Origin: Thalassospiraceae bacterium LMO-JJ14
GTDB taxonomy: Bacteria; Pseudomonadota; Alphaproteobacteria; Rhodospirillales; Casp-alpha2
Reading direction: 5' to 3'
DNA length: 64,000 nucleotides
Assembly (NCBI GenBank): GCA_021555105.2
Contig: CP134604.1
Span: 1,178,001-1,242,000 of the forward strand
The translations under genes and the position numbers were made by a program. The notes under the pieces were generated by a model. That model made no database searches, was not told where the DNA came from, and was given only the letters and a program-made list of their open reading frames with translations. This document shows, piece after piece, positions 1 through 64,000 of the stretch. The stretch's first letter is position 1. Each line of letters begins with the position of its first letter.

Positions 1-1
1 C

Positions 2-469
2 TCCGGTGGCGATACCCTGTTTGCCAGCATGTATGCGGCTTACGACGCGCTGTCCGAGGGATTGAAGCGCCACCTCGACACCCTTGTTGCACAGCACGAC
101 AACAGTCTCGTTGTCCTGCGTTTTGCCGGCACCGAATTTGTCGGCGACAAGGGCTTGTCCGTTGAAGCGCCGGTCGAGCATCCGGTGGTGCGTGTGCATC
201 CGGTGACCGGCCGCCGCGCGCTCTATGTCAATTCGTCCTATACCCGCCGCATTCTTGACGTGCCGGATGTGGAAAGCCGGTATCTGCTGAACATGCTGAT
301 GGAACACGTGATGACACCCGATTTTCAGGTTCGCTTCGAATGGCGCCCGGGCAGCGTTGCAATCTGGGACAATCGGTGCACGCAGCATTACGCGCCGAAC
401 GATTATACTGAACCCCGGAGGATGCGCCGTGTGCAGATTGATGGTGATGCGCCGTACGGCGTCAGCTGA
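2..469 (+). CDS. TauD/TfdA-family Fe(II)/2-oxoglutarate dioxygenase, C-terminal part
   Basis: The frame is open from the first bases and its 5' end lies outside the window. Family members use iron and 2-oxoglutarate to hydroxylate small substrates such as taurine. Visible family signatures are a GGDTLFASMYAAYD stretch at the start, HPVTGRRALYVN (2-oxoglutarate-side region), WDNRCTQHYA carrying the distal iron-binding His, and RRMRRVQIDGD holding the Arg that salt-bridges 2-oxoglutarate. The first iron-binding HxD pair should lie upstream of the window. An internal ATG at 29 is not a credible start because conserved sequence runs through it. The substrate cannot be told from this fragment. The nearest downstream genes (DUF2877 and a GGT homologue) do not name a pathway. 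Confidence 0.88.
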   Translation, partial: SGGDTLFASMYAAYDALSEGLKRHLDTLVAQHDNSLVVLRFAGTEFVGDKGLSVEAPVEHPVVRVHPVTGRRALYVNSSYTRRILDVPDVESRYLLNMLMEHVMTPDFQVRFEWRPGSVAIWDNRCTQHYAPNDYTEPRRMRRVQIDGDAPYGVS

Positions 470-699
470 GATCACGCAAGGCAACCTCAAAAGAATCAGG
501 CGGGTACGCTATCTGAGGCATTGTCACGCTAACCGCTAGTGTAAGGCCCATGATCGACTGGCGAGATGAACCCCATCTCATATTCTCGCAGTCAACGGTT
601 GCGAAGTACATGGCGGAGCGTTGTGGCCCGCCGTCTCGGGGCTGACGTACTTTCCTCGGAAACCATGCAGACAGTATTGCTGCGATCGATCGATTCGCC
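470..699. other. Spacer without a supported gene
   Basis: This 230-base stretch lies between the dioxygenase stop and the earliest possible start of the DUF2877 gene. Short open frames exist on both strands, including one on the minus strand across 462-719, but none shows a domain I recognise or a convincing ribosome binding site. It may hold the promoter of the DUF2877/GGT pair; no clear -35/-10 pair was picked out. If the DUF2877 protein starts at 829, the non-coding stretch is about 360 bases. Confidence 0.4.
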
Positions 700-1728
700 G
701 TGCCGACGATCGGGTTCAAGTTATTGTTTGGGATCGTCCGACGACGTCACGTTCGCCATGTCAGTATGCCTGCGTCGGGCCGTCATAGGATCAACTCGCA
801 GAAACCTGTTATACGGTATTCGGTTTCGGTGATCGGCAGCAAAGTTGCGGATTCATTGCGTGAACTTGTCGGCGGACGGGTACAGGCTGTTTTCGAAAAA
901 ACCTTCTATATAAAATCTGGAACCCTACTATTCTGTGTGGGTGGTGCAGACATGGTGGCTGGCCCGATAAACTGTATCACGTCGGTGCCCAGCACTGTTG
1001 ATTGGAGGGTGACAGGGATTAATAATTACACGCGCGTCAGGGGCTCTTCGGAGATAATCAACGTTGGCGGAATTTTTCAATTCCTCCTGTCCAACTCGTC
1101 CACATGGATGCCCGAATTCAGTGCACAACCAGCCTCAATCCCGTTAGTTACGCGGGGCGTCGATGACTTTCGTCGCGCCGTTGCCGGCCGCGATGACATT
1201 GACGGTCTCGGGAGGTTTCTGATTTCCGGTTATCGGCCGAGCAACCTGCAACATATATGCATCGCTGCTGAAGAAGCACTGTTGGACGCTGGCGAATGGT
1301 TATCGGATGCATTTCAGAATTCGGATCAGAAATCGAGAGACGGGCTGGTTTGGATCGATAAACTGAGCGGACTTGGCCAAGGACTGACCCCATCAGGAGA
1401 TGATGTTCTTGGTGGCGTGATGATTGCTCTGCATCAATTAGGCGAAACCGATTTGTGCCGGGTGCTTTGGCACCCGATCAAGCGGTGCACGGAAGAGAAT
1501 AGCAATGAAATTTCATTGGCGCACTTGTCAGCAGCCGCGAGCGGGTCTGGAAGTGCCAGTATCCATCATATAATACAGGCAATTATGAACGGCGATACGA
1601 ATGGGATCCATGCTTCTATCGATACTATCGCGGCCATTGGTCATTCCTCAGGCTGGGACATTATGACCGGCGTCATCATTACCCTTGAAGCGTGGCTCAG
1701 CGCGCATACAGAATATGAGAAAACATAA
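700..1728 (+). CDS. DUF2877 domain protein (AllH-like)
   Basis: A 342-residue frame from a GTG at 700. The conserved part begins near residue 45 (GSKVADSLRELVGG) and includes ADMVAGPINCIT and, near residue 225, GLGQGLTPSGDDVLGG, the hallmark of DUF2877. Characterised relatives include AllH of the oxamate carbamoyltransferase system; a carboxylase or carbamoyl-transfer role elsewhere is not established. The first 44 residues look unlike the family, so the true start may be the ATG at 766 or the GTG at 829; no strong Shine-Dalgarno decides. The stop TAA shares a base with the ATG of the GGT gene (1728), so the two are probably translationally coupled. No other all genes are seen here, so the substrate is unknown. 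Confidence 0.8.
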   Translation: MPTIGFKLLFGIVRRRHVRHVSMPASGRHRINSQKPVIRYSVSVIGSKVADSLRELVGGRVQAVFEKTFYIKSGTLLFCVGGADMVAGPINCITSVPSTVDWRVTGINNYTRVRGSSEIINVGGIFQFLLSNSSTWMPEFSAQPASIPLVTRGVDDFRRAVAGRDDIDGLGRFLISGYRPSNLQHICIAAEEALLDAGEWLSDAFQNSDQKSRDGLVWIDKLSGLGQGLTPSGDDVLGGVMIALHQLGETDLCRVLWHPIKRCTEENSNEISLAHLSAAASGSGSASIHHIIQAIMNGDTNGIHASIDTIAAIGHSSGWDIMTGVIITLEAWLSAHTEYEKT

Positions 1729-3317
1729 TGCTTGAAACAATGCGTTCATACAGGGGCATGGTTACCGCCCCTCATCATCTTGCAGCACGTGCGGGGCTGA
1801 GGGTTCTGGAAGATGGTGGGAATGCCATTGAGGCAATGGTTGCCGCTGCGGCAACGATCACCGTTGTTTATCCGCATATGAATTCCCTTGGCGGTGACAA
1901 TTTTTGGCTTATCCATGCCCCGGGAAAAGACGTTATTGGTATTGATGCCTGCGGCGGCGCGGCGGCAAAAGCTGATATCGAATTCTATAACAGCCAAGGT
2001 TATGAAACCATCCCCTCGCGTGGCAAACTTGCCGCGTTGACCGTCGCGGGAGCCGTGTCGGGGTGGGAGGCAGCGCTGCGGGTCAGTGCCGATTGGGGTG
2101 GCACGATGTCATTGGAGCGCTTGCTCGAAGACGCTATTTATTATGCGGAAGATGGCGTTTCTGTTACCAGAACACTTGCCGATAACACCCGTTTGAAGTT
2201 AGGTGAAATGAGCGATGCGCCCGGATTTTCTGATAATTTTCTGGTTGACGGGAACTTACCGGAGCAGGGCGCGCGATTCCGTCAACCTCGTATCGCGACG
2301 ACATTGCGACGGTTGGCCGCAGCCGGACTTGATGATTTTTACCGGGGTGAGTTGGCCCGCACTGTTGCCGCAGATTTAGAACGCGCCGGCGCCCCTTTGC
2401 GCTTAGATGATCTGGAGCGCCATAATGCCATTCAGCTCAAGCCTTTGGCTCTCGATACTTTCGGCCATAAAGTTTATAATATGCCGCCACCGACACAGGG
2501 CTTGGCATCATTGCTATTGCTTGGAATTTATGAGCGCCTGAAGGTCCGTGAGGCTGAAACTTTCGACTATGTGCACGGCCTCGTAGAATCGACTAAACGG
2601 GCTTTCCGGATTCGGGATTGCTACGTAACCGATCCGGCCTATATGAACGTCGATCCACTTGAATTTCTAAAAGCTCATCGTCTTGATGAGATGGCCGCAG
2701 ATATAGATCCGGCAAAAGCCATGACTTGGCCAGATGCCTCATCGAAAGGCGATACTGTCTGGCTTGGTGCCGTCGACGGCGAAGGTCGTGCTGTAAGCTT
2801 TATTCAAAGTATTTACTGGGAATTCGGGTCCGGCACGGTGCTGGATGAGACAGGAATCACTTGGCAGAACCGAGGCACGAGTTTTTCACTCGACCCAGCT
2901 CATCACAATTGCCTGAATCCCGGGCGACGCCCATTCCACACCATCCAGCCTGCCTTGGCGCGCCTGTCCGATGGTCGGGTCATGCCATACGGCACCATGG
3001 GTGGCGAGGGTCAGCCTCAAACACAAGCCATGATCTTCTCACGTCATGTTCTTCACGGTCAGGAATTACAGCAGGCAGTGACCGCGCCGCGCTGGTTGCT
3101 TGGCCGGACATGGGGGACTGAAACCACAAATTTGCGTATTGAGAATCGATTTGATCCTGGGGTAATCCGAGCTCTTGCAAATGCTGGTCATGACATTGAG
3201 GAAGTGGGAGCTTTCGACGAAGTCATGGGCCATGCAGGGGCTTTGGTTCACCATCCAGATGGTCTGATAGAAGGTGCATCAGACCCGAGAGGGGATGGTC
3301 AGGCCGCCGGATTCTGA
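1728..3317 (+). CDS. Gamma-glutamyltransferase-family Ntn hydrolase
   Basis: A 529-residue member of the GGT family, which self-cleaves and uses a Thr nucleophile to hydrolyse or transfer gamma-glutamyl or related amide groups. Residues 8-60 carry the family start (MVTAPHHLAARAGLRVLEDGG, then GGDNFWL). The probable nucleophile is Thr343 in KGDTVWLGAVDGEG, followed by the small-subunit signature near residue 420 (MPYGTMGGEGQPQTQA). No signal peptide is seen, so it is probably cytoplasmic, like many GGT-like proteins of unknown substrate. Its start overlaps the DUF2877 stop by one base. An IS6-type element begins 17 bases after its stop, so any further genes of this operon have been cut away or displaced. 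Confidence 0.9.
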   Translation: MLETMRSYRGMVTAPHHLAARAGLRVLEDGGNAIEAMVAAAATITVVYPHMNSLGGDNFWLIHAPGKDVIGIDACGGAAAKADIEFYNSQGYETIPSRGKLAALTVAGAVSGWEAALRVSADWGGTMSLERLLEDAIYYAEDGVSVTRTLADNTRLKLGEMSDAPGFSDNFLVDGNLPEQGARFRQPRIATTLRRLAAAGLDDFYRGELARTVAADLERAGAPLRLDDLERHNAIQLKPLALDTFGHKVYNMPPPTQGLASLLLLGIYERLKVREAETFDYVHGLVESTKRAFRIRDCYVTDPAYMNVDPLEFLKAHRLDEMAADIDPAKAMTWPDASSKGDTVWLGAVDGEGRAVSFIQSIYWEFGSGTVLDETGITWQNRGTSFSLDPAHHNCLNPGRRPFHTIQPALARLSDGRVMPYGTMGGEGQPQTQAMIFSRHVLHGQELQQAVTAPRWLLGRTWGTETTNLRIENRFDPGVIRALANAGHDIEEVGAFDEVMGHAGALVHHPDGLIEGASDPRGDGQAAGF

Positions 3318-3334
3318 GCACACTTATTCGAGGC

Positions 3335-4132
3335 GGTAGCGTCAGAGCAAACCAGTTTGAGACTGGCCGGTCCGGCCTTTAGCTTCTTTGGATGAAAAAT
3401 CCATTCCGCTATTTTAATAGTTCGCCCGAGGTTATTCGCCTGGCGGTGATGATGTGCATCCGTTATCCGCTGTCGCTACGTCAGGCCGAAGACATGCTAT
3501 TCGAACGCGGAATCGACATCTGCCACGAAACTATTCGATTTTGGTGGAATCGCTTTGAACCAATGTTCGCAGCCGAATTGCGGAAGCGCCGGGTTTATTG
3601 TCATTCGTATTCAAATTGGCGCTGGCACCTGGGTGAGGTGTTCGTGCGGATCAACGGAGAGACGTACTATCTATGGCGCGCGGCGGATCACGAAGGCGAA
3701 GTGCTCGAGGTTTTTGCTACGTAACGGCGGGACCGAAAGGCCGCGCTCAAGTTTTTAAAACGGGCAATGAAGAGGCACGGTGGACCAAAGGTAGTCGTTA
3801 CGGATCGCCTTCGGTCACACAGCGCAGCACTGAAGTTAATCGGTAATGCTGCCAAACAGGAATACGGTCGCTGGCTCAACAATCGAGCCGAAAATTCACA
3901 TCAACCGTTTCGACGACGAGAGGGTGCGGTGTCGAAGTTTCGGGACGTGAAGACCTTGCAGAAATCCGCATCAGTACAATCTATAATCAGTTCAACCACG
4001 AACGTCATCTGAACCGCCGCGACATTTTCAAACAAGATCGAGCCGTTGCCTTGGCCGAGTGGCGTCAGATTGCAGCCTTATCGCGGAGAGTCCCCGTATT
4101 TAGGCGCACGTTCGTTTTAGTCTGACAATGCC
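3335..4132 (+). mobile_element. IS6-family insertion sequence, copy 1 (798 bp, decayed)
   Basis: Both ends carry matching inverted repeats: the left end starts GGTAGCGTCAGAGCAAAC at 3335 and the right end, read inward from 4132, is GGCATTGTCAGACTAAAAC. They enclose one transposase frame of IS6/IS26 type. The length fits the family. The 8-base flanks (TTCGAGGC on the left, ATATTTTG on the right) do not match, so there is no target duplication and the element is old or rearranged. A second, inverted copy lies at 15026-15831; the 8-base length difference is fully explained by a 7-base loss here and one extra A there. Confidence 0.85.
3392..4125 (+). pseudogene. IS6-family transposase, inactivated by nonsense and frameshift
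   Basis: Translation from ATG 3392 gives the IS6-type N-terminus (FRYFNSSPEVIRLAVMM, FERGIDICHETIRFWWNRF) and the first catalytic Asp region, which here reads WHLGEVFVRINGE where the second copy has WHLDEVFVRIKGE, so the first DDE Asp is Gly. A TAA at 3722-3724 replaces a Lys codon just after EVLEVFAT. The same frame resumes with RRDRKAAL, VVTDRL (second Asp) and NNRAENSHQPFRRRE (catalytic Glu). Near 3970-3985 about 7 bases are missing relative to the other copy, shifting the frame; the tail FNHERHLNRRDIFKQDRA is readable in another frame up to about 4125. Three independent lesions make this copy dead. Confidence 0.9.
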
Positions 4133-4228
4133 ATATTTTGCCAGGGATGCAGGAGGACGCGGCCACAAAGCATATTGAATTGCTGTCTGCAGTCTATGAA
4201 AATGCAAAGTCCTGATGAGTGAAATTTT

Positions 4229-5119
4229 ATGGTAGATGACAGTTTAGTCGTAAAGGTATTTGGCGAAATAGCGTCAGAGTATCTTCCTTGCGCGAAAGAT
4301 ATAATCAGCAAGGTAGACGGGCAATCATATTTCTTTATGGATACAGCGCCGTTCGAAGAAATTGCATTCGATGCCGATAGAATATCGGAAACAAATCAAA
4401 TTTACTGGACTGAATTATTGGGTAGAACGCATTTAGCTGCAACTACAAGCATCCAGAGAAACCTGTCATGGATTGAAGGGGCCGCAAGATCCTATGAAGA
4501 TGATAATTTCCTCTCATTTGCTGCAAATCTCCGCGGCCTTATTGAATCGGTTGGCGATGCGATGGAAGTGTTGGTCCCATCTGCTCGGTTTATCGCTAAA
4601 CATCATTCTGCGATAAAAAGTGCAGTCCAAAGTAAGCTGGAGACAATTTTTATAAGTGATGATTTTGAGAAGTCTCTAATCCACTATAGCCATGCTAGAC
4701 GAGTGAAAAAGAGTGACGATGCACCCGAGGAGCACAAGGCTAAGCAGACTTTTCATTACATTAATATCCTTGCAGAAAATGCTGCAATTCCTGCCATCAA
4801 ACCGATGTACGCTGACTTGTGCTCAATAATGCATCCCGCCGCAATGTCGGTCTTGTGCTTTGTTGAAAATGGCGATGATAGGGAAAATGGGGTGGAATGG
4901 AGAAATTCACCGAGCGCATATACTTTTCGTGCTCAAGATTTACGCGGACAGTATGAAGAAACTTTGCCCTACTTGGTTTTCCAAGCGTTTGATCCTGCTT
5001 TCATTACCCTTAGGGCACTGCATAGATTTGAAATGTTCCCCCAATTGTCAGGGCTGAAAAATTTCTCTTTTAGGCTCAGATCCCTGATAGAGAACGTTGA
5101 TTCAGACCTCCGAAAATAG
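4229..5119 (+). CDS. Uncharacterised 296-residue protein inside the IS-bounded segment
   Basis: I do not recognise this protein. It is AT-rich compared with its neighbours, lacks a signal peptide or membrane segment, and looks largely alpha-helical. A central part with RNLSWIEGAARSYEDDN and ANLRGLIESVGDAM, followed near residues 190-200 by MYADLCSIMHPAA, recalls the layout of HEPN-like or SEC-C-associated helical proteins, where a Tyr-x-x-Leu-Cys/Ser...His-Pro motif often occurs; that is an impression only. It stands alone, 96 bases after IS copy 1 and 400 bases before the next gene. Composition and position suggest transfer from another source. A defence or stress role is possible but not shown. 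Confidence 0.65.
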   Translation: MVDDSLVVKVFGEIASEYLPCAKDIISKVDGQSYFFMDTAPFEEIAFDADRISETNQIYWTELLGRTHLAATTSIQRNLSWIEGAARSYEDDNFLSFAANLRGLIESVGDAMEVLVPSARFIAKHHSAIKSAVQSKLETIFISDDFEKSLIHYSHARRVKKSDDAPEEHKAKQTFHYINILAENAAIPAIKPMYADLCSIMHPAAMSVLCFVENGDDRENGVEWRNSPSAYTFRAQDLRGQYEETLPYLVFQAFDPAFITLRALHRFEMFPQLSGLKNFSFRLRSLIENVDSDLRK

Positions 5120-5515
5120 CTGAGAAATTGCGTTCAGTTTGTAAAATGTTTGCAGATAGCATTGGTTCGCCATCTATTCGTGAAAAATAGGACAGGGATT
5201 CTGGGAGAAAGTGGCGGTGGGCGCAGTCCGATGCGAACCCGTCTCCGCCATTTCCCTGATCTACAGGGAAAATACAGGGAAATCTTGAGTCTTCGGCATT
5301 GCAAATTGCAGCGGCGAGCGCTGCGGGGCGCTAGTCTTTTGGCTTTTCCATCAATTCCCTATGAACTGGAATAGGGAATTTTCCGATCGGATTAGGGAAT
5401 AACGGCAACGGAACAGGTAAAATTTGAGTTGAAAGTTTTGTAAGAAATCGTGGCCTCTCTCCCCTTCCGCAGTGCGGGGCACAGGGTCGACCCATGTCGC
5501 GCCCACAATTAACCC
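5120..5515. other. 396-base non-coding stretch with a compound repeat
   Basis: No credible gene is present; a 74-residue frame across 5150-5374 translates the repeat region and has no domain. The stretch holds a sequence resembling the 3' end of a tRNA (CCCGTCTCCGCCA ending at 5250) and, right after it, a chain of short direct and inverted repeats described in the next entry. It separates the orphan AT-rich gene from the 3' end of the regulator gene, which reads toward it. Confidence 0.5.
5249..5400. repeat. CAGGGAAA / TAGGGAAT repeat cluster next to a tRNA-end-like sequence
   Basis: The run contains TTTCCCTG, then CAGGGAAA twice (an inverted pair plus a direct copy) around 5251-5283, followed 70 bases on by ATTCCCTAT, ATAGGGAAT and ATTAGGGAAT around 5354-5400. 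The spacing gives two potential stem-loops. The preceding bases CTCCGCCATT also occur at the 3' end of the tRNA-Ser at 15926, in the opposite orientation. Similar sequence strings occur beside mobile DNA in other alphaproteobacteria as far as I recall; I could not check that here. It may be an old recombination or attachment scar. Confidence 0.45.
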
Positions 5516-6139
5516 CTAGTCCTTTGATAAATTTTCCTGCTCGTCCTGTTTGATGTGGGTGCATACCCAGAAAATCTTCGCATCCGCTTCACCAGCCGAA
5601 ATGAGTGAATGGCCCATTGTACTATCGAAATACGCGCAATCACCTTCGTCGAGGACGATCGGCTCGTAATGCTCGAAATGGACGGCGACTTTGCCTGAGA
5701 GCACGTAGACCACTTCTTCGCCCTCGTGTTTCCCAAGTGTTTCAGGCCCTAGAAACTCGTGCTGTTTTACGGTCGCAAATATGGGGATGATCCGTTTCTG
5801 CGAGATTGAAGTGCAGAGCATTTCGTAAAGATACTCGGGGGTGGAATGGGGGCGACCGTCTCCGCGTCTGGTTATCGCATACCTGGCGGTCGCAATGTCT
5901 GGCGTTCCCTGAGCGAACAACTCTTCGATATTGATATGATAACCGGTAGCGATACGGACGAGGTTCTCGTATGTCGGCGACATCTGGCCGTTTTCGATCT
6001 TGGATAGCGTGGATGCTGCCAGCCCGGTCTGCGCGCCGGCGGCTTGAAGAGTCAGGCCGAGCCGACGTCTGATTCGCTTGACTCGCTCCCCGAGGGCTTG
6101 GCGCAAACCGTCCCGTGATTTTGTTTCCATTACGCTCAT
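5516..6139 (-). CDS. XRE-family transcriptional regulator with C-terminal cupin domain
   Basis: A 207-residue regulator. Residues about 16-70 form a helix-turn-helix (ERVKRIRRRLGLTLQ, TGLAASTLSKIENGQMSP). Residues about 125-195 form a small cupin with GKHEGEEVVYVLSGKV and DEGDCAYFDSTMGHS, the usual ligand-binding part of this PuuR-like architecture. It is transcribed away from the ABC-transporter operon that starts at 6252, and the AT-rich spacer holds two inverted repeats, so it most likely controls that operon and itself in response to the imported compound or a product. The start ATG 6139 is preferred; an ATG four codons later is also possible. Confidence 0.9.
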   Translation of the reverse strand: MSVMETKSRDGLRQALGERVKRIRRRLGLTLQAAGAQTGLAASTLSKIENGQMSPTYENLVRIATGYHINIEELFAQGTPDIATARYAITRRGDGRPHSTPEYLYEMLCTSISQKRIIPIFATVKQHEFLGPETLGKHEGEEVVYVLSGKVAVHFEHYEPIVLDEGDCAYFDSTMGHSLISAGEADAKIFWVCTHIKQDEQENLSKD

Positions 6140-6200
6140 AAATTTTCCTATAAGAAATTTTTATTGACAATATTTTTTCGTATAGTAAAAAAAATGTCAA
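6140..6200. promoter_or_regulatory. Candidate operator/promoter region between regulator and transporter operon
   Basis: Two inverted repeats sit in the 112-base divergent spacer. One (6140-6160) is a near palindrome centred on TTTCCTATAAGAAA. The other (6164-6200) begins TTGACAATATTTTTT and ends AAAAAAAATGTCAA, arms of about 14 bases around an 8-base centre CGTATAGT. Both arms contain a TTGACA hexamer, one on each strand, so RNA polymerase -35 contacts and a dimeric repressor site would overlap. A further TTGACA lies at 6214-6219. The placement fits control by the adjacent XRE-cupin protein. Confidence 0.55.
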
Positions 6201-6251
6201 TTCCGAATTAATATTTGACAGCCAAACCGAAAATAGGGGGATTAAAAAACC

Positions 6252-7820
6252 ATGTCACCTTTTGACAGTTTCATCCGTTTCCTGCCGCGAAAACTGAGGC
6301 AGTCTTCACGAATCGCACTTGCAGCGGTCACAGTCTTCGTGTCCTCCGCCGTGTGGTCAACGGACGTCAGCGCAGGAAAAAGCGATGATACGCTCAATGT
6401 TGCGCTGGGCTCCGAAATTGCGACGCTGGAATACTATATGTCATCCGGTAGGCCTGCGATCTTTATGTCGCATCACCTCTTCGATACGCTGCTCTATAAG
6501 GATGCGAAGAGCGGCGAAATCGTGCCCGCGCTCGCGTCGTCTTACGAATTCACGAACGATACGACGATCGAGTTTACGCTACGCAAAGGCGTGAAGTTCC
6601 ACGATGGCAGCGACCTGACCGCGGATGACGTCGTTGCGACCTTGAACCGGGCTGCCGATCCGAAATACGGTGCCGTTTATCAGATCGCCGTTAAATGGAT
6701 CGATCGCGCAGAAAAGCTTGATGACTACAAGGTCCGGGTGACGATGAAGGAACCTTATCCCGTCGCCCTGGAGTGGGTGGCCGGATTTCTTCCGATTTAC
6801 CCAAGCGACTACTACGAAAAAGTCGGCAAGGAAGGTTTCGCCCTGAAGCCGGTGGGTACGGGGCCCTACAAGCTCGCCGCAATGGATCCCGGGACGCATT
6901 GGCGCCTCGAGCGGTTTGCAGACCATTACGAGGGCAGCCCTAAGGGTAACGCCATCAAGTTCATCGATATGCGTGTCTATCCGGAAGTCAACACGCAGCT
7001 CACCGGCCTGATGACTAAGAAGATCGACTTCATGTGGAAGTTCAGTGCCGACATCGCCAAGCGCCTCGAAGGGCGCGACGGAATCGACATCAAGAACGCG
7101 TCAATCATGAGGATCAACCAGATTGCGCTCAACCCGGCTAAAGGGAAGCCGACGAGTGATATCCGCGTGCGACGTGCGTTGAACCATGCCGTCAATCGTG
7201 AAGCGATCATGAAATCGATCATCGGCGGTAGCTCGTCGGTCATCGCGACCGCTTGCAATCCGGTACAGTTCGGTTGCTCGACCGACGTAACCAGCTATTC
7301 CTACGATCCTAAAAAAGCCAAGGCCCTTCTGAAGGAAGCGGGTTATGGCGAAGGGATGCCGTTGAAAGTGCTGGTCATGAAATCCGGCGCGGTGTCCCGC
7401 AACATGGTTGAGGCCGTGTTGGCCGATCTGGCCAAAGTGGGCGTGACTGCTGATATCGAGACTCAACAGTGGGCCGCGGCGCGGAAGAAATGGATAAACG
7501 ACGAAGACGATATTATGATCGCATCGTGGGGGTCTTGGGGCATCGGCGATGTCGCGATGATCACCAGCGAATGGTTCGGTTCCAGCAGCGTGAACCGCAC
7601 TGGCGACCAGAAGGTCGTTGAGCTCCTGAATGTCGCTGACCGTTCGACCGACCGAAGTGTACGTGAAGAAAAGTACGCGCAGGCGCTCAAGCGAATTGCG
7701 GATCAGGCCTACTGGATCCCGCTGTGGACGTTCAACGTGAACTACGCCCTCAATGATGAGGTGAATTTCACGCTCGACGCCGACGAGATCGCGCGTTTCT
7801 TCAACGCAACCTGGAAATAG
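6252..7820 (+). CDS. ABC transporter periplasmic peptide-binding protein (SBP_bac_5)
   Basis: A 522-residue extracellular solute-binding protein of family 5, which captures di/oligopeptides, opines or similar solutes for an ABC importer. An N-terminal signal peptide is visible (basic start, then ALAAVTVFVSSAVWS, cleavage probably after VSAG near residue 42). Family features include DTLNVALGSEIATLEYYM, YEFTNDTTIEFTLRKGVKFH with DGSDLTADDVV, and VGTGPYKL. A GGGGG stretch lies 12 bases before the ATG. It is the first gene of the importer operon, ahead of two permeases and two ATPases, and lies beside a peptidase and amino-acid oxidising enzymes, which favours a peptide-like substrate. Confidence 0.92.
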   Translation: MSPFDSFIRFLPRKLRQSSRIALAAVTVFVSSAVWSTDVSAGKSDDTLNVALGSEIATLEYYMSSGRPAIFMSHHLFDTLLYKDAKSGEIVPALASSYEFTNDTTIEFTLRKGVKFHDGSDLTADDVVATLNRAADPKYGAVYQIAVKWIDRAEKLDDYKVRVTMKEPYPVALEWVAGFLPIYPSDYYEKVGKEGFALKPVGTGPYKLAAMDPGTHWRLERFADHYEGSPKGNAIKFIDMRVYPEVNTQLTGLMTKKIDFMWKFSADIAKRLEGRDGIDIKNASIMRINQIALNPAKGKPTSDIRVRRALNHAVNREAIMKSIIGGSSSVIATACNPVQFGCSTDVTSYSYDPKKAKALLKEAGYGEGMPLKVLVMKSGAVSRNMVEAVLADLAKVGVTADIETQQWAAARKKWINDEDDIMIASWGSWGIGDVAMITSEWFGSSSVNRTGDQKVVELLNVADRSTDRSVREEKYAQALKRIADQAYWIPLWTFNVNYALNDEVNFTLDADEIARFFNATWK

Positions 7821-7892
7821 TCGGCCAAATCCCGGGTTGGGGCGGCAGCGAAAACGTTGCCGCCCCCGTTCCGGGAGAGACGGAGCTGGAAT

Positions 7893-8807
7893 ATGTTGCT
7901 GTTCATATCCAAACGTATGTTTCTTGCGGTATGCGTGTCGCTCGTGGTTTCCGCCGCCAGCTTTGCGCTCCTGTACGTGTCCGGCGATCCGGCAACATCG
8001 CTCCTTGGCCCGAATGCGACCGACGACGACATCAAGCATATTCAGGTCCTGTACGGTTTCGACCGTCCGATATGGGAACAGTTTTTCGGCTGGCTTGCCC
8101 GGGCCTTGCAAGGAGATTTCGGGCGCAGCTATTTCTTTCAGGTGCCCGTCCACAACGTTTTGTTGGAACGCTTGCCGACAACACTGAAACTCGGTCTTTG
8201 CGCGATTGTCTTCGCGTTGGTTGTTGCAATACCCCTCGGTGTCGCCGCCGCGGCGAAGCCCAATAGTGTATTCGATCGTCTTTCCCTGATCTTATCGGTT
8301 GCGGGACAGGCTATTCCGAGCTTCTGGTTCGGATTGATGCTGGTTGTCCTGTTCAGCGTCATTTGGCCGATACTGCCGTCCTCCGGGTCCGAAACGTGGC
8401 GGCATTTTGTGCTGCCGACCATCGTGCTCGGGTACTATGCGACGCCCGCCGTGATGCGTCTTACTCGATCGGGCATGATCGAGGTCCTCGATTCTGATTA
8501 TATCCGTACGGCGCGCGCCAAGGGCCTGAAGAAACGCCGGGTGCTCTATGTTCATGCATTGCGCAACGCCGTTATTCCCGTGGTCAGTCTGGCGGCCGCA
8601 CAGTTCGGCTTCATGCTCGCGGGCTCCGTCGTGGTTGAGAGTGTCTTCGCATTGCAAGGAGCAGGCATGCTGGCATGGGAGTCAATCATCCGGGGCGATC
8701 TTCCCACGGTGCAAGCGATCATTTTGATCTTCTCAGTAACCTACGTCGTGCTCACGTTCCTCGCGGATGTCCTGAACGCGTGGCTCGACCCTACGATCAA
8801 GGTCTAG
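7893..8807 (+). CDS. ABC transporter permease, DppB/OppB type
   Basis: A 304-residue inner-membrane subunit with about six hydrophobic segments, beginning MLLFISKRMFLAVCVSLVVS. The cytoplasmic EAA loop that contacts the ATPases is clear (DYIRTARAKGLKKRR, then HALRNAVIPVVSL). The frame is open upstream to 7857, but ATG 7893 fits the family N-terminus and has GGAGCTGGA just before it. It lies 72 bases after the binding protein and five bases before the second permease. The protein forms half of the translocation channel. Confidence 0.92.
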   Translation: MLLFISKRMFLAVCVSLVVSAASFALLYVSGDPATSLLGPNATDDDIKHIQVLYGFDRPIWEQFFGWLARALQGDFGRSYFFQVPVHNVLLERLPTTLKLGLCAIVFALVVAIPLGVAAAAKPNSVFDRLSLILSVAGQAIPSFWFGLMLVVLFSVIWPILPSSGSETWRHFVLPTIVLGYYATPAVMRLTRSGMIEVLDSDYIRTARAKGLKKRRVLYVHALRNAVIPVVSLAAAQFGFMLAGSVVVESVFALQGAGMLAWESIIRGDLPTVQAIILIFSVTYVVLTFLADVLNAWLDPTIKV

Positions 8808-8812
8808 CGACA

Positions 8813-9715
8813 ATGACCGACGCAAAACTAGACATGACTATCGCAGAGGTGACTGCACCGAGTCCAATGACGGTCCTCGTTCAGCGTGCGCTGAACCACA
8901 GGGGCTTGTTGGTTGGGGGCTCGATCCTTCTGCTGATTATTCTCGCGGCCGTATTCGCGCCTTTGCTGTCGCCTTACGATCCCTATGAGCAAAATCTCCT
9001 GGCGCGTACTGTTCCGCCTATATGGTCCGCTCAGGGCACTTGGGAACATGTTCTCGGCACCGACCATGTGGGCCGAGATTATCTCTCCCGTTTGCTTTAC
9101 GGAGCGCAGATTTCTCTGCTGATCGGCGTTGCCGCTGCCGTGATTTCCGGTGTGATCGGACTGACATTGGGTGTCATCGCAGGATTTTTCGGCGGTCGTG
9201 TCGATACGTTGGTAATGTTCCTGATCACGTCGCGTTTGGCCACGCCTGTCATTCTCGTCGCGCTTGCCGTCGTAGCTTTGATCGGCAGTTCGCTTCAGAC
9301 CGTCATCTTCGTGCTAGGACTGTTGTTATGGGATCGTTATGCCCTGGTCATTCGCTCCGCGACGATGCAGATCCGTTCGACGGACTATGTGCTTGCAGCG
9401 CGTGCACAGGGCGCATCGAATTTCCGGATCATCGTCTCCGAAATTCTTCCCAACCTGACCAACAGCATCATCGTTGTTGGCACGTTGGAAATGGCACATG
9501 CCATTATCCTCGAGGCTGCACTTTCGTTCCTCGGCCTGGGCGTTCAGCCGCCTCTGCCGTCCTGGGGGCTGATGGTGTCGGAAGGAAAGGAATTTATCCT
9601 TTTCGAGCCGTGGCTGATTACCATACCGGGTGTATTCCTGTTTTTATTGGTGCTTTCCATCAACCTCTTTGGTGACGGCATCCGGGATGTTGCATCGCCG
9701 GACGGTCGGAATTGA
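8813..9715 (+). CDS. ABC transporter permease, DppC/OppC type
   Basis: A 300-residue inner-membrane subunit and partner of the upstream DppB-type permease. It has the OppC-type N-terminal segment (LLVGGSILLLIILAAVFAPLLSPYDP), the conserved HVLGTDHVGRDYLSRLLYGA, and the EAA loop (DYVLAARAQGASNFR followed by ILPNLTNSI). The reading frame is open upstream into the previous gene, but ATG 8813, five bases after the DppB-type stop, gives the normal N-terminus. The stop is 11 bases before the first ATPase gene. Confidence 0.92.
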   Translation: MTDAKLDMTIAEVTAPSPMTVLVQRALNHRGLLVGGSILLLIILAAVFAPLLSPYDPYEQNLLARTVPPIWSAQGTWEHVLGTDHVGRDYLSRLLYGAQISLLIGVAAAVISGVIGLTLGVIAGFFGGRVDTLVMFLITSRLATPVILVALAVVALIGSSLQTVIFVLGLLLWDRYALVIRSATMQIRSTDYVLAARAQGASNFRIIVSEILPNLTNSIIVVGTLEMAHAIILEAALSFLGLGVQPPLPSWGLMVSEGKEFILFEPWLITIPGVFLFLLVLSINLFGDGIRDVASPDGRN

Positions 9716-9726
9716 GGAGGTATGAA

Positions 9727-10719
9727 ATGTCTCTTCTTGAAGTAAAAAACCTGACGATCGATTTGGACGTGCCGGCCGGCGCGCTACATGCGATCCGTGA
9801 TGTGTCTTTTGAGGTCGAGCGCGGCGAGACGCTGTGCATTGTCGGTGAGTCAGGGTGTGGAAAATCCATGACTGCCCTGTCGCTGATGGGGTTGCTGCCA
9901 AGGGTCGCCAGACACGTCTCCGGAGAAATTCTTTTTGACGGAAAGGACCTGATGAGAGCCCGCGAGGAAGATTTGGAGGCTCTACGCGGAGACCGTATCG
10001 CGATGATCTTTCAAGAGCCGATGACCAGTCTGAACCCATCTTTCACGATCGGCGATCAGATGATCGAAGGGTTCGTCCAGCATAAGAAGGGATCGACCCA
10101 GGAAGCCAAGCGGCGCGCTATCGAGTTGTTGGACAAGGTCGGCATCAGTGCCGGTGAAGAACGCCTTAAACAGTATCCACATGAACTTTCGGGCGGCCTT
10201 CGCCAACGGGTGATGATCGCCATGTCACTCATGTGCGAGCCCGAGTTGATCATCGCCGACGAACCGACGACGGCGCTCGACGTGACAGTTCAGGCACAAA
10301 TTCTTTCTACACTGACCAAACTTTGCAAGGAGCTCGGCCTGGCGCTCGTGGTTATCACGCATGACCTCGGCGTGGTTGCGCGTATCGCCGATCGTGTCGC
10401 CGTAATGTATGCGGGGCAGGTTGTGGAGTATGCCGGCGTGGACGATGTGTTCGAACGTCCGGAGCACCCGTACACACTCGGGCTTCAAAGATGCATACCG
10501 GTCCCCGGAGCAACTTCGTCACGACGCCTGGAGGTTATCCCCGGTCGTGTGCCGAGTTTGGTCGGGCAGTTGACGGGGTGCAGTTTTCGAAACAGATGTC
10601 TCTACGCCAGCCAGCCGTGCACCGAAACGGATATCGAGAGCCGAGACGCCAACGGCAATCATCGATATCGATGTCTGCTCGAGCCTGGTGCAGCCCGGTC
10701 GGCACAGGGGGCCCAATAA
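9727..10719 (+). CDS. ABC transporter ATP-binding protein, DppD/OppD type
   Basis: A 330-residue ATPase that powers the importer. Visible are Walker [15 protein letters not shown]-loop FQEPMTSLNPSF, signature LSGGLRQRVMIA, Walker B LIIADEPTTALD and the H-loop ITHDLGVV. The C-terminal oligopeptide-transporter extension carries the Cys motif (CSFRNRCLYASQPC) seen in this group. ATG 9727 is chosen because GAGGAGG ends six bases before it. It is followed without a gap by the second ATPase gene (TAA-ATG). Confidence 0.93.
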   Translation: MSLLEVKNLTIDLDVPAGALHAIRDVSFEVERGETLCIVGESGCGKSMTALSLMGLLPRVARHVSGEILFDGKDLMRAREEDLEALRGDRIAMIFQEPMTSLNPSFTIGDQMIEGFVQHKKGSTQEAKRRAIELLDKVGISAGEERLKQYPHELSGGLRQRVMIAMSLMCEPELIIADEPTTALDVTVQAQILSTLTKLCKELGLALVVITHDLGVVARIADRVAVMYAGQVVEYAGVDDVFERPEHPYTLGLQRCIPVPGATSSRRLEVIPGRVPSLVGQLTGCSFRNRCLYASQPCTETDIESRDANGNHRYRCLLEPGAARSAQGAQ

Positions 10720-11715
10720 ATGGTTGAGCACGAAGCAAGGCACGACGGTCTGGAGTTGATCGACGTCGTCCGGGAGTTCCCGATACGGCAGGGGATTTTC
10801 GGCCGGCCCAAATCGTTGAAAGCCGTGAACGGTATCTCGTTGTCCCTGAAAAAAGGGGAAGTTCTCGGCCTCGTCGGAGAATCCGGTTGCGGGAAAAGCA
10901 CGCTGGCTAAAATTCTGCTCGGCCTTATGTCGCCGACGCGCGGCGAGGTGCTACTTGATGGGGAACCCATTTCCAGGCAAAGCCCATTGGAGATTTCGCG
11001 CCGCATTCAGCCGGTTTTTCAGAATCCTTACGCTTCGCTGAACCCGCGTAAGCGCATATCCGAGATCGTCGAGTTTCCGCTGAAGATTCATGGTATCGGA
11101 ACAGCCGAAGAGCGACGCAGGCGCGTCGCCGAAATCCTAGAGCGAACCGGGTTGTCGCCGGCATTGGCGAACAATTATCCGAGCCAGCTATCGGGGGGGC
11201 AGCGCCAGCGTGTCGCTGTCGCCCGTGCGCTTGTGATACAGCCGGATATCGTGATTCTGGACGAGCCGACGTCCGCGCTCGATGTGTCCGTGCAGGCGCA
11301 AATTCTAAACCTGCTGCTGGATCTGCGCGAGGAGTTCAACCTCACCTACATGATGATCAGCCATGACCTGGCGGTGATTGAGTACCTTGCGACCAAGGTG
11401 GCCGTCATGTACCTGGGATCGATCGTCGAAGAGGCGACGACGAGCGAAATATTCAAGAATCCCCGCCATCCTTATACCCAGGCCTTGCTTGGCTCGGTCC
11501 TTACGCCTGATCCGAAGCTTGGCATGCCCGACGTCGAGCTGGGCGCCGGTTTCCCCAATCCCCTCAATCCACCCAGCGGATGCGCATTTCATCCGAGGTG
11601 CTCTCAAGTCATGGAGACATGCCGGGTATCGGCGCCCCTTGAGCACATGGACGGCACTACCACGGTCGCATGCCACTTGTTCGATACCGACAACAAATCT
11701 GCTGTCAGGACGTGA
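10720..11715 (+). CDS. ABC transporter ATP-binding protein, DppF/OppF type
   Basis: A 331-residue second ATPase, expected to pair with the DppD-type subunit as a heterodimer under the two permeases. Motifs are Walker [14 protein letters not shown]-loop [12 protein letters not shown], signature [15 protein letters not shown], Walker [13 protein letters not shown] and H-loop [11 protein letters not shown]. The C-terminal extension has [14 protein letters not shown]. The ATG abuts the previous stop. A 50-base gap with AGGAAGGAGAAG leads to the peptidase gene, so the operon probably continues. Confidence 0.93.
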
Positions 11716-11765
11716 CGCGCACCCGGACAAGACTTTCAAGAGATACTTCAGGAAGGAGAAGACTA

Positions 11766-12776
11766 ATGGCGAATACAGATCCGGCTAAACTTCATGATGA
11801 TGCCGTCATCATCGATGCGGTTTGTCCGTTGTTGATGGAGAAGGAATACGTCGACTGGTACATCGAAGGGGGCCTGACGACCATCGCGCCGACGGTCGGT
11901 GGCTTCGATCCGACGATCCAGACCCTCAAGACCCTTGGCGCATGGCTCGAGTTCATCAAAAACCGCGATGATTTGATCCTGGTGCGCAAAGCATCGGATG
12001 TTGTCGATGCGAAAAAGCAGGGTAAGCTCGGCATCGTTCTCCATTTTCAGGGCACGGAACCGATCGAGGACAGTGTCGACCTGGTGAACGTCTACAAGAC
12101 GCTCGGCGTGGGCATCATCCAGTTGGCCTATAACGTCAAAAACAGGATCGGCGACGGAGCGCAGGAGCGCACCGACTGCGGGCTCAGTCATTTCGGCGTC
12201 AACTTCATCAAGCGTTGCAATGAACAGCGCGTCATCGTCGATTGCTCGCACACTGGATATCGCACGACGATGGAGGCCATTGAGCTCTCGGAGCAACCGG
12301 TCGTGTTCTCGCATGCCAACTCGAAAGCCGTGTATGCATCGCAGCGGAACATTCAAGACGATCAGATCAAGGCCGTCGCTGATACGGGTGGTGTCGTCGG
12401 TATCGTCGGTTTCCCGGCATTCGTTTCCGACTCGCCGCGGCCGACCCTTGATCAGTTCATCGCACATATCGATCACACGGCCGAAGTCGCGGGCATCGAC
12501 CATGTTGCACTCGGCATCGATTATTACACCGGTCAGGATCCTGTCGTCGATCCCGTCACGGCCAAAGCGAAATACGACAAGACCATCGCCGCGGGCCGGT
12601 GGCGCTCGGATGCTTATCCGCCGCCGCCGCACTATTACCCGGAAGGTATTGAAACGCCGCGCACGTTGTCTGCTCTGACCGCGCGTCTGCTTGAGCGCGG
12701 CTATTCTGAGACGGACGTTCGTAAGATTCTCGGTGAAAACTGGCTTCGCGTTTATCGCGACGTCTGGGGTGATTAG
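11766..12776 (+). CDS. Membrane-dipeptidase homologue (peptidase M19), atypical metal site
   Basis: A 336-residue member of the renal/membrane dipeptidase family, zinc enzymes that cleave dipeptides and accept D-residues at the C-terminal side. Later metal-site elements are visible: HFQGTEPIED with a Glu, DCSHTGYRTTMEA and VVFSHANSKAV with His residues, and VALGIDYYTG with an Asp. The N-terminal HND-type motif is replaced by IIDAVCPLL (residues 15-23), so two expected ligands appear to be missing. It may be a subgroup with a single-metal site or another amidohydrolase-like function. No signal peptide is seen. ATG 11766 follows AGGAAGGAGAAG. It sits right after the importer genes, so it probably acts on the imported compound. 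Confidence 0.85.
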   Translation: MANTDPAKLHDDAVIIDAVCPLLMEKEYVDWYIEGGLTTIAPTVGGFDPTIQTLKTLGAWLEFIKNRDDLILVRKASDVVDAKKQGKLGIVLHFQGTEPIEDSVDLVNVYKTLGVGIIQLAYNVKNRIGDGAQERTDCGLSHFGVNFIKRCNEQRVIVDCSHTGYRTTMEAIELSEQPVVFSHANSKAVYASQRNIQDDQIKAVADTGGVVGIVGFPAFVSDSPRPTLDQFIAHIDHTAEVAGIDHVALGIDYYTGQDPVVDPVTAKAKYDKTIAAGRWRSDAYPPPPHYYPEGIETPRTLSALTARLLERGYSETDVRKILGENWLRVYRDVWGD

Positions 12777-12826
12777 TCCGTCGCTTCGAGTTCCGTTTCC
12801 TTCAATTTGCCTGGAAAGCTTGAACT

Positions 12827-14086
12827 GTGTTCGTTGTGCTCGGTGCCGGGATTGTGGGCCTGTTGACGGCCTACAATCTCTCCGAAAAAGGATATCGCGT
12901 CACGATCGTTGACGAGGCGTCGGCGCCGGCTAATGGCTGCAGTTACGGCAACGCCGGTATTATCGCCGTCGGTCACGCGAAGGCGTGGGCGGGCCCCGAA
13001 ACACCCCGGCTGATGCTGAATGCTTTGCTCGGTCGTGATCCGGCGGTGAAGGTGGCGGCGATCCCCGACTGGAATTTGGTTCAGTGGGGCGCCGCCTTCC
13101 TTGGGAATTGCAGCGGCGCAGCACAACACCGCAACTCCGAGCGCATGAGGCGCCTCAGTCTCTACAGTCGCGAACTGCTTCGTGGTTTGGATGCGGAACT
13201 GGCAATCGATTACCACCAGCAACATGAAGGCGTTTTCTACATCTTTCGCGATACTGCTCGTTTCGAGGAACATGTTTCCGTTTCCGAGGACGGTCCGGAT
13301 AGCAGTCAATTCCGTACGCTTTCTGCCGCGGATATCGGGCGAATGGAACCGGCATTGTCGTATCTCGGCGATGGAATCGCCGGCGGGTTTTACTCGTCGG
13401 TCGATTCTAGCGGCGACTGTTACATGTTCGCCCAAGAGTTGGCGCGGAGGTTGGTTCAACGTGGCAATGTCACATTCAGGTTCGGTCAACACGTCTCGGG
13501 GTTCAATATCCGGAATGGTGCTGTCGAGTCCGTCACGACGCAGGAAGGCTTAGTTTCGTGTGACGGTGTTGCGGTCGCCTTGGGAACGGGGGCGCGACGG
13601 CTGCTGCGGACACTAGGTGTGAACACCCGGATTTATCCCGTCAAAGGGTATTCCGCGACGTACCCGGTACGGGATCCGAAGCGATTGCCGGACCGGCCGT
13701 TTATCGACGAAACCGAACTCGTCGCCGTATCCCGCTTCGGGCAGCGGTTGCGCATAACAGGGATGGCGGAGTTCGACCGTGGGCGCTCACGAATGGTGCC
13801 TGGCCGTTGCGATGTTCTCGACGCGTATGCAAAGCGGACATTCGGCAGCGCGATCGACATCGGTGATGGCCAGTACTGGGCGGGCAGTCGTCCATCCACG
13901 CCGCAGGGGCCGCCGTTCCTCGGCGCCGTAAAGGGTTATGACAATCTTTGGGTCAATGCCGGTCATGGACAACTTGGCTGGACCATGGCGGCTGGTGCAG
14001 GGCGGGTTGTTGCTGATCTTGTGGCGGGGAAAACCCCGGAAATAGCAAATGTTTCGGCTGAAGCCGAATGGTTGATCAGCGTTTGA
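12827..14086 (+). CDS. DadA-like FAD-dependent D-amino-acid dehydrogenase
   Basis: A 419-residue FAD oxidoreductase of the DAO/DadA family, which oxidises D-amino acids to 2-oxo acids and ammonia and passes electrons to the respiratory chain. The N-terminal dinucleotide fold is clear (VVLGAGIVGLLTAYNLSEKG, Glu/Asp in TIVDEASAP), as are the NGCSYGNAGI loop and the C-terminal FAD closing region VNAGHGQLGWTMAAGAGRVVADL. The best start is GTG 12827 because the dinucleotide fold begins at once; GGAAAG lies 10 bases upstream. It is 50 bases after the peptidase and 13 before the cyclodeaminase-family gene, so it is likely part of one catabolic operon. Confidence 0.87.
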   Translation: MFVVLGAGIVGLLTAYNLSEKGYRVTIVDEASAPANGCSYGNAGIIAVGHAKAWAGPETPRLMLNALLGRDPAVKVAAIPDWNLVQWGAAFLGNCSGAAQHRNSERMRRLSLYSRELLRGLDAELAIDYHQQHEGVFYIFRDTARFEEHVSVSEDGPDSSQFRTLSAADIGRMEPALSYLGDGIAGGFYSSVDSSGDCYMFAQELARRLVQRGNVTFRFGQHVSGFNIRNGAVESVTTQEGLVSCDGVAVALGTGARRLLRTLGVNTRIYPVKGYSATYPVRDPKRLPDRPFIDETELVAVSRFGQRLRITGMAEFDRGRSRMVPGRCDVLDAYAKRTFGSAIDIGDGQYWAGSRPSTPQGPPFLGAVKGYDNLWVNAGHGQLGWTMAAGAGRVVADLVAGKTPEIANVSAEAEWLISV

Positions 14087-14099
14087 TGGAGAATAGACG

Positions 14100-15041
14100 A
14101 TGAAGGTGCTCGATCTCGAACACACACGAAATGCGCTTCCATATGCCAGCCTGATTGCCGCGTTGGAAGAGGGATTCATGTCGGAGTACGATGCGCCGTT
14201 GCGTCATCATCACTTTCTCGAGAACAAGGACGAGCCGGATTCGGTGCTGTTGCTGATGCCAGCTTGGCAACGTGACGGCTTTGGCGGCGTAAAACTGGTT
14301 AATGTCGTTCCGGGCAATAACCACCGTAGCCTTGCCGCCATATCGTCCAGTTACGTGCTTTTTGACAGAAAAACCGGACAGCACTTGATGATCGTAGACG
14401 GCGGAGAGCTCACCGCACGCCGAACGGCGGCTGCTTCAGCTTTGGCGGCGAAGCGCCTGGCGCGTCCCGACAGCCGGACGCTTCTCGTCGTGGGTGCAGG
14501 CCGGGTCGCCCGCAACGTACCGGCGGCGTTCAAGGCGGCGCTGCCGATCGAACGCGTGATGGTGTTCAATCGAAATTTCGACAAGGCGGCAGCCTTGGTT
14601 CAGGATCTTCAAAATGACGGTTTCGACGCGGAAGCGGTTTCGGAATTGGAAGCCGGTGTAAAACGTGCCGATATCATCAGTTGTGCGACATTGTCTCGCG
14701 AACCGATCGTCAAAGGGGATTGGTTGAAATCCGGACAGCACCTCGACCTGATCGGCAGTTTCACGCCGGAGATGAGGGAATCGGACGATGACGCAGTGCG
14801 GCGGGCGGATGTGTATATCGACACCCCCCACGCACTTGTCGAGGGCGGCGATATTACGATCCCGATGTCGGCAGGCGTGCTGAAGGAATCGCAGATAAAG
14901 GGGGTATTGTCCGACATGTGCCGCACGGGGGATCGCGGTCGCACGTGCGCGGAGCAAATCACCATGTTCAAGAGCGTCGGTTCCGCGATAGAGGATTTGG
15001 CCGCAGCCAAACTCGCATATGCAACGGCATTGTCAGACTAA
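14100..15041 (+). CDS. Ornithine cyclodeaminase / mu-crystallin family enzyme
   Basis: A 313-residue NAD(P)-dependent enzyme of the family that includes ornithine cyclodeaminase, alanine dehydrogenase and ketimine reductase. Signs are GGVKLVNVVPGNNHR, the pre-Rossmann region DGGELTARRTAAASALAAK, the dinucleotide motif VVGAGRVARNVP, and SCATLSREPIVKGDWL. Its exact substrate cannot be read off; next to a DadA-like enzyme a ketimine or amino-acid reduction/deamination step is plausible. The last four residues (ALSD) and the stop codon lie in the terminal repeat of IS copy 2, whose edge is at 15026, so the original C-terminus has been replaced by a few IS-encoded residues. The core domain still looks complete. 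Confidence 0.88.
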   Translation: MKVLDLEHTRNALPYASLIAALEEGFMSEYDAPLRHHHFLENKDEPDSVLLLMPAWQRDGFGGVKLVNVVPGNNHRSLAAISSSYVLFDRKTGQHLMIVDGGELTARRTAAASALAAKRLARPDSRTLLVVGAGRVARNVPAAFKAALPIERVMVFNRNFDKAAALVQDLQNDGFDAEAVSELEAGVKRADIISCATLSREPIVKGDWLKSGQHLDLIGSFTPEMRESDDDAVRRADVYIDTPHALVEGGDITIPMSAGVLKESQIKGVLSDMCRTGDRGRTCAEQITMFKSVGSAIEDLAAAKLAYATALSD

Positions 15042-15831
15042 AACGGGCGCGCTGCTAAAGGCGGTCGCTCTCTGTGTTTATGCCGCAAGCTGACGCCATT
15101 CGGTCAGGGCCGCAGCTCGGTCTTGTTTGAAAATGTCGCGGTGGTTGAGATGACGTTCGAGATTGAAATGGTTATGGATTGAAGCTTGGGCTGATGCGAA
15201 TTTTTTTTAATGTCTTCACGTCCCGAAACTTCGACATCGCACCCTCACATCGTCGAAACGGCTGATGCGAATTTTCGGCTCGATTGTTGAGCCGCCGACC
15301 GCACTCCTGTTTGGTAGTATTCCCGATTGCATTCATCGCTGCCCTGTATGACCGAAGCCGGTCCGTGACAATCATCTTTGGAAGACCGTACCGCTTCATT
15401 GCTCGCTTCAGAAACCTGAGCGCGGCCTTTCGATCCCGCCGTTTCGTAGCGAAAACCTCGAGCACTTCACCTTCGTGATCCACGGCACGCCATAGATAGT
15501 GCGTCTCTCCCTTGATCCGCACGAACACCTCATCCAGATGCCAGCGCCAATTCGAATACGAATGACAATGAACCCGGCGCTTCCGCAACTCGGCTGCGAA
15601 CATTGGACCGAACCGGTTCCACCAAAACCGGACAGTTTCATGACAAATGTCGATACCGCGTTCGAATAGGATGTCCTCGACTTGCCGTAGCGATAGTGGA
15701 TAACGGATGTACATCATTACCGCCAGGCGGATGATCTCGGGCGACGAGTTGAAATAGCGGAATGGATTCTTTATCCGCAGAGGCTAAAGTCCGGATTTGC
15801 CGACCTCAAGTCGGTTTACTCTGACACTGCC
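15026..15831 (-). mobile_element. IS6-family insertion sequence, copy 2 (806 bp, inverted)
   Basis: Read on the minus strand the element starts at 15831 with GGCAGTGTCAGAGTAAACC; its other end at 15026 reads GGCATTGTCAGACTAAAAC on the plus strand. It is the same element type as 3335-4132, in the opposite orientation, with the transposase 3' ends facing inward. The two copies differ at many positions, so they are not a recent duplication. No matching 8-base flank was found across the outer ends. It lies 95 bases from the 3' end of tRNA-Ser. Confidence 0.85.
15078..15774 (-). pseudogene. IS6-family transposase with lost start codon and an A8 frameshift
   Basis: The frame begins where copy 1 has ATG, but here it is ATA (15774-15772), followed by KNPFRYFNSSPEIIRLAV; the first usable ATG is at 15717. 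The DDE residues are present: WHLDEVFVRIKGE, MIVTDRLRS and NNRAENSHQPFRR with Glu. At 15201-15208 a run of eight A (minus strand) puts the frame out by one, ending in SFNP. Skipping one A restores FASAQASIHNHFN through QDRAAALTEWRQLAA and a TAA at 15080-15078, the normal IS6 C-terminus. It is probably inactive, unless slippage on the A run and a minor start restore some product. Confidence 0.82.
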
Positions 15832-15925
15832 CGCAGCCGGTACCAGCCGGAAAGCCCGGACTTCCTGGCCGGAATAGGCGGTCTCTAAATCTCATTTTAT
15901 TGAATGATATCAATAAGTTAAGGAA

Positions 15926-16014
15926 TGGCGGAGAGACAGGGATTCGAACCCTGGGTACGCAAAGCGCACAACGGTTTTCGAGACCGCCCCGTTCGACCAC
16001 TCCGGCATCTCTCC
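15926..16014 (-). tRNA. tRNA-Ser (anticodon CGA)
   Basis: The minus-strand sequence folds as an 89-nt class II tRNA. The acceptor begins GGAGAGA and ends TCTCTCC followed by GCCA, with the CCA encoded. The anticodon arm is GCGGT-CTCGAAA-ACCGT, giving anticodon CGA for UCG serine codons. A long variable arm follows (TGTGCGCTTTGCGTACC), and the T arm contains GGGTTCGAATCCC. Its 3' end faces the accessory DNA at lower coordinates, while ribosomal protein genes lie on the other side, so it may mark an island insertion point. Confidence 0.96.
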
Positions 16015-16167
16015 GCACGCGTGGGCATGGCCGATGGCCACGCCGGGGAGCGCGGAATGTAGACAATCGGCCCGCTTCGGGCAAGGCAACAATCGGCGAA
16101 TTTTCAGGCTTTGTGCCCTATATATAAGACGGCATCAAAAAAGCCCTGAAAACCTGAGTTTCCGCCA

Positions 16168-16195
16168 TTGACAATGGGTCTTATGCAAGTATATT
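16168..16195 (+). promoter_or_regulatory. Sigma-70-type promoter for rplU-rpmA
   Basis: TTGACA at 16168-16173 and TATATT at 16190-16195 are separated by 16 bases. Transcription would start near 16203, leaving a leader of about 65 bases before the rplU ATG at 16267. No other gene lies between this site and rplU. A short AGAGG ribosome binding site precedes the ATG. Confidence 0.7.
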
Positions 16196-16266
16196 GCCGC
16201 CCTTCCGAGCGAGGCCGTGGGCGAGGTGCCCTCAGGCCCCTTCGACTTGTGATTTTAGAGGCGATC

Positions 16267-16803
16267 ATGTTCGCAGTAGTAAAAAGCGGTGGCAAACAAT
16301 ACCGGGTTGCCAAAGACGACAAACTGGCCGTCGAGAAACTGGCTGGTGAAGTCGGTGATGTAATCGAGGTCGGCGAAGTGCTGATGCTCGGCGAAGAAGG
16401 CAAAGCGCCGACCGTGGGTGCGCCCACTGTCGAGAAAGCCGCCGTGTTCGCGGAAGTGCTGGAGCAGTCGCGCGGCGATAAAGTCATCGTCTTCAAAAAG
16501 CAGCGCCGACAGAACCATCGCCGTAAAAAAGGTCATCGTCAGGACCAGACGGTGCTGCGCATCGTCGAAGTGAGCCCGACCGGCACGAAGCCGAAAACGG
16601 CTGCCAAGGCGGCGCCAGCGAAGAAGGCCGACGACGCGGCTGAGGCACCTGCCAAGGAAGCCAAGACAGAAACGGCGAAAAAAGCGCCGGCCAAGAAGCC
16701 GGCAGCAAAGAAAGAAGCTGCTGCGAAGAAGCCGGCTGCAAAGAAAGCCGCCGCCAAGAAGCCTGCGGCCAAGAAGGCCGCAGCCAAGAAATCCGAGGAG
16801 TAA
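16267..16803 (+). CDS. rplU: 50S ribosomal protein L21 with Lys/Ala-rich C-terminal tail
   Basis: Residues 1-103 are a normal L21, a 23S-rRNA-binding protein of the large subunit ([14 protein letters not shown], then [17 protein letters not shown]). Residues 104-178 form an extension made of AAKKPAAKK-type repeats, ending KKSEE, close to the low-complexity tails of histone H1-like proteins. Ordinary L21 has about 103 residues, so the protein is 1.7 times the usual length; extensions are known in some alphaproteobacteria. The open frame continues upstream but ATG 16267 gives the family N-terminus. It is six bases ahead of rpmA and is driven by the promoter at 16168-16195. Confidence 0.97.
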
Positions 16804-16809
16804 GACCTT

Positions 16810-17070
16810 ATGGCACATAAAAAAGCAGGCGGTAGTTCCCGCAACGGTCGCGACTCAGCCGGTCGCCGTCTCGGCGTCAAGAAATTCGGCGGTCAGGTCG
16901 TGATCCCCGGCAATATCATCATTCGTCAGCGCGGCACCAAGGTTCACCCGGGTGACGGCGTCGGCATCGGGCGCGATCATACGATCTTTGCGACCGCCGA
17001 AGGCGAAGTGAAGTTCAAGAAAACGACCGGCGGCAAGACCGTCGTGTCGGTGCTGCCGCCGGCGAGCTAA
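16810..17070 (+). CDS. rpmA: 50S ribosomal protein L27
   Basis: An 86-residue L27, which places its N-terminus near the peptidyl transferase centre of the large subunit. The start [21 protein letters not shown] and the later [12 protein letters not shown] and GRDHTIFA are standard. No N-terminal pro-peptide of the Firmicutes type is present. It follows rplU by six bases and is closed by a strong terminator 29 bases downstream. Confidence 0.98.
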
Positions 17071-17099
17071 GCCTCGCTTGCCAGCGTTGAAGGTTTAAG

Positions 17100-17135
17100 C
17101 GAGGGAATGGCCTGACCATTCCCTCGTTTTTTTTT
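17100..17135 (+). terminator. Rho-independent terminator after rpmA
   Basis: The stem arms CGAGGGAATGG and CCATTCCCTCG pair perfectly (11 base pairs) around a 5-base loop, followed by nine T residues. It ends the rplU-rpmA transcript and separates it from obgE. Confidence 0.93.
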
Positions 17136-17140
17136 TATGA

Positions 17141-19374
<2,234 letters not shown>

Positions 19375-19384
19375 GGACAAGACG

Positions 19385-20653
19385 ATGGACGGACAGGCGA
19401 ATATTGCAGCATTGATGCGTGACATCGGCGAGAATGCCAGGGAAGCCGCGAGCGTGCTTGCTGTTACGCCAACCGATGCCAAGAACACGGCGCTCAAGGA
19501 AATGGCGGCCAGTCTGCGCCGCCGCGCCAACCATATTCTTTCCGAGAACGCGAAGGACATCAAAGCGGGCGAGGACAAGGGGCTGTCGGGTGCCATGCTC
19601 GACCGTCTATTACTGAGCGAGGACCGCATCGATGGTGTCGCCAAGGGGCTGGAAGCGATTGCCGAACTGAACGACCCGGTCGGCGCTATCGAAAGCGCCT
19701 GGGACCGTCCCAACGGCTTGCATATCGAACGTGTGCGTGTGCCGCTCGGTGTGATCGGCGTGATCTACGAAAGCCGCCCCAACGTTACGGCGGATGCGGG
19801 CGGGCTGTGCCTCAAGGCCGGCAACGCGGCAATCCTGCGCGGCGGCTCTGAAAGCTATCATTCGAGCCACGCGATCATGGAAAGCCTGAGCGAAGGGCTG
19901 GTCGCCGCCGGTCTGCCGGAACACGCCATTCAACTGGTGCCGACCACGGACCGCGCCGCCGTCGGCGAGATGCTGCGCATGACGGACTATATCGACGTCA
20001 TCGTGCCGCGCGGTGGCAAGTCGCTGATCCAGCGGGTCTCGGACGAGAGCAAGGTGCCGCTGTTCAAGCATCTGGAAGGCATCTGCCATACCTATGTGCA
20101 TGCCGCCGCCGACCCGAAAATGGCGCGCGACATCGTGGTGAATGCCAAGATGCGCCGGACCGGTATTTGCGGCGCGACGGAAAACCTGCTGATCGACCGG
20201 GCGGTCGCTCCGGACCTGCTGACGGATATTGTCGACGGTCTTGTCGATGCCGGATGCGAAGTGCGCGGCGACGCGGATAGCTGCAATCTGGATGCGCGTA
20301 TCGCCAAGGCGTCGGACGACGACTGGGACACGGAATACCTCGACAGCATCATTGCCGTGAAACTGGTCGACGGTGTCGGCGACGCGGTCAAATTCATCCG
20401 CGATCACGGCTCGGCGCATACCGAGGCGATCGTCACGAACGACGCCCAGGCGGCGGAAACCTTCCTGAACAACGTCGACAGCGCCATCGTCATGTGGAAT
20501 GCCTCGACCCAGTTCGCCGACGGCGGCGAGTTCGGCATGGGCGCGGAAATCGGCATCTCGACCGGCAAGCTGCATGCGCGCGGCCCGGTCGGCGTCGAAC
20601 AGCTCACGTCCATGAAATACAAGGTGCGCGGCACCGGACAGACGCGGCCGTGA
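19385..20653 (+). CDS. proA: Glutamate-5-semialdehyde dehydrogenase
   Basis: A 422-residue NADPH-dependent reductase that turns glutamyl phosphate, the ProB product, into glutamate semialdehyde. The aldehyde-dehydrogenase-like fold shows [42 protein letters not shown], and the catalytic Cys in [10 protein letters not shown]. The C-terminal part [17 protein letters not shown] is diagnostic of ProA. It lies directly behind proB and before a dispersed repeat, which probably marks the operon end. Confidence 0.97.
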
Positions 20654-20661
20654 CCGGGTTT

Positions 20662-20753
20662 CATCTTTCGAGACGCCGCGAGAGCGGCTCCTCAAGATGA
20701 GGGATAAAAGATAACCTCGTCCTGAGGAGGGCGAAGCCCGTCTCGAAGGACGG
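20662..20753. repeat. Dispersed palindromic repeat, two inverted halves
   Basis: The spacer after proA holds two related halves in opposite orientation: one with TCTTTCGAGACGCC and CTCCTCAAGATGAGG, the other with CCTCGTCCTGAGGAGG and CGTCTCGAAGGACG. Each half folds on itself and the halves can pair with each other. Sequences of this kind (CTCGTCCTGAGGAG...GTCTCGAAGGA) are a common intergenic repeat of alphaproteobacteria. Only one locus is in this window. Confidence 0.8.
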
Positions 20754-20779
20754 GCGGGAAAATAAAAAAGGAGAACACC

Positions 20780-21268
20780 ATGAGCGACATCTGGACTGTC
20801 TATCTTTCCGGCGAAATCCATTCCGACTGGCGCGAGCGCATCGCGGACGGCGTCAAGGCTGCCGGGCTGCCGGTCGAGTTGGTGTCGCCGGTGACGGTGC
20901 ACGAGGATTCCGACGACTGCGGTGTTGCCGTGTTCGGTGCGGAAAGCGACAAGTTCTGGCACGACCGCAAGGGCGCACAACTGAACGCGATCCGCACGCA
21001 GACGCTGCTGAAGAACGCCGATATCGCGATCATCCGCTTTGGCGAGAAATACAAGCAGTGGAATGCCGCCTTCGATGCCGGCTATGCGGCGGCGCTGGAT
21101 ATCCCGTACATCACGTTGCACCCGGCGGAGCACGATCACGCCTTGAAGGAAGTCGACGGCGCTGCCAACGGTGTGGCGCGCGAACCGGAACAGGTCGTCG
21201 CCGCGCTGGCCTATATCATTCTGGGTGAGATGCCGAAGGCCGAAGCCAGCAAGTCGGCGGCGGAGTAA
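20780..21268 (+). CDS. YtoQ family protein
   Basis: A 162-residue protein of the YtoQ family, whose function is not established; the fold resembles nucleoside 2-deoxyribosyltransferase-like proteins. Signs are WTVYLSGEIHSDWRE at the start, FGAESDKFWHDRKGAQLNAIRT in the middle, and ADIAIIRFGEKYKQWNAAFDAGYA, which recalls the deoxyribosyltransferase active-site layout. GGAGAA lies just before the ATG. It stands between the dispersed repeat and nadD; its stop TAA is six bases ahead of the proposed nadD start and in the same frame. Confidence 0.87.
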   Translation: MSDIWTVYLSGEIHSDWRERIADGVKAAGLPVELVSPVTVHEDSDDCGVAVFGAESDKFWHDRKGAQLNAIRTQTLLKNADIAIIRFGEKYKQWNAAFDAGYAAALDIPYITLHPAEHDHALKEVDGAANGVAREPEQVVAALAYIILGEMPKAEASKSAAE

Positions 21269-21274
21269 ACGGTT

Positions 21275-21859
21275 CTGCCTTCTGATTATCGCCGCGTCGG
21301 TCTTTTAGGGGGGTCTTTCAACCCGGCCCACGACGGACACTTATATATAAGTGAACAAGCGCTGAAGCTTCTCGGCCTGGACGAGGTGTGGTGGCTGGTC
21401 TCGCCGCAGAACCCGCTGAAATCCGCCGACGGCATGGCCGCGTTCGAAAAGCGCATGGCGGCTGCCGAAAAGGTTGCCGCCGCCAATCCCCGTATTCATG
21501 TCAGCGATGCCGAAGCGAGGCTCGGCACCCGATACACGGCCGACACGCTGGCACAGTTGACGGATATCCAGGGACAGCACCGCTTCGTCTGGCTGATGGG
21601 CGCGGACAATCTGTTGCAGATTCACCACTGGCGGAGCTGGTCACGAATTTTTCGCATTGTCCCAGTTGCAGTATTTGGCCGTCCGGGATACTCTTTAAGG
21701 GCTACATCTAGTGTAGCAGCCCGACGTTTTGCGCGGGACCGGTGGCCCCAAGAAGCGGCAAAGCGTCTGGTGGATGCGGAATTGCCGGCTTGGGTATTTC
21801 TTAGAATTCGTGAAAACCCATTATCGGCCAGCCGGATCCGGGCTGAAGGCGGATTTTGA
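21275..21859 (+). CDS. nadD: Nicotinate-nucleotide adenylyltransferase, probable CTG start
   Basis: NadD joins ATP to nicotinate mononucleotide in NAD synthesis. The frame encodes the required nucleotidyltransferase motif GLLGGSFNPAHDGHLYISEQALKLL-type sequence (21299-21367, broken here only by my abbreviation), then WWLVSPQNPLK, WLMGADNL and the C-terminal NPLSASRIRA. No ATG, GTG or TTG lies between the previous in-frame stop (21266-21268) and this motif; the first such codon, GTG 21386, would remove the catalytic part. CTG 21275 has GGAG ending nine bases upstream and gives the normal 194-residue length. A sequencing error or other unusual initiation codon remains possible. Confidence 0.85.
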   Translation: MPSDYRRVGLLGGSFNPAHDGHLYISEQALKLLGLDEVWWLVSPQNPLKSADGMAAFEKRMAAAEKVAAANPRIHVSDAEARLGTRYTADTLAQLTDIQGQHRFVWLMGADNLLQIHHWRSWSRIFRIVPVAVFGRPGYSLRATSSVAARRFARDRWPQEAAKRLVDAELPAWVFLRIRENPLSASRIRAEGGF

Positions 21860-21921
21860 TCCGCCCAAGCCGTTAATTGGGCACGCCCCGTCCGAGATAA
21901 GGGGCGTAGATATGAAACCTG

Positions 21922-22344
21922 GTGGAAAGGACCATAACTATACCAAGCAAACGCAAGCTTCGCCCGTCTGGGGACGCTCTCCGGACGTTGGTGGAAACAT
22001 CTCTCGATGATGACAAGGCGCAGGACGTCGTCGTTATCGAACTCGCCGGCAAGACCCAGATCGCTGATTACATGGTCATTGCCTCCGGTCAATCCAGCCG
22101 ACAAGTCGGCGCCATGGCCGATCACCTCTGTCAGAAAATCAAGGAATCAGGCATAAAGGACGTCGCTGTCGAAGGCGCCGGTCAAAGTGACTGGGTGTTG
22201 ATCGATGCCGGCGATGTGCTGGTTCACTTGTTCCGGCCCGAGGTGCGTGATTTCTACGGCCTGGAAAAACTGTGGTCGGTGCCCGATGTGGTTGCCGGTT
22301 CCGGTGCTGCGGTACAGCAACCTGCTGCCGGGACAGTGGCCTGA
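21922..22344 (+). CDS. rsfS: Ribosomal silencing factor RsfS
   Basis: RsfS binds L14 on free 50S subunits and blocks joining to 30S when nutrients are short. Its conserved core reads LDDDKAQDVVVIELAGK, ADYMVIASGQSSRQV, DWVLIDAGDVLVHLF and FYGLEKLW. GTG 21922 gives 140 residues; the first 25 or so are not conserved and a start at TTG 21988 or GTG 21991 cannot be excluded, since none has a strong ribosome binding site. It follows nadD and precedes rlmH, the usual order in alphaproteobacteria. Confidence 0.93.
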   Translation: MERTITIPSKRKLRPSGDALRTLVETSLDDDKAQDVVVIELAGKTQIADYMVIASGQSSRQVGAMADHLCQKIKESGIKDVAVEGAGQSDWVLIDAGDVLVHLFRPEVRDFYGLEKLWSVPDVVAGSGAAVQQPAAGTVA

Positions 22345-22357
22345 GAGACGTTTTCGT

Positions 22358-22378
22358 CCGGACCGGATAGCGGTCCGG
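22358..22378. repeat. GC-rich hairpin between rsfS and rlmH
   Basis: CCGGACC and GGTCCGG form a 7-bp stem around a 7-base loop, and a second hairpin (AGCGG...CCGCT) follows before rlmH. Neither is followed by a T tract, so they are not standard terminators; they may influence mRNA stability or the rsfS/rlmH boundary. Confidence 0.4.
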
Positions 22379-22439
22379 GGGGTATACGGGCGGATAAACA
22401 GCGGGGCGGCATGTCCGCCGCTCAAACAAGGATGTCGAC

Positions 22440-22895
22440 GTGCGGTTGACACTGATCGCGGTCGGGCGCGCCAGGCGCGGCCCGGAGCAGGAACTTTTCA
22501 ACTTATATCTGAAGCGGCTTCGGCCGGCCTTGGACCTGATCGAGGTTGAGGAGAAGCGCCCCCTTGCGGGCGACGAACTGAAGGCGCGCGAAGCCGAACT
22601 GATTTCCGAAAAAATACCCGACGGCAGCTTTCTGATTGCGCTCGACGAGCGGGGCAAGGCGCTCGCCAGCCGGAAATTCGCCGAAAAGATCGGCGATCTC
22701 AGGGACACAGGCCGCGACGTTGCATTCATCATCGGCGGCGCCGACGGGCTTCAGGACGAACTGCGCCAAAGCGCCGATCTGCTGCTCGGGTTCGGCCCGC
22801 AGACATGGCCGCATATGCTGGTCCGTGCCATGCTGGCGGAACAGGTTTACCGCGCCCAGTCGATTCTCGCCGGTCATCCGTATCATCGCGATTGA
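22440..22895 (+). CDS. rlmH: 23S rRNA pseudouridine-1915 N3-methyltransferase
   Basis: A 151-residue SPOUT methyltransferase that modifies pseudouridine 1915 in helix 69 of 23S rRNA on the assembled ribosome. The family pattern is full: LTLIAVGRARRGPEQELF, LDERGKALASRKFAEK, FIIGGADGL, and the C-terminal LVRAMLAEQVYRAQSILAGHPYHRD. The start is GTG 22440. It completes the nadD-rsfS-rlmH set. Confidence 0.96.
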   Translation: MRLTLIAVGRARRGPEQELFNLYLKRLRPALDLIEVEEKRPLAGDELKAREAELISEKIPDGSFLIALDERGKALASRKFAEKIGDLRDTGRDVAFIIGGADGLQDELRQSADLLLGFGPQTWPHMLVRAMLAEQVYRAQSILAGHPYHRD

Positions 22896-22977
22896 GGGTG
22901 ATCTTCGACTTTAACCCTCCGGGTCCGGATGATAGTGTCCGCGGCAAATAAACCAGAGCTGCCACAGGAGAGAAGTT

Positions 22978-23409
22978 ATGGCCGAACTGACCCTCGACAA
23001 GGCCCGGGAAATCATTGCCGGCGCACGCGCGGAAGGCCGCAAGCTGAATCTCAACCCCCTGACCGTGGCGGTGCTCGATGCAGCGGGGAACCTCAAGGCG
23101 CTTGAGCGCGAGGATGGTGCTTCGAACATGCGACCCGAAATTGCCACCGGCAAGGCAAACGGTGCGCTGGCCATGGGATTGGGTTCGCGCGCCTTGTTCG
23201 AACGGGCGAAGAGCGAGCCGTTTTTTATCCAGGCCATGAACGAGCTTGCCGGGGGCTCTCTGGTGCCGGTACCGGGTGGTGTGCTGATCAAGGACGGAAA
23301 CGGCAAGATCATCGGCGCCACCGGCATTACCGGCGACAATTCGAACAATGACGAAGCTGCTGCAAAGGCGGGGATCGAAGCCGCCGGTTTCGTCGCCGAT
23401 GGCGGTTGA
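22978..23409 (+). CDS. GlcG/HbpS family protein (DUF336)
   Basis: A 143-residue protein of the GlcG/HbpS family. Members bind haem or cobalamin-like cofactors or sit in catabolic operons; a precise role cannot be given. Typical are LTLDKAREIIAGARAEGRK, VAVLDAAGNL, ERAKSEPFF and the C-terminal GGVLIKDGNGKIIGATGITGDNSNNDE. No signal peptide is seen. AGGAGAG stands just before the ATG. It is separate from rlmH (82 bases) and gpmI (73 bases), so it is probably transcribed on its own or as part of the run. Confidence 0.88.
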   Translation: MAELTLDKAREIIAGARAEGRKLNLNPLTVAVLDAAGNLKALEREDGASNMRPEIATGKANGALAMGLGSRALFERAKSEPFFIQAMNELAGGSLVPVPGGVLIKDGNGKIIGATGITGDNSNNDEAAAKAGIEAAGFVADGG

Positions 23410-23482
23410 GAGCCTGCGACTTATATATATGTACATTCAACGATGAGCTATACTGCCGCTGAAGACAGGATTTGCTAAGACC

Positions 23483-25057
23483 ATGAGCGCGAAGACCACA
23501 TCATCACCTCCCAAACCCGTTGTGTTGTGCATTCTCGACGGCTGGGGGGAGCGTGAACCGGCGGCGGATAACGCTATTTCGCTGGCCAATACCCCTACTT
23601 GGGATGCGATGTGCGCGAAATATCCCCGATCGCGGCTCAACGCGTCCGCCTTGGAAGTCGGCTTGCCTGAAGGGCAGATGGGCAATTCGGAGGTTGGGCA
23701 CATGAACCTGGGCGCCGGCCGTGTGGTCATGCAGGAATTGCCGAAGATCGACAAGGCGGTCCACGACGATACACTGAAGGATGCGCCGGCGATGCGCGAT
23801 TATATCGCGGCGCTCAAGGAAAGCGGCGGCGTCTGCCATTTGCTGGGCCTGCTGTCGCCGGGCGGGGTGCATTCGCATCAAAAACACATGGCGGCCATCG
23901 CCAAGATCATGTCGGATGCGGAGATTCCGGTCCGCGTGCATGCCTTTCTCGATGGCCGCGATACACCGCCGAAAGCGGCGAAAAGTCATCTCGCCCAGTT
24001 TGCAGCGGATATCGAAGGTCTTGCGGATTGCCGGATTGCCACGGTTTGCGGGCGTTATTATGCGCTCGACCGCGATAACCGCTGGGAGCGGGTCGCTCAA
24101 TCCTATGCCTGCATGACGGATGCGGCGGGGACGTCTCAACCAACGGCCGAGGCCGTCGTCGATGCCGCCTACGCAGCGGATCTGACGGATGAATTCGTCC
24201 TGCCGGCGCCGATTGGCGATTATGCCGGTATGAAAGACGGGGACGGCATCATGATGGCCAATTTCCGCGCCGACCGTGCACGTGAAATTCTCGCGGCGCT
24301 GCTGGCCCCGGAATTCGATGGCTTCGCGCGTCCGCGGAAGATCGATTTCGCGGCTGCGCTCGGCATGGTCGAGTATTCATCGAAGCATGCGGCATACATG
24401 ACGGCGATTTTTCCGCCGACACAGCTCACCAAGATACTGGGCGAGGTCGTGTCGGAAACCGGTCAGCGCCAGCTGAGAATTGCCGAGACCGAAAAATACG
24501 CACATGTGACGTTTTTCCTGAACGGCGGACGCGAAGAAGTGTTTCCGGGCGAGGAGCGCATTCTGGTGCCGTCTCCGAAGGTCGCGACCTATGACCTTCA
24601 GCCCGAGATGTCGGCCCCGGAAGTCACCGATCGCCTGGTGGACGCAATCACGGGCGGCACATTCGATCTTATCATCGTCAACTTCGCCAATGGCGACATG
24701 GTCGGGCATACGGGCGATCTCGATGCGGCGATCAAGGCGGTGGAAACCCTCGATGCATCTCTGGGCAGGCTGGAAAAAGCGATCCATGAGGCCGGCGGCG
24801 TAATGCTGGTGACGGCGGATCACGGCAATGTGGAGCAGATGCGTGAAGCCGATGGCGGCGCGCATACACAACATACTCTTAACCTGGTGCCGTTTATCAT
24901 GGTCAATGCGCCGGCATATGTGGACGGATTGCATGAAGGCCGCTTGTCGGATGTAGCGCCGACGTTGCTCAGGCTGCTGGAATTGCCGCAGCCCGATGAA
25001 ATGACGGGAAGATGCCTGATCGAGGAGAATTCTGCTGATAGCGCAGCGGCCGAATAA
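23483..25057 (+). CDS. gpmI: 2,3-bisphosphoglycerate-independent phosphoglycerate mutase
   Basis: A 524-residue two-manganese enzyme that interconverts 3- and 2-phosphoglycerate in glycolysis. The phosphatase-like domain begins VVLCILDGWGERE and includes the catalytic Ser in GNSEVGHMNLGAGR; the middle insertion shows HAFLDGRDTPPKAA and GRYYALDRDNRWER; the metal site returns in NFANGDMVGHTG and ADHGNVEQM. The length is normal. Its 3' end runs into the EnvC-like gene, whose upstream signal region may overlap it. Confidence 0.97.
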   Translation: MSAKTTSSPPKPVVLCILDGWGEREPAADNAISLANTPTWDAMCAKYPRSRLNASALEVGLPEGQMGNSEVGHMNLGAGRVVMQELPKIDKAVHDDTLKDAPAMRDYIAALKESGGVCHLLGLLSPGGVHSHQKHMAAIAKIMSDAEIPVRVHAFLDGRDTPPKAAKSHLAQFAADIEGLADCRIATVCGRYYALDRDNRWERVAQSYACMTDAAGTSQPTAEAVVDAAYAADLTDEFVLPAPIGDYAGMKDGDGIMMANFRADRAREILAALLAPEFDGFARPRKIDFAAALGMVEYSSKHAAYMTAIFPPTQLTKILGEVVSETGQRQLRIAETEKYAHVTFFLNGGREEVFPGEERILVPSPKVATYDLQPEMSAPEVTDRLVDAITGGTFDLIIVNFANGDMVGHTGDLDAAIKAVETLDASLGRLEKAIHEAGGVMLVTADHGNVEQMREADGGAHTQHTLNLVPFIMVNAPAYVDGLHEGRLSDVAPTLLRLLELPQPDEMTGRCLIEENSADSAAAE

Positions 25058-25091
25058 CCACCTCTTAAAAATTGCCAGAAATCCGGCAACT

Positions 25092-26282
25092 ATGCTGGGG
25101 GCGGCCTTGCTTTGCTTTTGGTTTGTGCCGGCTTCGAGCATGGCGCAGGAAACTGCCGTCGGCGCCAGCCAAAATCTGAAACAGATCGAAAAGAAGATCG
25201 GCCAGGAAAAGACAGCTGCCGAGCAGGCTCGCGCACGTGCCGAAATCATGGCGCGTGACATTACCAATCTGCAAAATGAAATGGTGACGACGGCACGTGC
25301 CGTGCAACGCCATGAAACGCAGGTGGCGGCACTGCAAACCCGCCTTCAGGCGCTGGAACGGCTGCTGGAACGCAAGACGACAGACCTGCGTGAAGGCCGG
25401 GCAAAATTCGGCCGGGTTCTGGCTGCCATGCAGCGCATCGCGCAATTCCCTCCCGAGGCTTTGATTGCGCAGCCTGTGAAGCCGGCGGACACGGTGCGCA
25501 CCGCGATACTGCTTCGCACGGCTGTTCGCGAAATCGATCATCAGGCCACCGAGCTTCGTGATGAACTGGATTTTCTGGTCAAGGCGCGAACGGAAATTGC
25601 GTCACGCGAGACGGCGCTAAAGGAAACATCGGTTCTGCTCGACCGCGAACGCCGCCGCCTGGGGGCGCTGATGTCGCGTAAAAAGGTTCTGAAACGTCGT
25701 GCCGACAAACAAGCGCTCGAAGCGGAGAAGCGAATCGCCGAACTTGCCGGAAAGGCGAAGACCTTGAGAGAACTCCTGAAAGGGATCGAACAGGAACGTA
25801 AAAAGGTGAAAAAATCACCGCCGCCTGTTTCCAAAAATGATCCTGCCTATGCTGCTGTGCCGCCGCTGCGACCGATCAGCAAGGCGCGCGGAACTCTCGG
25901 TTTACCTGTTTCCGGCAAAATATCGGGGCATTACGGGGAAAAAACCGATGGCGGATTGTCCAGGAAAGGGCTGACCATTGCCACGCCGCCCGGTGCCCAG
26001 GTCACGGCGACCTATGACGGGACGGTCGTTTACGCTGGAAAGTTCAGGGGCTATGGGCTTCTCTTGATCATCGAACATGGCGAAGGATATCATAGTCTGC
26101 TCGCCGGGATGACCCGGATCGATGTCGAACAGGGGCAAAAGGTACTGGCCGGAGAACCTGTCGGCGTCATGGAGCAGAGCGAGAGCGGCCAGCCAGTATT
26201 ATATGTAGAGTTACGTCGTGACGGCCAACCGATAAACCCCAAGCCGTGGTTGGCGGCGCGCAAAAATGAGGTAAACGGATGA
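25092..26282 (+). CDS. EnvC-like murein hydrolase activator (degenerate M23 domain)
   Basis: A periplasmic protein that activates cell-wall amidases at division. From ATG 25092 it has a hydrophobic segment ending SSMAQE, a long coiled-coil (about residues 20-250, Glu/Lys/Arg/Ala rich) and a C-terminal LytM/M23 domain. The zinc ligands of active M23 peptidases are absent (KGLTIATPP instead of HxGxD; VELRRDG instead of HxH), as in EnvC. The signal peptide from this ATG lacks a positive n-region; a CTG at 25035 with GAGGAG upstream would add a basic n-region (residues IAQRPNNHLLKIARNPAT) and overlap gpmI. It overlaps ctpA by four bases. Confidence 0.88.
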   Translation: MLGAALLCFWFVPASSMAQETAVGASQNLKQIEKKIGQEKTAAEQARARAEIMARDITNLQNEMVTTARAVQRHETQVAALQTRLQALERLLERKTTDLREGRAKFGRVLAAMQRIAQFPPEALIAQPVKPADTVRTAILLRTAVREIDHQATELRDELDFLVKARTEIASRETALKETSVLLDRERRRLGALMSRKKVLKRRADKQALEAEKRIAELAGKAKTLRELLKGIEQERKKVKKSPPPVSKNDPAYAAVPPLRPISKARGTLGLPVSGKISGHYGEKTDGGLSRKGLTIATPPGAQVTATYDGTVVYAGKFRGYGLLLIIEHGEGYHSLLAGMTRIDVEQGQKVLAGEPVGVMEQSESGQPVLYVELRRDGQPINPKPWLAARKNEVNG

Positions 26283-27604
26283 AAAATCGGATGATTGCCA
26301 AGCTTGGTGCGACAGCTCTTGCTCTTGGCGTACTTGCCTGGTCGGTGCCGGCACTTGCCGTCGATGCAAAGAAAAATGACGAAGAGACGTATAGGCTCCT
26401 GGCTTTGTTCGGCGATGTCTTCGAACGGGTCCGCGCCGAGTATGTGGAGCCGCCGAGCGAAGAAGAAATGATCGAAGCCGCGATTACCGGCATGTTGGCC
26501 GCCCTCGATCCGCATTCCAGTTTCCTCAACGCCAAAAGCTTCAAGGAAATGCAGGTTAACACGCGCGGTGAATTCGGCGGTTTGGGGATTCAGGTGACGA
26601 TGGAAGCCGGTTTCGTAAAAGTGATTTCACCGATCGACGATACCCCGGCGTACCGTGCCGGGATTGAATCGGGCGACATCATCACGCATCTCGACGGGGA
26701 ATCCGTGCAAGGTCTGACCCTGGCGCAGGCCGTCGACAAAATGCGTGGCAAGGTCGGCAGCGATATACGCCTGTCCGTTGCACGTGAAGGCCGCGAGCCG
26801 TTCGATGTGACGATCACCCGCTCGATCATCAAGATTACGTCCGTTCGCTCGCGTGTCGAGGGTAAGGTTGGCTATGTCCGCATCACGTCCTTCAACGAAC
26901 AGACCGACAAGGGATTGGATCGCGCCATCAAGAAGCTGAAGGACGAAATCGGCAAGGATATTCAGGGTTATGTTCTTGATCTCCGCAATAATCCCGGCGG
27001 ACTTCTGGATCAGGCAATTGCCGTTTCCGACGCGTTTCTCGACCGTGGGGAAATCGTTTCCACGCGTTCGCGCAAACCGGAAGATACGCAACGCTTCAAT
27101 GCGCGCGAAGGTGATTTGGCCGATGGTCTGCCGGTTGTCGTGCTGATCAACGGCGGCTCGGCGTCTGCATCCGAAATTGTTGCAGGCGCGTTGCAGGATC
27201 ATCGCCGCGCTGTGCTGCTCGGCACCAAATCATTTGGTAAGGGGTCCGTGCAGACGATTATGCCATTGTCAGGGAATGGCGCCATGCGGCTGACCACGGC
27301 TCGCTACTACACGCCTTCGGGACGGTCGATCCAGGCAAAGGGTGTGGAACCGGATATCGAAGTCAAGCAGGCGAAGTTCGAAGAAATTGCAAACAATCGG
27401 CCTCGTCGCAGCGAAGCGGATCTGCGCGGTGCCCTCGACCTCGACAAGAACAAGAAAGAGGATGCGGAGTCCGAAAAAGCGGCGCCCGAGGGTGAGGCTA
27501 AGACCGAGGAGAAAAATCCCGAAGCGCAGGATTACCAGCTATCTCGGGCACTCGATCTGATCCGGGGGCTGGCTATCATGTCACAGAATGCTTCGGCAAA
27601 ATGA
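26279..27604 (+). CDS. ctpA: S41-family C-terminal processing peptidase
   Basis: A 441-residue periplasmic serine protease that trims C-termini. A signal peptide is visible (ATALALGVLAWSVPALA). A PDZ domain covers about residues 95-175 (GGLGIQVTMEAGFVKV), and the protease core shows GYVRITSF, DLRNNPGGLLDQA and the catalytic Ser/Lys pair in GGSASASEIVAGALQ and GTKSFGKGSVQ. The C-terminus (from about 385) is rich in Lys and Glu. ATGA overlap couples it to the EnvC-like gene; EnvC-CtpA-divergent polysaccharide deacetylase is a common cell-envelope trio. Confidence 0.95.
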   Translation: MKNRMIAKLGATALALGVLAWSVPALAVDAKKNDEETYRLLALFGDVFERVRAEYVEPPSEEEMIEAAITGMLAALDPHSSFLNAKSFKEMQVNTRGEFGGLGIQVTMEAGFVKVISPIDDTPAYRAGIESGDIITHLDGESVQGLTLAQAVDKMRGKVGSDIRLSVAREGREPFDVTITRSIIKITSVRSRVEGKVGYVRITSFNEQTDKGLDRAIKKLKDEIGKDIQGYVLDLRNNPGGLLDQAIAVSDAFLDRGEIVSTRSRKPEDTQRFNAREGDLADGLPVVVLINGGSASASEIVAGALQDHRRAVLLGTKSFGKGSVQTIMPLSGNGAMRLTTARYYTPSGRSIQAKGVEPDIEVKQAKFEEIANNRPRRSEADLRGALDLDKNKKEDAESEKAAPEGEAKTEEKNPEAQDYQLSRALDLIRGLAIMSQNASAK

Positions 27605-27684
27605 CGGCATTTTGGAAAAACGAACCTGAATGACAGGGGTGCGGCCGGCGTGTGACGCTGGCCGCTGCCTTTTTGGAGGACGGC

Positions 27685-29367
27685 TTGAAGTTCCCGAAAA
27701 TATTCGGAAAGAAGAAAGACGAAGACGAGGACTTCGACGAGGACGACTTCGATGTTGAGGAACTCGAAGAGGGCTTCGACGATGAACTCGAGGAAGCCTT
27801 GGGTGCGTCTGCATCTCGCGAAGCCGATGATTTAGATGACGAAGAACATGACGATGATGAGCCCGAAGCAGAAACACCCGTCAGGAGCCAGGCCCCCATC
27901 GCCGATGAGGACGAGCACGAAGAGGAGATGGTCGGTAGCGACGATACGGTGGTCAATCCGTTCGATGGCCATGACGATCACGACGACGAATACGACGACG
28001 ACGACGAATACGACGACGACGAATATGACGACGATGAATACGAAGATGAAGCTTCCGACAAGAAGAAGGCCATCATTTTCGCCGCTGTCGGATTTGGTGT
28101 TCTTCTGATCAGTATCCTTGGCGGTGTCGGATGGTGGTTCTTTTCCGACCCTGCAGTGGAAGCGAAAGCGCCGGAAAGCGCCCCCGGCAGTGTGGAAATG
28201 GCGATGCCGGCACCACCCGGCAGCCTGAATGCCGGCGGCGTTGGCAGTCTGAACAATCTGGCGGGAAGCCCCGCCACGGCACCCATAAATGCCGCAGCAG
28301 GAAGCGAATCGACTTCAACAACGGCTTCTGCCGAGGCGCCGCCGCCAGCCGCCAACCCGTCGCCTACGCAAACCGAAGGCATGGCGTTCGCGCCGGCTGG
28401 AACGGGAGCTGCCCCGGTAGGCGGGCTCAATTCATTGAATAATCTTAACGCGCTCGGTGGGACGAGCTCAACGGGGGGCGGACTTGTGGTGCCGGCTGTT
28501 GCGGGATCGGCTATGGCTAAAATCGCTGATCAGCCGACGGCTGCCGATCAGAGCCAGGCTCTTTCAGGGGCGCCGGTGCGGGGCCTGCTCGAGGAAAAGG
28601 ACGGCATTGGCGAACTGCCGAAAATCAGCAATGCCGGCGCCGTACCGTGGCAGGTTTACGCACGCCCTTCCGATCCCGGCATCGCCGAGCCGAAAATAGC
28701 GCTTATGATTGAAGGTATAGGCCTCAGTCGGCAGGCGTCATTGGGCGCGATCAACAAACTGCCTGCGGAAGTAAGCATGGTGTTGAGCCCTTACGGCCGG
28801 GATTTGAACGACTGGGTCTTTCGCTCACGGTTGGCGGGGCATGAGGTGTTCATTTCACTACCGATGGAAAGCGACGATTTTCCGCTAGAAGATGCGGGGC
28901 CTCTTGCGCTGGATACACGCATCCAGCTTGCCGAGAATCAACGCCGTTTGGACAACGTTATGGCCAGTGCTGCGGGATACGTTGGTTTGGTGACATATAT
29001 GGGCTCGCGCTTTATGAAAGCGGAAACCCAGATGCGTCAGTTGTTCGCCAATATCGGGGAACGAGGGGTAATGTTTGTCATCGGAGGAAACCGTAGCCGG
29101 AATGACGCCATGCCGGTCGCCAAGGAGCTGAAGCTGGTCAATGCGGAAAGCGAAATTTATATCGACGATGTCCCGCGTATTCAGCAAATCAGGACAAACC
29201 TCGACCGGTTGGAGAGCATTGCCAAGGAACGGGGGAGCGTTCTGGCGACCGCACGCCCGTATCCTGTAACGATCAAAAGTATTCTCGACTGGTATGCGAC
29301 GATAAAGGACAAGGGGGTCGTTCTAGTGCCGGTCTCTGCAATCGCCAATATTCCCCCTGCCGAGTGA
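27685..29367 (+). CDS. Divergent polysaccharide deacetylase with long acidic N-terminal region
   Basis: The C-terminal 250 residues form the divergent polysaccharide deacetylase fold (YibQ-like): PKIALMIEGIGLSRQAS, LPAEVSMVLSPYG, HEVFISLPMESDDFP, VGLVTYMGSRFM. The start TTG 27685 has GGAGG five bases upstream; a GTG at 27652 in the same frame lacks this. Residues 1-125 are highly acidic with DDEYDDD-type repeats, followed by a transmembrane helix (AIIFAAVGFGVLLISILGG) and a Pro/Ala/Asn-rich linker, so the catalytic domain is periplasmic and the acidic part cytoplasmic. Family members probably act on cell-wall glycans, but activity is unproven. Confidence 0.88.
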   Translation: MKFPKIFGKKKDEDEDFDEDDFDVEELEEGFDDELEEALGASASREADDLDDEEHDDDEPEAETPVRSQAPIADEDEHEEEMVGSDDTVVNPFDGHDDHDDEYDDDDEYDDDEYDDDEYEDEASDKKKAIIFAAVGFGVLLISILGGVGWWFFSDPAVEAKAPESAPGSVEMAMPAPPGSLNAGGVGSLNNLAGSPATAPINAAAGSESTSTTASAEAPPPAANPSPTQTEGMAFAPAGTGAAPVGGLNSLNNLNALGGTSSTGGGLVVPAVAGSAMAKIADQPTAADQSQALSGAPVRGLLEEKDGIGELPKISNAGAVPWQVYARPSDPGIAEPKIALMIEGIGLSRQASLGAINKLPAEVSMVLSPYGRDLNDWVFRSRLAGHEVFISLPMESDDFPLEDAGPLALDTRIQLAENQRRLDNVMASAAGYVGLVTYMGSRFMKAETQMRQLFANIGERGVMFVIGGNRSRNDAMPVAKELKLVNAESEIYIDDVPRIQQIRTNLDRLESIAKERGSVLATARPYPVTIKSILDWYATIKDKGVVLVPVSAIANIPPAE

Positions 29368-29383
29368 ACCCGGAACCGTTTTT

Positions 29384-29893
29384 ATGAATGCTTATGATGA
29401 CTTGCCGTACGGTTATCGTCCGTGTGCCGGTGCCGCGGTCTTCAACGCCAAGGGCGATGTCTTTGTCGGCTGCCGTGTCGAACTGAAACCAGAGGAAGAT
29501 TATGCGTGGCAGATGCCGCAGGGCGGTCTGGACAAGGGTGAAGACCCCGAAGCAGCAGCCCGGCGTGAATTATTTGAGGAAACGGGCATTCTCTCGGTTT
29601 CACTTCTGGGCGCTTATGACGATTGGCTCGTCTATGATTTTCCACCGGAAATCCTCGGTAAACGGTTCAAGAAATACAAAGGGCAGGCGCAACGCTGGTT
29701 CGCTTATGGCTTCACCGGCAGTCCGGATGAGATCAATCTAGAACACCATGGTGAGCCTGAGTTTCAGCAATGGGACTGGGTGCCGTTGAATCGTGTTCCT
29801 AGTCTGATTGTCCCCTTTAAACGCAATGTCTACTTGTCTATTGTAAGCGCGTTCCAGCCGCTAGCAGAGCGTTGGGCTCGACAGGGGATTTGA
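29384..29893 (+). CDS. rppH: RNA pyrophosphohydrolase
   Basis: A 169-residue Nudix hydrolase that removes pyrophosphate from mRNA 5' ends and so opens them to RNase E decay. It begins with the RppH signature PYGYRPCAGAAVFN and has AWQMPQGGLDKGEDP, completing the Nudix box with AARRELFEETGI. Later motifs YDFPPEILGKRFKKYKGQAQRWFAY are diagnostic of RppH over other Nudix proteins. It follows the deacetylase gene by 16 bases and precedes the antiporter by 4. Confidence 0.96.
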   Translation: MNAYDDLPYGYRPCAGAAVFNAKGDVFVGCRVELKPEEDYAWQMPQGGLDKGEDPEAAARRELFEETGILSVSLLGAYDDWLVYDFPPEILGKRFKKYKGQAQRWFAYGFTGSPDEINLEHHGEPEFQQWDWVPLNRVPSLIVPFKRNVYLSIVSAFQPLAERWARQGI

Positions 29894-29897
29894 CTGA

Positions 29898-30875
29898 ATG
29901 ATGATGTATTTGCAGGTTATCGGGGGCTTTGTGATCCTCGTCATTGCCGCTGAGGCAATGGTGCGCGGCGCTGTCATCCTGGCCGAGAAGATGGGAATTT
30001 CGGCGATGGTGATCGGCATGACTGTGGTGGCCTTCGGCACCTCGGCGCCGGAACTCATGGTCAGTCTGCAGGCATCACTCAACGGTTCGACCGGTCTTGC
30101 TCTTGGGAACATCGTCGGCTCGAACATTGCCAATGTCTGGTTGATTCTGGGGGCGTCCTGTCTTGTCACGCCGATCCTGGTTCGCCCCGATGCAATGAAG
30201 CGCGATGTTATCCTGTTGATGGGCGGTTCTCTGCTTTTTACCGGTTTCTGCCTTGAGGGAGAACTCAGTATCCTCGCTGGTCTGGTCTTGCTTGTGGTTT
30301 TTGCAGCATTCCTGGGGTTTTCTTATTTCCGGGAGAAAGCCGACCCGGTCGTGATGAAAGAGCATGAGGAAGAGCTGGAAGAACTTGAAAAAGGCTTGCC
30401 GAAGAGCGTCCCGCTGGCGATCGCGGCAACGGTTATCGGTATTGCCGGCCTGGCCTTCGGTGCAGACATGCTGGTTGCCGGCGGTTCCGAGATCGCCCGT
30501 TCGTTCGGCGTATCCGAGGAAGTTATCGGTCTGACCCTGTTTGCCTTCGGCACGTCGCTGCCTGAACTTGCGGCATCCGTCGTTGCCGCCTACCGGGGGC
30601 ATCCGGACGTTGCCATCGGCAATGTCGTCGGCTCCAATATCTTCAATATGATGCTGGTCGGCGGCATTGTTTCGTTGGTGACGCCGATCCCGGTGCCCGG
30701 ACAGGTGCTCAGCTTCGACATATGGGTGATGCTGATAGCGACCTTGATGCTTCTGCCGGTGTTGCTCGGCTGGATGAAGCTGGATCGTAAATATGCGTTC
30801 CTGTTTTTCGTCATATATATCGGCTATGTCGGTGCGCAGGCCTACGGTGTCGAGCGTCTGCTGGCGGCCATCTGA
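29898..30875 (+). CDS. Calcium/sodium antiporter (CaCA family, YrbG type)
   Basis: A 325-residue inner-membrane exchanger with about ten helices. The two alpha repeats that line the ion site are clear: VVAFGTSAPELMVSLQAS with GNIVGSNIANV, and LFAFGTSLPELAASVVAA with GNVVGSNIFNM. A charged cytosolic loop (EHEEELEELEKGL) separates the halves. Ion selectivity cannot be read with certainty. Starts at 29898 and 29901 are both ATG. It is followed by the SDR gene after 12 bases. Confidence 0.93.
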   Translation: MMMYLQVIGGFVILVIAAEAMVRGAVILAEKMGISAMVIGMTVVAFGTSAPELMVSLQASLNGSTGLALGNIVGSNIANVWLILGASCLVTPILVRPDAMKRDVILLMGGSLLFTGFCLEGELSILAGLVLLVVFAAFLGFSYFREKADPVVMKEHEEELEELEKGLPKSVPLAIAATVIGIAGLAFGADMLVAGGSEIARSFGVSEEVIGLTLFAFGTSLPELAASVVAAYRGHPDVAIGNVVGSNIFNMMLVGGIVSLVTPIPVPGQVLSFDIWVMLIATLMLLPVLLGWMKLDRKYAFLFFVIYIGYVGAQAYGVERLLAAI

Positions 30876-30887
30876 GAAAGATCGAAT

Positions 30888-31643
30888 ATGCGGCATGTCC
30901 TGGTAACGGGTGGCGCGAAGCGTATCGGCAAGGCAATTGTCGAATGTCTGGCCCAGGAAGGCTGGGACGTCGCGATCCACTACAACGGATCTGCCGATGA
31001 CGCGGAACGGCTGGCCGCCGATGTATGCGCGACGGGCCGCAGGGCTGTTGCACTTCAGGCTGATTTGTCTGATGAAAATGCTTTGCAAAACCTAACTCAA
31101 GAAGCATCCGCCGCTCTTGGCGGTCTTTGCGCGCTTGTGAATAACGCTTCTGTTTTCAAGCGCGATGACCTCGGTACGGATGGTCGCACGTTCTGGGATC
31201 TGCACATGGCGGTTCATGTGCGTGCACCTTATGTCTTGTCACAAGCGCTGTTCCGGCAATTACCGGAAGATGTGCCGGGGGCGATCGTCAATATCGTCGA
31301 TCAACGTGTGCTCAACCCGAGTAGCCATTTTCTGAGTTATACGCTCAGTAAGATGGCGCTCTGGGACCAGACTAAGGTGCTGGCGCGTGCGATGGCGCCA
31401 CGTATCCGCGTCAATGCGGTCGGGCCCGGCCCCGTGTTGCCGAGTTCGCGCCAAAGCGGGGAAGACTTTGAGCGTCAGGCTCGCCAAACCCCACTGGCGC
31501 ACGTCGTGCAGCCGGGTGAGGTGGGCCGTGCAGCGGCGTTTCTCCTTGACGCTCCGTCGGTGAGCGGGCAGATCATCGCTGTCGATGCGGGGCAGCATAT
31601 GAACTGGGCGTTTGAGACGCCGGAAACGGCACCCCGGGAATAA
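30888..31643 (+). CDS. SDR oxidoreductase, pteridine-reductase-like
   Basis: A 251-residue short-chain dehydrogenase/reductase. The cofactor loop is TGGAKRIG, the TGxxxRxG form that marks pteridine reductases (PTR1/FolM) rather than the usual TGxxxGxG. Also present are NNASVF, the catalytic YTLSKMAL (YxxxK) and the C-terminal SGQIIAVDAGQHM. It sits 20 bases ahead of a FolB-type gene, which supports reduction of dihydropterins or quinonoid pterins. Strict proof of substrate is lacking, and other SDR roles are possible. Confidence 0.87.
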   Translation: MRHVLVTGGAKRIGKAIVECLAQEGWDVAIHYNGSADDAERLAADVCATGRRAVALQADLSDENALQNLTQEASAALGGLCALVNNASVFKRDDLGTDGRTFWDLHMAVHVRAPYVLSQALFRQLPEDVPGAIVNIVDQRVLNPSSHFLSYTLSKMALWDQTKVLARAMAPRIRVNAVGPGPVLPSSRQSGEDFERQARQTPLAHVVQPGEVGRAAAFLLDAPSVSGQIIAVDAGQHMNWAFETPETAPRE

Positions 31644-31663
31644 CGTGAAAGCGGAAGGTGAGC

Positions 31664-32077
31664 ATGGAACCGAAAGAAGTCCTGGAACCCTTGAAGATTG
31701 CCGATGCGCGTCAGCGGGTTCGCCATGTTTTCGTCCGTGATCTCGTATTGCTGGCTCTAATCGGCGTGCATGATCACGAGCACGACAAGCCTCAGCGGGT
31801 ACGGGTTAATCTCGACCTTGCGGTGCGTGAGAGTGAAAAAGGCCTCGATGATGATCTGGCGAATGTTGTTTGCTACGAACAACTGGTGTCCGGGGTGCAG
31901 AAAATCTTCGATCAGGGCCATGTCGGGCTTGTCGAAACGATTGCCGAGGCCATTTCCGAGATGTGCCTGACGGATACCCGCGTTCGATCGGCACGGGTAC
32001 GTGTTGAAAAACTTGATATTTTTGACAATGCACAAAGTGTCGGCGTGGAAATCGAACGATTTAATAGCAAAGTATAA
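31664..32077 (+). CDS. Dihydroneopterin aldolase family protein (FolB-like)
   Basis: A 137-residue T-fold protein. FolB enzymes cleave dihydroneopterin or epimerise it in folate synthesis. Visible are VFVRDLVLLALIGVHDHEHDKPQRV with the substrate-binding region, NVVCYEQLVSG, LVETIAEAISEMCL with the conserved Glu, and VRVEKLDIFDNAQSVGVEIER. ATG 31664 is chosen since GGAAGG ends five bases upstream; GTG 31658 is an alternative. With the pteridine-reductase-like SDR it forms a likely pterin operon. Whether it is the main FolB or a paralogue cannot be told. Confidence 0.87.
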   Translation: MEPKEVLEPLKIADARQRVRHVFVRDLVLLALIGVHDHEHDKPQRVRVNLDLAVRESEKGLDDDLANVVCYEQLVSGVQKIFDQGHVGLVETIAEAISEMCLTDTRVRSARVRVEKLDIFDNAQSVGVEIERFNSKV

Positions 32078-32428
32078 ATCGTTAATATATCAGCGTTTAC
32101 TTCCCTATAAATACGCCAGGTAGACTTTACCCGGCCTATGTTTTGCACAATTTGAGGTATGTTACGTACATATGGCGTACGTATTGAAAACCTTTTGCGG
32201 CTGCCAGGGAATTAAAAAAAAGTACAGCAATATCAATGCATTACGTGATTGCATAATTTTTAGGCACTTTAATTAAACCCTACTGATTCATAACGATTTT
32301 TCCCGGTTCCGGCTTTTTTCAACATGGTTATCCACAGGAATCGTGGATAGGTTTATGGTTAATCCTAACGTCATCCTGACTGTCCGTCCCCGAGTTGACG
32401 GATTGCCCTAAACTGTTGAAATAAAACC
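32078..32428. other. 351-base AT-rich spacer with two inverted repeats and DnaA-box-like sites
   Basis: No gene is supported. At 32163-32183 TACGTAC and GTACGTA flank a 7-base centre. At 32328-32336 TTATCCACA is a perfect match to the DnaA box, and 32341-32349 is a reversed near-match (TATCCACGA), so TATCCAC and GTGGATA also form an inverted repeat with a 7-base centre. ATGGTTAA at 32355-32362 matches a CtrA half-site in reverse. The spacer should also hold the uvrC promoter. A role in replication or cell-cycle control is possible but unproven. Confidence 0.5.
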
Positions 32429-34339
32429 ATGCAAGACCAGCCGTTAGAAATTGAAGGCGATAAGGGTGACGTCACCGGTGCCCCGGATAAGGGGGCGGAT
32501 GTGATACGGGCGCGGTTGCCGGGATTGCCGACCTCGCCCGGGGTCTACCGCATGCTCAACGAAGCCGGTGATGTGCTGTATGTCGGTAAGGCGAAGAATA
32601 TTCGCAAACGGGTCACCAGTTATGCCAACCCGAACCGTCAGTCGATCCGCATCCGCAGGATGATTGCGCAGACCGTCGATCTGGAAATCGTCAAAACCGA
32701 GACCGAGGCCGAGGCACTTCTTCTGGAATCGGATCTGATCAAGCGCTATGCGCCCAGATACAACATCCTGCTGCGTGACGATAAATCATTTCCGATGATT
32801 CTTGTTACCGGGGATCACGACTATCCACAGATCGTCAAGTACCGGGGCGCACGGAACCGTTCGGGAGAGTACTTCGGCCCGTTTGCCTCGGTATGGGCCG
32901 TCAATGACACGCTGGGGCTTTTGCAGCGCGCCTTTTTGCTGAGAACGTGTTCGGACAATGTTTTTGCCAACCGTACCCGGCCGTGCCTCTTGTTTCAGAT
33001 CAAGCGTTGCAGCGGTCCCTGTGTCGGGCGGATTTCCAAAACGGATTACAAGGGACTGGTCGACGAGGCACGCGAATTTCTGACCGGTGACAGCCAACGC
33101 ATCCAGCGCAAGCTGGCTGAGAACATGCAGGCCGCATCAGACGACCAGGAATATGAGCTGGCAGCGCAGTACCGAGATCGCATCCAGGCCCTGACGCGTG
33201 TGCAGTCCCGCCACGAAGCCTTCAGCGCAGGATTGGAGGAAGCCGACGTCATTGCCCTGCATCAGGAAGGCGGCCAGACGTGCGTGCAGGTGTTCTTTTA
33301 TCGCGGTGCCCGCAGTTACGGGAATCGTGCCTATTTCCCGAGCCATGCACGTGAAGATACACCCGAAGAAGTGATGGAGGCATTTATCGGCCAGTTTTAC
33401 GCCCGTACAACGCCGGCGCGTCTGATCCTGACATCGCATAAACTGCCTAACCGGGGCCTGGTCGAAGAGGCGCTTCGGGTGCGCGCGGATCGCAAGGTTG
33501 AAATCCGTGTGCCGACGCGTGGTGAAAAGAAACGCGTTATCGACAATGCCGTCACGAATGCCCGCGATGCACTGGCACGGCGGATGTCGGAAAGCGCGTC
33601 GCAACGTAAACTTCTTGAAGGCTTGTCAGGTGTGCTGAACCTCGACGGTACGCCGGAGCGGATCGAGGTATATGACAATTCGCATGTTTCGGGGACCAAT
33701 GCGATCGGCGCGATGATCGTCGTCGGATCCGAAGGCTTCATGAAAAACGCCTACCGCAAATACAATATACGCCGTGCCGGTGCGGGCGGGGCATCTGCGG
33801 GGGATGATTACGATATGATGCGCGAAGTGCTGGAACGGCGTTTTTCGCGCGCACTCAAGGAAGACCCGGACAAGACAAAGGGGCAGTGGCCCGACCTTGT
33901 GCTCGTTGACGGCGGCAAGGGGCAGCTGTCTGCGGCACAGGATGTTTTCGACCGGTTGGGGATCGAGGATGTGCCGCTCGCGGCGATCGCCAAGGGGCCT
34001 GACCGGAATGCCGGGCGTGAAAAAATCTTCCTGCCGGGCCGGACCGAGGCGATCCAGCTCGGCTACAAGGATCCGGTTCTGTATTTTCTGCAGCGTATAC
34101 GGGACGAGGCGCATCGCTTTGCGATTGGCACACATCGCGCGAAGCGCGGCAAACAGGTGAATAAATCCATATTGGACGAGGTTCCGGGTGTAGGTGCGAA
34201 ACGGAAAAAGGCCCTGTTGCATCATTTCGGCGCTGCGCAGTCCGTCGCCAGCGCCGGTATCAAGGATCTCGAGACCGTTGACGGTGTCAGCCACGCCATG
34301 GCCAAGAAAATCTACGACTGGTTCCATCCGGAGGACTGA
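32429..34339 (+). CDS. uvrC: Excinuclease ABC subunit C
   Basis: A 636-residue nuclease that makes both incisions in nucleotide excision repair. Domains in order: GIY-YIG nuclease (about residues 35-115, SPGVYRMLN and VLYVGKAKNIRKRV), Cys-rich part (CLLFQIKRCSGPCVGRIS), UVR motif (about 220-260), the RNase H-like 3' endonuclease half (IEVYDNSHVSGTNAIGAMIV, LVLVDGGKGQL), and two helix-hairpin-helix motifs near the C-terminus (LDEVPGVGAKRKKALLHHFG). The first 25 residues are a short acidic lead. Length is normal. Confidence 0.97.
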   Translation: MQDQPLEIEGDKGDVTGAPDKGADVIRARLPGLPTSPGVYRMLNEAGDVLYVGKAKNIRKRVTSYANPNRQSIRIRRMIAQTVDLEIVKTETEAEALLLESDLIKRYAPRYNILLRDDKSFPMILVTGDHDYPQIVKYRGARNRSGEYFGPFASVWAVNDTLGLLQRAFLLRTCSDNVFANRTRPCLLFQIKRCSGPCVGRISKTDYKGLVDEAREFLTGDSQRIQRKLAENMQAASDDQEYELAAQYRDRIQALTRVQSRHEAFSAGLEEADVIALHQEGGQTCVQVFFYRGARSYGNRAYFPSHAREDTPEEVMEAFIGQFYARTTPARLILTSHKLPNRGLVEEALRVRADRKVEIRVPTRGEKKRVIDNAVTNARDALARRMSESASQRKLLEGLSGVLNLDGTPERIEVYDNSHVSGTNAIGAMIVVGSEGFMKNAYRKYNIRRAGAGGASAGDDYDMMREVLERRFSRALKEDPDKTKGQWPDLVLVDGGKGQLSAAQDVFDRLGIEDVPLAAIAKGPDRNAGREKIFLPGRTEAIQLGYKDPVLYFLQRIRDEAHRFAIGTHRAKRGKQVNKSILDEVPGVGAKRKKALLHHFGAAQSVASAGIKDLETVDGVSHAMAKKIYDWFHPED

Positions 34340-34342
34340 TCC

Positions 34343-34636
34343 ATGCTCTATATGGTCATCGAGACCTTTGATGCAGGCGCCGAGGCCGTCTATGCTAGAT
34401 TCGCCGAAAAGGGACGCATGCTCCCCGACGGACTACACTACATTGATAGCTGGGTAACGATTGACCGGCACCAGTGTTAGCAGATCATGTCGGCTGAAAC
34501 GCCGGAACTGCTCGACGCATGGATGGCGCACTGGAATGATATTGTCGCGTTCGAAGTGTTGCCGGTTCTTTCCAGCCGTGATGCGCAAAAGCAAATACCG
34601 GGTATGGAGCAGGTTTCAACCTGGGGCGGAAGCTGA
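34343..34636 (+). pseudogene. DUF3303 protein interrupted by an amber codon
   Basis: From ATG 34343 the frame encodes MLYMVIETFDAGAEAVYARF and GLHYIDSWVTIDRHQC, then a TAG at 34478-34480, then continues in the same frame with QIMSAETPELLDAWMAHW and DIVAFEVLPVLSSRDAQ to TGA 34634-34636. Together they match a complete DUF3303 protein of about 97 residues. The TAG stands where the family has an aromatic residue (CYQ or CFQ), so one base change from TAC/TAT explains it. A downstream ATG 34487 could give only the C-terminal half. Function of the family is unknown. Confidence 0.8.
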
Positions 34637-34695
34637 TAGAAAAGGTTGCTGGAACGGGGGCCTTGTGTCCACGCGTAACACCCGGGGCTTTGGGC

Positions 34696-35340
34696 ATGCT
34701 GACGAAGATACCGAATATGCTGACGATAGGGCGGATCGTTGCGATCCCGCTGCTTGTCGTTGCCCTGATTTTCCTCGAAGCCCCGCTCGCCAACTGGATT
34801 GCATTTACCTTTTACACGCTGGCCTGCGTCACGGACTTTTTCGACGGCTATCTGGCGCGAGCACTGGGCCAGCAATCGGCCTTCGGACGGTTTCTGGATC
34901 CGATTGCCGACAAGTTGCTGGTGGCTTCGGTGCTGCTGGTTCTGGTCGGTGTCGATCGTATCAGTGATGTTACCGTTCTGCCGGCGGCGGTCATTCTTTG
35001 CCGCGAGATACTTGTATCGGGACTGCGCGAGTTTCTTGCCGAAGTCCGGGTGCCGATGCCGGTAACGGCGCTTGCGAAATGGAAAACGACCATACAGATG
35101 CTGGCCCTCGGATTTCTGCTGGTCGGCCCTGCCGGCCCTGAATTCGGGCCTTTAAGCACAACCGAAGTCGGTGTTATCGGTCTTTGGGGGGCGGCGCTGC
35201 TGACGCTGGTCACGGGGGCGGATTATCTTATCGTCGGTATTCGCCAGATTGCCGCTGTGGATGAAAGGGCGGCCGACAGTGACGGAAAATCCGGTAGCAG
35301 CCCCGACACCGGCGGCGGTAAAATGCGCAAGGTTGGCTAA
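34696..35340 (+). CDS. pgsA: CDP-diacylglycerol-glycerol-3-phosphate 3-phosphatidyltransferase
   Basis: A 214-residue inner-membrane enzyme that makes phosphatidylglycerophosphate, the precursor of phosphatidylglycerol and cardiolipin. The CDP-alcohol phosphatidyltransferase motif is complete: DFFDGYLARALGQ continuing into AFGRFLDPIADK, with the four Asp residues. The family start is MLTKIPNMLTIGRI at ATG 34696, although the frame is open upstream to 34663. The C-terminal 30 residues are hydrophilic and unconserved. It lies 72 bases ahead of mobB. Confidence 0.94.
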   Translation: MLTKIPNMLTIGRIVAIPLLVVALIFLEAPLANWIAFTFYTLACVTDFFDGYLARALGQQSAFGRFLDPIADKLLVASVLLVLVGVDRISDVTVLPAAVILCREILVSGLREFLAEVRVPMPVTALAKWKTTIQMLALGFLLVGPAGPEFGPLSTTEVGVIGLWGAALLTLVTGADYLIVGIRQIAAVDERAADSDGKSGSSPDTGGGKMRKVG

Positions 35341-35411
35341 TACCTTGCACGGCCGATGAAAATTCACCACATACGAGCAAAATCCGATAAGAAACCAGAG
35401 GGTATCCAGGT

Positions 35412-35930
35412 ATGAAGATTTTCGGTTTCGCAGGCTGGAGCGGCAGCGGCAAGACGACACTGGTCAAGGCGGTCATTCCCGCGTTGATCGAACGCGGCCT
35501 GAAGATATCGACCATCAAACATACACATCATAATTTCGATATCGACCGCCCCGGCAAGGATTCGTTCGAGCACCGTACGGCAGGGGCCCATGAAGTCGTG
35601 ATTACCGGCGCCCAGCGCTGGGCCTTGCTGCATGAGAACCGGGGTGAGGCCGAGCCGAGCATCGAGGATATGCTGGCCCGCATGTCGCCTGTCGATCTGG
35701 TGCTGATCGAAGGCTTCAAGTCCTATCCGCACCCGAAGATAGAGGTTTACCGTCCGGAAATCGGCAAGCCATTGCTCTGCAAGGATGAGCCATCGATTGT
35801 TGCGGTTGCGACGACGGCGGCGCTCGATGTCGGCGTGCCGTGTCTTGATCTCGATGATGTAGGCGCGGTCGCGGATTTCGTGATGGCGTTTTGCGAATTG
35901 CCGGCGGAGCGGCGGCATGGCGCAGCTTAA
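35412..35930 (+). CDS. mobB: Molybdopterin-guanine dinucleotide biosynthesis adaptor MobB
   Basis: A 172-residue GTP-binding protein that assists conversion of molybdenum cofactor to its guanine dinucleotide form. The P-loop GWSGSGKTTLVK is at residues 8-19, with TIKHTHHNFDIDRPGKDS and VDLVLIEGFKSYPHPKIEV typical of MobB. Its 3' end overlaps moeA by 14 bases. With moeA, moaD and moaE it forms a cofactor operon; mobA is not in the window. Confidence 0.94.
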   Translation: MKIFGFAGWSGSGKTTLVKAVIPALIERGLKISTIKHTHHNFDIDRPGKDSFEHRTAGAHEVVITGAQRWALLHENRGEAEPSIEDMLARMSPVDLVLIEGFKSYPHPKIEVYRPEIGKPLLCKDEPSIVAVATTAALDVGVPCLDLDDVGAVADFVMAFCELPAERRHGAA

Positions 35931-37176
35931 GGATGATTGTTTTGCTTTCGGCGATACGCTGGTGCCGTATGCAGATGCCATGTCGGAGTTGGCGGCCAGG
36001 CTTGAGACGGTCGTCGATACCGAAACGGCTGCAATAACGAAAGCCGCAGGGCGGTTACTTGCCGAGGATGTCATATCCGACCGCCAGGTGCCGCCGCACG
36101 ACAACAGCGCCGTCGATGGTTACGCCGTATTCCATGCGGATTTAAATCAGGATACGGAAACACGTCTGCCGGTTACGGGGCGTGTTGCCGCCGGGCATCC
36201 GCTGGGGCGAGACGCTAGGCAAGGTGAAGCCGTGCAGATATTTACCGGCGCCCCGATGCCTGAGGGCCTGGATACGGTCTTCATGGAGGAAGACTGCACG
36301 CGCGACGGCGATGCCGTTGTCCTGCCGCCCGGATTGAAGCAGGGCTCAAACCGCCGCTTTGCCGGGGAGGATATTCAGACCGGCGATGTTATCGTCAAGG
36401 CGGGAACCAAACTCCGCCCGCAGGACGTCGGCCTGGCCGCCTCGGTCGGCCGCGATACGCTTAAAGTCTACCAACCGCTTCGCGTCGCGGTCTTTTCAAC
36501 CGGCGACGAAGTTCGCGATCCAAGCGGCGATGCACCGGCAGGGTGCATTTATGATGCGAACCGTTACACCGTGATGTCGATGCTCGCTCAATTGGGCATG
36601 GAAGTTACGGACCTCGGTATCCTTCCGGACAATGAACAGGCGATTGCGGATGCACTGGCGTCTGCCGCCGATGCGCATCATGTCCTGATGACCTCCGGCG
36701 GCGTTTCAGCCGGTGAGGAGGATCACGTTAAGTCCGCCGTTGAAAAACTCGGCGATATTCATTTCTGGCGTCTTGCCATCAAACCTGGCCGACCGATAGC
36801 GCTGGGTCAGGTTGGCGATACCGCATTCGTCGGCTTGCCGGGCAATCCGGTCGCCGCGATGGTGACATTCCTGATGGTGGCGCAGCCGATGCTGCGCCGG
36901 CTTGCCGGAGAAACCGGCTATAAGCCAACACGCCTCAGGGTAACGACGGATTTCGCCTATAAAAAGAAAAGCGGTCGCCGTGAATGGGTGCGGGTCGGGC
37001 TTGGCGGCGACGAGAACGGCGTCCCCGTCGCTTTCAAGCATCACTCCAGCGGCGCCGGCATTCTGACATCCATGGCCGCGGCGGATGGTCTGCTTGAAAT
37101 CGGCGAAGATGTCGAGAAACTGGAAGCCGGTGCCAGCGTCACGTACATTCCCTTCAACGGGCTGTTATCGGGGTAA
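35917..37176 (+). CDS. moeA: Molybdopterin molybdenumtransferase
   Basis: A 419-residue enzyme that inserts molybdate into adenylylated molybdopterin. The gephyrin-like domain order is clear: VPPHDNSAVDGYAV, QIFTGAPMPEGLDTV with MEED, then FSTGDEV, MTSGGVSAGEEDHV, and GLPGNPVAAMVTF. The C-terminal domain IV follows (about 350-419). It overlaps mobB and is followed four bases later by moaD. Confidence 0.95.
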   Translation: MAQLKDDCFAFGDTLVPYADAMSELAARLETVVDTETAAITKAAGRLLAEDVISDRQVPPHDNSAVDGYAVFHADLNQDTETRLPVTGRVAAGHPLGRDARQGEAVQIFTGAPMPEGLDTVFMEEDCTRDGDAVVLPPGLKQGSNRRFAGEDIQTGDVIVKAGTKLRPQDVGLAASVGRDTLKVYQPLRVAVFSTGDEVRDPSGDAPAGCIYDANRYTVMSMLAQLGMEVTDLGILPDNEQAIADALASAADAHHVLMTSGGVSAGEEDHVKSAVEKLGDIHFWRLAIKPGRPIALGQVGDTAFVGLPGNPVAAMVTFLMVAQPMLRRLAGETGYKPTRLRVTTDFAYKKKSGRREWVRVGLGGDENGVPVAFKHHSSGAGILTSMAAADGLLEIGEDVEKLEAGASVTYIPFNGLLSG

Positions 37177-37180
37177 GATA

Positions 37181-37432
37181 TTGAAACTTCTTTATTTCGC
37201 ATGGGTGCGTGAGCGGATCGGCCAATCGTCGGAAGAAATCGCACGCCCGGAGGGTGTGGCGACGGTCGGGGAACTGATCGGTTGGCTGGCCGAACGCGGT
37301 GGCGGGTATACCGAGGCATTTGAAAATACGGCCCATGTCCGTGCGGCTGTTAATCACGAGCATGTTGATGCATCGCATCCGGTAACGGATGATGACGAGG
37401 TTGCTTTTTTCCCGCCGGTCACCGGAGGCTGA
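37181..37432 (+). CDS. moaD: Molybdopterin synthase sulfur carrier subunit
   Basis: An 83-residue ubiquitin-fold protein whose C-terminal thiocarboxylate supplies sulfur for molybdopterin. It starts KLLYFAWVRERIG and ends FPPVTGG; the terminal Gly-Gly is the functional tail. The start is TTG 37181, four bases after the moeA stop, with GGGGTAAG upstream; no ATG is available at the family start. moaE begins right after (ATG 37434). Confidence 0.93.
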   Translation: MKLLYFAWVRERIGQSSEEIARPEGVATVGELIGWLAERGGGYTEAFENTAHVRAAVNHEHVDASHPVTDDDEVAFFPPVTGG

Positions 37433-37433
37433 G

Positions 37434-37898
37434 ATGATCCGCGTTCAGGAAAAGGATTTCGATCTGGCGGCCGAGTTGCAGGCGATGAGTGCCGGCAACA
37501 CGGCAATCGGCGGTCTTTGTTCCTTTGTCGGCCTTGTCCGGGATATGGCGGGTGAGGCCGATATCGGCGCGATGACGCTTGAGCATTATCCGGGTATGAC
37601 CGAACGCGCCCTCGAGAAGATCGAGGCGGAAGCGCGCGCACGCTGGCCGTTGGAAGCAACGCTGATCATACACCGATATGGGCGCCTTGAGCCGGGCGAG
37701 CAGATCGTGCTTGTCGCAGCGGCCTCGGCGCATCGTGAAGCTGCCTTTGAAGCCTGCCATTACCTTATCGACTTTCTGAAAACCCAAGCGCCGTTCTGGA
37801 AGCTCGAAGAAACGCCGGAAGGCCCTAAATGGGTGGATGCACGTGCCAGCGACGACGCCGCTACGGCGCGTTGGGCTGCCAAGGGCGGCGGGGAATAA
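37434..37898 (+). CDS. moaE: Molybdopterin synthase catalytic subunit
   Basis: A 154-residue subunit that pairs with MoaD to turn precursor Z (cPMP) into molybdopterin. Family parts are IGGLCSFVGLVRD, LEHYPGMTERALEKI, IIHRYGRLEPGEQIVLV, HREAAFEACHYLIDFLKTQAPFWK and the catalytic Lys region. ATG 37434 has GGAGG just upstream. Only four bases separate it from the following LOG-family gene. Confidence 0.95.
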   Translation: MIRVQEKDFDLAAELQAMSAGNTAIGGLCSFVGLVRDMAGEADIGAMTLEHYPGMTERALEKIEAEARARWPLEATLIIHRYGRLEPGEQIVLVAAASAHREAAFEACHYLIDFLKTQAPFWKLEETPEGPKWVDARASDDAATARWAAKGGGE

Positions 37899-37902
37899 CC
37901 GT

Positions 37903-38745
37903 ATGAAAAAAGGTGATGGCGGGAACTATGATGAGCCGGATTCCCAACAACCGATCAAGGCTTATGAGGATTTGGAATTCCTGAGAAGCCGGGACGGTCG
38001 GACGCTGAGGATATTGTCCGAATATCTGGAACCTGAAGCACGTTTTGAAGAATACAATATTGCCGATACCATCGTATTTTTCGGCTCGGCCAGGGTCAAA
38101 AGCCGCGAAGAAGCTGAAAAGCATCTGGATGCCGCTAAACGACACGGCGGGGATATCGTGGAAGCCGAGCGTGGCTTGCACATGTCACAGTATTACGAGG
38201 CCGCCCGGACCCTGGCGCAGCGCCTGACCACATGGTCGAAGACCCTTGAAGGGTCGCGCCGGCGTTTCGTCGTATGTACCGGCGGCGGCCCCGGTATCAT
38301 GGAAGCGGCCAACCGGGGCGCTTCCGAGGCCGCCGGCATCAATATCGGGCTGAATATTTCCCTGCCCCATGAACAGCACGAAAACCCTTATGTGACGCGC
38401 GAGCTTGGATTCGAATTCCACTACTTTTTCATGCGCAAGTTCTGGTTCATCTATCTTGCCAAGGCGATGCTGGTTTTCCCGGGCGGTTTCGGCACCATGG
38501 ACGAATTTTTCGAAACGCTGACCCTGATGCAGACCAATAAACTGAAAAAACGCGTGCCGATTGTGCTCTTCGGGAAATCGTTCTGGAAAGATGCCCTGAA
38601 TCTAGATGCTTTGGTCGAGGCCGGGACGATTACGCCGGAGGATCTGGACCTGTTCCTGACGACGGATGATATCGACGAGGCATTCGACTATATTACGGCG
38701 GAACTGACACAACATGCGCTGGGGGCGCCCGGCGGCATATTGTAA
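37903..38745 (+). CDS. LOG-family protein (TIGR00730-like)
   Basis: A 280-residue Rossmann-fold protein of the LOG group, once called lysine decarboxylases; proven members release nucleobases from nucleoside monophosphates. The two signatures are present: VCTGGGPGIMEAANRGA and VFPGGFGTMDEFFE. An 80-residue N-terminal part (ILSEYLEPEARFEEYNI, VFFGSARV) is of the longer alphaproteobacterial form. ATG 37903 is chosen over the open frame upstream into moaE. Its place after moaE is probably co-transcription; no link to the cofactor is known. Confidence 0.9.
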   Translation: MKKGDGGNYDEPDSQQPIKAYEDLEFLRSRDGRTLRILSEYLEPEARFEEYNIADTIVFFGSARVKSREEAEKHLDAAKRHGGDIVEAERGLHMSQYYEAARTLAQRLTTWSKTLEGSRRRFVVCTGGGPGIMEAANRGASEAAGINIGLNISLPHEQHENPYVTRELGFEFHYFFMRKFWFIYLAKAMLVFPGGFGTMDEFFETLTLMQTNKLKKRVPIVLFGKSFWKDALNLDALVEAGTITPEDLDLFLTTDDIDEAFDYITAELTQHALGAPGGIL

Positions 38746-38818
38746 GCGTCACTATTGCCGAAAAGATCGAACATGCGTACCCTAACTGACTGATTTTACC
38801 CAGAAAGGGGAACGGAGT

Positions 38819-40033
38819 TTGCCGGAAAATATCTATTCACGCTTGTACAAGGCGGGAGACGTCATCTTCCGCAGAAACGAGCCGGGCGATCATGCCTATT
38901 TCATTGAACGTGGGTCTGTAGACGTGATCATCGAAAAAGATGGTGCTGACTTCGTTATCGCACAGCTTGGACCTGGTGAAATCATTGGCGAAATGTCGAT
39001 GATCGACGATGCCCCCAGATCTGCCGATGTCATTGCAACTGCGGATACGGAATTGATCGTGATCCAGCGCTCGCGTTTCATCAAGCCGCTGACATCCGCC
39101 GATCCGATGATGAACCTGATCTTGCGGGTTGTGCTGACCCGGTTCAGGAGTGCGCAAAATCGCTATTCCGGGCTCAGTAACAAAGACGACATCCAAAACG
39201 GTTCGCTCGAAGAAATACGGGCGATGGCATTTCAGCGGATCCATGATGAACGCGATTTACTGAGCGGCCTTGAAGCGCAGGAATTCCGGATGCATTACCA
39301 GCCGATCGTGTCTCTGGAGAGCGGCAAGATTGCCGGTTTTGAAGCGCTCATGCGCTGGCAAAAGGATGACGGCTCTTTTATTTCGCCGGGACAGTTTATC
39401 CCGCTTGCCGAAAACACCGGGCTGATCGTCGAGCTGGGCCGGTTTGCGCTGGAAACGAGCTTAAGCGACCAGAGCCGTTTCGCGGAAGCCTTCGCGCAGA
39501 AGAATCCCAATGACCCATTGCCGTTCATGAGTACGAACGTGTCCGGACTGCAGCTTTCCGATCTCGATGAAATTGATCGTATCGGCAGCATCATTCATGC
39601 AAGCGGGGTCGATCTGGAGCAGGTTAAGCTTGAGATCACCGAAACGCTGATGGTCGAGAACCCCGATCATGCGGCGAATGCCCTGAAAAAATTGAAGGCA
39701 CTGGGACTTTCGCTTGCGATTGATGATTTCGGGACGGGGTATTCCAGCCTCAGCTATCTGCACATGTTCCCGCTCGATACCCTCAAAATCGACCGGGCAT
39801 TCGTCAACAGCATGGACGAGACCGAAAATAGCCGGCGAATCGTGCACAGTATTGTCGGGCTGGCATTGGCGCTCGATATGAATATCGTTGCCGAGGGTAT
39901 TGAGACCGAAGCGCAGCAGGCGCGGTTGCGGGAGCTCGATTGTCATTACGGGCAGGGTTATTTGTTCGCCAAGCCGCAATCGGCCGATGATGCGCTGGCA
40001 CTGATCAACTCCGGCAAGACCTGGCAAATTTAG
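38819..40033 (+). CDS. Cyclic-nucleotide-binding-domain / EAL phosphodiesterase
   Basis: A 404-residue signalling protein. Residues 8-115 form a CRP-type cyclic-nucleotide-binding fold (FRRNEPGDHAYFIERGSV, LGPGEIIGEMSMIDDAPRSADV); residues 155-400 an EAL domain with intact catalytic motifs: FEALMRWQ, TNVSGLQLSD, LEITETLMVEN, DDFGTGYSSL, LKIDRAFV, AEGIETEAQ and GYLFAKP. It should hydrolyse cyclic di-GMP under control of a bound ligand. There is no GGDEF domain, DNA-binding part or membrane helix. The start is TTG 38819 with AACGGAG upstream. It stands alone. Confidence 0.93.
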   Translation: MPENIYSRLYKAGDVIFRRNEPGDHAYFIERGSVDVIIEKDGADFVIAQLGPGEIIGEMSMIDDAPRSADVIATADTELIVIQRSRFIKPLTSADPMMNLILRVVLTRFRSAQNRYSGLSNKDDIQNGSLEEIRAMAFQRIHDERDLLSGLEAQEFRMHYQPIVSLESGKIAGFEALMRWQKDDGSFISPGQFIPLAENTGLIVELGRFALETSLSDQSRFAEAFAQKNPNDPLPFMSTNVSGLQLSDLDEIDRIGSIIHASGVDLEQVKLEITETLMVENPDHAANALKKLKALGLSLAIDDFGTGYSSLSYLHMFPLDTLKIDRAFVNSMDETENSRRIVHSIVGLALALDMNIVAEGIETEAQQARLRELDCHYGQGYLFAKPQSADDALALINSGKTWQI

Positions 40034-40090
40034 ACGTTTTCCTTCCCATTCGCAGTCTGCCAAAATCTCCCGGACAAACGGAGGATACTT

Positions 40091-40618
40091 ATGAAATACG
40101 CACTCGGTGAGGACCGGGTTACGACCCGTGGTGATGATTACTGGATTGCCCCAAATGCATCGGCGATTGGCAAGGTGACGCTGGAAGCTGGCGTTAGCAT
40201 ATGGTTCGGCGCTGTGCTGCGCGGGGACAATGAGCATATCATTATCGGCGAAGGCTCGAACATTCAGGAAAACAGCGTTCTGCATACCGATCCCGGCTAT
40301 ACGCTGCGTCTCGGTAAGGGTGTCACGGTGGGGCACATGGCGATGCTGCACGGCTGTACAGTCGGCGATAATTCACTGATCGGGATCGGCGCGGTGGTGC
40401 TCAACGGTGCCAAGATCGGTAAAAACTGTATTGTTGGCGCCAAGGCGCTGATTACCGAGAATACGGAAATTCCAGACGGATCGCTGGTCGTCGGCGCGCC
40501 CGGCCGCGTCATCCGTCAACTGAAACCGGAAGCCATTGCGGATCTGACGCGCATTGCCGAGCATTACGTGGAACGCTGGAAGCGCTTCAAGACCGATATG
40601 GTCGAGGACGGTGCCTGA
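40091..40618 (+). CDS. Gamma-carbonic-anhydrase-like hexapeptide repeat protein
   Basis: A 175-residue left-handed beta-helix protein of the gamma carbonic anhydrase family. Zinc ligands fit: the His in NSVLHTDPG and two in [10 protein letters not shown]. Repeats such as [16 protein letters not shown] and [17 protein letters not shown] are visible, followed by the [12 protein letters not shown] region and a C-terminal helix. The catalytic Glu residues of Cam are not apparent, so activity is uncertain; many bacterial relatives are not proven anhydrases. The stop is one base from the start of the acyl-CoA ligase gene. Confidence 0.9.
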
Positions 40619-40619
40619 G

Positions 40620-42143
40620 ATGCTGCCGATCGACCATTTTTTCAGAGCCGCGCAACGCTTTCCGGACAGAATTGCGGTCCGGAGCGGCGAGATTGACATC
40701 ACCTATGCGGATCTGGCGCGTCGCACCAATGCACTCGCCGCCGCACTTCAGGCAATCGATCCTGAACCTCAAACCCGCGTCGGTATTTGCGGTTATAATA
40801 CGTTCGAGCATCTTCTGGCCTGGCTTGCGGTATTTGCCGCCGGCAAGACATGGGTGCCGCTCAACCCCCGTAATGGCAAGCCGGAGCTGGACCGGATCTG
40901 CGAAGTCACCAATCCGAAGATCGTCGTTATCGATGCGGACTGCTGGGACAAGGTGGATTGCCCGTCGGCCATGCGATTGATCGGCAAGCCGGGAGATCGG
41001 GCCGAAGGGACAGGCATTGAACAGCTTGTCGGCCAGTTCGATGGCGAAATGCCGACCCGTCACGATCTTGATCTCGATGATCTGCAGGCCATCAAGTTCA
41101 CCGGCGGTTCCAGCGGTCAGCCCAAGGGCTGCATGCAGACCTACCGGGTTTGGAATACCTGCATCGTTTCTATGCTTCATGAATTCGGCTTTGATGCGGA
41201 TGATCGCAATCTTCTTGCGGCGCCGATGACACATGGGACCAATACCCTGATTATGCCGACGTTCGCCGTCGGCGGGATGCAGGTTTTCATGGGGCAGGCG
41301 AAGCCGGCGTCGATTATCGAGGCGCTGGAAAAAGACGGTATTACCAGCGTTTTCCTCCCGCCGACCGTGATCTACATGATGCTCGACGAACCAGATGTCG
41401 AGAGCAGGGATTTCTCGGCACTCAGGCATTTGATCGTTGGCGGGGCGGCCATTCGCAAGGATGAAGTGCCGCGCGCGATGAAGGTCTTCAACAACGCCCT
41501 TGAAACCTGCTTCGGCCAGACGGAAGCGCCGCAAATCGCCATATGCATGCGTGCGGAGGACTGGGCCAAGCCGGAGAACTGGGCCTCGACCGGGCGCGCC
41601 ACGCTTATGACGCGTGTCGAAATCATGGACACGGCGGGCAACATCCTTGCGCCGGGTGAAACCGGCGAGATCGTGCTCAAGGGCGACCTTGTCATGAAGG
41701 GCTATCTGGACATGCCTGAAAAAACAGCCGAGACGATTATCGACGGCTGGCTGCATACGGGCGATGTCGGCATCATCGACGAACGGGGTTTCATCTATAT
41801 CAAGGACCGTATCCGCGATGTTGTCATCACAGGCGGCTTCAATGTGTATCCGAGCGATGTCGAGGCGGTATTGGGCCAGCATCCGATGGTCAGTGAATGC
41901 GTCGTCTTCGGTATTGCGGACCGCAAATGGGGCGAGGCGCTGACGGCGGCGGTCGAAGTTCGGCCGGGAAGCGATGTCAGTGGCGAAGAGATCGCTGCTT
42001 TCGTCAAGGAACGGCTGGATTCCGTGAAGACGCCGAAAGTTGTGCATATTGTCGATGAGTTACCGCGCTCGCCCGTCGGCAAGGTTTTGCGGCGCGAGGC
42101 CAAGGACAGATTCACGCCGAAGGATGGGGAGAGTGCAGCATGA
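40620..42143 (+). CDS. AMP-forming acyl-CoA ligase
   Basis: A 507-residue member of the adenylate-forming family that joins a carboxylic acid to CoA. Motifs: FTGGSSGQPKGCMQT (P-loop), CFGQTEAPQ, YLDMPEKTAET then GWLHTGDVG, and IKDRIRDVVITGGFNVYPSDVE with the hinge; the C-terminal catalytic Lys appears in RSPVGKVLRR. ATG 40620 starts right after the carbonic-anhydrase-like stop. The 3' end overlaps the citryl-CoA-lyase-like gene by four bases. The acid substrate is unknown; coupling to a citryl-CoA lyase homologue suggests a branched or hydroxy di/tricarboxylic acid. Confidence 0.9.
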   Translation: MLPIDHFFRAAQRFPDRIAVRSGEIDITYADLARRTNALAAALQAIDPEPQTRVGICGYNTFEHLLAWLAVFAAGKTWVPLNPRNGKPELDRICEVTNPKIVVIDADCWDKVDCPSAMRLIGKPGDRAEGTGIEQLVGQFDGEMPTRHDLDLDDLQAIKFTGGSSGQPKGCMQTYRVWNTCIVSMLHEFGFDADDRNLLAAPMTHGTNTLIMPTFAVGGMQVFMGQAKPASIIEALEKDGITSVFLPPTVIYMMLDEPDVESRDFSALRHLIVGGAAIRKDEVPRAMKVFNNALETCFGQTEAPQIAICMRAEDWAKPENWASTGRATLMTRVEIMDTAGNILAPGETGEIVLKGDLVMKGYLDMPEKTAETIIDGWLHTGDVGIIDERGFIYIKDRIRDVVITGGFNVYPSDVEAVLGQHPMVSECVVFGIADRKWGEALTAAVEVRPGSDVSGEEIAAFVKERLDSVKTPKVVHIVDELPRSPVGKVLRREAKDRFTPKDGESAA

Positions 42144-42934
42144 GCGGGACAGAAAAGCCGACGACACGGCTGGCGACGCATACCAACGAGGAACTGTATT
42201 ACCGCGATGACGGTCTTGTTGCGGATCTGATGGGCAATGTTACGTTCACGGAAATGATGTTCATGCACATCATGGGGCGCAAGCCGACGGCGGGCGAGAT
42301 TGTTATTCTGGATGCGGTCCTGGTAACGCTGATGGAACATGGACTGACCCCCAGCGCAATCGCCACACGGCTAACGTATCATTCGGCGCCTGAAGCCCTG
42401 CAGGCGGCAGTGGCGGCGGGGCTGCTCAATGTCGGTTCGCAGTTCGTCGGCACCATGGAGAATGCGGCCAAGCTGCTCATGAGCCTTTTGCAGGACGATG
42501 AAGGGTTCGATGCCGCTGCCCGCCGTGAAATTCGTGCTCTCAGAGCCGCCAGGAAGCCGTTCCCGGGGTATGGCCATCACCTGCACAAGCCCGACGATCC
42601 GAGGACCGAGCGCCTGTTCGGAATTGCCCTGTCGCAGGAAGGGATCGACGGCATATACATCGACGCCATGAAGCGTTTGTCGGGCCTTATAGACGATGAA
42701 CTGGGCCGTCATCTGACGATCAATGCGACAGGGGCCGTGGCTGCCGTATTATTGGAGATCGGGGTCGAGCCTGAAATCATGCGCGGGTTTTCCGTGATCA
42801 GCCGATCTGCGGGCCTTGTCGCGCATATCCGTGAAGAGCAATCCGAACCGACGGCGCGCCATATTTGGGATGTGGTTGAAGAAACGATCCCGTATGTTGG
42901 CGATGCACCAATCGGCGAGATGGAGGAGCACTAG
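42140..42934 (+). CDS. Citryl-CoA lyase-like protein (citrate synthase fold)
   Basis: A 264-residue protein with the citrate synthase fold but much shorter than citrate synthase, like stand-alone citryl-CoA lyases. Visible are FTEMMFMHIMGRKPT, VTLMEHGLTPSAIATR with a conserved His, and the second region FPGYGHHLHKPDDPRTERLF. Such lyases split citryl-CoA to acetyl-CoA and oxaloacetate. It overlaps the ligase by ATGA and is three bases from a flavin reductase gene, so the three form one operon. Whether citryl-CoA is the true substrate is unproven. Confidence 0.82.
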   Translation: MSGTEKPTTRLATHTNEELYYRDDGLVADLMGNVTFTEMMFMHIMGRKPTAGEIVILDAVLVTLMEHGLTPSAIATRLTYHSAPEALQAAVAAGLLNVGSQFVGTMENAAKLLMSLLQDDEGFDAAARREIRALRAARKPFPGYGHHLHKPDDPRTERLFGIALSQEGIDGIYIDAMKRLSGLIDDELGRHLTINATGAVAAVLLEIGVEPEIMRGFSVISRSAGLVAHIREEQSEPTARHIWDVVEETIPYVGDAPIGEMEEH

Positions 42935-42937
42935 ATC

Positions 42938-43564
42938 ATGTTTTGGAAAACCAGCGAACCGCACGGTCTCCCGCGCAACCCGTTCAAGAGTTGTGTCATC
43001 CCGCGTCCCATCGGCTGGATATCGACAATCGGTCCCGATGGTGTCGGGAACCTCTCACCATATTCGTTTTTCAACGGTGTCTCGGGCGATCCGCCGATGG
43101 TCATGTTTGCGAGTGGCGCGCGCTCTGCCGAAGCCCCCAAGGACAGCATTTACAATGTTCAGCAGACGGGGGAATTCGTCTGCTCGATGGTCTCATATGA
43201 ATTGAAGGAAATTATGAGCGATTCCAGTGCGGCTTATGGACCCGAGGTCGATGAGGCCAATCATCTGGGAATAGAGATGGAGCCGTCCGAGTTGGTCAAG
43301 CCGATGCGCGTCAAGGCGGCCCCGATCCATTTGGAGTGCACCTACATCGATACCATGGAACTCCCCAAGGACAGGAACGGCGGTGGCAATGCGATCTGTG
43401 TCGGCCGCGTTGTCGGTGTGCACATCAAGGATGAATTCCTGGTCGACGGCATCGTCGATGTCGAAAAAATCCGCCCGGTCGCAAGGCTCGGGTATATGGA
43501 TTACACCTCGGTTCAGGAAGTATTCCCGATGGCACGGCCAAGCCTGAAATCGGCGGCGGAGTGA
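42938..43564 (+). CDS. Flavin reductase-like protein (FMN-binding split barrel)
   Basis: A 208-residue protein of the flavin reductase-like family. Typical elements are FKSCVIPRPIGWISTIGPDGVGNLSPYSFFNGVSGDPPMVMF, which I read as the flavin site in shortened form, TGEFVCSMVS and GRVVGVHI. Members bind FMN and reduce flavins or act as oxygenase partners; the role here is unknown. It lies three bases after the lyase. The opposite-strand TraT-like gene ends seven bases later, so the two operons converge. Confidence 0.87.
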   Translation: MFWKTSEPHGLPRNPFKSCVIPRPIGWISTIGPDGVGNLSPYSFFNGVSGDPPMVMFASGARSAEAPKDSIYNVQQTGEFVCSMVSYELKEIMSDSSAAYGPEVDEANHLGIEMEPSELVKPMRVKAAPIHLECTYIDTMELPKDRNGGGNAICVGRVVGVHIKDEFLVDGIVDVEKIRPVARLGYMDYTSVQEVFPMARPSLKSAAE

Positions 43565-43570
43565 GCCGCG

Positions 43571-44353
43571 TTAAATGATGTTGCCGACGATACGGGCGAT
43601 GCGTTCGCTCACAATGCTGGAAATTTCGCTTTGTGAGGTATTACGTCCCCCGGCGTAAACGGCAACACCGGTTTGTACCGAGTGTTTCAGGCCGCGCTTG
43701 GAGCGATTCTGATCTTCCTCTTTTTCCTCGTCAGTTTGTCTGCTGCGGCTGAATGTCACGGTTTTCGAAGGCTTGCTCGTGGTACGGTCCCTGATCGTCG
43801 CGACGGTAACGTTCGTGACGATGATGTACGTGTCATCGGTGACGAAGCTGCCGATTATGCTGCCAAGGGCGGCGCCTGACACCGCACCGATGCCGGCATC
43901 GGTGCGCGTTGTGCCGATGCTTGCCCCTGCAAGGCCGCCAGAAACGCCGCCGAGGAAGCCGTATTCAGCGGACATATTTGTCTGTATCTGCCCGCTGTAT
44001 TGAACGTTGACGTCGATGAGGATGCCAAAATCATCCTCCGCCGTCGGCTCGAAGCCGATATTCCGGTATGCACGCTCAATCTGCGAGCGGAACCTGTGCA
44101 GGTCGAAGGCAGTATCGCCGGATGTGTTGCGGATGCGGACCTTGATCTTCTTGTTCTTATGGAACGATGCATCGGTGACGATGTTCCGCTCAATCGTCGA
44201 GCCGATCATCAGGCCGGAACCGTCTTCCTGTTTAACCATGCCCATCCGGGTGGTCGGCGCGCCGATACACCCGCTCAGCATCGGTGAGATCAGCAAGGCG
44301 CACATAAGCAGGAAACGGGGAAGGGTCATTTTTAATTTATGGAAATATATCAT
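43571..44353 (-). CDS. TraT-like outer-membrane lipoprotein
   Basis: A 260-residue lipoprotein. The signal ends in a lipobox (PMLSGC, lipid Cys at about residue 29). The layout matches TraT surface-exclusion/complement-resistance proteins: an N-terminal region with IRNTSGDTAFDLHRFR, an ILIDVNVQYSGQIQT strand, a Gly/Ala-rich segment (GGVSGGLAGASIGT, GIGAVSGAALGSIIG), and the C-terminal strand region with TDDTYIIVTNVTVATI. ATG 44353 has AGGAG five bases upstream. TraT is usually plasmid-borne; this chromosomal relative has no conjugation genes nearby. It is eight bases after the protease gene and probably co-transcribed. Confidence 0.82.
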   Translation of the reverse strand: MIYFHKLKMTLPRFLLMCALLISPMLSGCIGAPTTRMGMVKQEDGSGLMIGSTIERNIVTDASFHKNKKIKVRIRNTSGDTAFDLHRFRSQIERAYRNIGFEPTAEDDFGILIDVNVQYSGQIQTNMSAEYGFLGGVSGGLAGASIGTTRTDAGIGAVSGAALGSIIGSFVTDDTYIIVTNVTVATIRDRTTSKPSKTVTFSRSRQTDEEKEEDQNRSKRGLKHSVQTGVAVYAGGRNTSQSEISSIVSERIARIVGNII

Positions 44354-44361
44354 GATCACTC

Positions 44362-46656
44362 CTATGACCCACCGAGATTTTCATTCAGAAAACGCTGTGC
44401 TTCGGAATGGTGGACAGTAAAATTCAAATTTTCTGAACCTTGACGCGCATCCCCCCAAGACACGACCGAAATGACATAATCATCAAGGAAAACAGGGCCT
44501 CCGGAATTGCCGGGGCTTGTGGCCGCATCAATCTGTACAAAAAGGACGTCGGAACCGGCTGCCAAGTTCACGCTTTTGCTTTTTCTGATGGCACTGACGA
44601 CACCGCGCGTGATCGAAAATTCATATCCCTTTGGATGTCCGATCACTTCCACCGTGCTTCCAAGTTCAATTTTATTTTTATTGAAAAAGCGAACAGGTTT
44701 CCCGCGGCTTTGAACCTTTATGAGCGCGAGATCGAGAACGGCATCGCGGGCGATCACCTTGCCGAAGGTTTCCTGTTCGTCGTGCATTTTAAGCTCCACG
44801 AACTCACCCTCGTCGACGACATGATAGTTTGTCATGACAATGTCAGGTCGTACAAAAAAACCCGAGCCAAGTGATGTTCCGGTATAAATGGCAACAACGC
44901 TGTCAAAGCGCGGGTCGTTGGCGGTGCTTTCCTCGAACGTGTTTTCCTTGTATTTCGCAATCGCCGTGTTCCGGTCCTCCAGCATTTCCTTGCGCAGCGC
45001 CGTGATGTTCGTCATGCGCTTGGATTTGGACTGATTGGCGAGATAATGATCGACCAACTGGCTCAACTTAACGCTGGATGGTGCTTTTTCCCAGTCCGCG
45101 ACATCCGCTTCATCGTCTTGCTTCCCAGCAAGGTTCTTCGCATCAGGATCTGTCTCGCTGATACCGTAAGCGACTTCGAAGCGTTCGTTTTCTGTAATAT
45201 CGAATGTGGACTTGAAGTATCGTTTGTTGGCTTTGTCGATCACATAGTAGTGCACGGTCATTGTTTTTGATGCATCGACGTTGGCCACGCGGTACTGGTA
45301 AGCGGCCTTTACCGGCACTTCGATCATCGTCGGTGTCGAACTCAACTGCCCCATGATGTTCTGTAACTCGTTCTGCGCTTCCTGGCGCTTCGCATCGGCC
45401 GCTGCGACGGCGATGATCTTGCCCATGCAGCCGAGGCCGTAGCAGTATTGAGATTGCGCCATGTTAACGTTCATGGCTTCCGTCTGGACGCGCATTTGCG
45501 TCGCCGTGACCTGGTTTTGCAGTTGTGTGTATTTCGGGTTGGATTCCTGTTTGTACCCGACAATTCTCTTGGAAGACCTGCCGCTCATCTTGCCGATTTT
45601 ACGACGCACCTTGGCCAACGCGACATCGAACACGACAAGATAATCGGCATTGTTTGCAGTAGAGCTTTCGAACGCCGTATCCAGCTCGCTTTTTTCGATA
45701 TCGAATGGAAGGTCAACTTCGATCGAGGCCGGAAATTCGATCTGCCCCTGGTTGAGAAGCGTGCGGCTTGTGACTTCAACAAAGCCGACCTTTACGCTGT
45801 CCAGTTTTTGCACTTCATAACCTGCCGATTTTGCCGCAGAGACGATGCTGAGGACATCGGCGAGCTTTCGGTTCTTTTTCGGCAGTTCTTCAAGCCGGGC
45901 GTTCACATAGGCGCGGCTGATGGTTTGCCAGTCGTCGCCGGCAACATTGTCCTGTCCGAGCTGGTCGGCGAATTTAGAAATTTCAGCGCTTGAGCGGCCC
46001 TTCAGAACAGCCGGCAAAGCCGTCGGGTTTTCAACGAAAAACTCTTTTGCACTGAATGATCCGGGATGAACGGCGAAAAAGGGTTCGCCGGAAAAATGGT
46101 CGTAAGCGATGAAATCCGTTGCGGTGCTGCTATCCACCTGTTTGCGAAGCGCAGCGACTTTGGTTTTCAATGCCACCAGACCTTCAGGTTGGTAGGACGG
46201 GTTCACGAAAACGCCATCAGTAGGGATTATTGCCAGGATGCGTTCGGCTGTTTGCAGCTTCAATCTGGCAGAATCCCAGTTCGAAGGATCGGCCGGCCAT
46301 GAAAACGTATCGAGATCAGCCATGGTTTCGGAAATATCGGACTCGAAAACCGTACTGACGTTTTTGACGACGTTGGATATCTCCGAGGACAACTCGGGGT
46401 CGTCCTTGGCTTTGGAATCGAAGTATTCCCGCTGTTCTTCGTAAAGGATCGACGCATCGGCGAAGTTCCCGGCAGCCGTCAATTCCTTCAAATGATCTTT
46501 TTGGTCAAAAAATAATGTATAGCTGTCTTTTGCCACGCGAAAATTGCTGCCTGACGCGTTGGAGACACCTGTGCCGGTTGTCTGGCAACCCGTGACAAAC
46601 AGCATGAACGTCATAGTAGCGCTGAGTAGCAGCTTTCTTCGTGGAACCCCCATCAT
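44362..46656 (-). CDS. Trypsin-like serine protease with long lipoprotein N-terminal part
   Basis: A 764-residue protein. The N-terminus is a lipoprotein signal (FMLFVTGCQ). About 550 residues of unrecognised, helical and repeat-free sequence follow. The last 200 residues are a DegP-type S1C protease: catalytic His in TNYHVVDEGE, Asp in VLDLALIKVQ, Ser in ATSPGNSGGPVF. No PDZ domain follows. The domain likely faces the periplasm from a membrane anchor. The TraT-like gene begins eight bases downstream. The N-terminal sensor-like region is of unknown function. Confidence 0.85.
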   Translation of the reverse strand: MMGVPRRKLLLSATMTFMLFVTGCQTTGTGVSNASGSNFRVAKDSYTLFFDQKDHLKELTAAGNFADASILYEEQREYFDSKAKDDPELSSEISNVVKNVSTVFESDISETMADLDTFSWPADPSNWDSARLKLQTAERILAIIPTDGVFVNPSYQPEGLVALKTKVAALRKQVDSSTATDFIAYDHFSGEPFFAVHPGSFSAKEFFVENPTALPAVLKGRSSAEISKFADQLGQDNVAGDDWQTISRAYVNARLEELPKKNRKLADVLSIVSAAKSAGYEVQKLDSVKVGFVEVTSRTLLNQGQIEFPASIEVDLPFDIEKSELDTAFESSTANNADYLVVFDVALAKVRRKIGKMSGRSSKRIVGYKQESNPKYTQLQNQVTATQMRVQTEAMNVNMAQSQYCYGLGCMGKIIAVAAADAKRQEAQNELQNIMGQLSSTPTMIEVPVKAAYQYRVANVDASKTMTVHYYVIDKANKRYFKSTFDITENERFEVAYGISETDPDAKNLAGKQDDEADVADWEKAPSSVKLSQLVDHYLANQSKSKRMTNITALRKEMLEDRNTAIAKYKENTFEESTANDPRFDSVVAIYTGTSLGSGFFVRPDIVMTNYHVVDEGEFVELKMHDEQETFGKVIARDAVLDLALIKVQSRGKPVRFFNKNKIELGSTVEVIGHPKGYEFSITRGVVSAIRKSKSVNLAAGSDVLFVQIDAATSPGNSGGPVFLDDYVISVVSWGDARQGSENLNFTVHHSEAQRFLNENLGGS

Positions 46657-46821
46657 ACCCCCAAAATCCTATTATTTTTTCCCCTGAGAATTCAATCATA
46701 ACGATACGATAAAAATAAAGTACAATTTTTGTAGATGAATTCAAACCGCAATGCTCTGCATTTGCTCTATGCAAGGACGTAAGCTATTTTTCCGGATCAC
46801 TTCAGGAAGGAAGACGAAAAA

Positions 46822-47508
46822 ATGCCCGAAACCATCAAATTGACAGCATCAGACGGCCACTCGTTCGATGCTTATCGCGCCGATCCTGAAGGTACGCCCT
46901 TTGGCGGCGTGATCGTCATACAGGAAATCTTCGGTGTGAACGTGCACATCCGCGATCTGGTCGAACGCTGGGCGGCGGTCGGCTACACGGCGATTGCGCC
47001 GGCGCTGTACGACCGCTGGGAGCCGGGCTTCGAAACAGGCTACGAGCCTGCGGATATAGAACGTGGCCGTGCCCACAAGGCGACCGCCAATGAAGATCTG
47101 GACGGCGTTATCGCCGATGTCGATGCTGCCCGAGCCGCGATCGCCGATGCCGGGCGGATCGGTGCGGTCGGATACTGCTGGGGCGGGTTCGTGACGTATT
47201 TGGCTGCTTGCCGGCTCGATATCCAGGCGGCCAGTGGTTATTACGGCGGCGGTATCACCGATGTGATCGACGAGGCGCCTAAGTGCCCGACGATTTTGCA
47301 TTTCGGCGATAACGATGCGTCCATTCCGCTTAGCGACGTCGAAGCCGTCCGCGCCGCACATCCGCAAGTGGGCATCAACATTTACGAGGCCGGTCATGGC
47401 TTCCATTGCGACATGCGGGGCAGCTATGATCCGCGTGCGGCTGCCATTGCCGGGATGCGGACGACGCAACTGTTCGAAGCCGTCCTGCGCCGCGGAGAGA
47501 GCGTATGA
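46822..47508 (+). CDS. Dienelactone hydrolase family protein
   Basis: A 228-residue alpha/beta hydrolase. Triad elements fit the family: the Cys nucleophile in GAVGYCWGGFVTY, Asp in HFGDNDASIPLSD, and His in EAGHGFHCDMRGSYD. The N-terminal GGVIVIQEIFGVNVHIRD is typical. It has AGGAAGG upstream. It overlaps the next gene, mtnP, by four bases. No other chlorocatechol genes are nearby, so the natural substrate is unlikely to be dienelactone. Confidence 0.9.
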   Translation: MPETIKLTASDGHSFDAYRADPEGTPFGGVIVIQEIFGVNVHIRDLVERWAAVGYTAIAPALYDRWEPGFETGYEPADIERGRAHKATANEDLDGVIADVDAARAAIADAGRIGAVGYCWGGFVTYLAACRLDIQAASGYYGGGITDVIDEAPKCPTILHFGDNDASIPLSDVEAVRAAHPQVGINIYEAGHGFHCDMRGSYDPRAAAIAGMRTTQLFEAVLRRGESV

Positions 47509-48395
47509 GCGATGCGGCGCAGACACCGATGATCGGCGTGATCGGCGGCAGCGGTCTTTACGAAATCGACGGACTTGAGGATGCCCGCTGGGAGAGCGTG
47601 AAGACCCCCTTCGGCGATCCGTCCGATGACATTCTGCGAGGCACACTCGACGGTATCGAGATGGCCTTTCTGCCGCGCCATGCGCGCGGGCACAGCATTC
47701 CGCCGTCGGACCTGAACTTCCGTGCCAACATTGATGCGCTGAAACGACTCGGCTGCACCGAGGTTCTTTCACTGTCGGCGTGCGGCTCGCTCAAGGATGA
47801 ATACCCGCCGGGCACGTTCGTCGTCGTCGATCAGTTCATCGACCGAACGTTCGCGCGCATCAAAAGCTTTTTTGCCGAGGGTCTGGTCGCCCATGTCGGG
47901 TTCGGGCACCCGGTGTGTTCGCGCCTCGGCGATGCGCTGACGGAAAGTCTGGCGGCGCTGGATATTCCGCATGCGCGGGGCGGTACATATCTCGCCATGG
48001 AAGGGCCACAGTTCTCGACCATCGCGGAATCCAACCTTTACCGCTCATGGGGATGTGACGTGATCGGCATGACCAACATGCCCGAAGCCAAGCTCGCCCG
48101 CGAAGCCGAGATGTGTTACGCCTCCGTCGCCATGGTCACGGATTACGACTGCTGGCATCCGGATCACGACCACGTCTCGGTCGAAGCCATCATCGCCGTC
48201 CTGGTCGGCAATGCCGACAAGGGCCGTTCGCTGGTCAAGGATGTGGTGCCGCGGCTCAAAGGCCGCACGGAAATCTGTCATCAGGGCTGTCATACGGCGC
48301 TGGACAACGCGATCATCACTCATCCGGACAAGCGTGACCCGGGCCTCGTCGCGATGCTCGACGCGGTTGCCGGACGCGTGCTTAATGATGGCTGA
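47505..48395 (+). CDS. mtnP: S-methyl-5'-thioadenosine phosphorylase
   Basis: A 296-residue enzyme that splits 5'-methylthioadenosine with phosphate to adenine and 5-methylthioribose 1-phosphate, in salvage of the by-product of polyamine and homoserine-lactone synthesis. Signatures: MIGVIGGSGLYEIDGL, RHARGHSIPPSDLNFRANI, LSACGSLKDEYPPGTFVVVDQF, YLAMEGPQFSTIAES and VIGMTNMPEAKLAREAEMCY. It overlaps the dienelactone hydrolase and GNAT genes by a few bases, and its product is the substrate of MtnA two genes on. Confidence 0.96.
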   Translation: MSDAAQTPMIGVIGGSGLYEIDGLEDARWESVKTPFGDPSDDILRGTLDGIEMAFLPRHARGHSIPPSDLNFRANIDALKRLGCTEVLSLSACGSLKDEYPPGTFVVVDQFIDRTFARIKSFFAEGLVAHVGFGHPVCSRLGDALTESLAALDIPHARGGTYLAMEGPQFSTIAESNLYRSWGCDVIGMTNMPEAKLAREAEMCYASVAMVTDYDCWHPDHDHVSVEAIIAVLVGNADKGRSLVKDVVPRLKGRTEICHQGCHTALDNAIITHPDKRDPGLVAMLDAVAGRVLNDG

Positions 48396-48849
48396 GTTGA
48401 TTTTTCGCCCTGCTGTTGGTGAAGACCTCAATCGACTTCGTGATATCGCTTTCCGGGCCTATGCAAAATACGTGTCGCGGATCGGCCGCGAGCCGGCACC
48501 GATGGTTGCCGATTTCGCTGCGCACATCGTCCGCAATGAAATCATCGTCGCGGTGTCCGATGACGTCGTTTGCGGCTATATCGTATCCTTTCCACGGGTG
48601 GAAGACTTCTTTATCGAGAATGTTGCCGTTGATCCGGATGCTGCAGGCACCGGGATCGGCAGGGCCTTGATGTCGCATGCCGAGAAAGCGGCCCGTGCGG
48701 CGGGCTGCAATCTTGTCCGTCTTTATACGAACGTAAAAATGCACGAGAACTTTCCCTTCTATGAAGCACTTGGGTATCTTAAAACCCACGACGTGACGGA
48801 AAGCGGGTTTCACCGGGTGTATTTTGAAAAGGCACTGGAGCAGGCATGA
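48388..48849 (+). CDS. GNAT-family N-acetyltransferase
   Basis: A 153-residue acetyltransferase. The acetyl-CoA-binding core is visible: [28 protein letters not shown], with the R/Q-x-x-G-x-G/A-like loop as AGTGIG. The C-terminal half is [24 protein letters not shown] 48385 or 48388 overlaps the mtnP end; its stop overlaps mtnA. It is wedged between the two methylthioadenosine salvage genes, so its substrate may be related, though GNAT proteins are diverse. Confidence 0.88.
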
Positions 48850-49934
48850 AAGTAGACGGCATTCCTTATCGCACCATCTGGCTGGCCGACGACGGCTGGG
48901 CGGTTGAAATCATCGATCAGACGCGTTTGCCGTTCGAATTCGTCACGGTACGGCTGGAAAACGTCGACGATGCCTGTGTCGCCATTCGCGACATGCTGGT
49001 CCGGGGTGCGCCGCTGATCGGCGCCACGGCGGCCTACGGCATGGCGCTGGCGATGCAGGCGGATGCTTCCGACGTGCATCTTAAAGCGGCCTACGGCAAG
49101 CTGCTGGCGACACGGCCGACGGCGGTCAATCTGCGCTGGGCGCTGGACGACATGAAGGCTCTGCTGGGGCCGCTGTCGGAGAATGAACGCACACAGGCGG
49201 CATACGCGCGGGCCGCCGAAATCTGCGATGAAGACGTGGAAATCTGTTCCGCGATCGGTGACAACGGCCATGCCATCATCCGCGACATCGCCGCGACCAA
49301 ACCGGGCGAACCGGTCAACATTCTGACGCACTGCAATGCCGGATGGCTGGCGACGGTCGACTGGGGCACGGCGCTGGCGCCGATCTACAAGGCCTTCGAC
49401 GCCGGCATTCCGGTGCATGTTTGGGTTGATGAAACCCGGCCCCGCAACCAAGGCGCCAGCCTGACGGCGTGGGAACTGGGCCGCCACGGCGTGCCGCTGA
49501 CGGTGATTGCCGACAATGCCGGCGGCCACCTGATGCAGGAAGGCCGGGTCGACATGTGCATCGTCGGCACAGACCGGACCACGGCGTCGGGGGATGTCTG
49601 CAACAAGATCGGCACCTATCTGAAGGCCCTGGCGGCGCACGATAACGGTGTGCCGTTCTATGTCGCCCTGCCGTCGCCGACCATCGACTGGACGCTGGAC
49701 GACGGCATGGACATACCGATCGAGGAACGTTCCGCCGAAGAGGTGACGAAGATTCAGGGCAAGACGGCGGACGGCAAGATCGTCACCGTTGAAATCGTGC
49801 CGGAAGGTGCGCAAGGGGGAAATCCCGCGTTCGATGTCACGCCGGCCAGGATGGTCACCGGCCTGATCACCGAACGGGGCGTCTGCGCCGCGTCGAAAGA
49901 AGGCCTCAGGGGATTGTTCCCCGAAAAAGCCTGA
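48846..49934 (+). CDS. mtnA: S-methyl-5-thioribose-1-phosphate isomerase
   Basis: A 362-residue isomerase that turns methylthioribose 1-phosphate into the ribulose form. Motifs: [42 protein letters not shown] with the catalytic Cys, [18 protein letters not shown], and the catalytic Asp in [19 protein letters not shown]. No mtnB, mtnC, mtnD or mtnK is in the window, but a FucA-like class II aldolase is, 2.5 kb on. It overlaps the GNAT gene by four bases. Confidence 0.96.
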
Positions 49935-49961
49935 ACAAATCCGTTCTGTGGGAGGAACATC

Positions 49962-50915
49962 ATGAAAATCGTCATTACGGGCGGCACCGGTTTCCTTGGC
50001 CGCCTGCTTGCCGAGCGGGCTGTTGCCCGCGGTGATCAGGTAACTCTGTTTGATATTGCCTCGCCGCCGGACGGTCTGGGCGGGCTCGACGGCAAGGTCG
50101 ACGTGGTCCTTGGTGACATCACCGATGCTGCGACGGTCAACGCCGTGATCGCAGGCAGTGACGCGGTGGTGCATCTGGCGTCCATGGTCAGCGCCGGTTC
50201 GGAAGCGGATTTCGACGCCGCCATGCGGGTCAATCTGGATGGCGGGCGGACAGTGCTGGAAGCGGTCCGCGCCAACGGGCCGCAGACGAAACTGTTGTTT
50301 ACTTCAAGCCTGGCCGTGTTCGGCGGGACCGCAATGCCGCCGACGGTTGACGGCATGACCCGCCCGGTGCCGCAGAACACCTATGGGATGACCAAGACGG
50401 TCATGGAGCTTCTGATCAACGACATGAGCCGCAAGGGCTTTTTCGATGGTCGTGTCGGCCGGTTGCCGACGGTGATCGTGCGTCCCGGAAAGCCGAATAC
50501 GGCAGCCTCATCGTTTGCCAGCGGCGTAATCCGCGAGCAGTTGACCGGGGATGTCTGCGAACTGCCGGTCAGCCGCGACCTCACGCTGTGCGTCGGTGGA
50601 TACAGGACCGTGGCCGACGGCTTGATGGCGATGTTGGATGCGCCCGCCGAAAGCTTCGGCGACGACCGGGTGATCAATCTGCCGAATATCACGGTCAGTG
50701 TCAGCGACATGATCGCCGCCACCAAAGCCGTGGCGGTGCGTCACGGCATCACGCTGGGCACGATCGAGGACACGCCCAACGAGACCGTCCGTGCCATTGT
50801 CGGTAGCTGGCCGGTGGCCATGGATGCGACCCGGGCGTTGGCGCTCGGCTGTCCCCGCGATACCGACCTTGATGCGATCATCGAGGCGTTTATCGCGGAT
50901 TACCTGCAGGGCTGA
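49962..50915 (+). CDS. NAD-dependent epimerase/dehydratase, D-erythronate dehydrogenase-like
   Basis: A 317-residue extended SDR. The cofactor motif is GGTGFLGRLL (residues 7-16), with DSD-type FTSSLAVFGG and the catalytic YGMTK. The conserved VRPGKPNTAASSFASGVIRE and SPAxxx-type C-terminus match the DenD group, which oxidises D-erythronate in tetronate catabolism. It begins 27 bases after mtnA with GGGAGGAAC upstream. Other tetronate genes of the usual cluster are not present except the aldolase fused further on, which belongs to the same superfamily as OtnC. Confidence 0.85.
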   Translation: MKIVITGGTGFLGRLLAERAVARGDQVTLFDIASPPDGLGGLDGKVDVVLGDITDAATVNAVIAGSDAVVHLASMVSAGSEADFDAAMRVNLDGGRTVLEAVRANGPQTKLLFTSSLAVFGGTAMPPTVDGMTRPVPQNTYGMTKTVMELLINDMSRKGFFDGRVGRLPTVIVRPGKPNTAASSFASGVIREQLTGDVCELPVSRDLTLCVGGYRTVADGLMAMLDAPAESFGDDRVINLPNITVSVSDMIAATKAVAVRHGITLGTIEDTPNETVRAIVGSWPVAMDATRALALGCPRDTDLDAIIEAFIADYLQG

Positions 50916-50933
50916 GGGTGGAGTAAGGGATAA

Positions 50934-52274
50934 TCATCCCTCGGCGACATCCCGGGCCATGCGCGCCGCCAGGCCGATATAGGCTTCGGGGTCGAGCAGG
51001 GTATCGATTTCATCCTCGCTCAGGGCATCGGTCACGGTGGGCAGCCGCATCAGCGCTTCCTTCATGGTGGTATCTTCCTTGAAGGCAGTCATGCAGGCGG
51101 CGTGAAGAACATCGTGCGCCTTCTGGCGGCCGAATTTCTCACCCAGCGACATCATAACCGCTTCCGAAAGCGTAAGCCCCTTGGTGATGTCGAGATTGCG
51201 GCGCATGTTGGCGGCACGGACATCCAGCCCGTCGCAAAGAACGATGGTTTTCGCCAGCGCGGCATCGGCCTGACATACGGTGCGGCTGATAAATTCCCGT
51301 TCGGTGTTGAGTGCAATTTTATCGCGTTCGTTCTCGCTGACCATCGTCTCGAACGCCAGTGAAACGCTGGAGCGCACCGTCCGCACCAATCCGGCGATGC
51401 TTTCACAGATCGCGGGGTTGCGCTTGTGCGGCATGGTCGACGAGCCGACCTTGCCGGCGGGGTAGGGTTCCTCGACTTCCTGCAGTTCGGTCTTGGTCAT
51501 CAGGAACAGTTCGTTGGCGATCTTGCCGCAGGTGCCGGCGATCATCGCCAGAACGGAAACCATCTCGACCAGCCGGTCGCGGGCGGTGTGCCATGTGATG
51601 GCCGGTTCCTCTAGTTCCAGATTGCGCATCAGTTTTTCACGCACGGCAAAGCCCTGATCGCCGAGCGCGGCCAGGGTGCCGACGGCGCCGCCGAACTGTC
51701 CGGCCAGAAGCCGCGGGCGCATTTCGTCAATCCGGGTCTGGTGGCGGCGGACCTCGTCGAGCCAGATGGCGGCCTTGTAGCCGAACGTCACCGGCTGCGC
51801 ATGCTGGCCGTGGGTGCGGCCGGGCATGGCCGTGGCGGCATGGGTGACCGCATGATCGGCCAGGCTGTCGGCCAGGGCTTCGAGTCGCCCGGCGATGACA
51901 TCAATGGCGTCCCTGATCTGCAGGATCATGCCGGTGTCGGTGATGTCCTGCGTCGTCGCCCCCCAGTGAACATATTCGCCCAGACCGTCCGGGCATTTCG
52001 CGCCGATCATGCGGACCAGTGGGACGATCGGATGCGAAGTGCGGTCCATCTCGCGTTTCATTTCGGAAAGATCGTAATCGGCGGCATCCCCGGCATCGCG
52101 AATGGCTTTGGCCGCCTCGGCGGGGATGATCCCCAGTTCGGCCTCGGCTTCGGCCAGGGCGACCTCGACATCCAGCCAGGCCTGTACGGTGCGGACGTCG
52201 GAGAAGATCTCCCGCATTTCGCTGGTTGAAAACTGATCACGAAACAATTCGCTGTCGATAACGTACGCGGCCAT
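50934..52274 (-). CDS. Adenylosuccinate-lyase-family protein
   Basis: A 446-residue fumarase/aspartase-superfamily lyase. The superfamily signature is GSSTMPHKRNPAICE, with TTQDITDTG and GRTHGQHAQPVTFG regions also present. Its N-terminus (VIDSELFRDQFSTSEMREIF) differs from housekeeping alphaproteobacterial PurB, so this may be a paralogue such as a cycloisomerase or another beta-elimination lyase. It is on the minus strand with its own spacer (52275-52431) shared with the plus-strand aldolase fusion. Substrate unknown. Confidence 0.83.
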   Translation of the reverse strand: MAAYVIDSELFRDQFSTSEMREIFSDVRTVQAWLDVEVALAEAEAELGIIPAEAAKAIRDAGDAADYDLSEMKREMDRTSHPIVPLVRMIGAKCPDGLGEYVHWGATTQDITDTGMILQIRDAIDVIAGRLEALADSLADHAVTHAATAMPGRTHGQHAQPVTFGYKAAIWLDEVRRHQTRIDEMRPRLLAGQFGGAVGTLAALGDQGFAVREKLMRNLELEEPAITWHTARDRLVEMVSVLAMIAGTCGKIANELFLMTKTELQEVEEPYPAGKVGSSTMPHKRNPAICESIAGLVRTVRSSVSLAFETMVSENERDKIALNTEREFISRTVCQADAALAKTIVLCDGLDVRAANMRRNLDITKGLTLSEAVMMSLGEKFGRQKAHDVLHAACMTAFKEDTTMKEALMRLPTVTDALSEDEIDTLLDPEAYIGLAARMARDVAEG

Positions 52275-52401
52275 TGGGGAAACTCCTGTGGGGAAACGCC
52301 TTATTTATCCGGCAGAGATTGGACGGCATCCTATCGGGGCCGTCAACGCCGATAGGATTGATTTTCCTTGATCTATGATGAATTGGAATAATATAGTGAC
52401 T

Positions 52402-52415
52402 TACCTATATAGGTA
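52402..52415. promoter_or_regulatory. Perfect 14-bp palindrome before the antitoxin-aldolase gene
   Basis: TACCTATATAGGTA is its own reverse complement, ending 16 bases before the start codon at 52432 in an AT-rich spacer. Phd/YefM antitoxins bind short palindromes in their own promoters, so this is a plausible self-operator for the fused protein downstream. The TATATA core could also serve as a -10 element, in which case bound protein would block initiation. Confidence 0.55.
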
Positions 52416-52431
52416 TGTAACTAATTAATAT

Positions 52432-53277
52432 ATGAAACATGATCGATTCGCGTTGAAAATCAGCGCCACGGATGCCAACCAGCGGTTTTCGCGCCTCCTT
52501 GCCGAAAGCGAAGAGGGCCGCGATGTCATTATCACCAAGCGCGGTCGCCCGGTAGCACGGCTGCTGTCGATGCATGCGGACACCAAAGCCGCCCCTTTGG
52601 CAGGTGTGCCGGTGGATCCCGACATACCCGATTTCTCTAAACGCCGGGCGCTGATCGATACCTGTCGGCGGATGAATGCGGTGGGATTGAATCAGGGGAC
52701 CAGCGGCAATGCGTCGACCCGCGTCGAGGGCGGGCTGCTGATCACGCCGTCGGGGCTCGATTACGACAGAACGGAACCGGTCGATATCGTGAAAATCGAC
52801 TGGGCGGGCCGCGTGCTGCGGGGCCACCGCGCACCGTCCAGTGAATGGCATTTCCACTGCCGTGTCATGGAAGCCCGCCCCAAGGCCGGGGCGCTGCTGC
52901 ACACACACTCCATCAATGCGACGACGCTGGCGTGTTTGAGCCGGGGCATTCCGCCGTTTCATTACATGGTCGCCGTGGCCGGCGGGCGGGATATCCGTTG
53001 TGCGCCCTATGCCACCTTCGGCACGGAAAAGCTCGCCGACGCGGTGCTCGAAGCGCTGGACGGCCGGCTTGCATGCCTGATGGAGAACCATGGCATGCTG
53101 GTGTTGGGACGGGACCTGGAAGAGGCGTTCAAGCGGGCCATTGAAATTGAAACGCTGGCCGAGCAGTACCTGAAGGCGCTGGCCATCGGCACTCCGAAAC
53201 TGCTGACCGTCGGCGAAATGGAAGTGGTGCTTGAGAAATTCAAAAATTATAGCGCCTGGGCCGACCCGAAGCGCTAA
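52432..53277 (+). CDS. Phd/YefM-type antitoxin domain fused to class II (FucA-like) aldolase
   Basis: A 281-residue protein with two unrelated parts in one frame. Residues 6-47 match a Phd/YefM DNA-binding antitoxin (KISATDANQRFSRLLAE, EGRDVIITKRGRPVARLL). After a 20-residue linker, residues 68-270 form a class II aldolase: NQGTSGNASTRVEGGLLITP, catalytic Glu138 in SSEWHFH, zinc His157, His159 (LHTHS) and His220 (ENHGML). FucA-type enzymes cleave sugar phosphates to dihydroxyacetone phosphate. Near mtnP/mtnA it may cleave methylthioribulose 1-phosphate, or with denD-like it may act on a tetronate. No toxin gene is adjacent. ATG 81 codons in (52672) would give the aldolase alone, but lacks the first helix. 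Confidence 0.85.
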   Translation: MKHDRFALKISATDANQRFSRLLAESEEGRDVIITKRGRPVARLLSMHADTKAAPLAGVPVDPDIPDFSKRRALIDTCRRMNAVGLNQGTSGNASTRVEGGLLITPSGLDYDRTEPVDIVKIDWAGRVLRGHRAPSSEWHFHCRVMEARPKAGALLHTHSINATTLACLSRGIPPFHYMVAVAGGRDIRCAPYATFGTEKLADAVLEALDGRLACLMENHGMLVLGRDLEEAFKRAIEIETLAEQYLKALAIGTPKLLTVGEMEVVLEKFKNYSAWADPKR

Positions 53278-53302
53278 GTGATCAACAGAACAGGTCCAAC
53301 AA

Positions 53303-53635
53303 ATGAAAATTCCCGAACTGCCGTTTACGCTGACAAACTGGGACGATGTCGACCCCGTCGTCTATCCGGGTGAAACCGGCGAAGCCATCTGGCGGACCCT
53401 GAACATCGGCGATATCCGTGTCCGGGTCGTCGAGTACTCCGCCGGGTATCTGGCCGATCACTGGTGCGATCGGGGGCATATTCTGTATGTCCTCGAGGGC
53501 GAGCTGACCAGTGAACTCAAGGACGGCCGCAGCGTCGTCATGACGCCGGGGATGAGCTATCAGGTCTCCGATTTCGGGGATGCGCCACACCGCTCACGGA
53601 CACAGGTCGGGGCGAAACTGTTTATCGTCGATTGA
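53303..53635 (+). CDS. DHCW-type cupin protein
   Basis: A 110-residue single-domain cupin. It carries the ADHWCDRGHILYVLEGEL stretch that marks the DHCW-motif cupin family, plus TPGMSYQVSDFGDAPHRS closing the barrel; His and Glu residues of a possible metal site are present. Function is not established. It begins 26 bases after the aldolase fusion and is likely co-transcribed. Cupins occur in some methylthioadenosine shunts, but no specific match is claimed. Confidence 0.85.
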   Translation: MKIPELPFTLTNWDDVDPVVYPGETGEAIWRTLNIGDIRVRVVEYSAGYLADHWCDRGHILYVLEGELTSELKDGRSVVMTPGMSYQVSDFGDAPHRSRTQVGAKLFIVD

Positions 53636-53683
53636 GCGGTCGGACCTCTTAAGCCGCCGCATGATATCCAGTGCGGAAAACAA

Positions 53684-53713
53684 AAAAGCCCCAGTCGCGA
53701 GACCGGGGCTTTT
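53684..53713. terminator. Bidirectional terminator between cupin and petC
   Basis: AAAAGCCCC and GGGGCTTTT pair perfectly, extended by GTC/GAC with one mismatch, around a GCGA loop; the A and T arms give a T tract on both strands. It serves the plus-strand cupin gene and the convergent minus-strand petABC operon. Confidence 0.9.
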
Positions 53714-53736
53714 CGTTTGGGCTGGCCGGCGAACCG

Positions 53737-54564
53737 TTAGTGAATGTCGGACCAGATTTTCCGTTTCAGTGCATAGAGCATGGCGGTCAGAACGATCAGG
53801 AAAAGGATGACCTTGATCCCCATGTTCTTGCGGTGCTCCAGCTCAGGTTCCGCGGCCCAGGCCAGGAACGTCGTAACGTCCGACGCCATTTGCTCTGTGG
53901 TGGCCTTGGTCCCGTCTTCATAATCAACGACGCCCTCGCCGAGCGGCGGTGCCATCGAGATCGCATGGCCCGGGAAGTAGTGGTTGTAGTACTTGCCATC
54001 GGGCAGCGCGAAGTCTGCCGGCGCGTTTTCCTCATACCCGGTCATCAGGGCGTAGAGATAGTCCGCACCCAGCGGGAAGCCGGCGGGCTGCATCAACGAA
54101 ACGCGGATCGCCGAGTCGCCGCCAGAGCCACGCGCCTTGGTAATCAGCGACAGATCCGGAGGCGTTGCGCCGCCGTTGGCCGCCGCAGCGGCCTTGTCAT
54201 TGGCGAACGGCGCCGGCCAGTGATCGGACGGTGAAGCCGGACGGGTAAACATGTCGCCATCGTCATTCGGGCCGTCCTCTACTTCATAGGCACCGGCAAT
54301 CGCTTTGACTTCGTCTTCGTTATAGCCGAGCGATTCCAGATTGCGGAAGGCGATCAGGTTGAGCGAATGGCAGTTGGCGCAGACATTGCGGAACACTTGA
54401 AAGCCCCGTTGCAGTGCGGCTCGGTCATAGGTCCCGAAGATGCCGTTGAAGGACCAGTCCTTCGCAGGGGCTACGGGGCCGCCACCGGCAGCCTGAACAG
54501 ACGTGGCACCGACAAGAATGCCGAGACCGAGGGCAAGGGCGGTGAGGGTTTTGGTCATCTTCAT
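53737..54564 (-). CDS. petC: Cytochrome c1 of the bc1 complex
   Basis: A 275-residue haem protein of respiratory complex III that passes electrons from the Rieske centre to cytochrome c. A signal peptide is visible (ALALGLGILVGATSVQA, cut near residue 25). Haem attaches at CANCHS (Cys62, Cys65, His66); the axial Met is in GHAISMAPPLGEG. A C-terminal anchor helix (VILFLIVLTAMLYALKRK) ends the protein. The frame is open upstream but MKMTK at 54564 is the natural start, four bases after the petB stop. Confidence 0.96.
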   Translation of the reverse strand: MKMTKTLTALALGLGILVGATSVQAAGGGPVAPAKDWSFNGIFGTYDRAALQRGFQVFRNVCANCHSLNLIAFRNLESLGYNEDEVKAIAGAYEVEDGPNDDGDMFTRPASPSDHWPAPFANDKAAAAANGGATPPDLSLITKARGSGGDSAIRVSLMQPAGFPLGADYLYALMTGYEENAPADFALPDGKYYNHYFPGHAISMAPPLGEGVVDYEDGTKATTEQMASDVTTFLAWAAEPELEHRKNMGIKVILFLIVLTAMLYALKRKIWSDIH

Positions 54565-54568
54565 GGTC

Positions 54569-55858
54569 TTACTCCGCCGCCTGATGTGCACCGGTAACCG
54601 ACGCGGCAATGCTCTCCGGAAGCGGTTTCGGGCGCTCCAGGATACCGACCAACGGCACGATGATAATAATGTGGAAGAAATACCAGAACGTGGATATCTG
54701 GCCGATCAGGACCAGCGCCCCTTCCGGCGGTTTTCCGCCGACCCATCCAAGCACGATGCAGTCGAGCACGAATACCCAGAAGAAGAACCGGTTCATCGGA
54801 CGGTACTTCGACGAACGAACCCGCGAACGGTCGAGCCACGGCAGGAAAAGCAGAACCAGGATCGACGCGAACATCGCGATAACCCCGGCCAGTTTTGCCG
54901 TCATCAGCCACCCGCCGAGGGAAATCACCTGATACACCCAGTAGTCGCTCGTGAAGGCCCGCAGGATTGCGTAGAACGGCAGGAAGTACCATTCCGGCAC
55001 GATGTGCGGCGGCGTCACAAGAGAGTTTGCCATGATGTAGTTATCAGGATGCCCGAAGTAGTTGGGCGCGAAGAAGATAAAGAACGCGAAGAAGATCATC
55101 ATGATCCCGAGGCCGTACAGATCCTTGATCGTGTAGTACGGGTGGAACGGGATGGTATCCTGTTTTTCGTCCTTGATTTCAACGCCGGTCGGGTTGTTGG
55201 AGTGGTGCATGTGCAGCGCCCACAGATGCAGGAACACAAGGCCGACGATCACGAACGGCAGCAGATAGTGCAGCGAGAAGAACCGGTTCAGCGTCGGGTT
55301 GCCGACAACGAAACCGCCCCACAGCAACTGCACGATCCAGTCCCCGACCAGCGGAATGGCCGAGAACAGGTTGGTGATCACGGTGGCGCCCCAGAAGCTC
55401 ATCTGACCCCATGGCAGAACGTAGCCCATAAATGCGGTCGCCATCATCGCCAGCAGGATGAAAATCCCGATCATCCAGAGAATTTCGCGCGGCGCCTTGT
55501 ACGACCCGTAGTAGAGACCGCGGAAAATGTGGATATAGACGACGATGAAGAAGATGCTGGCGCCGTTCATGTGGATATAGCGGATCAGCCAGCCGGAGTT
55601 GACGTCGCGCATGATCCGCTCGACCGAGTCGAACGCCATGTCGACATGCGGCGTAAAGCTCATCGCCAGCGTGATGCCGGAAACGATCATGATGACGAGC
55701 ACGATGCCGGCCAGTGAGCCGAAGTTCCAGAAGTAGTTCAGGTTTTTCGGCGTCGGATACTGATGCAACTGCGAGTCCAGGAACGAGAACACCGGCAAAC
55801 GGTGCTCGATCCAGTTCACGACCCGGCTGTTGGATTGGAAATTCGAGGTTCCACTCAT
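54569..55858 (-). CDS. petB: Cytochrome b of the bc1 complex
   Basis: A 429-residue membrane protein carrying both b haems and the quinol sites. Typical regions are [56 protein letters not shown] (Qo side) and the [14 protein letters not shown] motif (a PEWY loop) in the second half. About eight to nine helices are seen; length is that of a fused b (not b6/IV). It lies 14 bases after petA and just before petC. Confidence 0.97.
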
Positions 55859-55872
55859 TGTTCTTTTCCCCC

Positions 55873-56442
55873 TCAGCCGATCAACACGGTCGTGTCGGTG
55901 GTGAATTCATATGATGGCACCGGAAGATTGTTCGGTGCCGGACCTTTGCGGATACGGCCGGACGTGTCGTAGTGCGAACCATGGCAGGGGCAGAACCAGC
56001 CGCCGAAGTCGCCTTTCGGATCGCCCTGCTTCTGACCGAGCGGAATGCAGCCCAGATGGGTGCAGACGCCGACCATGATCAGCCATTCGGCTTTCTGGAC
56101 ACGTGCCGAGTCCGGTTGTGGATCCGGCAGGTCGCCAAGCGAAACAGCTTCGGCTTCGGAAATTTCTTCGGGCGTGCGGTGACGGACGAAGACGGGCTTG
56201 CCGCGCCAGATGACGGTAATGCTCTGACCGACCTCGATTTGCGAGACATCGACTTCGGTCGATGCAAGTGCCAGCGTATCCGCAGCAGGGTTCATCTGGT
56301 CGATGAACGGCCAGACGGCTAAAGCCGTCCCTGCGGCGCCGACGGCAACCGTGCTCCAAATAAGGAAATCGCGGCGCGTCTGTTCATCGATTTCTGCGCC
56401 GCCACTCGTGGGTTGGCCCGCATGGTTTGCGGTTTCGCTCAT
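55873..56442 (-). CDS. petA: Rieske iron-sulfur subunit of the bc1 complex
   Basis: A 189-residue subunit. Twin-arginine export is indicated by [14 protein letters not shown] near residue 22, which also anchors the protein. The [2Fe-2S] site is complete: CTHLGC and [12 protein letters not shown] 56442 is preferred over the open frame further upstream because MSETANH gives the expected short lead before the twin-arginine motif; GGGGAATTTCC precedes it. It heads petABC, divergent from trmL. Confidence 0.95.
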
Positions 56443-56741
56443 GGAAATTCCCCTCGATTGACAAATTACCCGTCGCCGCCGAAACGGCATGTTGTTCTGT
56501 TTCGGGACCGATCCACTCACCCTTGGATCGAGCCTTCGCTTATCGTAAGAGAGCGCTGCTGCCTGATTCAAGCGTACAGCGGCAAACGAACGATAAAACA
56601 CGCCCCGGGAAAGCCCCGGAAGCGCTCAATCGTTATACTTGATGACCCAAACGTTGCAAGGGTTTAGATACTCTGCAAGAACCCTTAACCGGGCAAATGA
56701 AAGGCATTTGCAATGGTTCAAGGTGCAAGGAGCGCTGAGAC
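56443..56741. other. Divergent spacer between petA and trmL
   Basis: About 300 bases without a supported gene. It must contain the petABC promoter on the minus strand and the trmL promoter on the plus strand. I did not identify a clear operator. Small frames exist on the plus strand (56413-56968 region) but show no domain. Confidence 0.45.
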
Positions 56742-57230
56742 ATGAGTGCCGGACATGTTCCTGCTATATCGCTAAGCCTTTTTCAGCCGGATATTCCACA
56801 AAATGCGGGCAGTTTGTTCCGCACGGCGGCTTGTTTCGGTGTGCCGGTACATATCATCGAACCCTGTGGATTCGTCCTCAACGACACGAAAATGCGCCGT
56901 GCCGGCATGGATTATATGGCGCATGTCGATTTATCCCGCCACCAGAGTTGGCAGGCGTATCAAAATGACCGGCCAAGCGGGCGAGTGGTGCTGTTGACCA
57001 CGAAAGGCGACAGTTCCCTGACCGGATTCCGTTTTGAACCCGGCGATAATCTGCTGCTGGGCCGTGAAAGCGCAGGCGTCCCGGAGGACGTCCATGCGGC
57101 ATGCGATGCACGGGTGACGATGGATATGATGCCCGGCCTTCGGTCCATGAATGTCGCGGTTTGCGGCGGGATTGCGATGTTCGAGGCGCTTCGCCAGTTG
57201 CGGGCGCTGCCTGTCCCAACATATATATAG
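56742..57230 (+). CDS. trmL: tRNA (cytidine(34)-2'-O)-methyltransferase
   Basis: A 162-residue SPOUT enzyme that methylates the wobble base of leucine tRNAs. It begins ISLSLFQPDIPQNAGSLFRTAACFG and has MRRAGMDYMAHVDL, LLLGRESAGVPEDVHAA and MMPGLRSMNVAVCGGIAMFEALRQL, the knot region. The start ATG 56742 gives a slightly long lead; the family core starts at once. It is followed after 31 bases by hemF. Confidence 0.93.
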   Translation: MSAGHVPAISLSLFQPDIPQNAGSLFRTAACFGVPVHIIEPCGFVLNDTKMRRAGMDYMAHVDLSRHQSWQAYQNDRPSGRVVLLTTKGDSSLTGFRFEPGDNLLLGRESAGVPEDVHAACDARVTMDMMPGLRSMNVAVCGGIAMFEALRQLRALPVPTYI

Positions 57231-57261
57231 TGGATTCCATGCGTTTCTCGGGAGATAGGGT

Positions 57262-58140
57262 ATGAACGATGTGGCTGCCGACACCCTGTTCGGCGAGGCG
57301 CATAAAGAGCGTGCGACGGCTTGGTTCGCGGAAGTCCGCGACAATCTGTGCGCGCGGCTTGAGGAACTGGAGCAGACCGCCCAGCCCCACGAACTGAACG
57401 AAGCGTTCGCGCCGGCCGCGTTCGAGCGTAAATCCTGGACCCGCGACGGCGGCGGCGGCGGCACCATGGCCGTTTTGCGCGACGGCCGGGTCTTCGAGAA
57501 GGCCGGCGTCAATATTTCGACCGTTCACGGCGAGTTTTCCGACGAATTCCGGAGCCGGATTCCCGGCACCGACAAGGATCCGCGATTCTGGGCTGCGGGC
57601 GTTTCCGTCGTCATCCACCCGCGTTCGCCGCTGGTGCCGATCGCGCACATGAACACACGCATGATCGTCACCACCCAGGGCTGGTTCGGCGGCGGCGGCG
57701 ATCTGACGCCGGTTTATCCCGACGAGGCGGAAACACAACGTTTCCATCAAGCCTTCGCGGATGCCTGCGACAGGCATTGCGCGGATTATTACGACCGCTT
57801 CAAGAAATGGTGCGACGAATATTTCTATTTGCCGCACAGGGGCGAGGCGCGGGGTGTCGGCGGCATCTTCTATGACAATCACTTCACCGGGGATTGGGAA
57901 GCCGACTTTGCCTTTACCCAGGATGTCGGCCGGGCTTTCGTCGCCGCCTATCCGGACATTGCCCGCGACAAGATGGACCTGACGTGGACCCCCGACCAGC
58001 GCCTTGCGCAGCGCATCAAGCGCGGACGATACGTGGAATTCAACCTGCTCTACGACCGGGGCACGATATTCGGCCTCAAGACCGGCGGCAATGTAGAGGC
58101 CATCCTGATGAGCCTGCCGCCCGATGTCGCCTGGGTTTAG
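57262..58140 (+). CDS. hemF: Oxygen-dependent coproporphyrinogen III oxidase
   Basis: A 292-residue enzyme of haem synthesis that uses O2 to convert coproporphyrinogen III to protoporphyrinogen IX. Family sequence is clear: [72 protein letters not shown] and [29 protein letters not shown]-type spacing gives ATG 57262. The organism therefore lives at least partly with oxygen, in line with the bc1 complex next door. Confidence 0.97.
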
Positions 58141-58168
58141 CCGGCAGAATATATAAAGGAGAACGATC

Positions 58169-58351
58169 ATGGGTTTGGAAGGAATCGGCCTCGGCGGCCT
58201 GTTGATATTGATCGCCGATGTTTATGCGATCATCAAGACGCTCGGCAGCACGCAGGCGACGACGGGCTCCAAGGTATTCTGGATCATCCTGATCCTGCTG
58301 CTGCCCATTCTCGGCGTCATCTTCTGGTTTTTTGCAGGCCCCAGAGACTAA
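58169..58351 (+). CDS. Small membrane protein with PLDc_N-type domain
   Basis: A 60-residue protein with two hydrophobic helices (GLGGLLILIADVYAIIKTL; KVFWIILILLLPILGVIFWFF) and the PLDc_N-like feature of a short loop followed by a Trp/Pro-rich second helix ending AGPRD. The function of such stand-alone domains is unknown. AAGGAGAACG lies just before the ATG. It fills the gap between hemF and the PrpF-family gene. Confidence 0.8.
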   Translation: MGLEGIGLGGLLILIADVYAIIKTLGSTQATTGSKVFWIILILLLPILGVIFWFFAGPRD

Positions 58352-58369
58352 CCGAACAGGATCGAATAC

Positions 58370-59503
58370 ATGGCACAGCAGGGCTACACGGCGACCTTCA
58401 TGCGCGGCGGTACATCGAAAGGTGTGTTTTTCCGTCATGACACACTTCCCGGTGACCTCGAGGCACGCGATCGCATCTTCTTGCAGGCGCTCGGCAGTCC
58501 CGATGCCTACGGCCGTCAGTTGAACGGTATGGGTGGCGGGGTGTCGTCGGTTTCGAAAGCGGTCATCGTCGGCCCTGCCAGTGTCGACGGCGCCGATGTG
58601 GACTACACATTTGCGCAAGTCGTGATCGACAAGCCGGAAGTGGATTATTCCGCGACATGCGGCAACCTGTCGTCGGCGGTCGGCCCGTTCGCCGTCGATA
58701 GCGGCTTGCTCAGTCCGGAAGAAGGCCAGCAGACCGTTCGCGTCTACAACACCAATACGAAAAAAATATATCATGCCACCTTCGAGGTTGCGGACGGCGT
58801 GTTTCAACCGGTCGGCGGCTTTGAGATTCCCGGCGTCAGCGGCACGGGATCGCGCATCCGTCTCGATTATCTCGATCCCGGCGGCGCCACATCAGGGTCG
58901 CTGCTGCCGAGCGGCAATGCGATGGATGTGCTCGACGTGCCGGGCGTCGGTAAGGTCGAAGCAAGCCTCGTCGATGCCTCGAATGCGGTTGTCTTCGTGG
59001 CCGCGGAACGGTTCGGCAAGACGGCGACGGAATGCGTCGGCGATCTTGAGGCGGATAAAAAATTCATGGCCGATCTGGATGCCGTCCGGCGCGTCGCCGC
59101 CGTCGTCATGGGACTGGCGCAATCGCCGGAAACGGCATCGCTGGGCAATCCGAAGATCGGCATCGTCGGCAAGGCCGCGGCGGGGACAACGCTGGCCGGG
59201 ACGACATTCACGGCGGACCAAAACGATTTGTCGGCGCGTATCGTCTCGATGGGGCAGGTGCACCGGGTGCTGCCGCTGACCGGGGCCATGTGCCTGGGCG
59301 TTGCCTGCCGCATACCGGGCAGTGTGCCGAATGCCCTGTGCCGCGAACAGGCGGGGGATCTGCGTCTAGCCAATCCCTCGGGGATTTTGCCGGTCGATGC
59401 CAACGTGGTGAGCGGCGCAAACGGGGTGGCGGCCGAAAGCTGCACGGTTTACCGGACCGCGCGGCCGTTGATGCTGGGCCAGGTGCTGGTTTCCGGCGGG
59501 TGA
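58370..59503 (+). CDS. PrpF-family isomerase-like protein
   Basis: A 377-residue protein of the PrpF/diaminopimelate-epimerase-like fold. PrpF isomerises 2-methylaconitate. Signs are ATFMRGGTSKGVFFR, GMGGGVSSVSKAVIVG, DYSATCGNLSSAVGPFAV with a conserved Cys, and GAMCLGVACRIPGSV. No prp genes lie next to it, so the natural substrate may be another aconitate- or muconolactone-like acid. It follows the small membrane protein by 18 bases. Confidence 0.87.
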   Translation: MAQQGYTATFMRGGTSKGVFFRHDTLPGDLEARDRIFLQALGSPDAYGRQLNGMGGGVSSVSKAVIVGPASVDGADVDYTFAQVVIDKPEVDYSATCGNLSSAVGPFAVDSGLLSPEEGQQTVRVYNTNTKKIYHATFEVADGVFQPVGGFEIPGVSGTGSRIRLDYLDPGGATSGSLLPSGNAMDVLDVPGVGKVEASLVDASNAVVFVAAERFGKTATECVGDLEADKKFMADLDAVRRVAAVVMGLAQSPETASLGNPKIGIVGKAAAGTTLAGTTFTADQNDLSARIVSMGQVHRVLPLTGAMCLGVACRIPGSVPNALCREQAGDLRLANPSGILPVDANVVSGANGVAAESCTVYRTARPLMLGQVLVSGG

Positions 59504-59574
59504 TGCCCGTCACAGCTAAGTCTCTCTCATAAAAGCTAGAATCAGCTTCCTGGGGACTGCCATAGGGGGCTGTG

Positions 59575-59970
59575 ATGGATATGACGCCTGGATTTTTGAG
59601 CAGAGAGCGTGCCGAACGCCGTGAATTTGAACGGCTGCATCGAGCGCAGCTCTATCTGCGGGTCGGCGGACAGGTTTTCCATACCGTGGAATGGAGTTAC
59701 GGCGGCTTCGTGATCGAGGATCGCACGGGGTATCTGCCGACCGGTGCGTTGTTGCGTATAGACGGGCTGGCGGATGAAGAAACCTATCGCCATGCTCAGC
59801 CGCCTTATCAGGTCGATATCCGAGCCCGCGTGGTCCGCACAATACCGGATCTGAGGCAGGCGGCTCTTTCCTGCCTCAAGCTGGACGATGCGGCGTACCG
59901 GATTCTGAGCGGGATTGAAAACGGCGTATCCCTGGCCGAAACCGAACCGGTTATGGCAAACCCAGCCTGA
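59575..59970 (+). CDS. PilZ-like domain protein
   Basis: A 131-residue cytoplasmic protein. Its N-terminal ERAERREFERLHR resembles the RxxxR motif of PilZ cyclic di-GMP-binding domains, and VEWSYGGFVIED stands where the D/NxSxxG motif would be, but the Asp/Asn is Trp-preceded and the Ser is followed by Tyr, so binding is uncertain. ATG 59575 follows a GTG in the same frame. It is one of two possible cyclic di-GMP-linked genes in the window; they are 19 kb apart. Confidence 0.6.
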   Translation: MDMTPGFLSRERAERREFERLHRAQLYLRVGGQVFHTVEWSYGGFVIEDRTGYLPTGALLRIDGLADEETYRHAQPPYQVDIRARVVRTIPDLRQAALSCLKLDDAAYRILSGIENGVSLAETEPVMANPA

Positions 59971-60229
59971 TCACACCCTTGAACGTTTCGGGGTCGACGG
60001 CTTTGCCCTTGCGGTAAATAGCGATCCGTCCTTCGCGCGCGAGTTTTTGTGCGCAACGCCGAACCGGTTTCATAAGCGAGCGCCAATCGTCTCCCCGCTC
60101 GGCGCGCGCCGCTTCCGACGGGCAGATGGTTTTCCCGGCGCCGCTTTCATTGACCAGGCGTAAAATATGCGCCGTCAGCCGGGTATCCAGATTCCCTGCC
60201 GGCGTGGCCGTTTGCTCTTCGTCAGTCAT
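59951..60229 (-). CDS. DUF3253 protein
   Basis: A 92-residue protein of DUF3253, whose role is unknown; the fold is predicted winged-helix-like. The core reads HILRLVNESGAGKTICPSEAARAE, then WRSLMKPVRRCAQKLAREGRIAIYRKGKAVDPETFKG. ATG 60229 overlaps the SGNH hydrolase stop by eight bases. A longer frame upstream to 60322 is not family-like. Its 3' end overlaps the end of the plus-strand PilZ-like gene by 20 bases. Confidence 0.83.
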   Translation of the reverse strand: MTDEEQTATPAGNLDTRLTAHILRLVNESGAGKTICPSEAARAERGDDWRSLMKPVRRCAQKLAREGRIAIYRKGKAVDPETFKGVIRLGLP

Positions 60230-60860
60230 CGAACCATTTCCGCCACGCATCCCAGCCGATGATGTGCTCGGCGATGATGTCATATCCGCCGCTTCTCGGG
60301 TGCACGCCGTCGCCTTTGACATAATGGCTGGCCCAGCCGGGATCGGATGCGGTCAGGGTGAAGATATCCAGATACGGCACGCCCAGTTCGTCGGCGACGC
60401 TTTCGAACATGTCGGATAATTGGGCATTGCGGCTCGACGACAAGAAGCGTTCGCGTCCCGGTGCCGATGAAAACGGCATATCGTCGTCATTGACGGGCGG
60501 CGGCCCGACCCAAAGCGTCGGCAGCCAGTCCTTGGCCTCCGTGATCATGCGCCGGGCGGAGGCGACGGCAATTTCGGGCGAGTTGCGTAACTCGCCGTTC
60601 TGCATCGCCATGTCGTTGCAACCGAAAGAAAAGACCAGCGCACACGGATTTTCAGCCGGCAGCCGTGCTTCCGCTTCGGCCCGCCAGCGGGCTTCGACCA
60701 TCGTCGTGGTATCGCCGCGAATACCGGTATTATACATGGTGACGTCATGCCCGGCTTCGCGCTCGCGCTGCATGACCCGACCGGGCCAGCCGAGATATTT
60801 TTCATCGCCGGTGCCGAGCACCAGACTGTCGCCGATAAAACACACGCGAAGTTCAGTCAT
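60222..60860 (-). CDS. GDSL/SGNH-family hydrolase
   Basis: A 212-residue esterase-type protein. Block I is CFIGDSLVLGTGD with the nucleophile Ser; block II Gly is in NTGIRGDTTT; block III is SFGCNDMAM; the catalytic Asp-x-x-His is KGDGVHPRSGGY. No signal peptide is evident, suggesting a cytoplasmic location. The substrate is unknown. It overlaps both the DUF3253 start and the cca stop by a few bases, so the minus-strand run is a tight operon. Confidence 0.88.
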   Translation of the reverse strand: MTELRVCFIGDSLVLGTGDEKYLGWPGRVMQREREAGHDVTMYNTGIRGDTTTMVEARWRAEAEARLPAENPCALVFSFGCNDMAMQNGELRNSPEIAVASARRMITEAKDWLPTLWVGPPPVNDDDMPFSSAPGRERFLSSSRNAQLSDMFESVADELGVPYLDIFTLTASDPGWASHYVKGDGVHPRSGGYDIIAEHIIGWDAWRKWFDD

Positions 60861-62161
60861 TTATCCGTAATTCCTTGTTCCGCAAAAATGTCCTTGAGTT
60901 TTTCAAGACAGGCTTCGCGATCGGCGGTGAACCCGCCATCAGCCCACCAGTCTTCGACGGCACGCAAGGCGGTGCCGATTTCAGGGCCGCGTGGTACGCC
61001 CATGATTTTCACATCTTCGCCACCGATCGGCAATATTGGCGCTTGCCAGGAAAACGCGGTTTCCAATGCTTTGCGTCTCAAGGCGGTCTCTTCAGCCGGC
61101 AGCTTGGCTTCGGAGGCAAGGCGCGCGGCCCACGCCAGGATCAAAGCATCGCCCACGGTTTCGTTGCCGAGCTTGTGGATGCGTGTTTCGATATTCTGCA
61201 ATGTGTCTGCGACCGCAAATAACGGGGCAAATTTTTTCATGCTGACGAGCCGTTCGGTTTCCTTGTTCGACAGCCGCAGACGCTGCGCGATGCCCTTGGC
61301 ATCGCAATCCGGGCTAAGAAGTGCGCCAAGACGGCGCAATGCATCCGGTTTCAGGCCATCGATGATGACCCCGCGCGACGCCAGCCACGCGGCGGCACGC
61401 AGGGAACCTATTTCCGTCGCTTCCGGCAGGACCACATCAAGCACATGAGCGTTCCGCATCATGATGAAGGCATCCGCAGGCTCAACGGCTCTGAGCGTAC
61501 GAACAAGTTCGTGGCGAATACGCTCGGCTGAAATGCCGCTCAGCTTTTCCGCGTGTTTGCGGCACGCATTGAAAGCCGCGTCGTCATAGGGCGGGCGGCC
61601 GAAGTGTGCGTAAAATCGAAAATAGCGGAGGATGCGCAGATAGTCCTCCTGCACCCGCTCCTCGGCGATGCCGACAAAGCGGATGCGGCCATGCGCCAGG
61701 TCGGCAATGCCGTCGTGATAATCATAGACATCGCCATCGCGGTTCGCCGAAAGCGCGTTGATGGTGAAATCGCGCCTGGATGAATCGATGATCCAGTCTT
61801 CCGTATAGGCAATGACGGCGCGGCGTCCGTCCGTTTCTACGTCGCACCGAAGCGTCGTTATCTCGAACGGCTGCCCTCCCTTGATGGCGGTGACGGTGCC
61901 GTGCTCGATCCCCGTGGGAATTGATTTGATGTCGGCCGCCTTTAGCCGCGCAATAACCTGCTCGGGCGGTTCCGGTGTGCCGATATCGATATCGGCGACG
62001 GGACGCCTCGCAATCGCGTCGCGCACGCATCCACCGACATAGCGGACATCCGCGCCGCCGGCGGAGAGGGCATTCATCACGCTGAGGGTATTCGGATCTG
62101 TAAGCCAGGGTTCCGGGTTCAACTTGCCGGTCGGATCTCGCGTGGCATTCAGCGAGATCAC
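60857..62161 (-). CDS. cca: CCA tRNA nucleotidyltransferase
   Basis: A 434-residue polymerase that adds CCA to tRNA 3' ends. Motifs: GGCVRDAIARRPVADIDIGT with the two catalytic Asp residues, TGIEHGTVTAI, RRDFTINALSANRDGDVYDYH, GRIRFVGIAEERVQEDYLRILRYFRF and ISAERIRHELV. A poly(A)-polymerase-like role cannot be excluded from sequence alone. It begins four bases into the end of the DUF6111 gene. Confidence 0.94.
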   Translation of the reverse strand: MISLNATRDPTGKLNPEPWLTDPNTLSVMNALSAGGADVRYVGGCVRDAIARRPVADIDIGTPEPPEQVIARLKAADIKSIPTGIEHGTVTAIKGGQPFEITTLRCDVETDGRRAVIAYTEDWIIDSSRRDFTINALSANRDGDVYDYHDGIADLAHGRIRFVGIAEERVQEDYLRILRYFRFYAHFGRPPYDDAAFNACRKHAEKLSGISAERIRHELVRTLRAVEPADAFIMMRNAHVLDVVLPEATEIGSLRAAAWLASRGVIIDGLKPDALRRLGALLSPDCDAKGIAQRLRLSNKETERLVSMKKFAPLFAVADTLQNIETRIHKLGNETVGDALILAWAARLASEAKLPAEETALRRKALETAFSWQAPILPIGGEDVKIMGVPRGPEIGTALRAVEDWWADGGFTADREACLEKLKDIFAEQGITDK

Positions 62162-62451
62162 TGCCCGGGCACTTTCTCATAGCGCGGCGGCAGTATTTTG
62201 CCGTCTTCATATCGGGGCGCAATATAGCGGCCGGAATCGGGGTCTTCGCCGCCTGTCAGCGCCAAGGTGATCAACGATGCCGCGAGCAGGATGAACCCGG
62301 CGATAATCGACCAGAAAATCGGCCCTTTCTGCAGGCTCGGCTCCTCGCCGCCGGTCTTGCGCGCCTGAGCACGGGCATACGCATTCCATGCCAGGTACAT
62401 CAGAAACGGCAACAAAAGCGGTAAAACGTACGTGATTACAAGCCGTCCCAT
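62158..62451 (-). CDS. DUF6111 small membrane protein
   Basis: A 97-residue protein with two helices: LVITYVLPLLLPFLMYLAW and FWSIIAGFILLAASLITLAL. The tail RYIAPRYEDGKILPPRYEKV is the family signature. Function is unknown. It sits between the Nudix and cca genes and overlaps cca by four bases, as in other alphaproteobacteria as far as I recall. Confidence 0.85.
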   Translation of the reverse strand: MGRLVITYVLPLLLPFLMYLAWNAYARAQARKTGGEEPSLQKGPIFWSIIAGFILLAASLITLALTGGEDPDSGRYIAPRYEDGKILPPRYEKVPGQ

Positions 62452-62454
62452 ATG

Positions 62455-63069
62455 TTATTCTGCCTCGCCGATCAAAACGTCATAAAGATTGCGGATCATA
62501 CCTGCCGTTGCTCCCCAAATATAATAGTCGCCATAAGGCATGGCATAGAATTCCCGCTTCAATCCCTTGTATACACGTGAATCGCGACGGTGGTTCGCGG
62601 CATCAAGCAGGAAAGAAAGCGGCACTTCGAACACTTCCGCGACCTCGAATTCATCGGGGTTCACAGTGTATTCCGGATGGACTAGACCGACCACCGGCGT
62701 TACCGAAAATCCGGTGCGGGTGATGTATTGATCGAGCCTGCCGACGACACTGATATGCTTGCGGTCGAGCCCGACCTCTTCTTCGGCTTCGCGGAGTGCC
62801 GCTTCTTCGGGGGATCCGTCTTCAGGTTCGATGTGGCCGCCCGGAAAACTGATTTGCCCGGGGTGATGGTCGAGATGATCCGTGCGCTGGGTCAGCATCA
62901 TCGTCAGCCCCCCGTCACGTTCCACCAACGGTACCAGAACCGCAGCCTCGCGGAGTTCCGTCCCCGGAATCATACCGGGATTGAGATCGTGGTCGCCACG
63001 CGATGATGAGCGTACGCCGAACGTCTCGAATGACTGCTCCAGACGCTCGATGATGATTGAACGTTTCAT
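62455..63069 (-). CDS. CoA pyrophosphatase-type Nudix hydrolase
   Basis: A 204-residue Nudix protein. The Nudix box is GGHIEPEDGSPEEAALREAEEEVGLD, here shown split: GGHIEPEDGSPEEAALRE with EEEVGLD. The preceding LTQRTDHLDHHPGQISFPGG marks the CoA/acyl-CoA pyrophosphatase branch (UPF0035). It overlaps the DUF1285 gene by four bases and leads to DUF6111 after three. Confidence 0.9.
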   Translation of the reverse strand: MKRSIIIERLEQSFETFGVRSSSRGDHDLNPGMIPGTELREAAVLVPLVERDGGLTMMLTQRTDHLDHHPGQISFPGGHIEPEDGSPEEAALREAEEEVGLDRKHISVVGRLDQYITRTGFSVTPVVGLVHPEYTVNPDEFEVAEVFEVPLSFLLDAANHRRDSRVYKGLKREFYAMPYGDYYIWGATAGMIRNLYDVLIGEAE

Positions 63070-63656
63070 GCGTCCTCCGGCACCGGTCCCAGTACAAAAG
63101 TCGCGCCGGCGCTCTTGATGATCAGCATATCTTGTCCGTCCATTTCTGCCACAACTGCATTTTCCACCAATTGATAGAATACCGCACGATTGATTCGCGC
63201 CTCCGTGCCGTCTTCAGCAAGTTGAATATAGGGTCTGGGTTCGTCCGTTTCAGGGTCTATGTCGACGCGAATCGGGTGTCCGGCATCCGCGGTAACCCAT
63301 TTGTCGACATTTGTCCGGAATTTCAGGGACTTCACGTGTTTGTCATTTGTCTCAATCAATTCGACAGCCAAAAATGGTGCATCATCGACCTTGATCCGCG
63401 CCATTTCTGCGGGCGTAATAAGCCAATAGTCTCCGGCTTTGTCGCGGCGCACCACGGTCGAGAAGAGTTTGACCAGTTTTTGGCGGTTTATGGGCGTTCC
63501 GTGATAAAACCAAGTGCCGTCTGCGCTGATACGCATATCGATATCGCCGCAGACAATCTGGCCCGGACGGGGTGTATACCCCTTGGGCGGCGGACATGGC
63601 GAACCCGGCGTTTTCGCAAAAGTAATATTTTCGACCTTTTCCGGCGTATCGATCAT
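63066..63656 (-). CDS. DUF1285 protein
   Basis: A 196-residue protein of DUF1285, unknown function. Typical are CGDIDMRISADGTWFYHGTPINRQKLVKLFSTVVRR, shown here only in part, ARIKVDDAPFLAVEL, TDEPRPYIQLAEDGTEARINRAV. The start ATG 63656 is divergent from the MoxR-type gene by 40 bases, a pairing common in alphaproteobacteria. It heads the minus-strand run to DUF3253. Confidence 0.87.
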   Translation of the reverse strand: MIDTPEKVENITFAKTPGSPCPPPKGYTPRPGQIVCGDIDMRISADGTWFYHGTPINRQKLVKLFSTVVRRDKAGDYWLITPAEMARIKVDDAPFLAVELIETNDKHVKSLKFRTNVDKWVTADAGHPIRVDIDPETDEPRPYIQLAEDGTEARINRAVFYQLVENAVVAEMDGQDMLIIKSAGATFVLGPVPEDA

Positions 63657-63696
63657 CCGTTACGCTTCCTTGTAATCATCTACAGGAGGTTTCGAC

Positions 63697-64000
63697 GTGA
63701 CAACGACGACCACCCCACAAGATAAAGATAGCCTGAACGGCGTCGAGCGCCATAGCGCAGTTGCCGAGGTCGAGGCTTTGGCGGAACGGATTACCGCTGC
63801 ACGTGCCGCCGTGGGCCAAGCCATTTTCGGTCAGGAAGACGTGGTTGAGGAAAGTCTGGTCACTCTGCTGGCCGGCGGACACATCTTGCTTATCGGTGTC
63901 CCCGGGCTTGGCAAGACCCGGCTGGTCGAAACACTGGGTACGGTCTTCGGCCTTGATGACAAGCGCGTACAGTTCACGCCGGACCTGATGCCGGCGGATA
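63697..64000 (+). CDS. MoxR-family AAA ATPase, N-terminal part
   Basis: The frame starts at GTG 63697, with GGAGG seven bases upstream, and runs past the window end. The first 30 residues are Thr/Asp/Glu-rich; then AVGQAIFGQEDVVEESLVTLLAGGH and the Walker A GVPGLGKTRLVE. MoxR ATPases act as chaperones for von Willebrand factor-domain proteins; a DUF58 gene is usually next but would lie beyond the window. Confidence 0.92.
   Translation, partial: MTTTTTPQDKDSLNGVERHSAVAEVEALAERITAARAAVGQAIFGQEDVVEESLVTLLAGGHILLIGVPGLGKTRLVETLGTVFGLDDKRVQFTPDLMPAD

Follow-up and report, generated by a model that had tools for sequence, protein, structure and literature searches.

A single open reading frame in the 64-kb stretch of DNA analysed here (hereafter, the window) encodes the DNA-binding half of a Phd/YefM antitoxin joined to a complete class II aldolase. 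A near-perfect palindrome at 52394-52423 stands 8 bp before the start codon of this fusion gene. Since a Phd DNA-binding half and a matching landing site before the gene are found together, the enzyme very probably binds this site and represses its own gene, as judged from sequence comparison. The features of the locus are listed in Table 1.

Table 1 Features of the fusion locus. Positions are those of the window.
Feature	Position	Strand	Remarks
mtnP, S-methyl-5'-thioadenosine phosphorylase	47505..48395	+	PRK08931 and TIGR01694 above cut-off
mtnA, S-methyl-5-thioribose-1-phosphate isomerase	48846..49934	+	TIGR00512 above cut-off
D-erythronate-dehydrogenase-like SDR	49962..50915	+	NF043036, 313.9 bits, just under the cut-off of 325
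Adenylosuccinate-lyase-family (purB-like) gene	50934..52274	-	Divergent from the fusion gene; TIGR00928, 359 bits (cut-off 326)
Weak candidate promoter, TTGATC-18-TATAGT	52368..52397	+	Consensus match only; one chance match expected
Predicted operator, near-perfect 30-bp palindrome TAGTGACTTACCTATATAGGTATGTAACTA	52394..52423		26 of 30 positions self-complementary; predicted from sequence
Operator unit 1, TAGTGACTTACCTA	52394..52407	+	14 bp
Operator unit 2, TAGTTACATACCTA	52410..52423	-	14 bp; centre-to-centre distance to unit 1, 16 bp
Phd-aldolase fusion gene	52432..53277	+	281 aa, single uninterrupted ORF
Phd/YefM N-terminal DNA-binding domain	52453..52572	+	About residues 8-47; PF02604, E = 1.4e-9
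Linker	52573..52629	+	Residues 48-66; fast-evolving, low-confidence; no toxin-binding antitoxin tail
Class II aldolase, FucA/Ald2 type	52630..53274	+	Residues 67-281; PF00596, E = 1e-55
DHCW-motif cupin	53303..53635	+	25 bp downstream of the fusion gene; NF038084, 166.7 bits (cut-off 70)

Domain architecture and conservation of the fusion protein

The original prediction had described a Phd/YefM domain and a complete class II aldolase in one frame, and both were confirmed by domain search. In Pfam, PF02604 matched residues 10-47 with 38.0 bits (cut-off 29.8), and PF00596 matched residues 73-247 with 188.8 bits (cut-off 22.2). The NCBIfam model for prevent-host-death antitoxins, TIGR01552, was also passed (40.8 bits, cut-off 20.8). 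The match to PF02604 covered positions 4-42 of the 74 in the profile and left 43-74 unmatched, which indicates that the protein has the DNA-binding half but lacks the toxin-binding half. In the aldolase, the zinc and catalytic residues, which had been expected to be complete, were all found and were invariant across the eight orthologues (SSE at 136-138, HTH at 157-159, and H220). The expected lack of a toxin partner was also borne out: no toxin gene is present near the fusion gene, the next gene being that of the DHCW-motif cupin, and the 3.9-Mb genome contains no PF02604 domain other than the single copy in the fusion. The protein has the Phd/YefM fold and, as predicted from sequence, its gene is preceded by a palindromic operator; lacking both a toxin partner and the toxin-binding tail, it does not qualify as a Phd antitoxin. 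Its fold and its metal and catalytic residues place it in the FucA/Ald2 group (PF00596). Furthermore, a DNA-binding domain and a predicted active enzyme in one chain, as seen in the sequence and the model, are what would be expected of a PutA-like autogenous repressor.

The AlphaFold model of the fusion protein, with a mean pLDDT of 88, contained a Phd-like beta-alpha-alpha-beta-beta unit at residues 8-44 and a complete aldolase, and the pLDDT was below 50 at residues 50-60 of the linker. In Foldseek searches, the closest solved relative of the aldolase part was FucA (E. coli 1e4c; TMt 0.95, 46% identity), and DrdA of B. thuringiensis (6btg) was matched with a TMt of 0.95 and 40% identity. When the Phd part was modelled alone, its best 45 matches were all toxin-antitoxin (TA) antitoxins, among them VapB46, Phd, and YefM. 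VapB46 ranked first, and the matches included 4zm0 and 4zm2, complexes of Phd with operator DNA. The E-values of these matches were each weak (at least 4e-3) because the domain is very short.

Full-length orthologues of the fusion protein, 70-83% identical, were found in six other members of the genus and in one from a second genus of the same family. In a further genus member (L021/L040), the end of the contig cuts inside the aldolase. No fusion beyond the eight was found among 317 genomes of the order, and none among 385 genomes of the class, and these searches turned up dozens of unfused orthologues. The survey for other fusions that had been proposed as a check accordingly limited the fusion to eight genomes in two genera of one family. 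In a maximum-likelihood tree of the aldolase, all eight fused rows were on one branch (support 100/98), so that one origin is enough and the fusion appears to have arisen once. L047/L133, the unfused aldolase closest to the fused ones in the tree, lacks mtnP, mtnA, and cupin genes within about 9 kb; hence, the arrangement before the fusion is not displayed there. An MtnA-aldolase fusion suggested by long open frames of 586-590 aa that contain the aldolase in another family (L046, L048, and L049) was rejected, as the frame differs from that of MtnA.

Among the eight fused genes, pN was 0.166 for the Phd domain, 0.137 for the aldolase, and 0.496 for the linker, with pS at about 0.73 in all three alike. 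Purifying selection on the Phd part is thus almost as strong as that on the aldolase, and that on the linker is not. The low pN at equal pS indicates that the Phd domain is translated and under selection. Indeed, pN/pS was 0.23 for residues 10-47 versus 0.68 for the linker, which supports the premise of the original prediction that the N-terminal part is made and that translation does not start at 52672 (Met81).

The candidate operator and its counterparts in toxin-antitoxin relatives

In each of the seven genus members, 6-8 bp separate the end of the palindrome from the start codon. Between species, the operator was 78-87% identical in these seven members versus 23-36% for the flanking DNA. 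The second hexamer of the candidate promoter runs into the operator. Only one other 30-mer in the window is equally symmetric, and this one, at 53684, is terminator-like. A strong G+C-rich hairpin of 14 pairs with a minus-strand T-run lies here (53683-53714), between the cupin and cytochrome c1 genes, and probably serves as the terminator for the cytochrome bc1 operon on the minus strand.

The uniqueness of the operator was tested by a pattern search with up to 3 mismatches in six genomes, using the reversed pattern as the control. The pattern was found at one place per genome in five of the six, always before the fusion gene, and the reversed pattern had no matches in the six genomes. In the sixth genome (G006), the pattern was unmatched within 3 mismatches and a diverged operator was observed at the same place; its position-specific score was 41 bits, and the next best score elsewhere was about 12. 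The consensus of the 14-bp operator unit was TAGTGACATAACTA. In the locus of the other genus (L039), which was left out of the building of the matrix, the two units keep the 16-bp spacing and one of them is turned round, so that both point the same way. The score of this operator was reached by 0 of 500 shuffles. No comparable site was found upstream of 15 unfused aldolases. At the L034 locus, the purB-like gene is lost yet the palindrome is kept, and the palindrome is therefore assigned to the aldolase gene.

Phd/YefM antitoxins bind operator palindromes as dimers. YefM and Axe repress through pairs of palindromes that overlap the promoter (PMC7730913). The recognition sequence of the fusion is of the AN..FS type. 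Free-standing relatives of its Phd domain were gathered from the class and the order. A TAGT-N(5-8)-ACTA site was observed upstream of the own start in 9 of 18 AN..FS antitoxins versus 3 of 29 of the AK type (Fisher p = 0.004), in a sample that is not fully independent, as L176 and L178 are near-copies. The other half of the AN-type free-standing antitoxins had no exact TAGT..ACTA motif. The site occurred in 0 of 1278 random segments of the window. Each of the nine site-bearing AN..FS antitoxins (L126, L127, L148, L160, L171, L172, L173, L176, and L178) was followed within a few bases by a PIN-type candidate toxin gene, and the one checked in Pfam was PF01850. The unit of L171, TAGTGACATCACTA, is one position off the consensus of the fused loci, TAGTGACATAACTA. 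A TAGT-N6/7-ACTA operator was common to the AN..FS VapB-type subfamily, and the AK type was mostly without it. This split between the AN..FS and AK operators may possibly reflect a recognition code for Phd-type antitoxins.

Gene neighbourhood and probable pathway

The SDR gene adjoins mtnA or the aldolase gene in those fused loci whose contigs reach that far. The cupin gene directly follows the fusion gene in every fused locus and is probably co-transcribed with it. In most unfused orthologues, the aldolase gene comes directly after mtnA or mtnP. Between mtnPA and the aldolase gene of the fused genera stands the SDR gene, joined in most of them by the divergent purB-like gene, and consequently the aldolase gene needs a promoter of its own. 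A PhyH-type dioxygenase gene lies between mtnA and the SDR gene in several relatives (L036:1134-1955, with similar ORFs in L033, L035, and L037); it is absent from the window and is possibly responsible for a sulfur- or aldehyde-handling step.

The original prediction had left the pathway unnamed. The DHAP shunt splits the product of MtnA into DHAP and an aldehyde (PMC12632272, PMC6079011). The fusion gene is linked to mtnP and mtnA, as is characteristic of a DHAP-shunt aldolase, and neither an MtnB above the cut-off nor a fucose isomerase (FucI) was found in the genome; the fusion was therefore placed in the DHAP shunt. This context suggests that the pathway is the salvage of methylthioadenosine and 5'-deoxyadenosine through the shunt, and the substrate is presumed from it to be 5-methylthioribulose-1-phosphate and/or 5-deoxyribulose-1-phosphate. 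The identity as an L-fuculose-1-phosphate aldolase (FucA) was rejected, as the FucA models scored below their cut-offs (226 against 264 bits and 207 against 400 bits) and the genome is without FucI.

Proposed autorepression, alternatives and known systems

In the explanation that we prefer, the aldolase part would cleave the MtnP/MtnA-derived 5-methylthioribulose-1-phosphate and/or 5-deoxyribulose-1-phosphate to DHAP and an aldehyde, and the N-terminal part would be the DNA-binding half of a VapB-type Phd/YefM antitoxin. With tetrameric aldolases and dimeric Phd binding, one fusion tetramer could offer two Phd dimers to the two units. Class II aldolases of the DrdA group are indeed tetramers (PMC6079011). 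We infer that two Phd dimers on one aldolase tetramer bind both 14-bp units at 52394-52423, and that the bound operator blocks transcription of the aldolase-cupin unit; its position would suit a block of initiation or of a polymerase early in elongation. The gene probably originated when the 5' end of an antitoxin gene, with operator and DNA-binding domain, was joined in frame to an aldolase gene, and the aldolase would have taken the place of the toxin-binding tail. Capture of the antitoxin operator and the DNA-binding domain as one piece would be the simplest history. On the other side, the DHAP-shunt pathway of R. rubrum is reported to be constitutive at a low level (PMC12632272), so that regulation is not always needed, which counts against this explanation.

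The original prediction had proposed a metabolite-sensing self-repressor. The self-repressor part gained its strongest support from the unique paired-palindrome operator, which had gone unnoticed in that prediction, tracks the fusion and matches the operators of the TA relatives, and the sensing part remains an analogy. As an extension of autorepression that is compatible with it, the protein may be a trigger enzyme proper, in which binding of the substrate or DHAP would change how far apart or how mobile the Phd dimers are and free the operator, leading to induction by relief of repression as the substrate rises. We put this forward tentatively, as possible rather than probable. It draws on PutA, which does so with proline (PMC5293562). 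Phosphorylated intermediates generally act as the regulators of such pathways, and this is a further basis for it. MtnR keeps the DHAP shunt of E. coli repressed as long as no substrate is present, and a phosphorylated shunt intermediate was proposed as the effector of MtnR (PMC12632272). In addition, no separate regulator gene was identified in the mtnP/mtnA/aldolase cluster. However, the linker is fast-evolving and of low confidence, so that an allosteric path is not obvious, and plain negative feedback works without a ligand. A bolder version, in which a captured TA autoregulation cassette has become a one-protein, substrate-relieved switch of the DHAP shunt and the aldolase tetramer bridges as the toxin does in conditional cooperativity, seems to us rather unlikely.

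It is improbable that the palindrome is bound by another regulator and that the Phd domain serves only for oligomerisation or is a passenger. A palindrome near the start codon fits many repressor families, but this site occurs once in each genome, accompanies the fusion, and was not found where the fusion is lacking. Furthermore, its paired geometry resembles that of YefM operators, the site is common to TA relatives of the same Phd subfamily, and the Phd domain is under purifying selection. Still harder to accept is that the Phd part is a degradation tag, or a stray antitoxin acting against some toxin elsewhere: Phd/YefM antitoxins are indeed protease-labile and bind toxins, but the toxin-binding half of the profile is unmatched, the genome is without another PF02604 domain, and the operator would be left unexplained. 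An artefact, with the N-terminal part untranslated or the fusion an assembly error, is scarcely credible. In its favour, the putative start codon at 52432 has no clear Shine-Dalgarno sequence and one orthologue would need TTG, but the same fusion is present in seven other genomes from separate assemblies, residues 10-47 show coding-type constraint, and Met81 falls inside the first aldolase helix (residues 68-84 in the AlphaFold model), which a start there would cut.

With autorepression as the preferred reading, the fusion can be compared with known systems. In the open-access literature, we found no fusion of a Phd antitoxin domain with an aldolase or another metabolic enzyme. The fusion shares the fold, the AN..FS sequence, and the palindromic TAGT..ACTA operator before the gene with the VapB-type Phd/YefM antitoxins that accompany PIN toxins; unlike them, it has neither a toxin gene nor a toxin-binding tail, and an enzyme replaces the tail. 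It resembles Ald2 and DrdA in the aldolase fold, the catalytic residues, and the mtnP/mtnA context, whereas the described Ald2/DrdA proteins have no DNA-binding domain. BirA and NadR are enzymes that repress their own pathways, with the DNA-binding domain and the enzyme in one chain, but their domains are of the helix-turn-helix type and their pathways are unrelated. The DHAP shunt of E. coli differs in being controlled by CRP and a separate repressor, MtnR, whose effector and binding site are still to be identified (PMC12632272). Beside these described regulators, the fusion would be a new type of DHAP-shunt regulator. It would also show how the regulatory half of a selfish TA module, a DNA-binding domain with its matching operator, can become domesticated in ordinary metabolism. 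As the protein, the operator, and the unfused relatives are all available, the capture and any ligand sensing are directly testable. Like the fusion, PutA carries an N-terminal DNA-binding domain on a metabolic enzyme and represses its own gene; PutA has a ribbon-helix-helix domain, proline oxidation, and membrane switching, whereas the fusion has a Phd/YefM domain, an aldolase, and an operator type of its own. In our proposal the fusion acts like PutA, yet the DNA-binding domain, the enzyme, and the pathway all differ.
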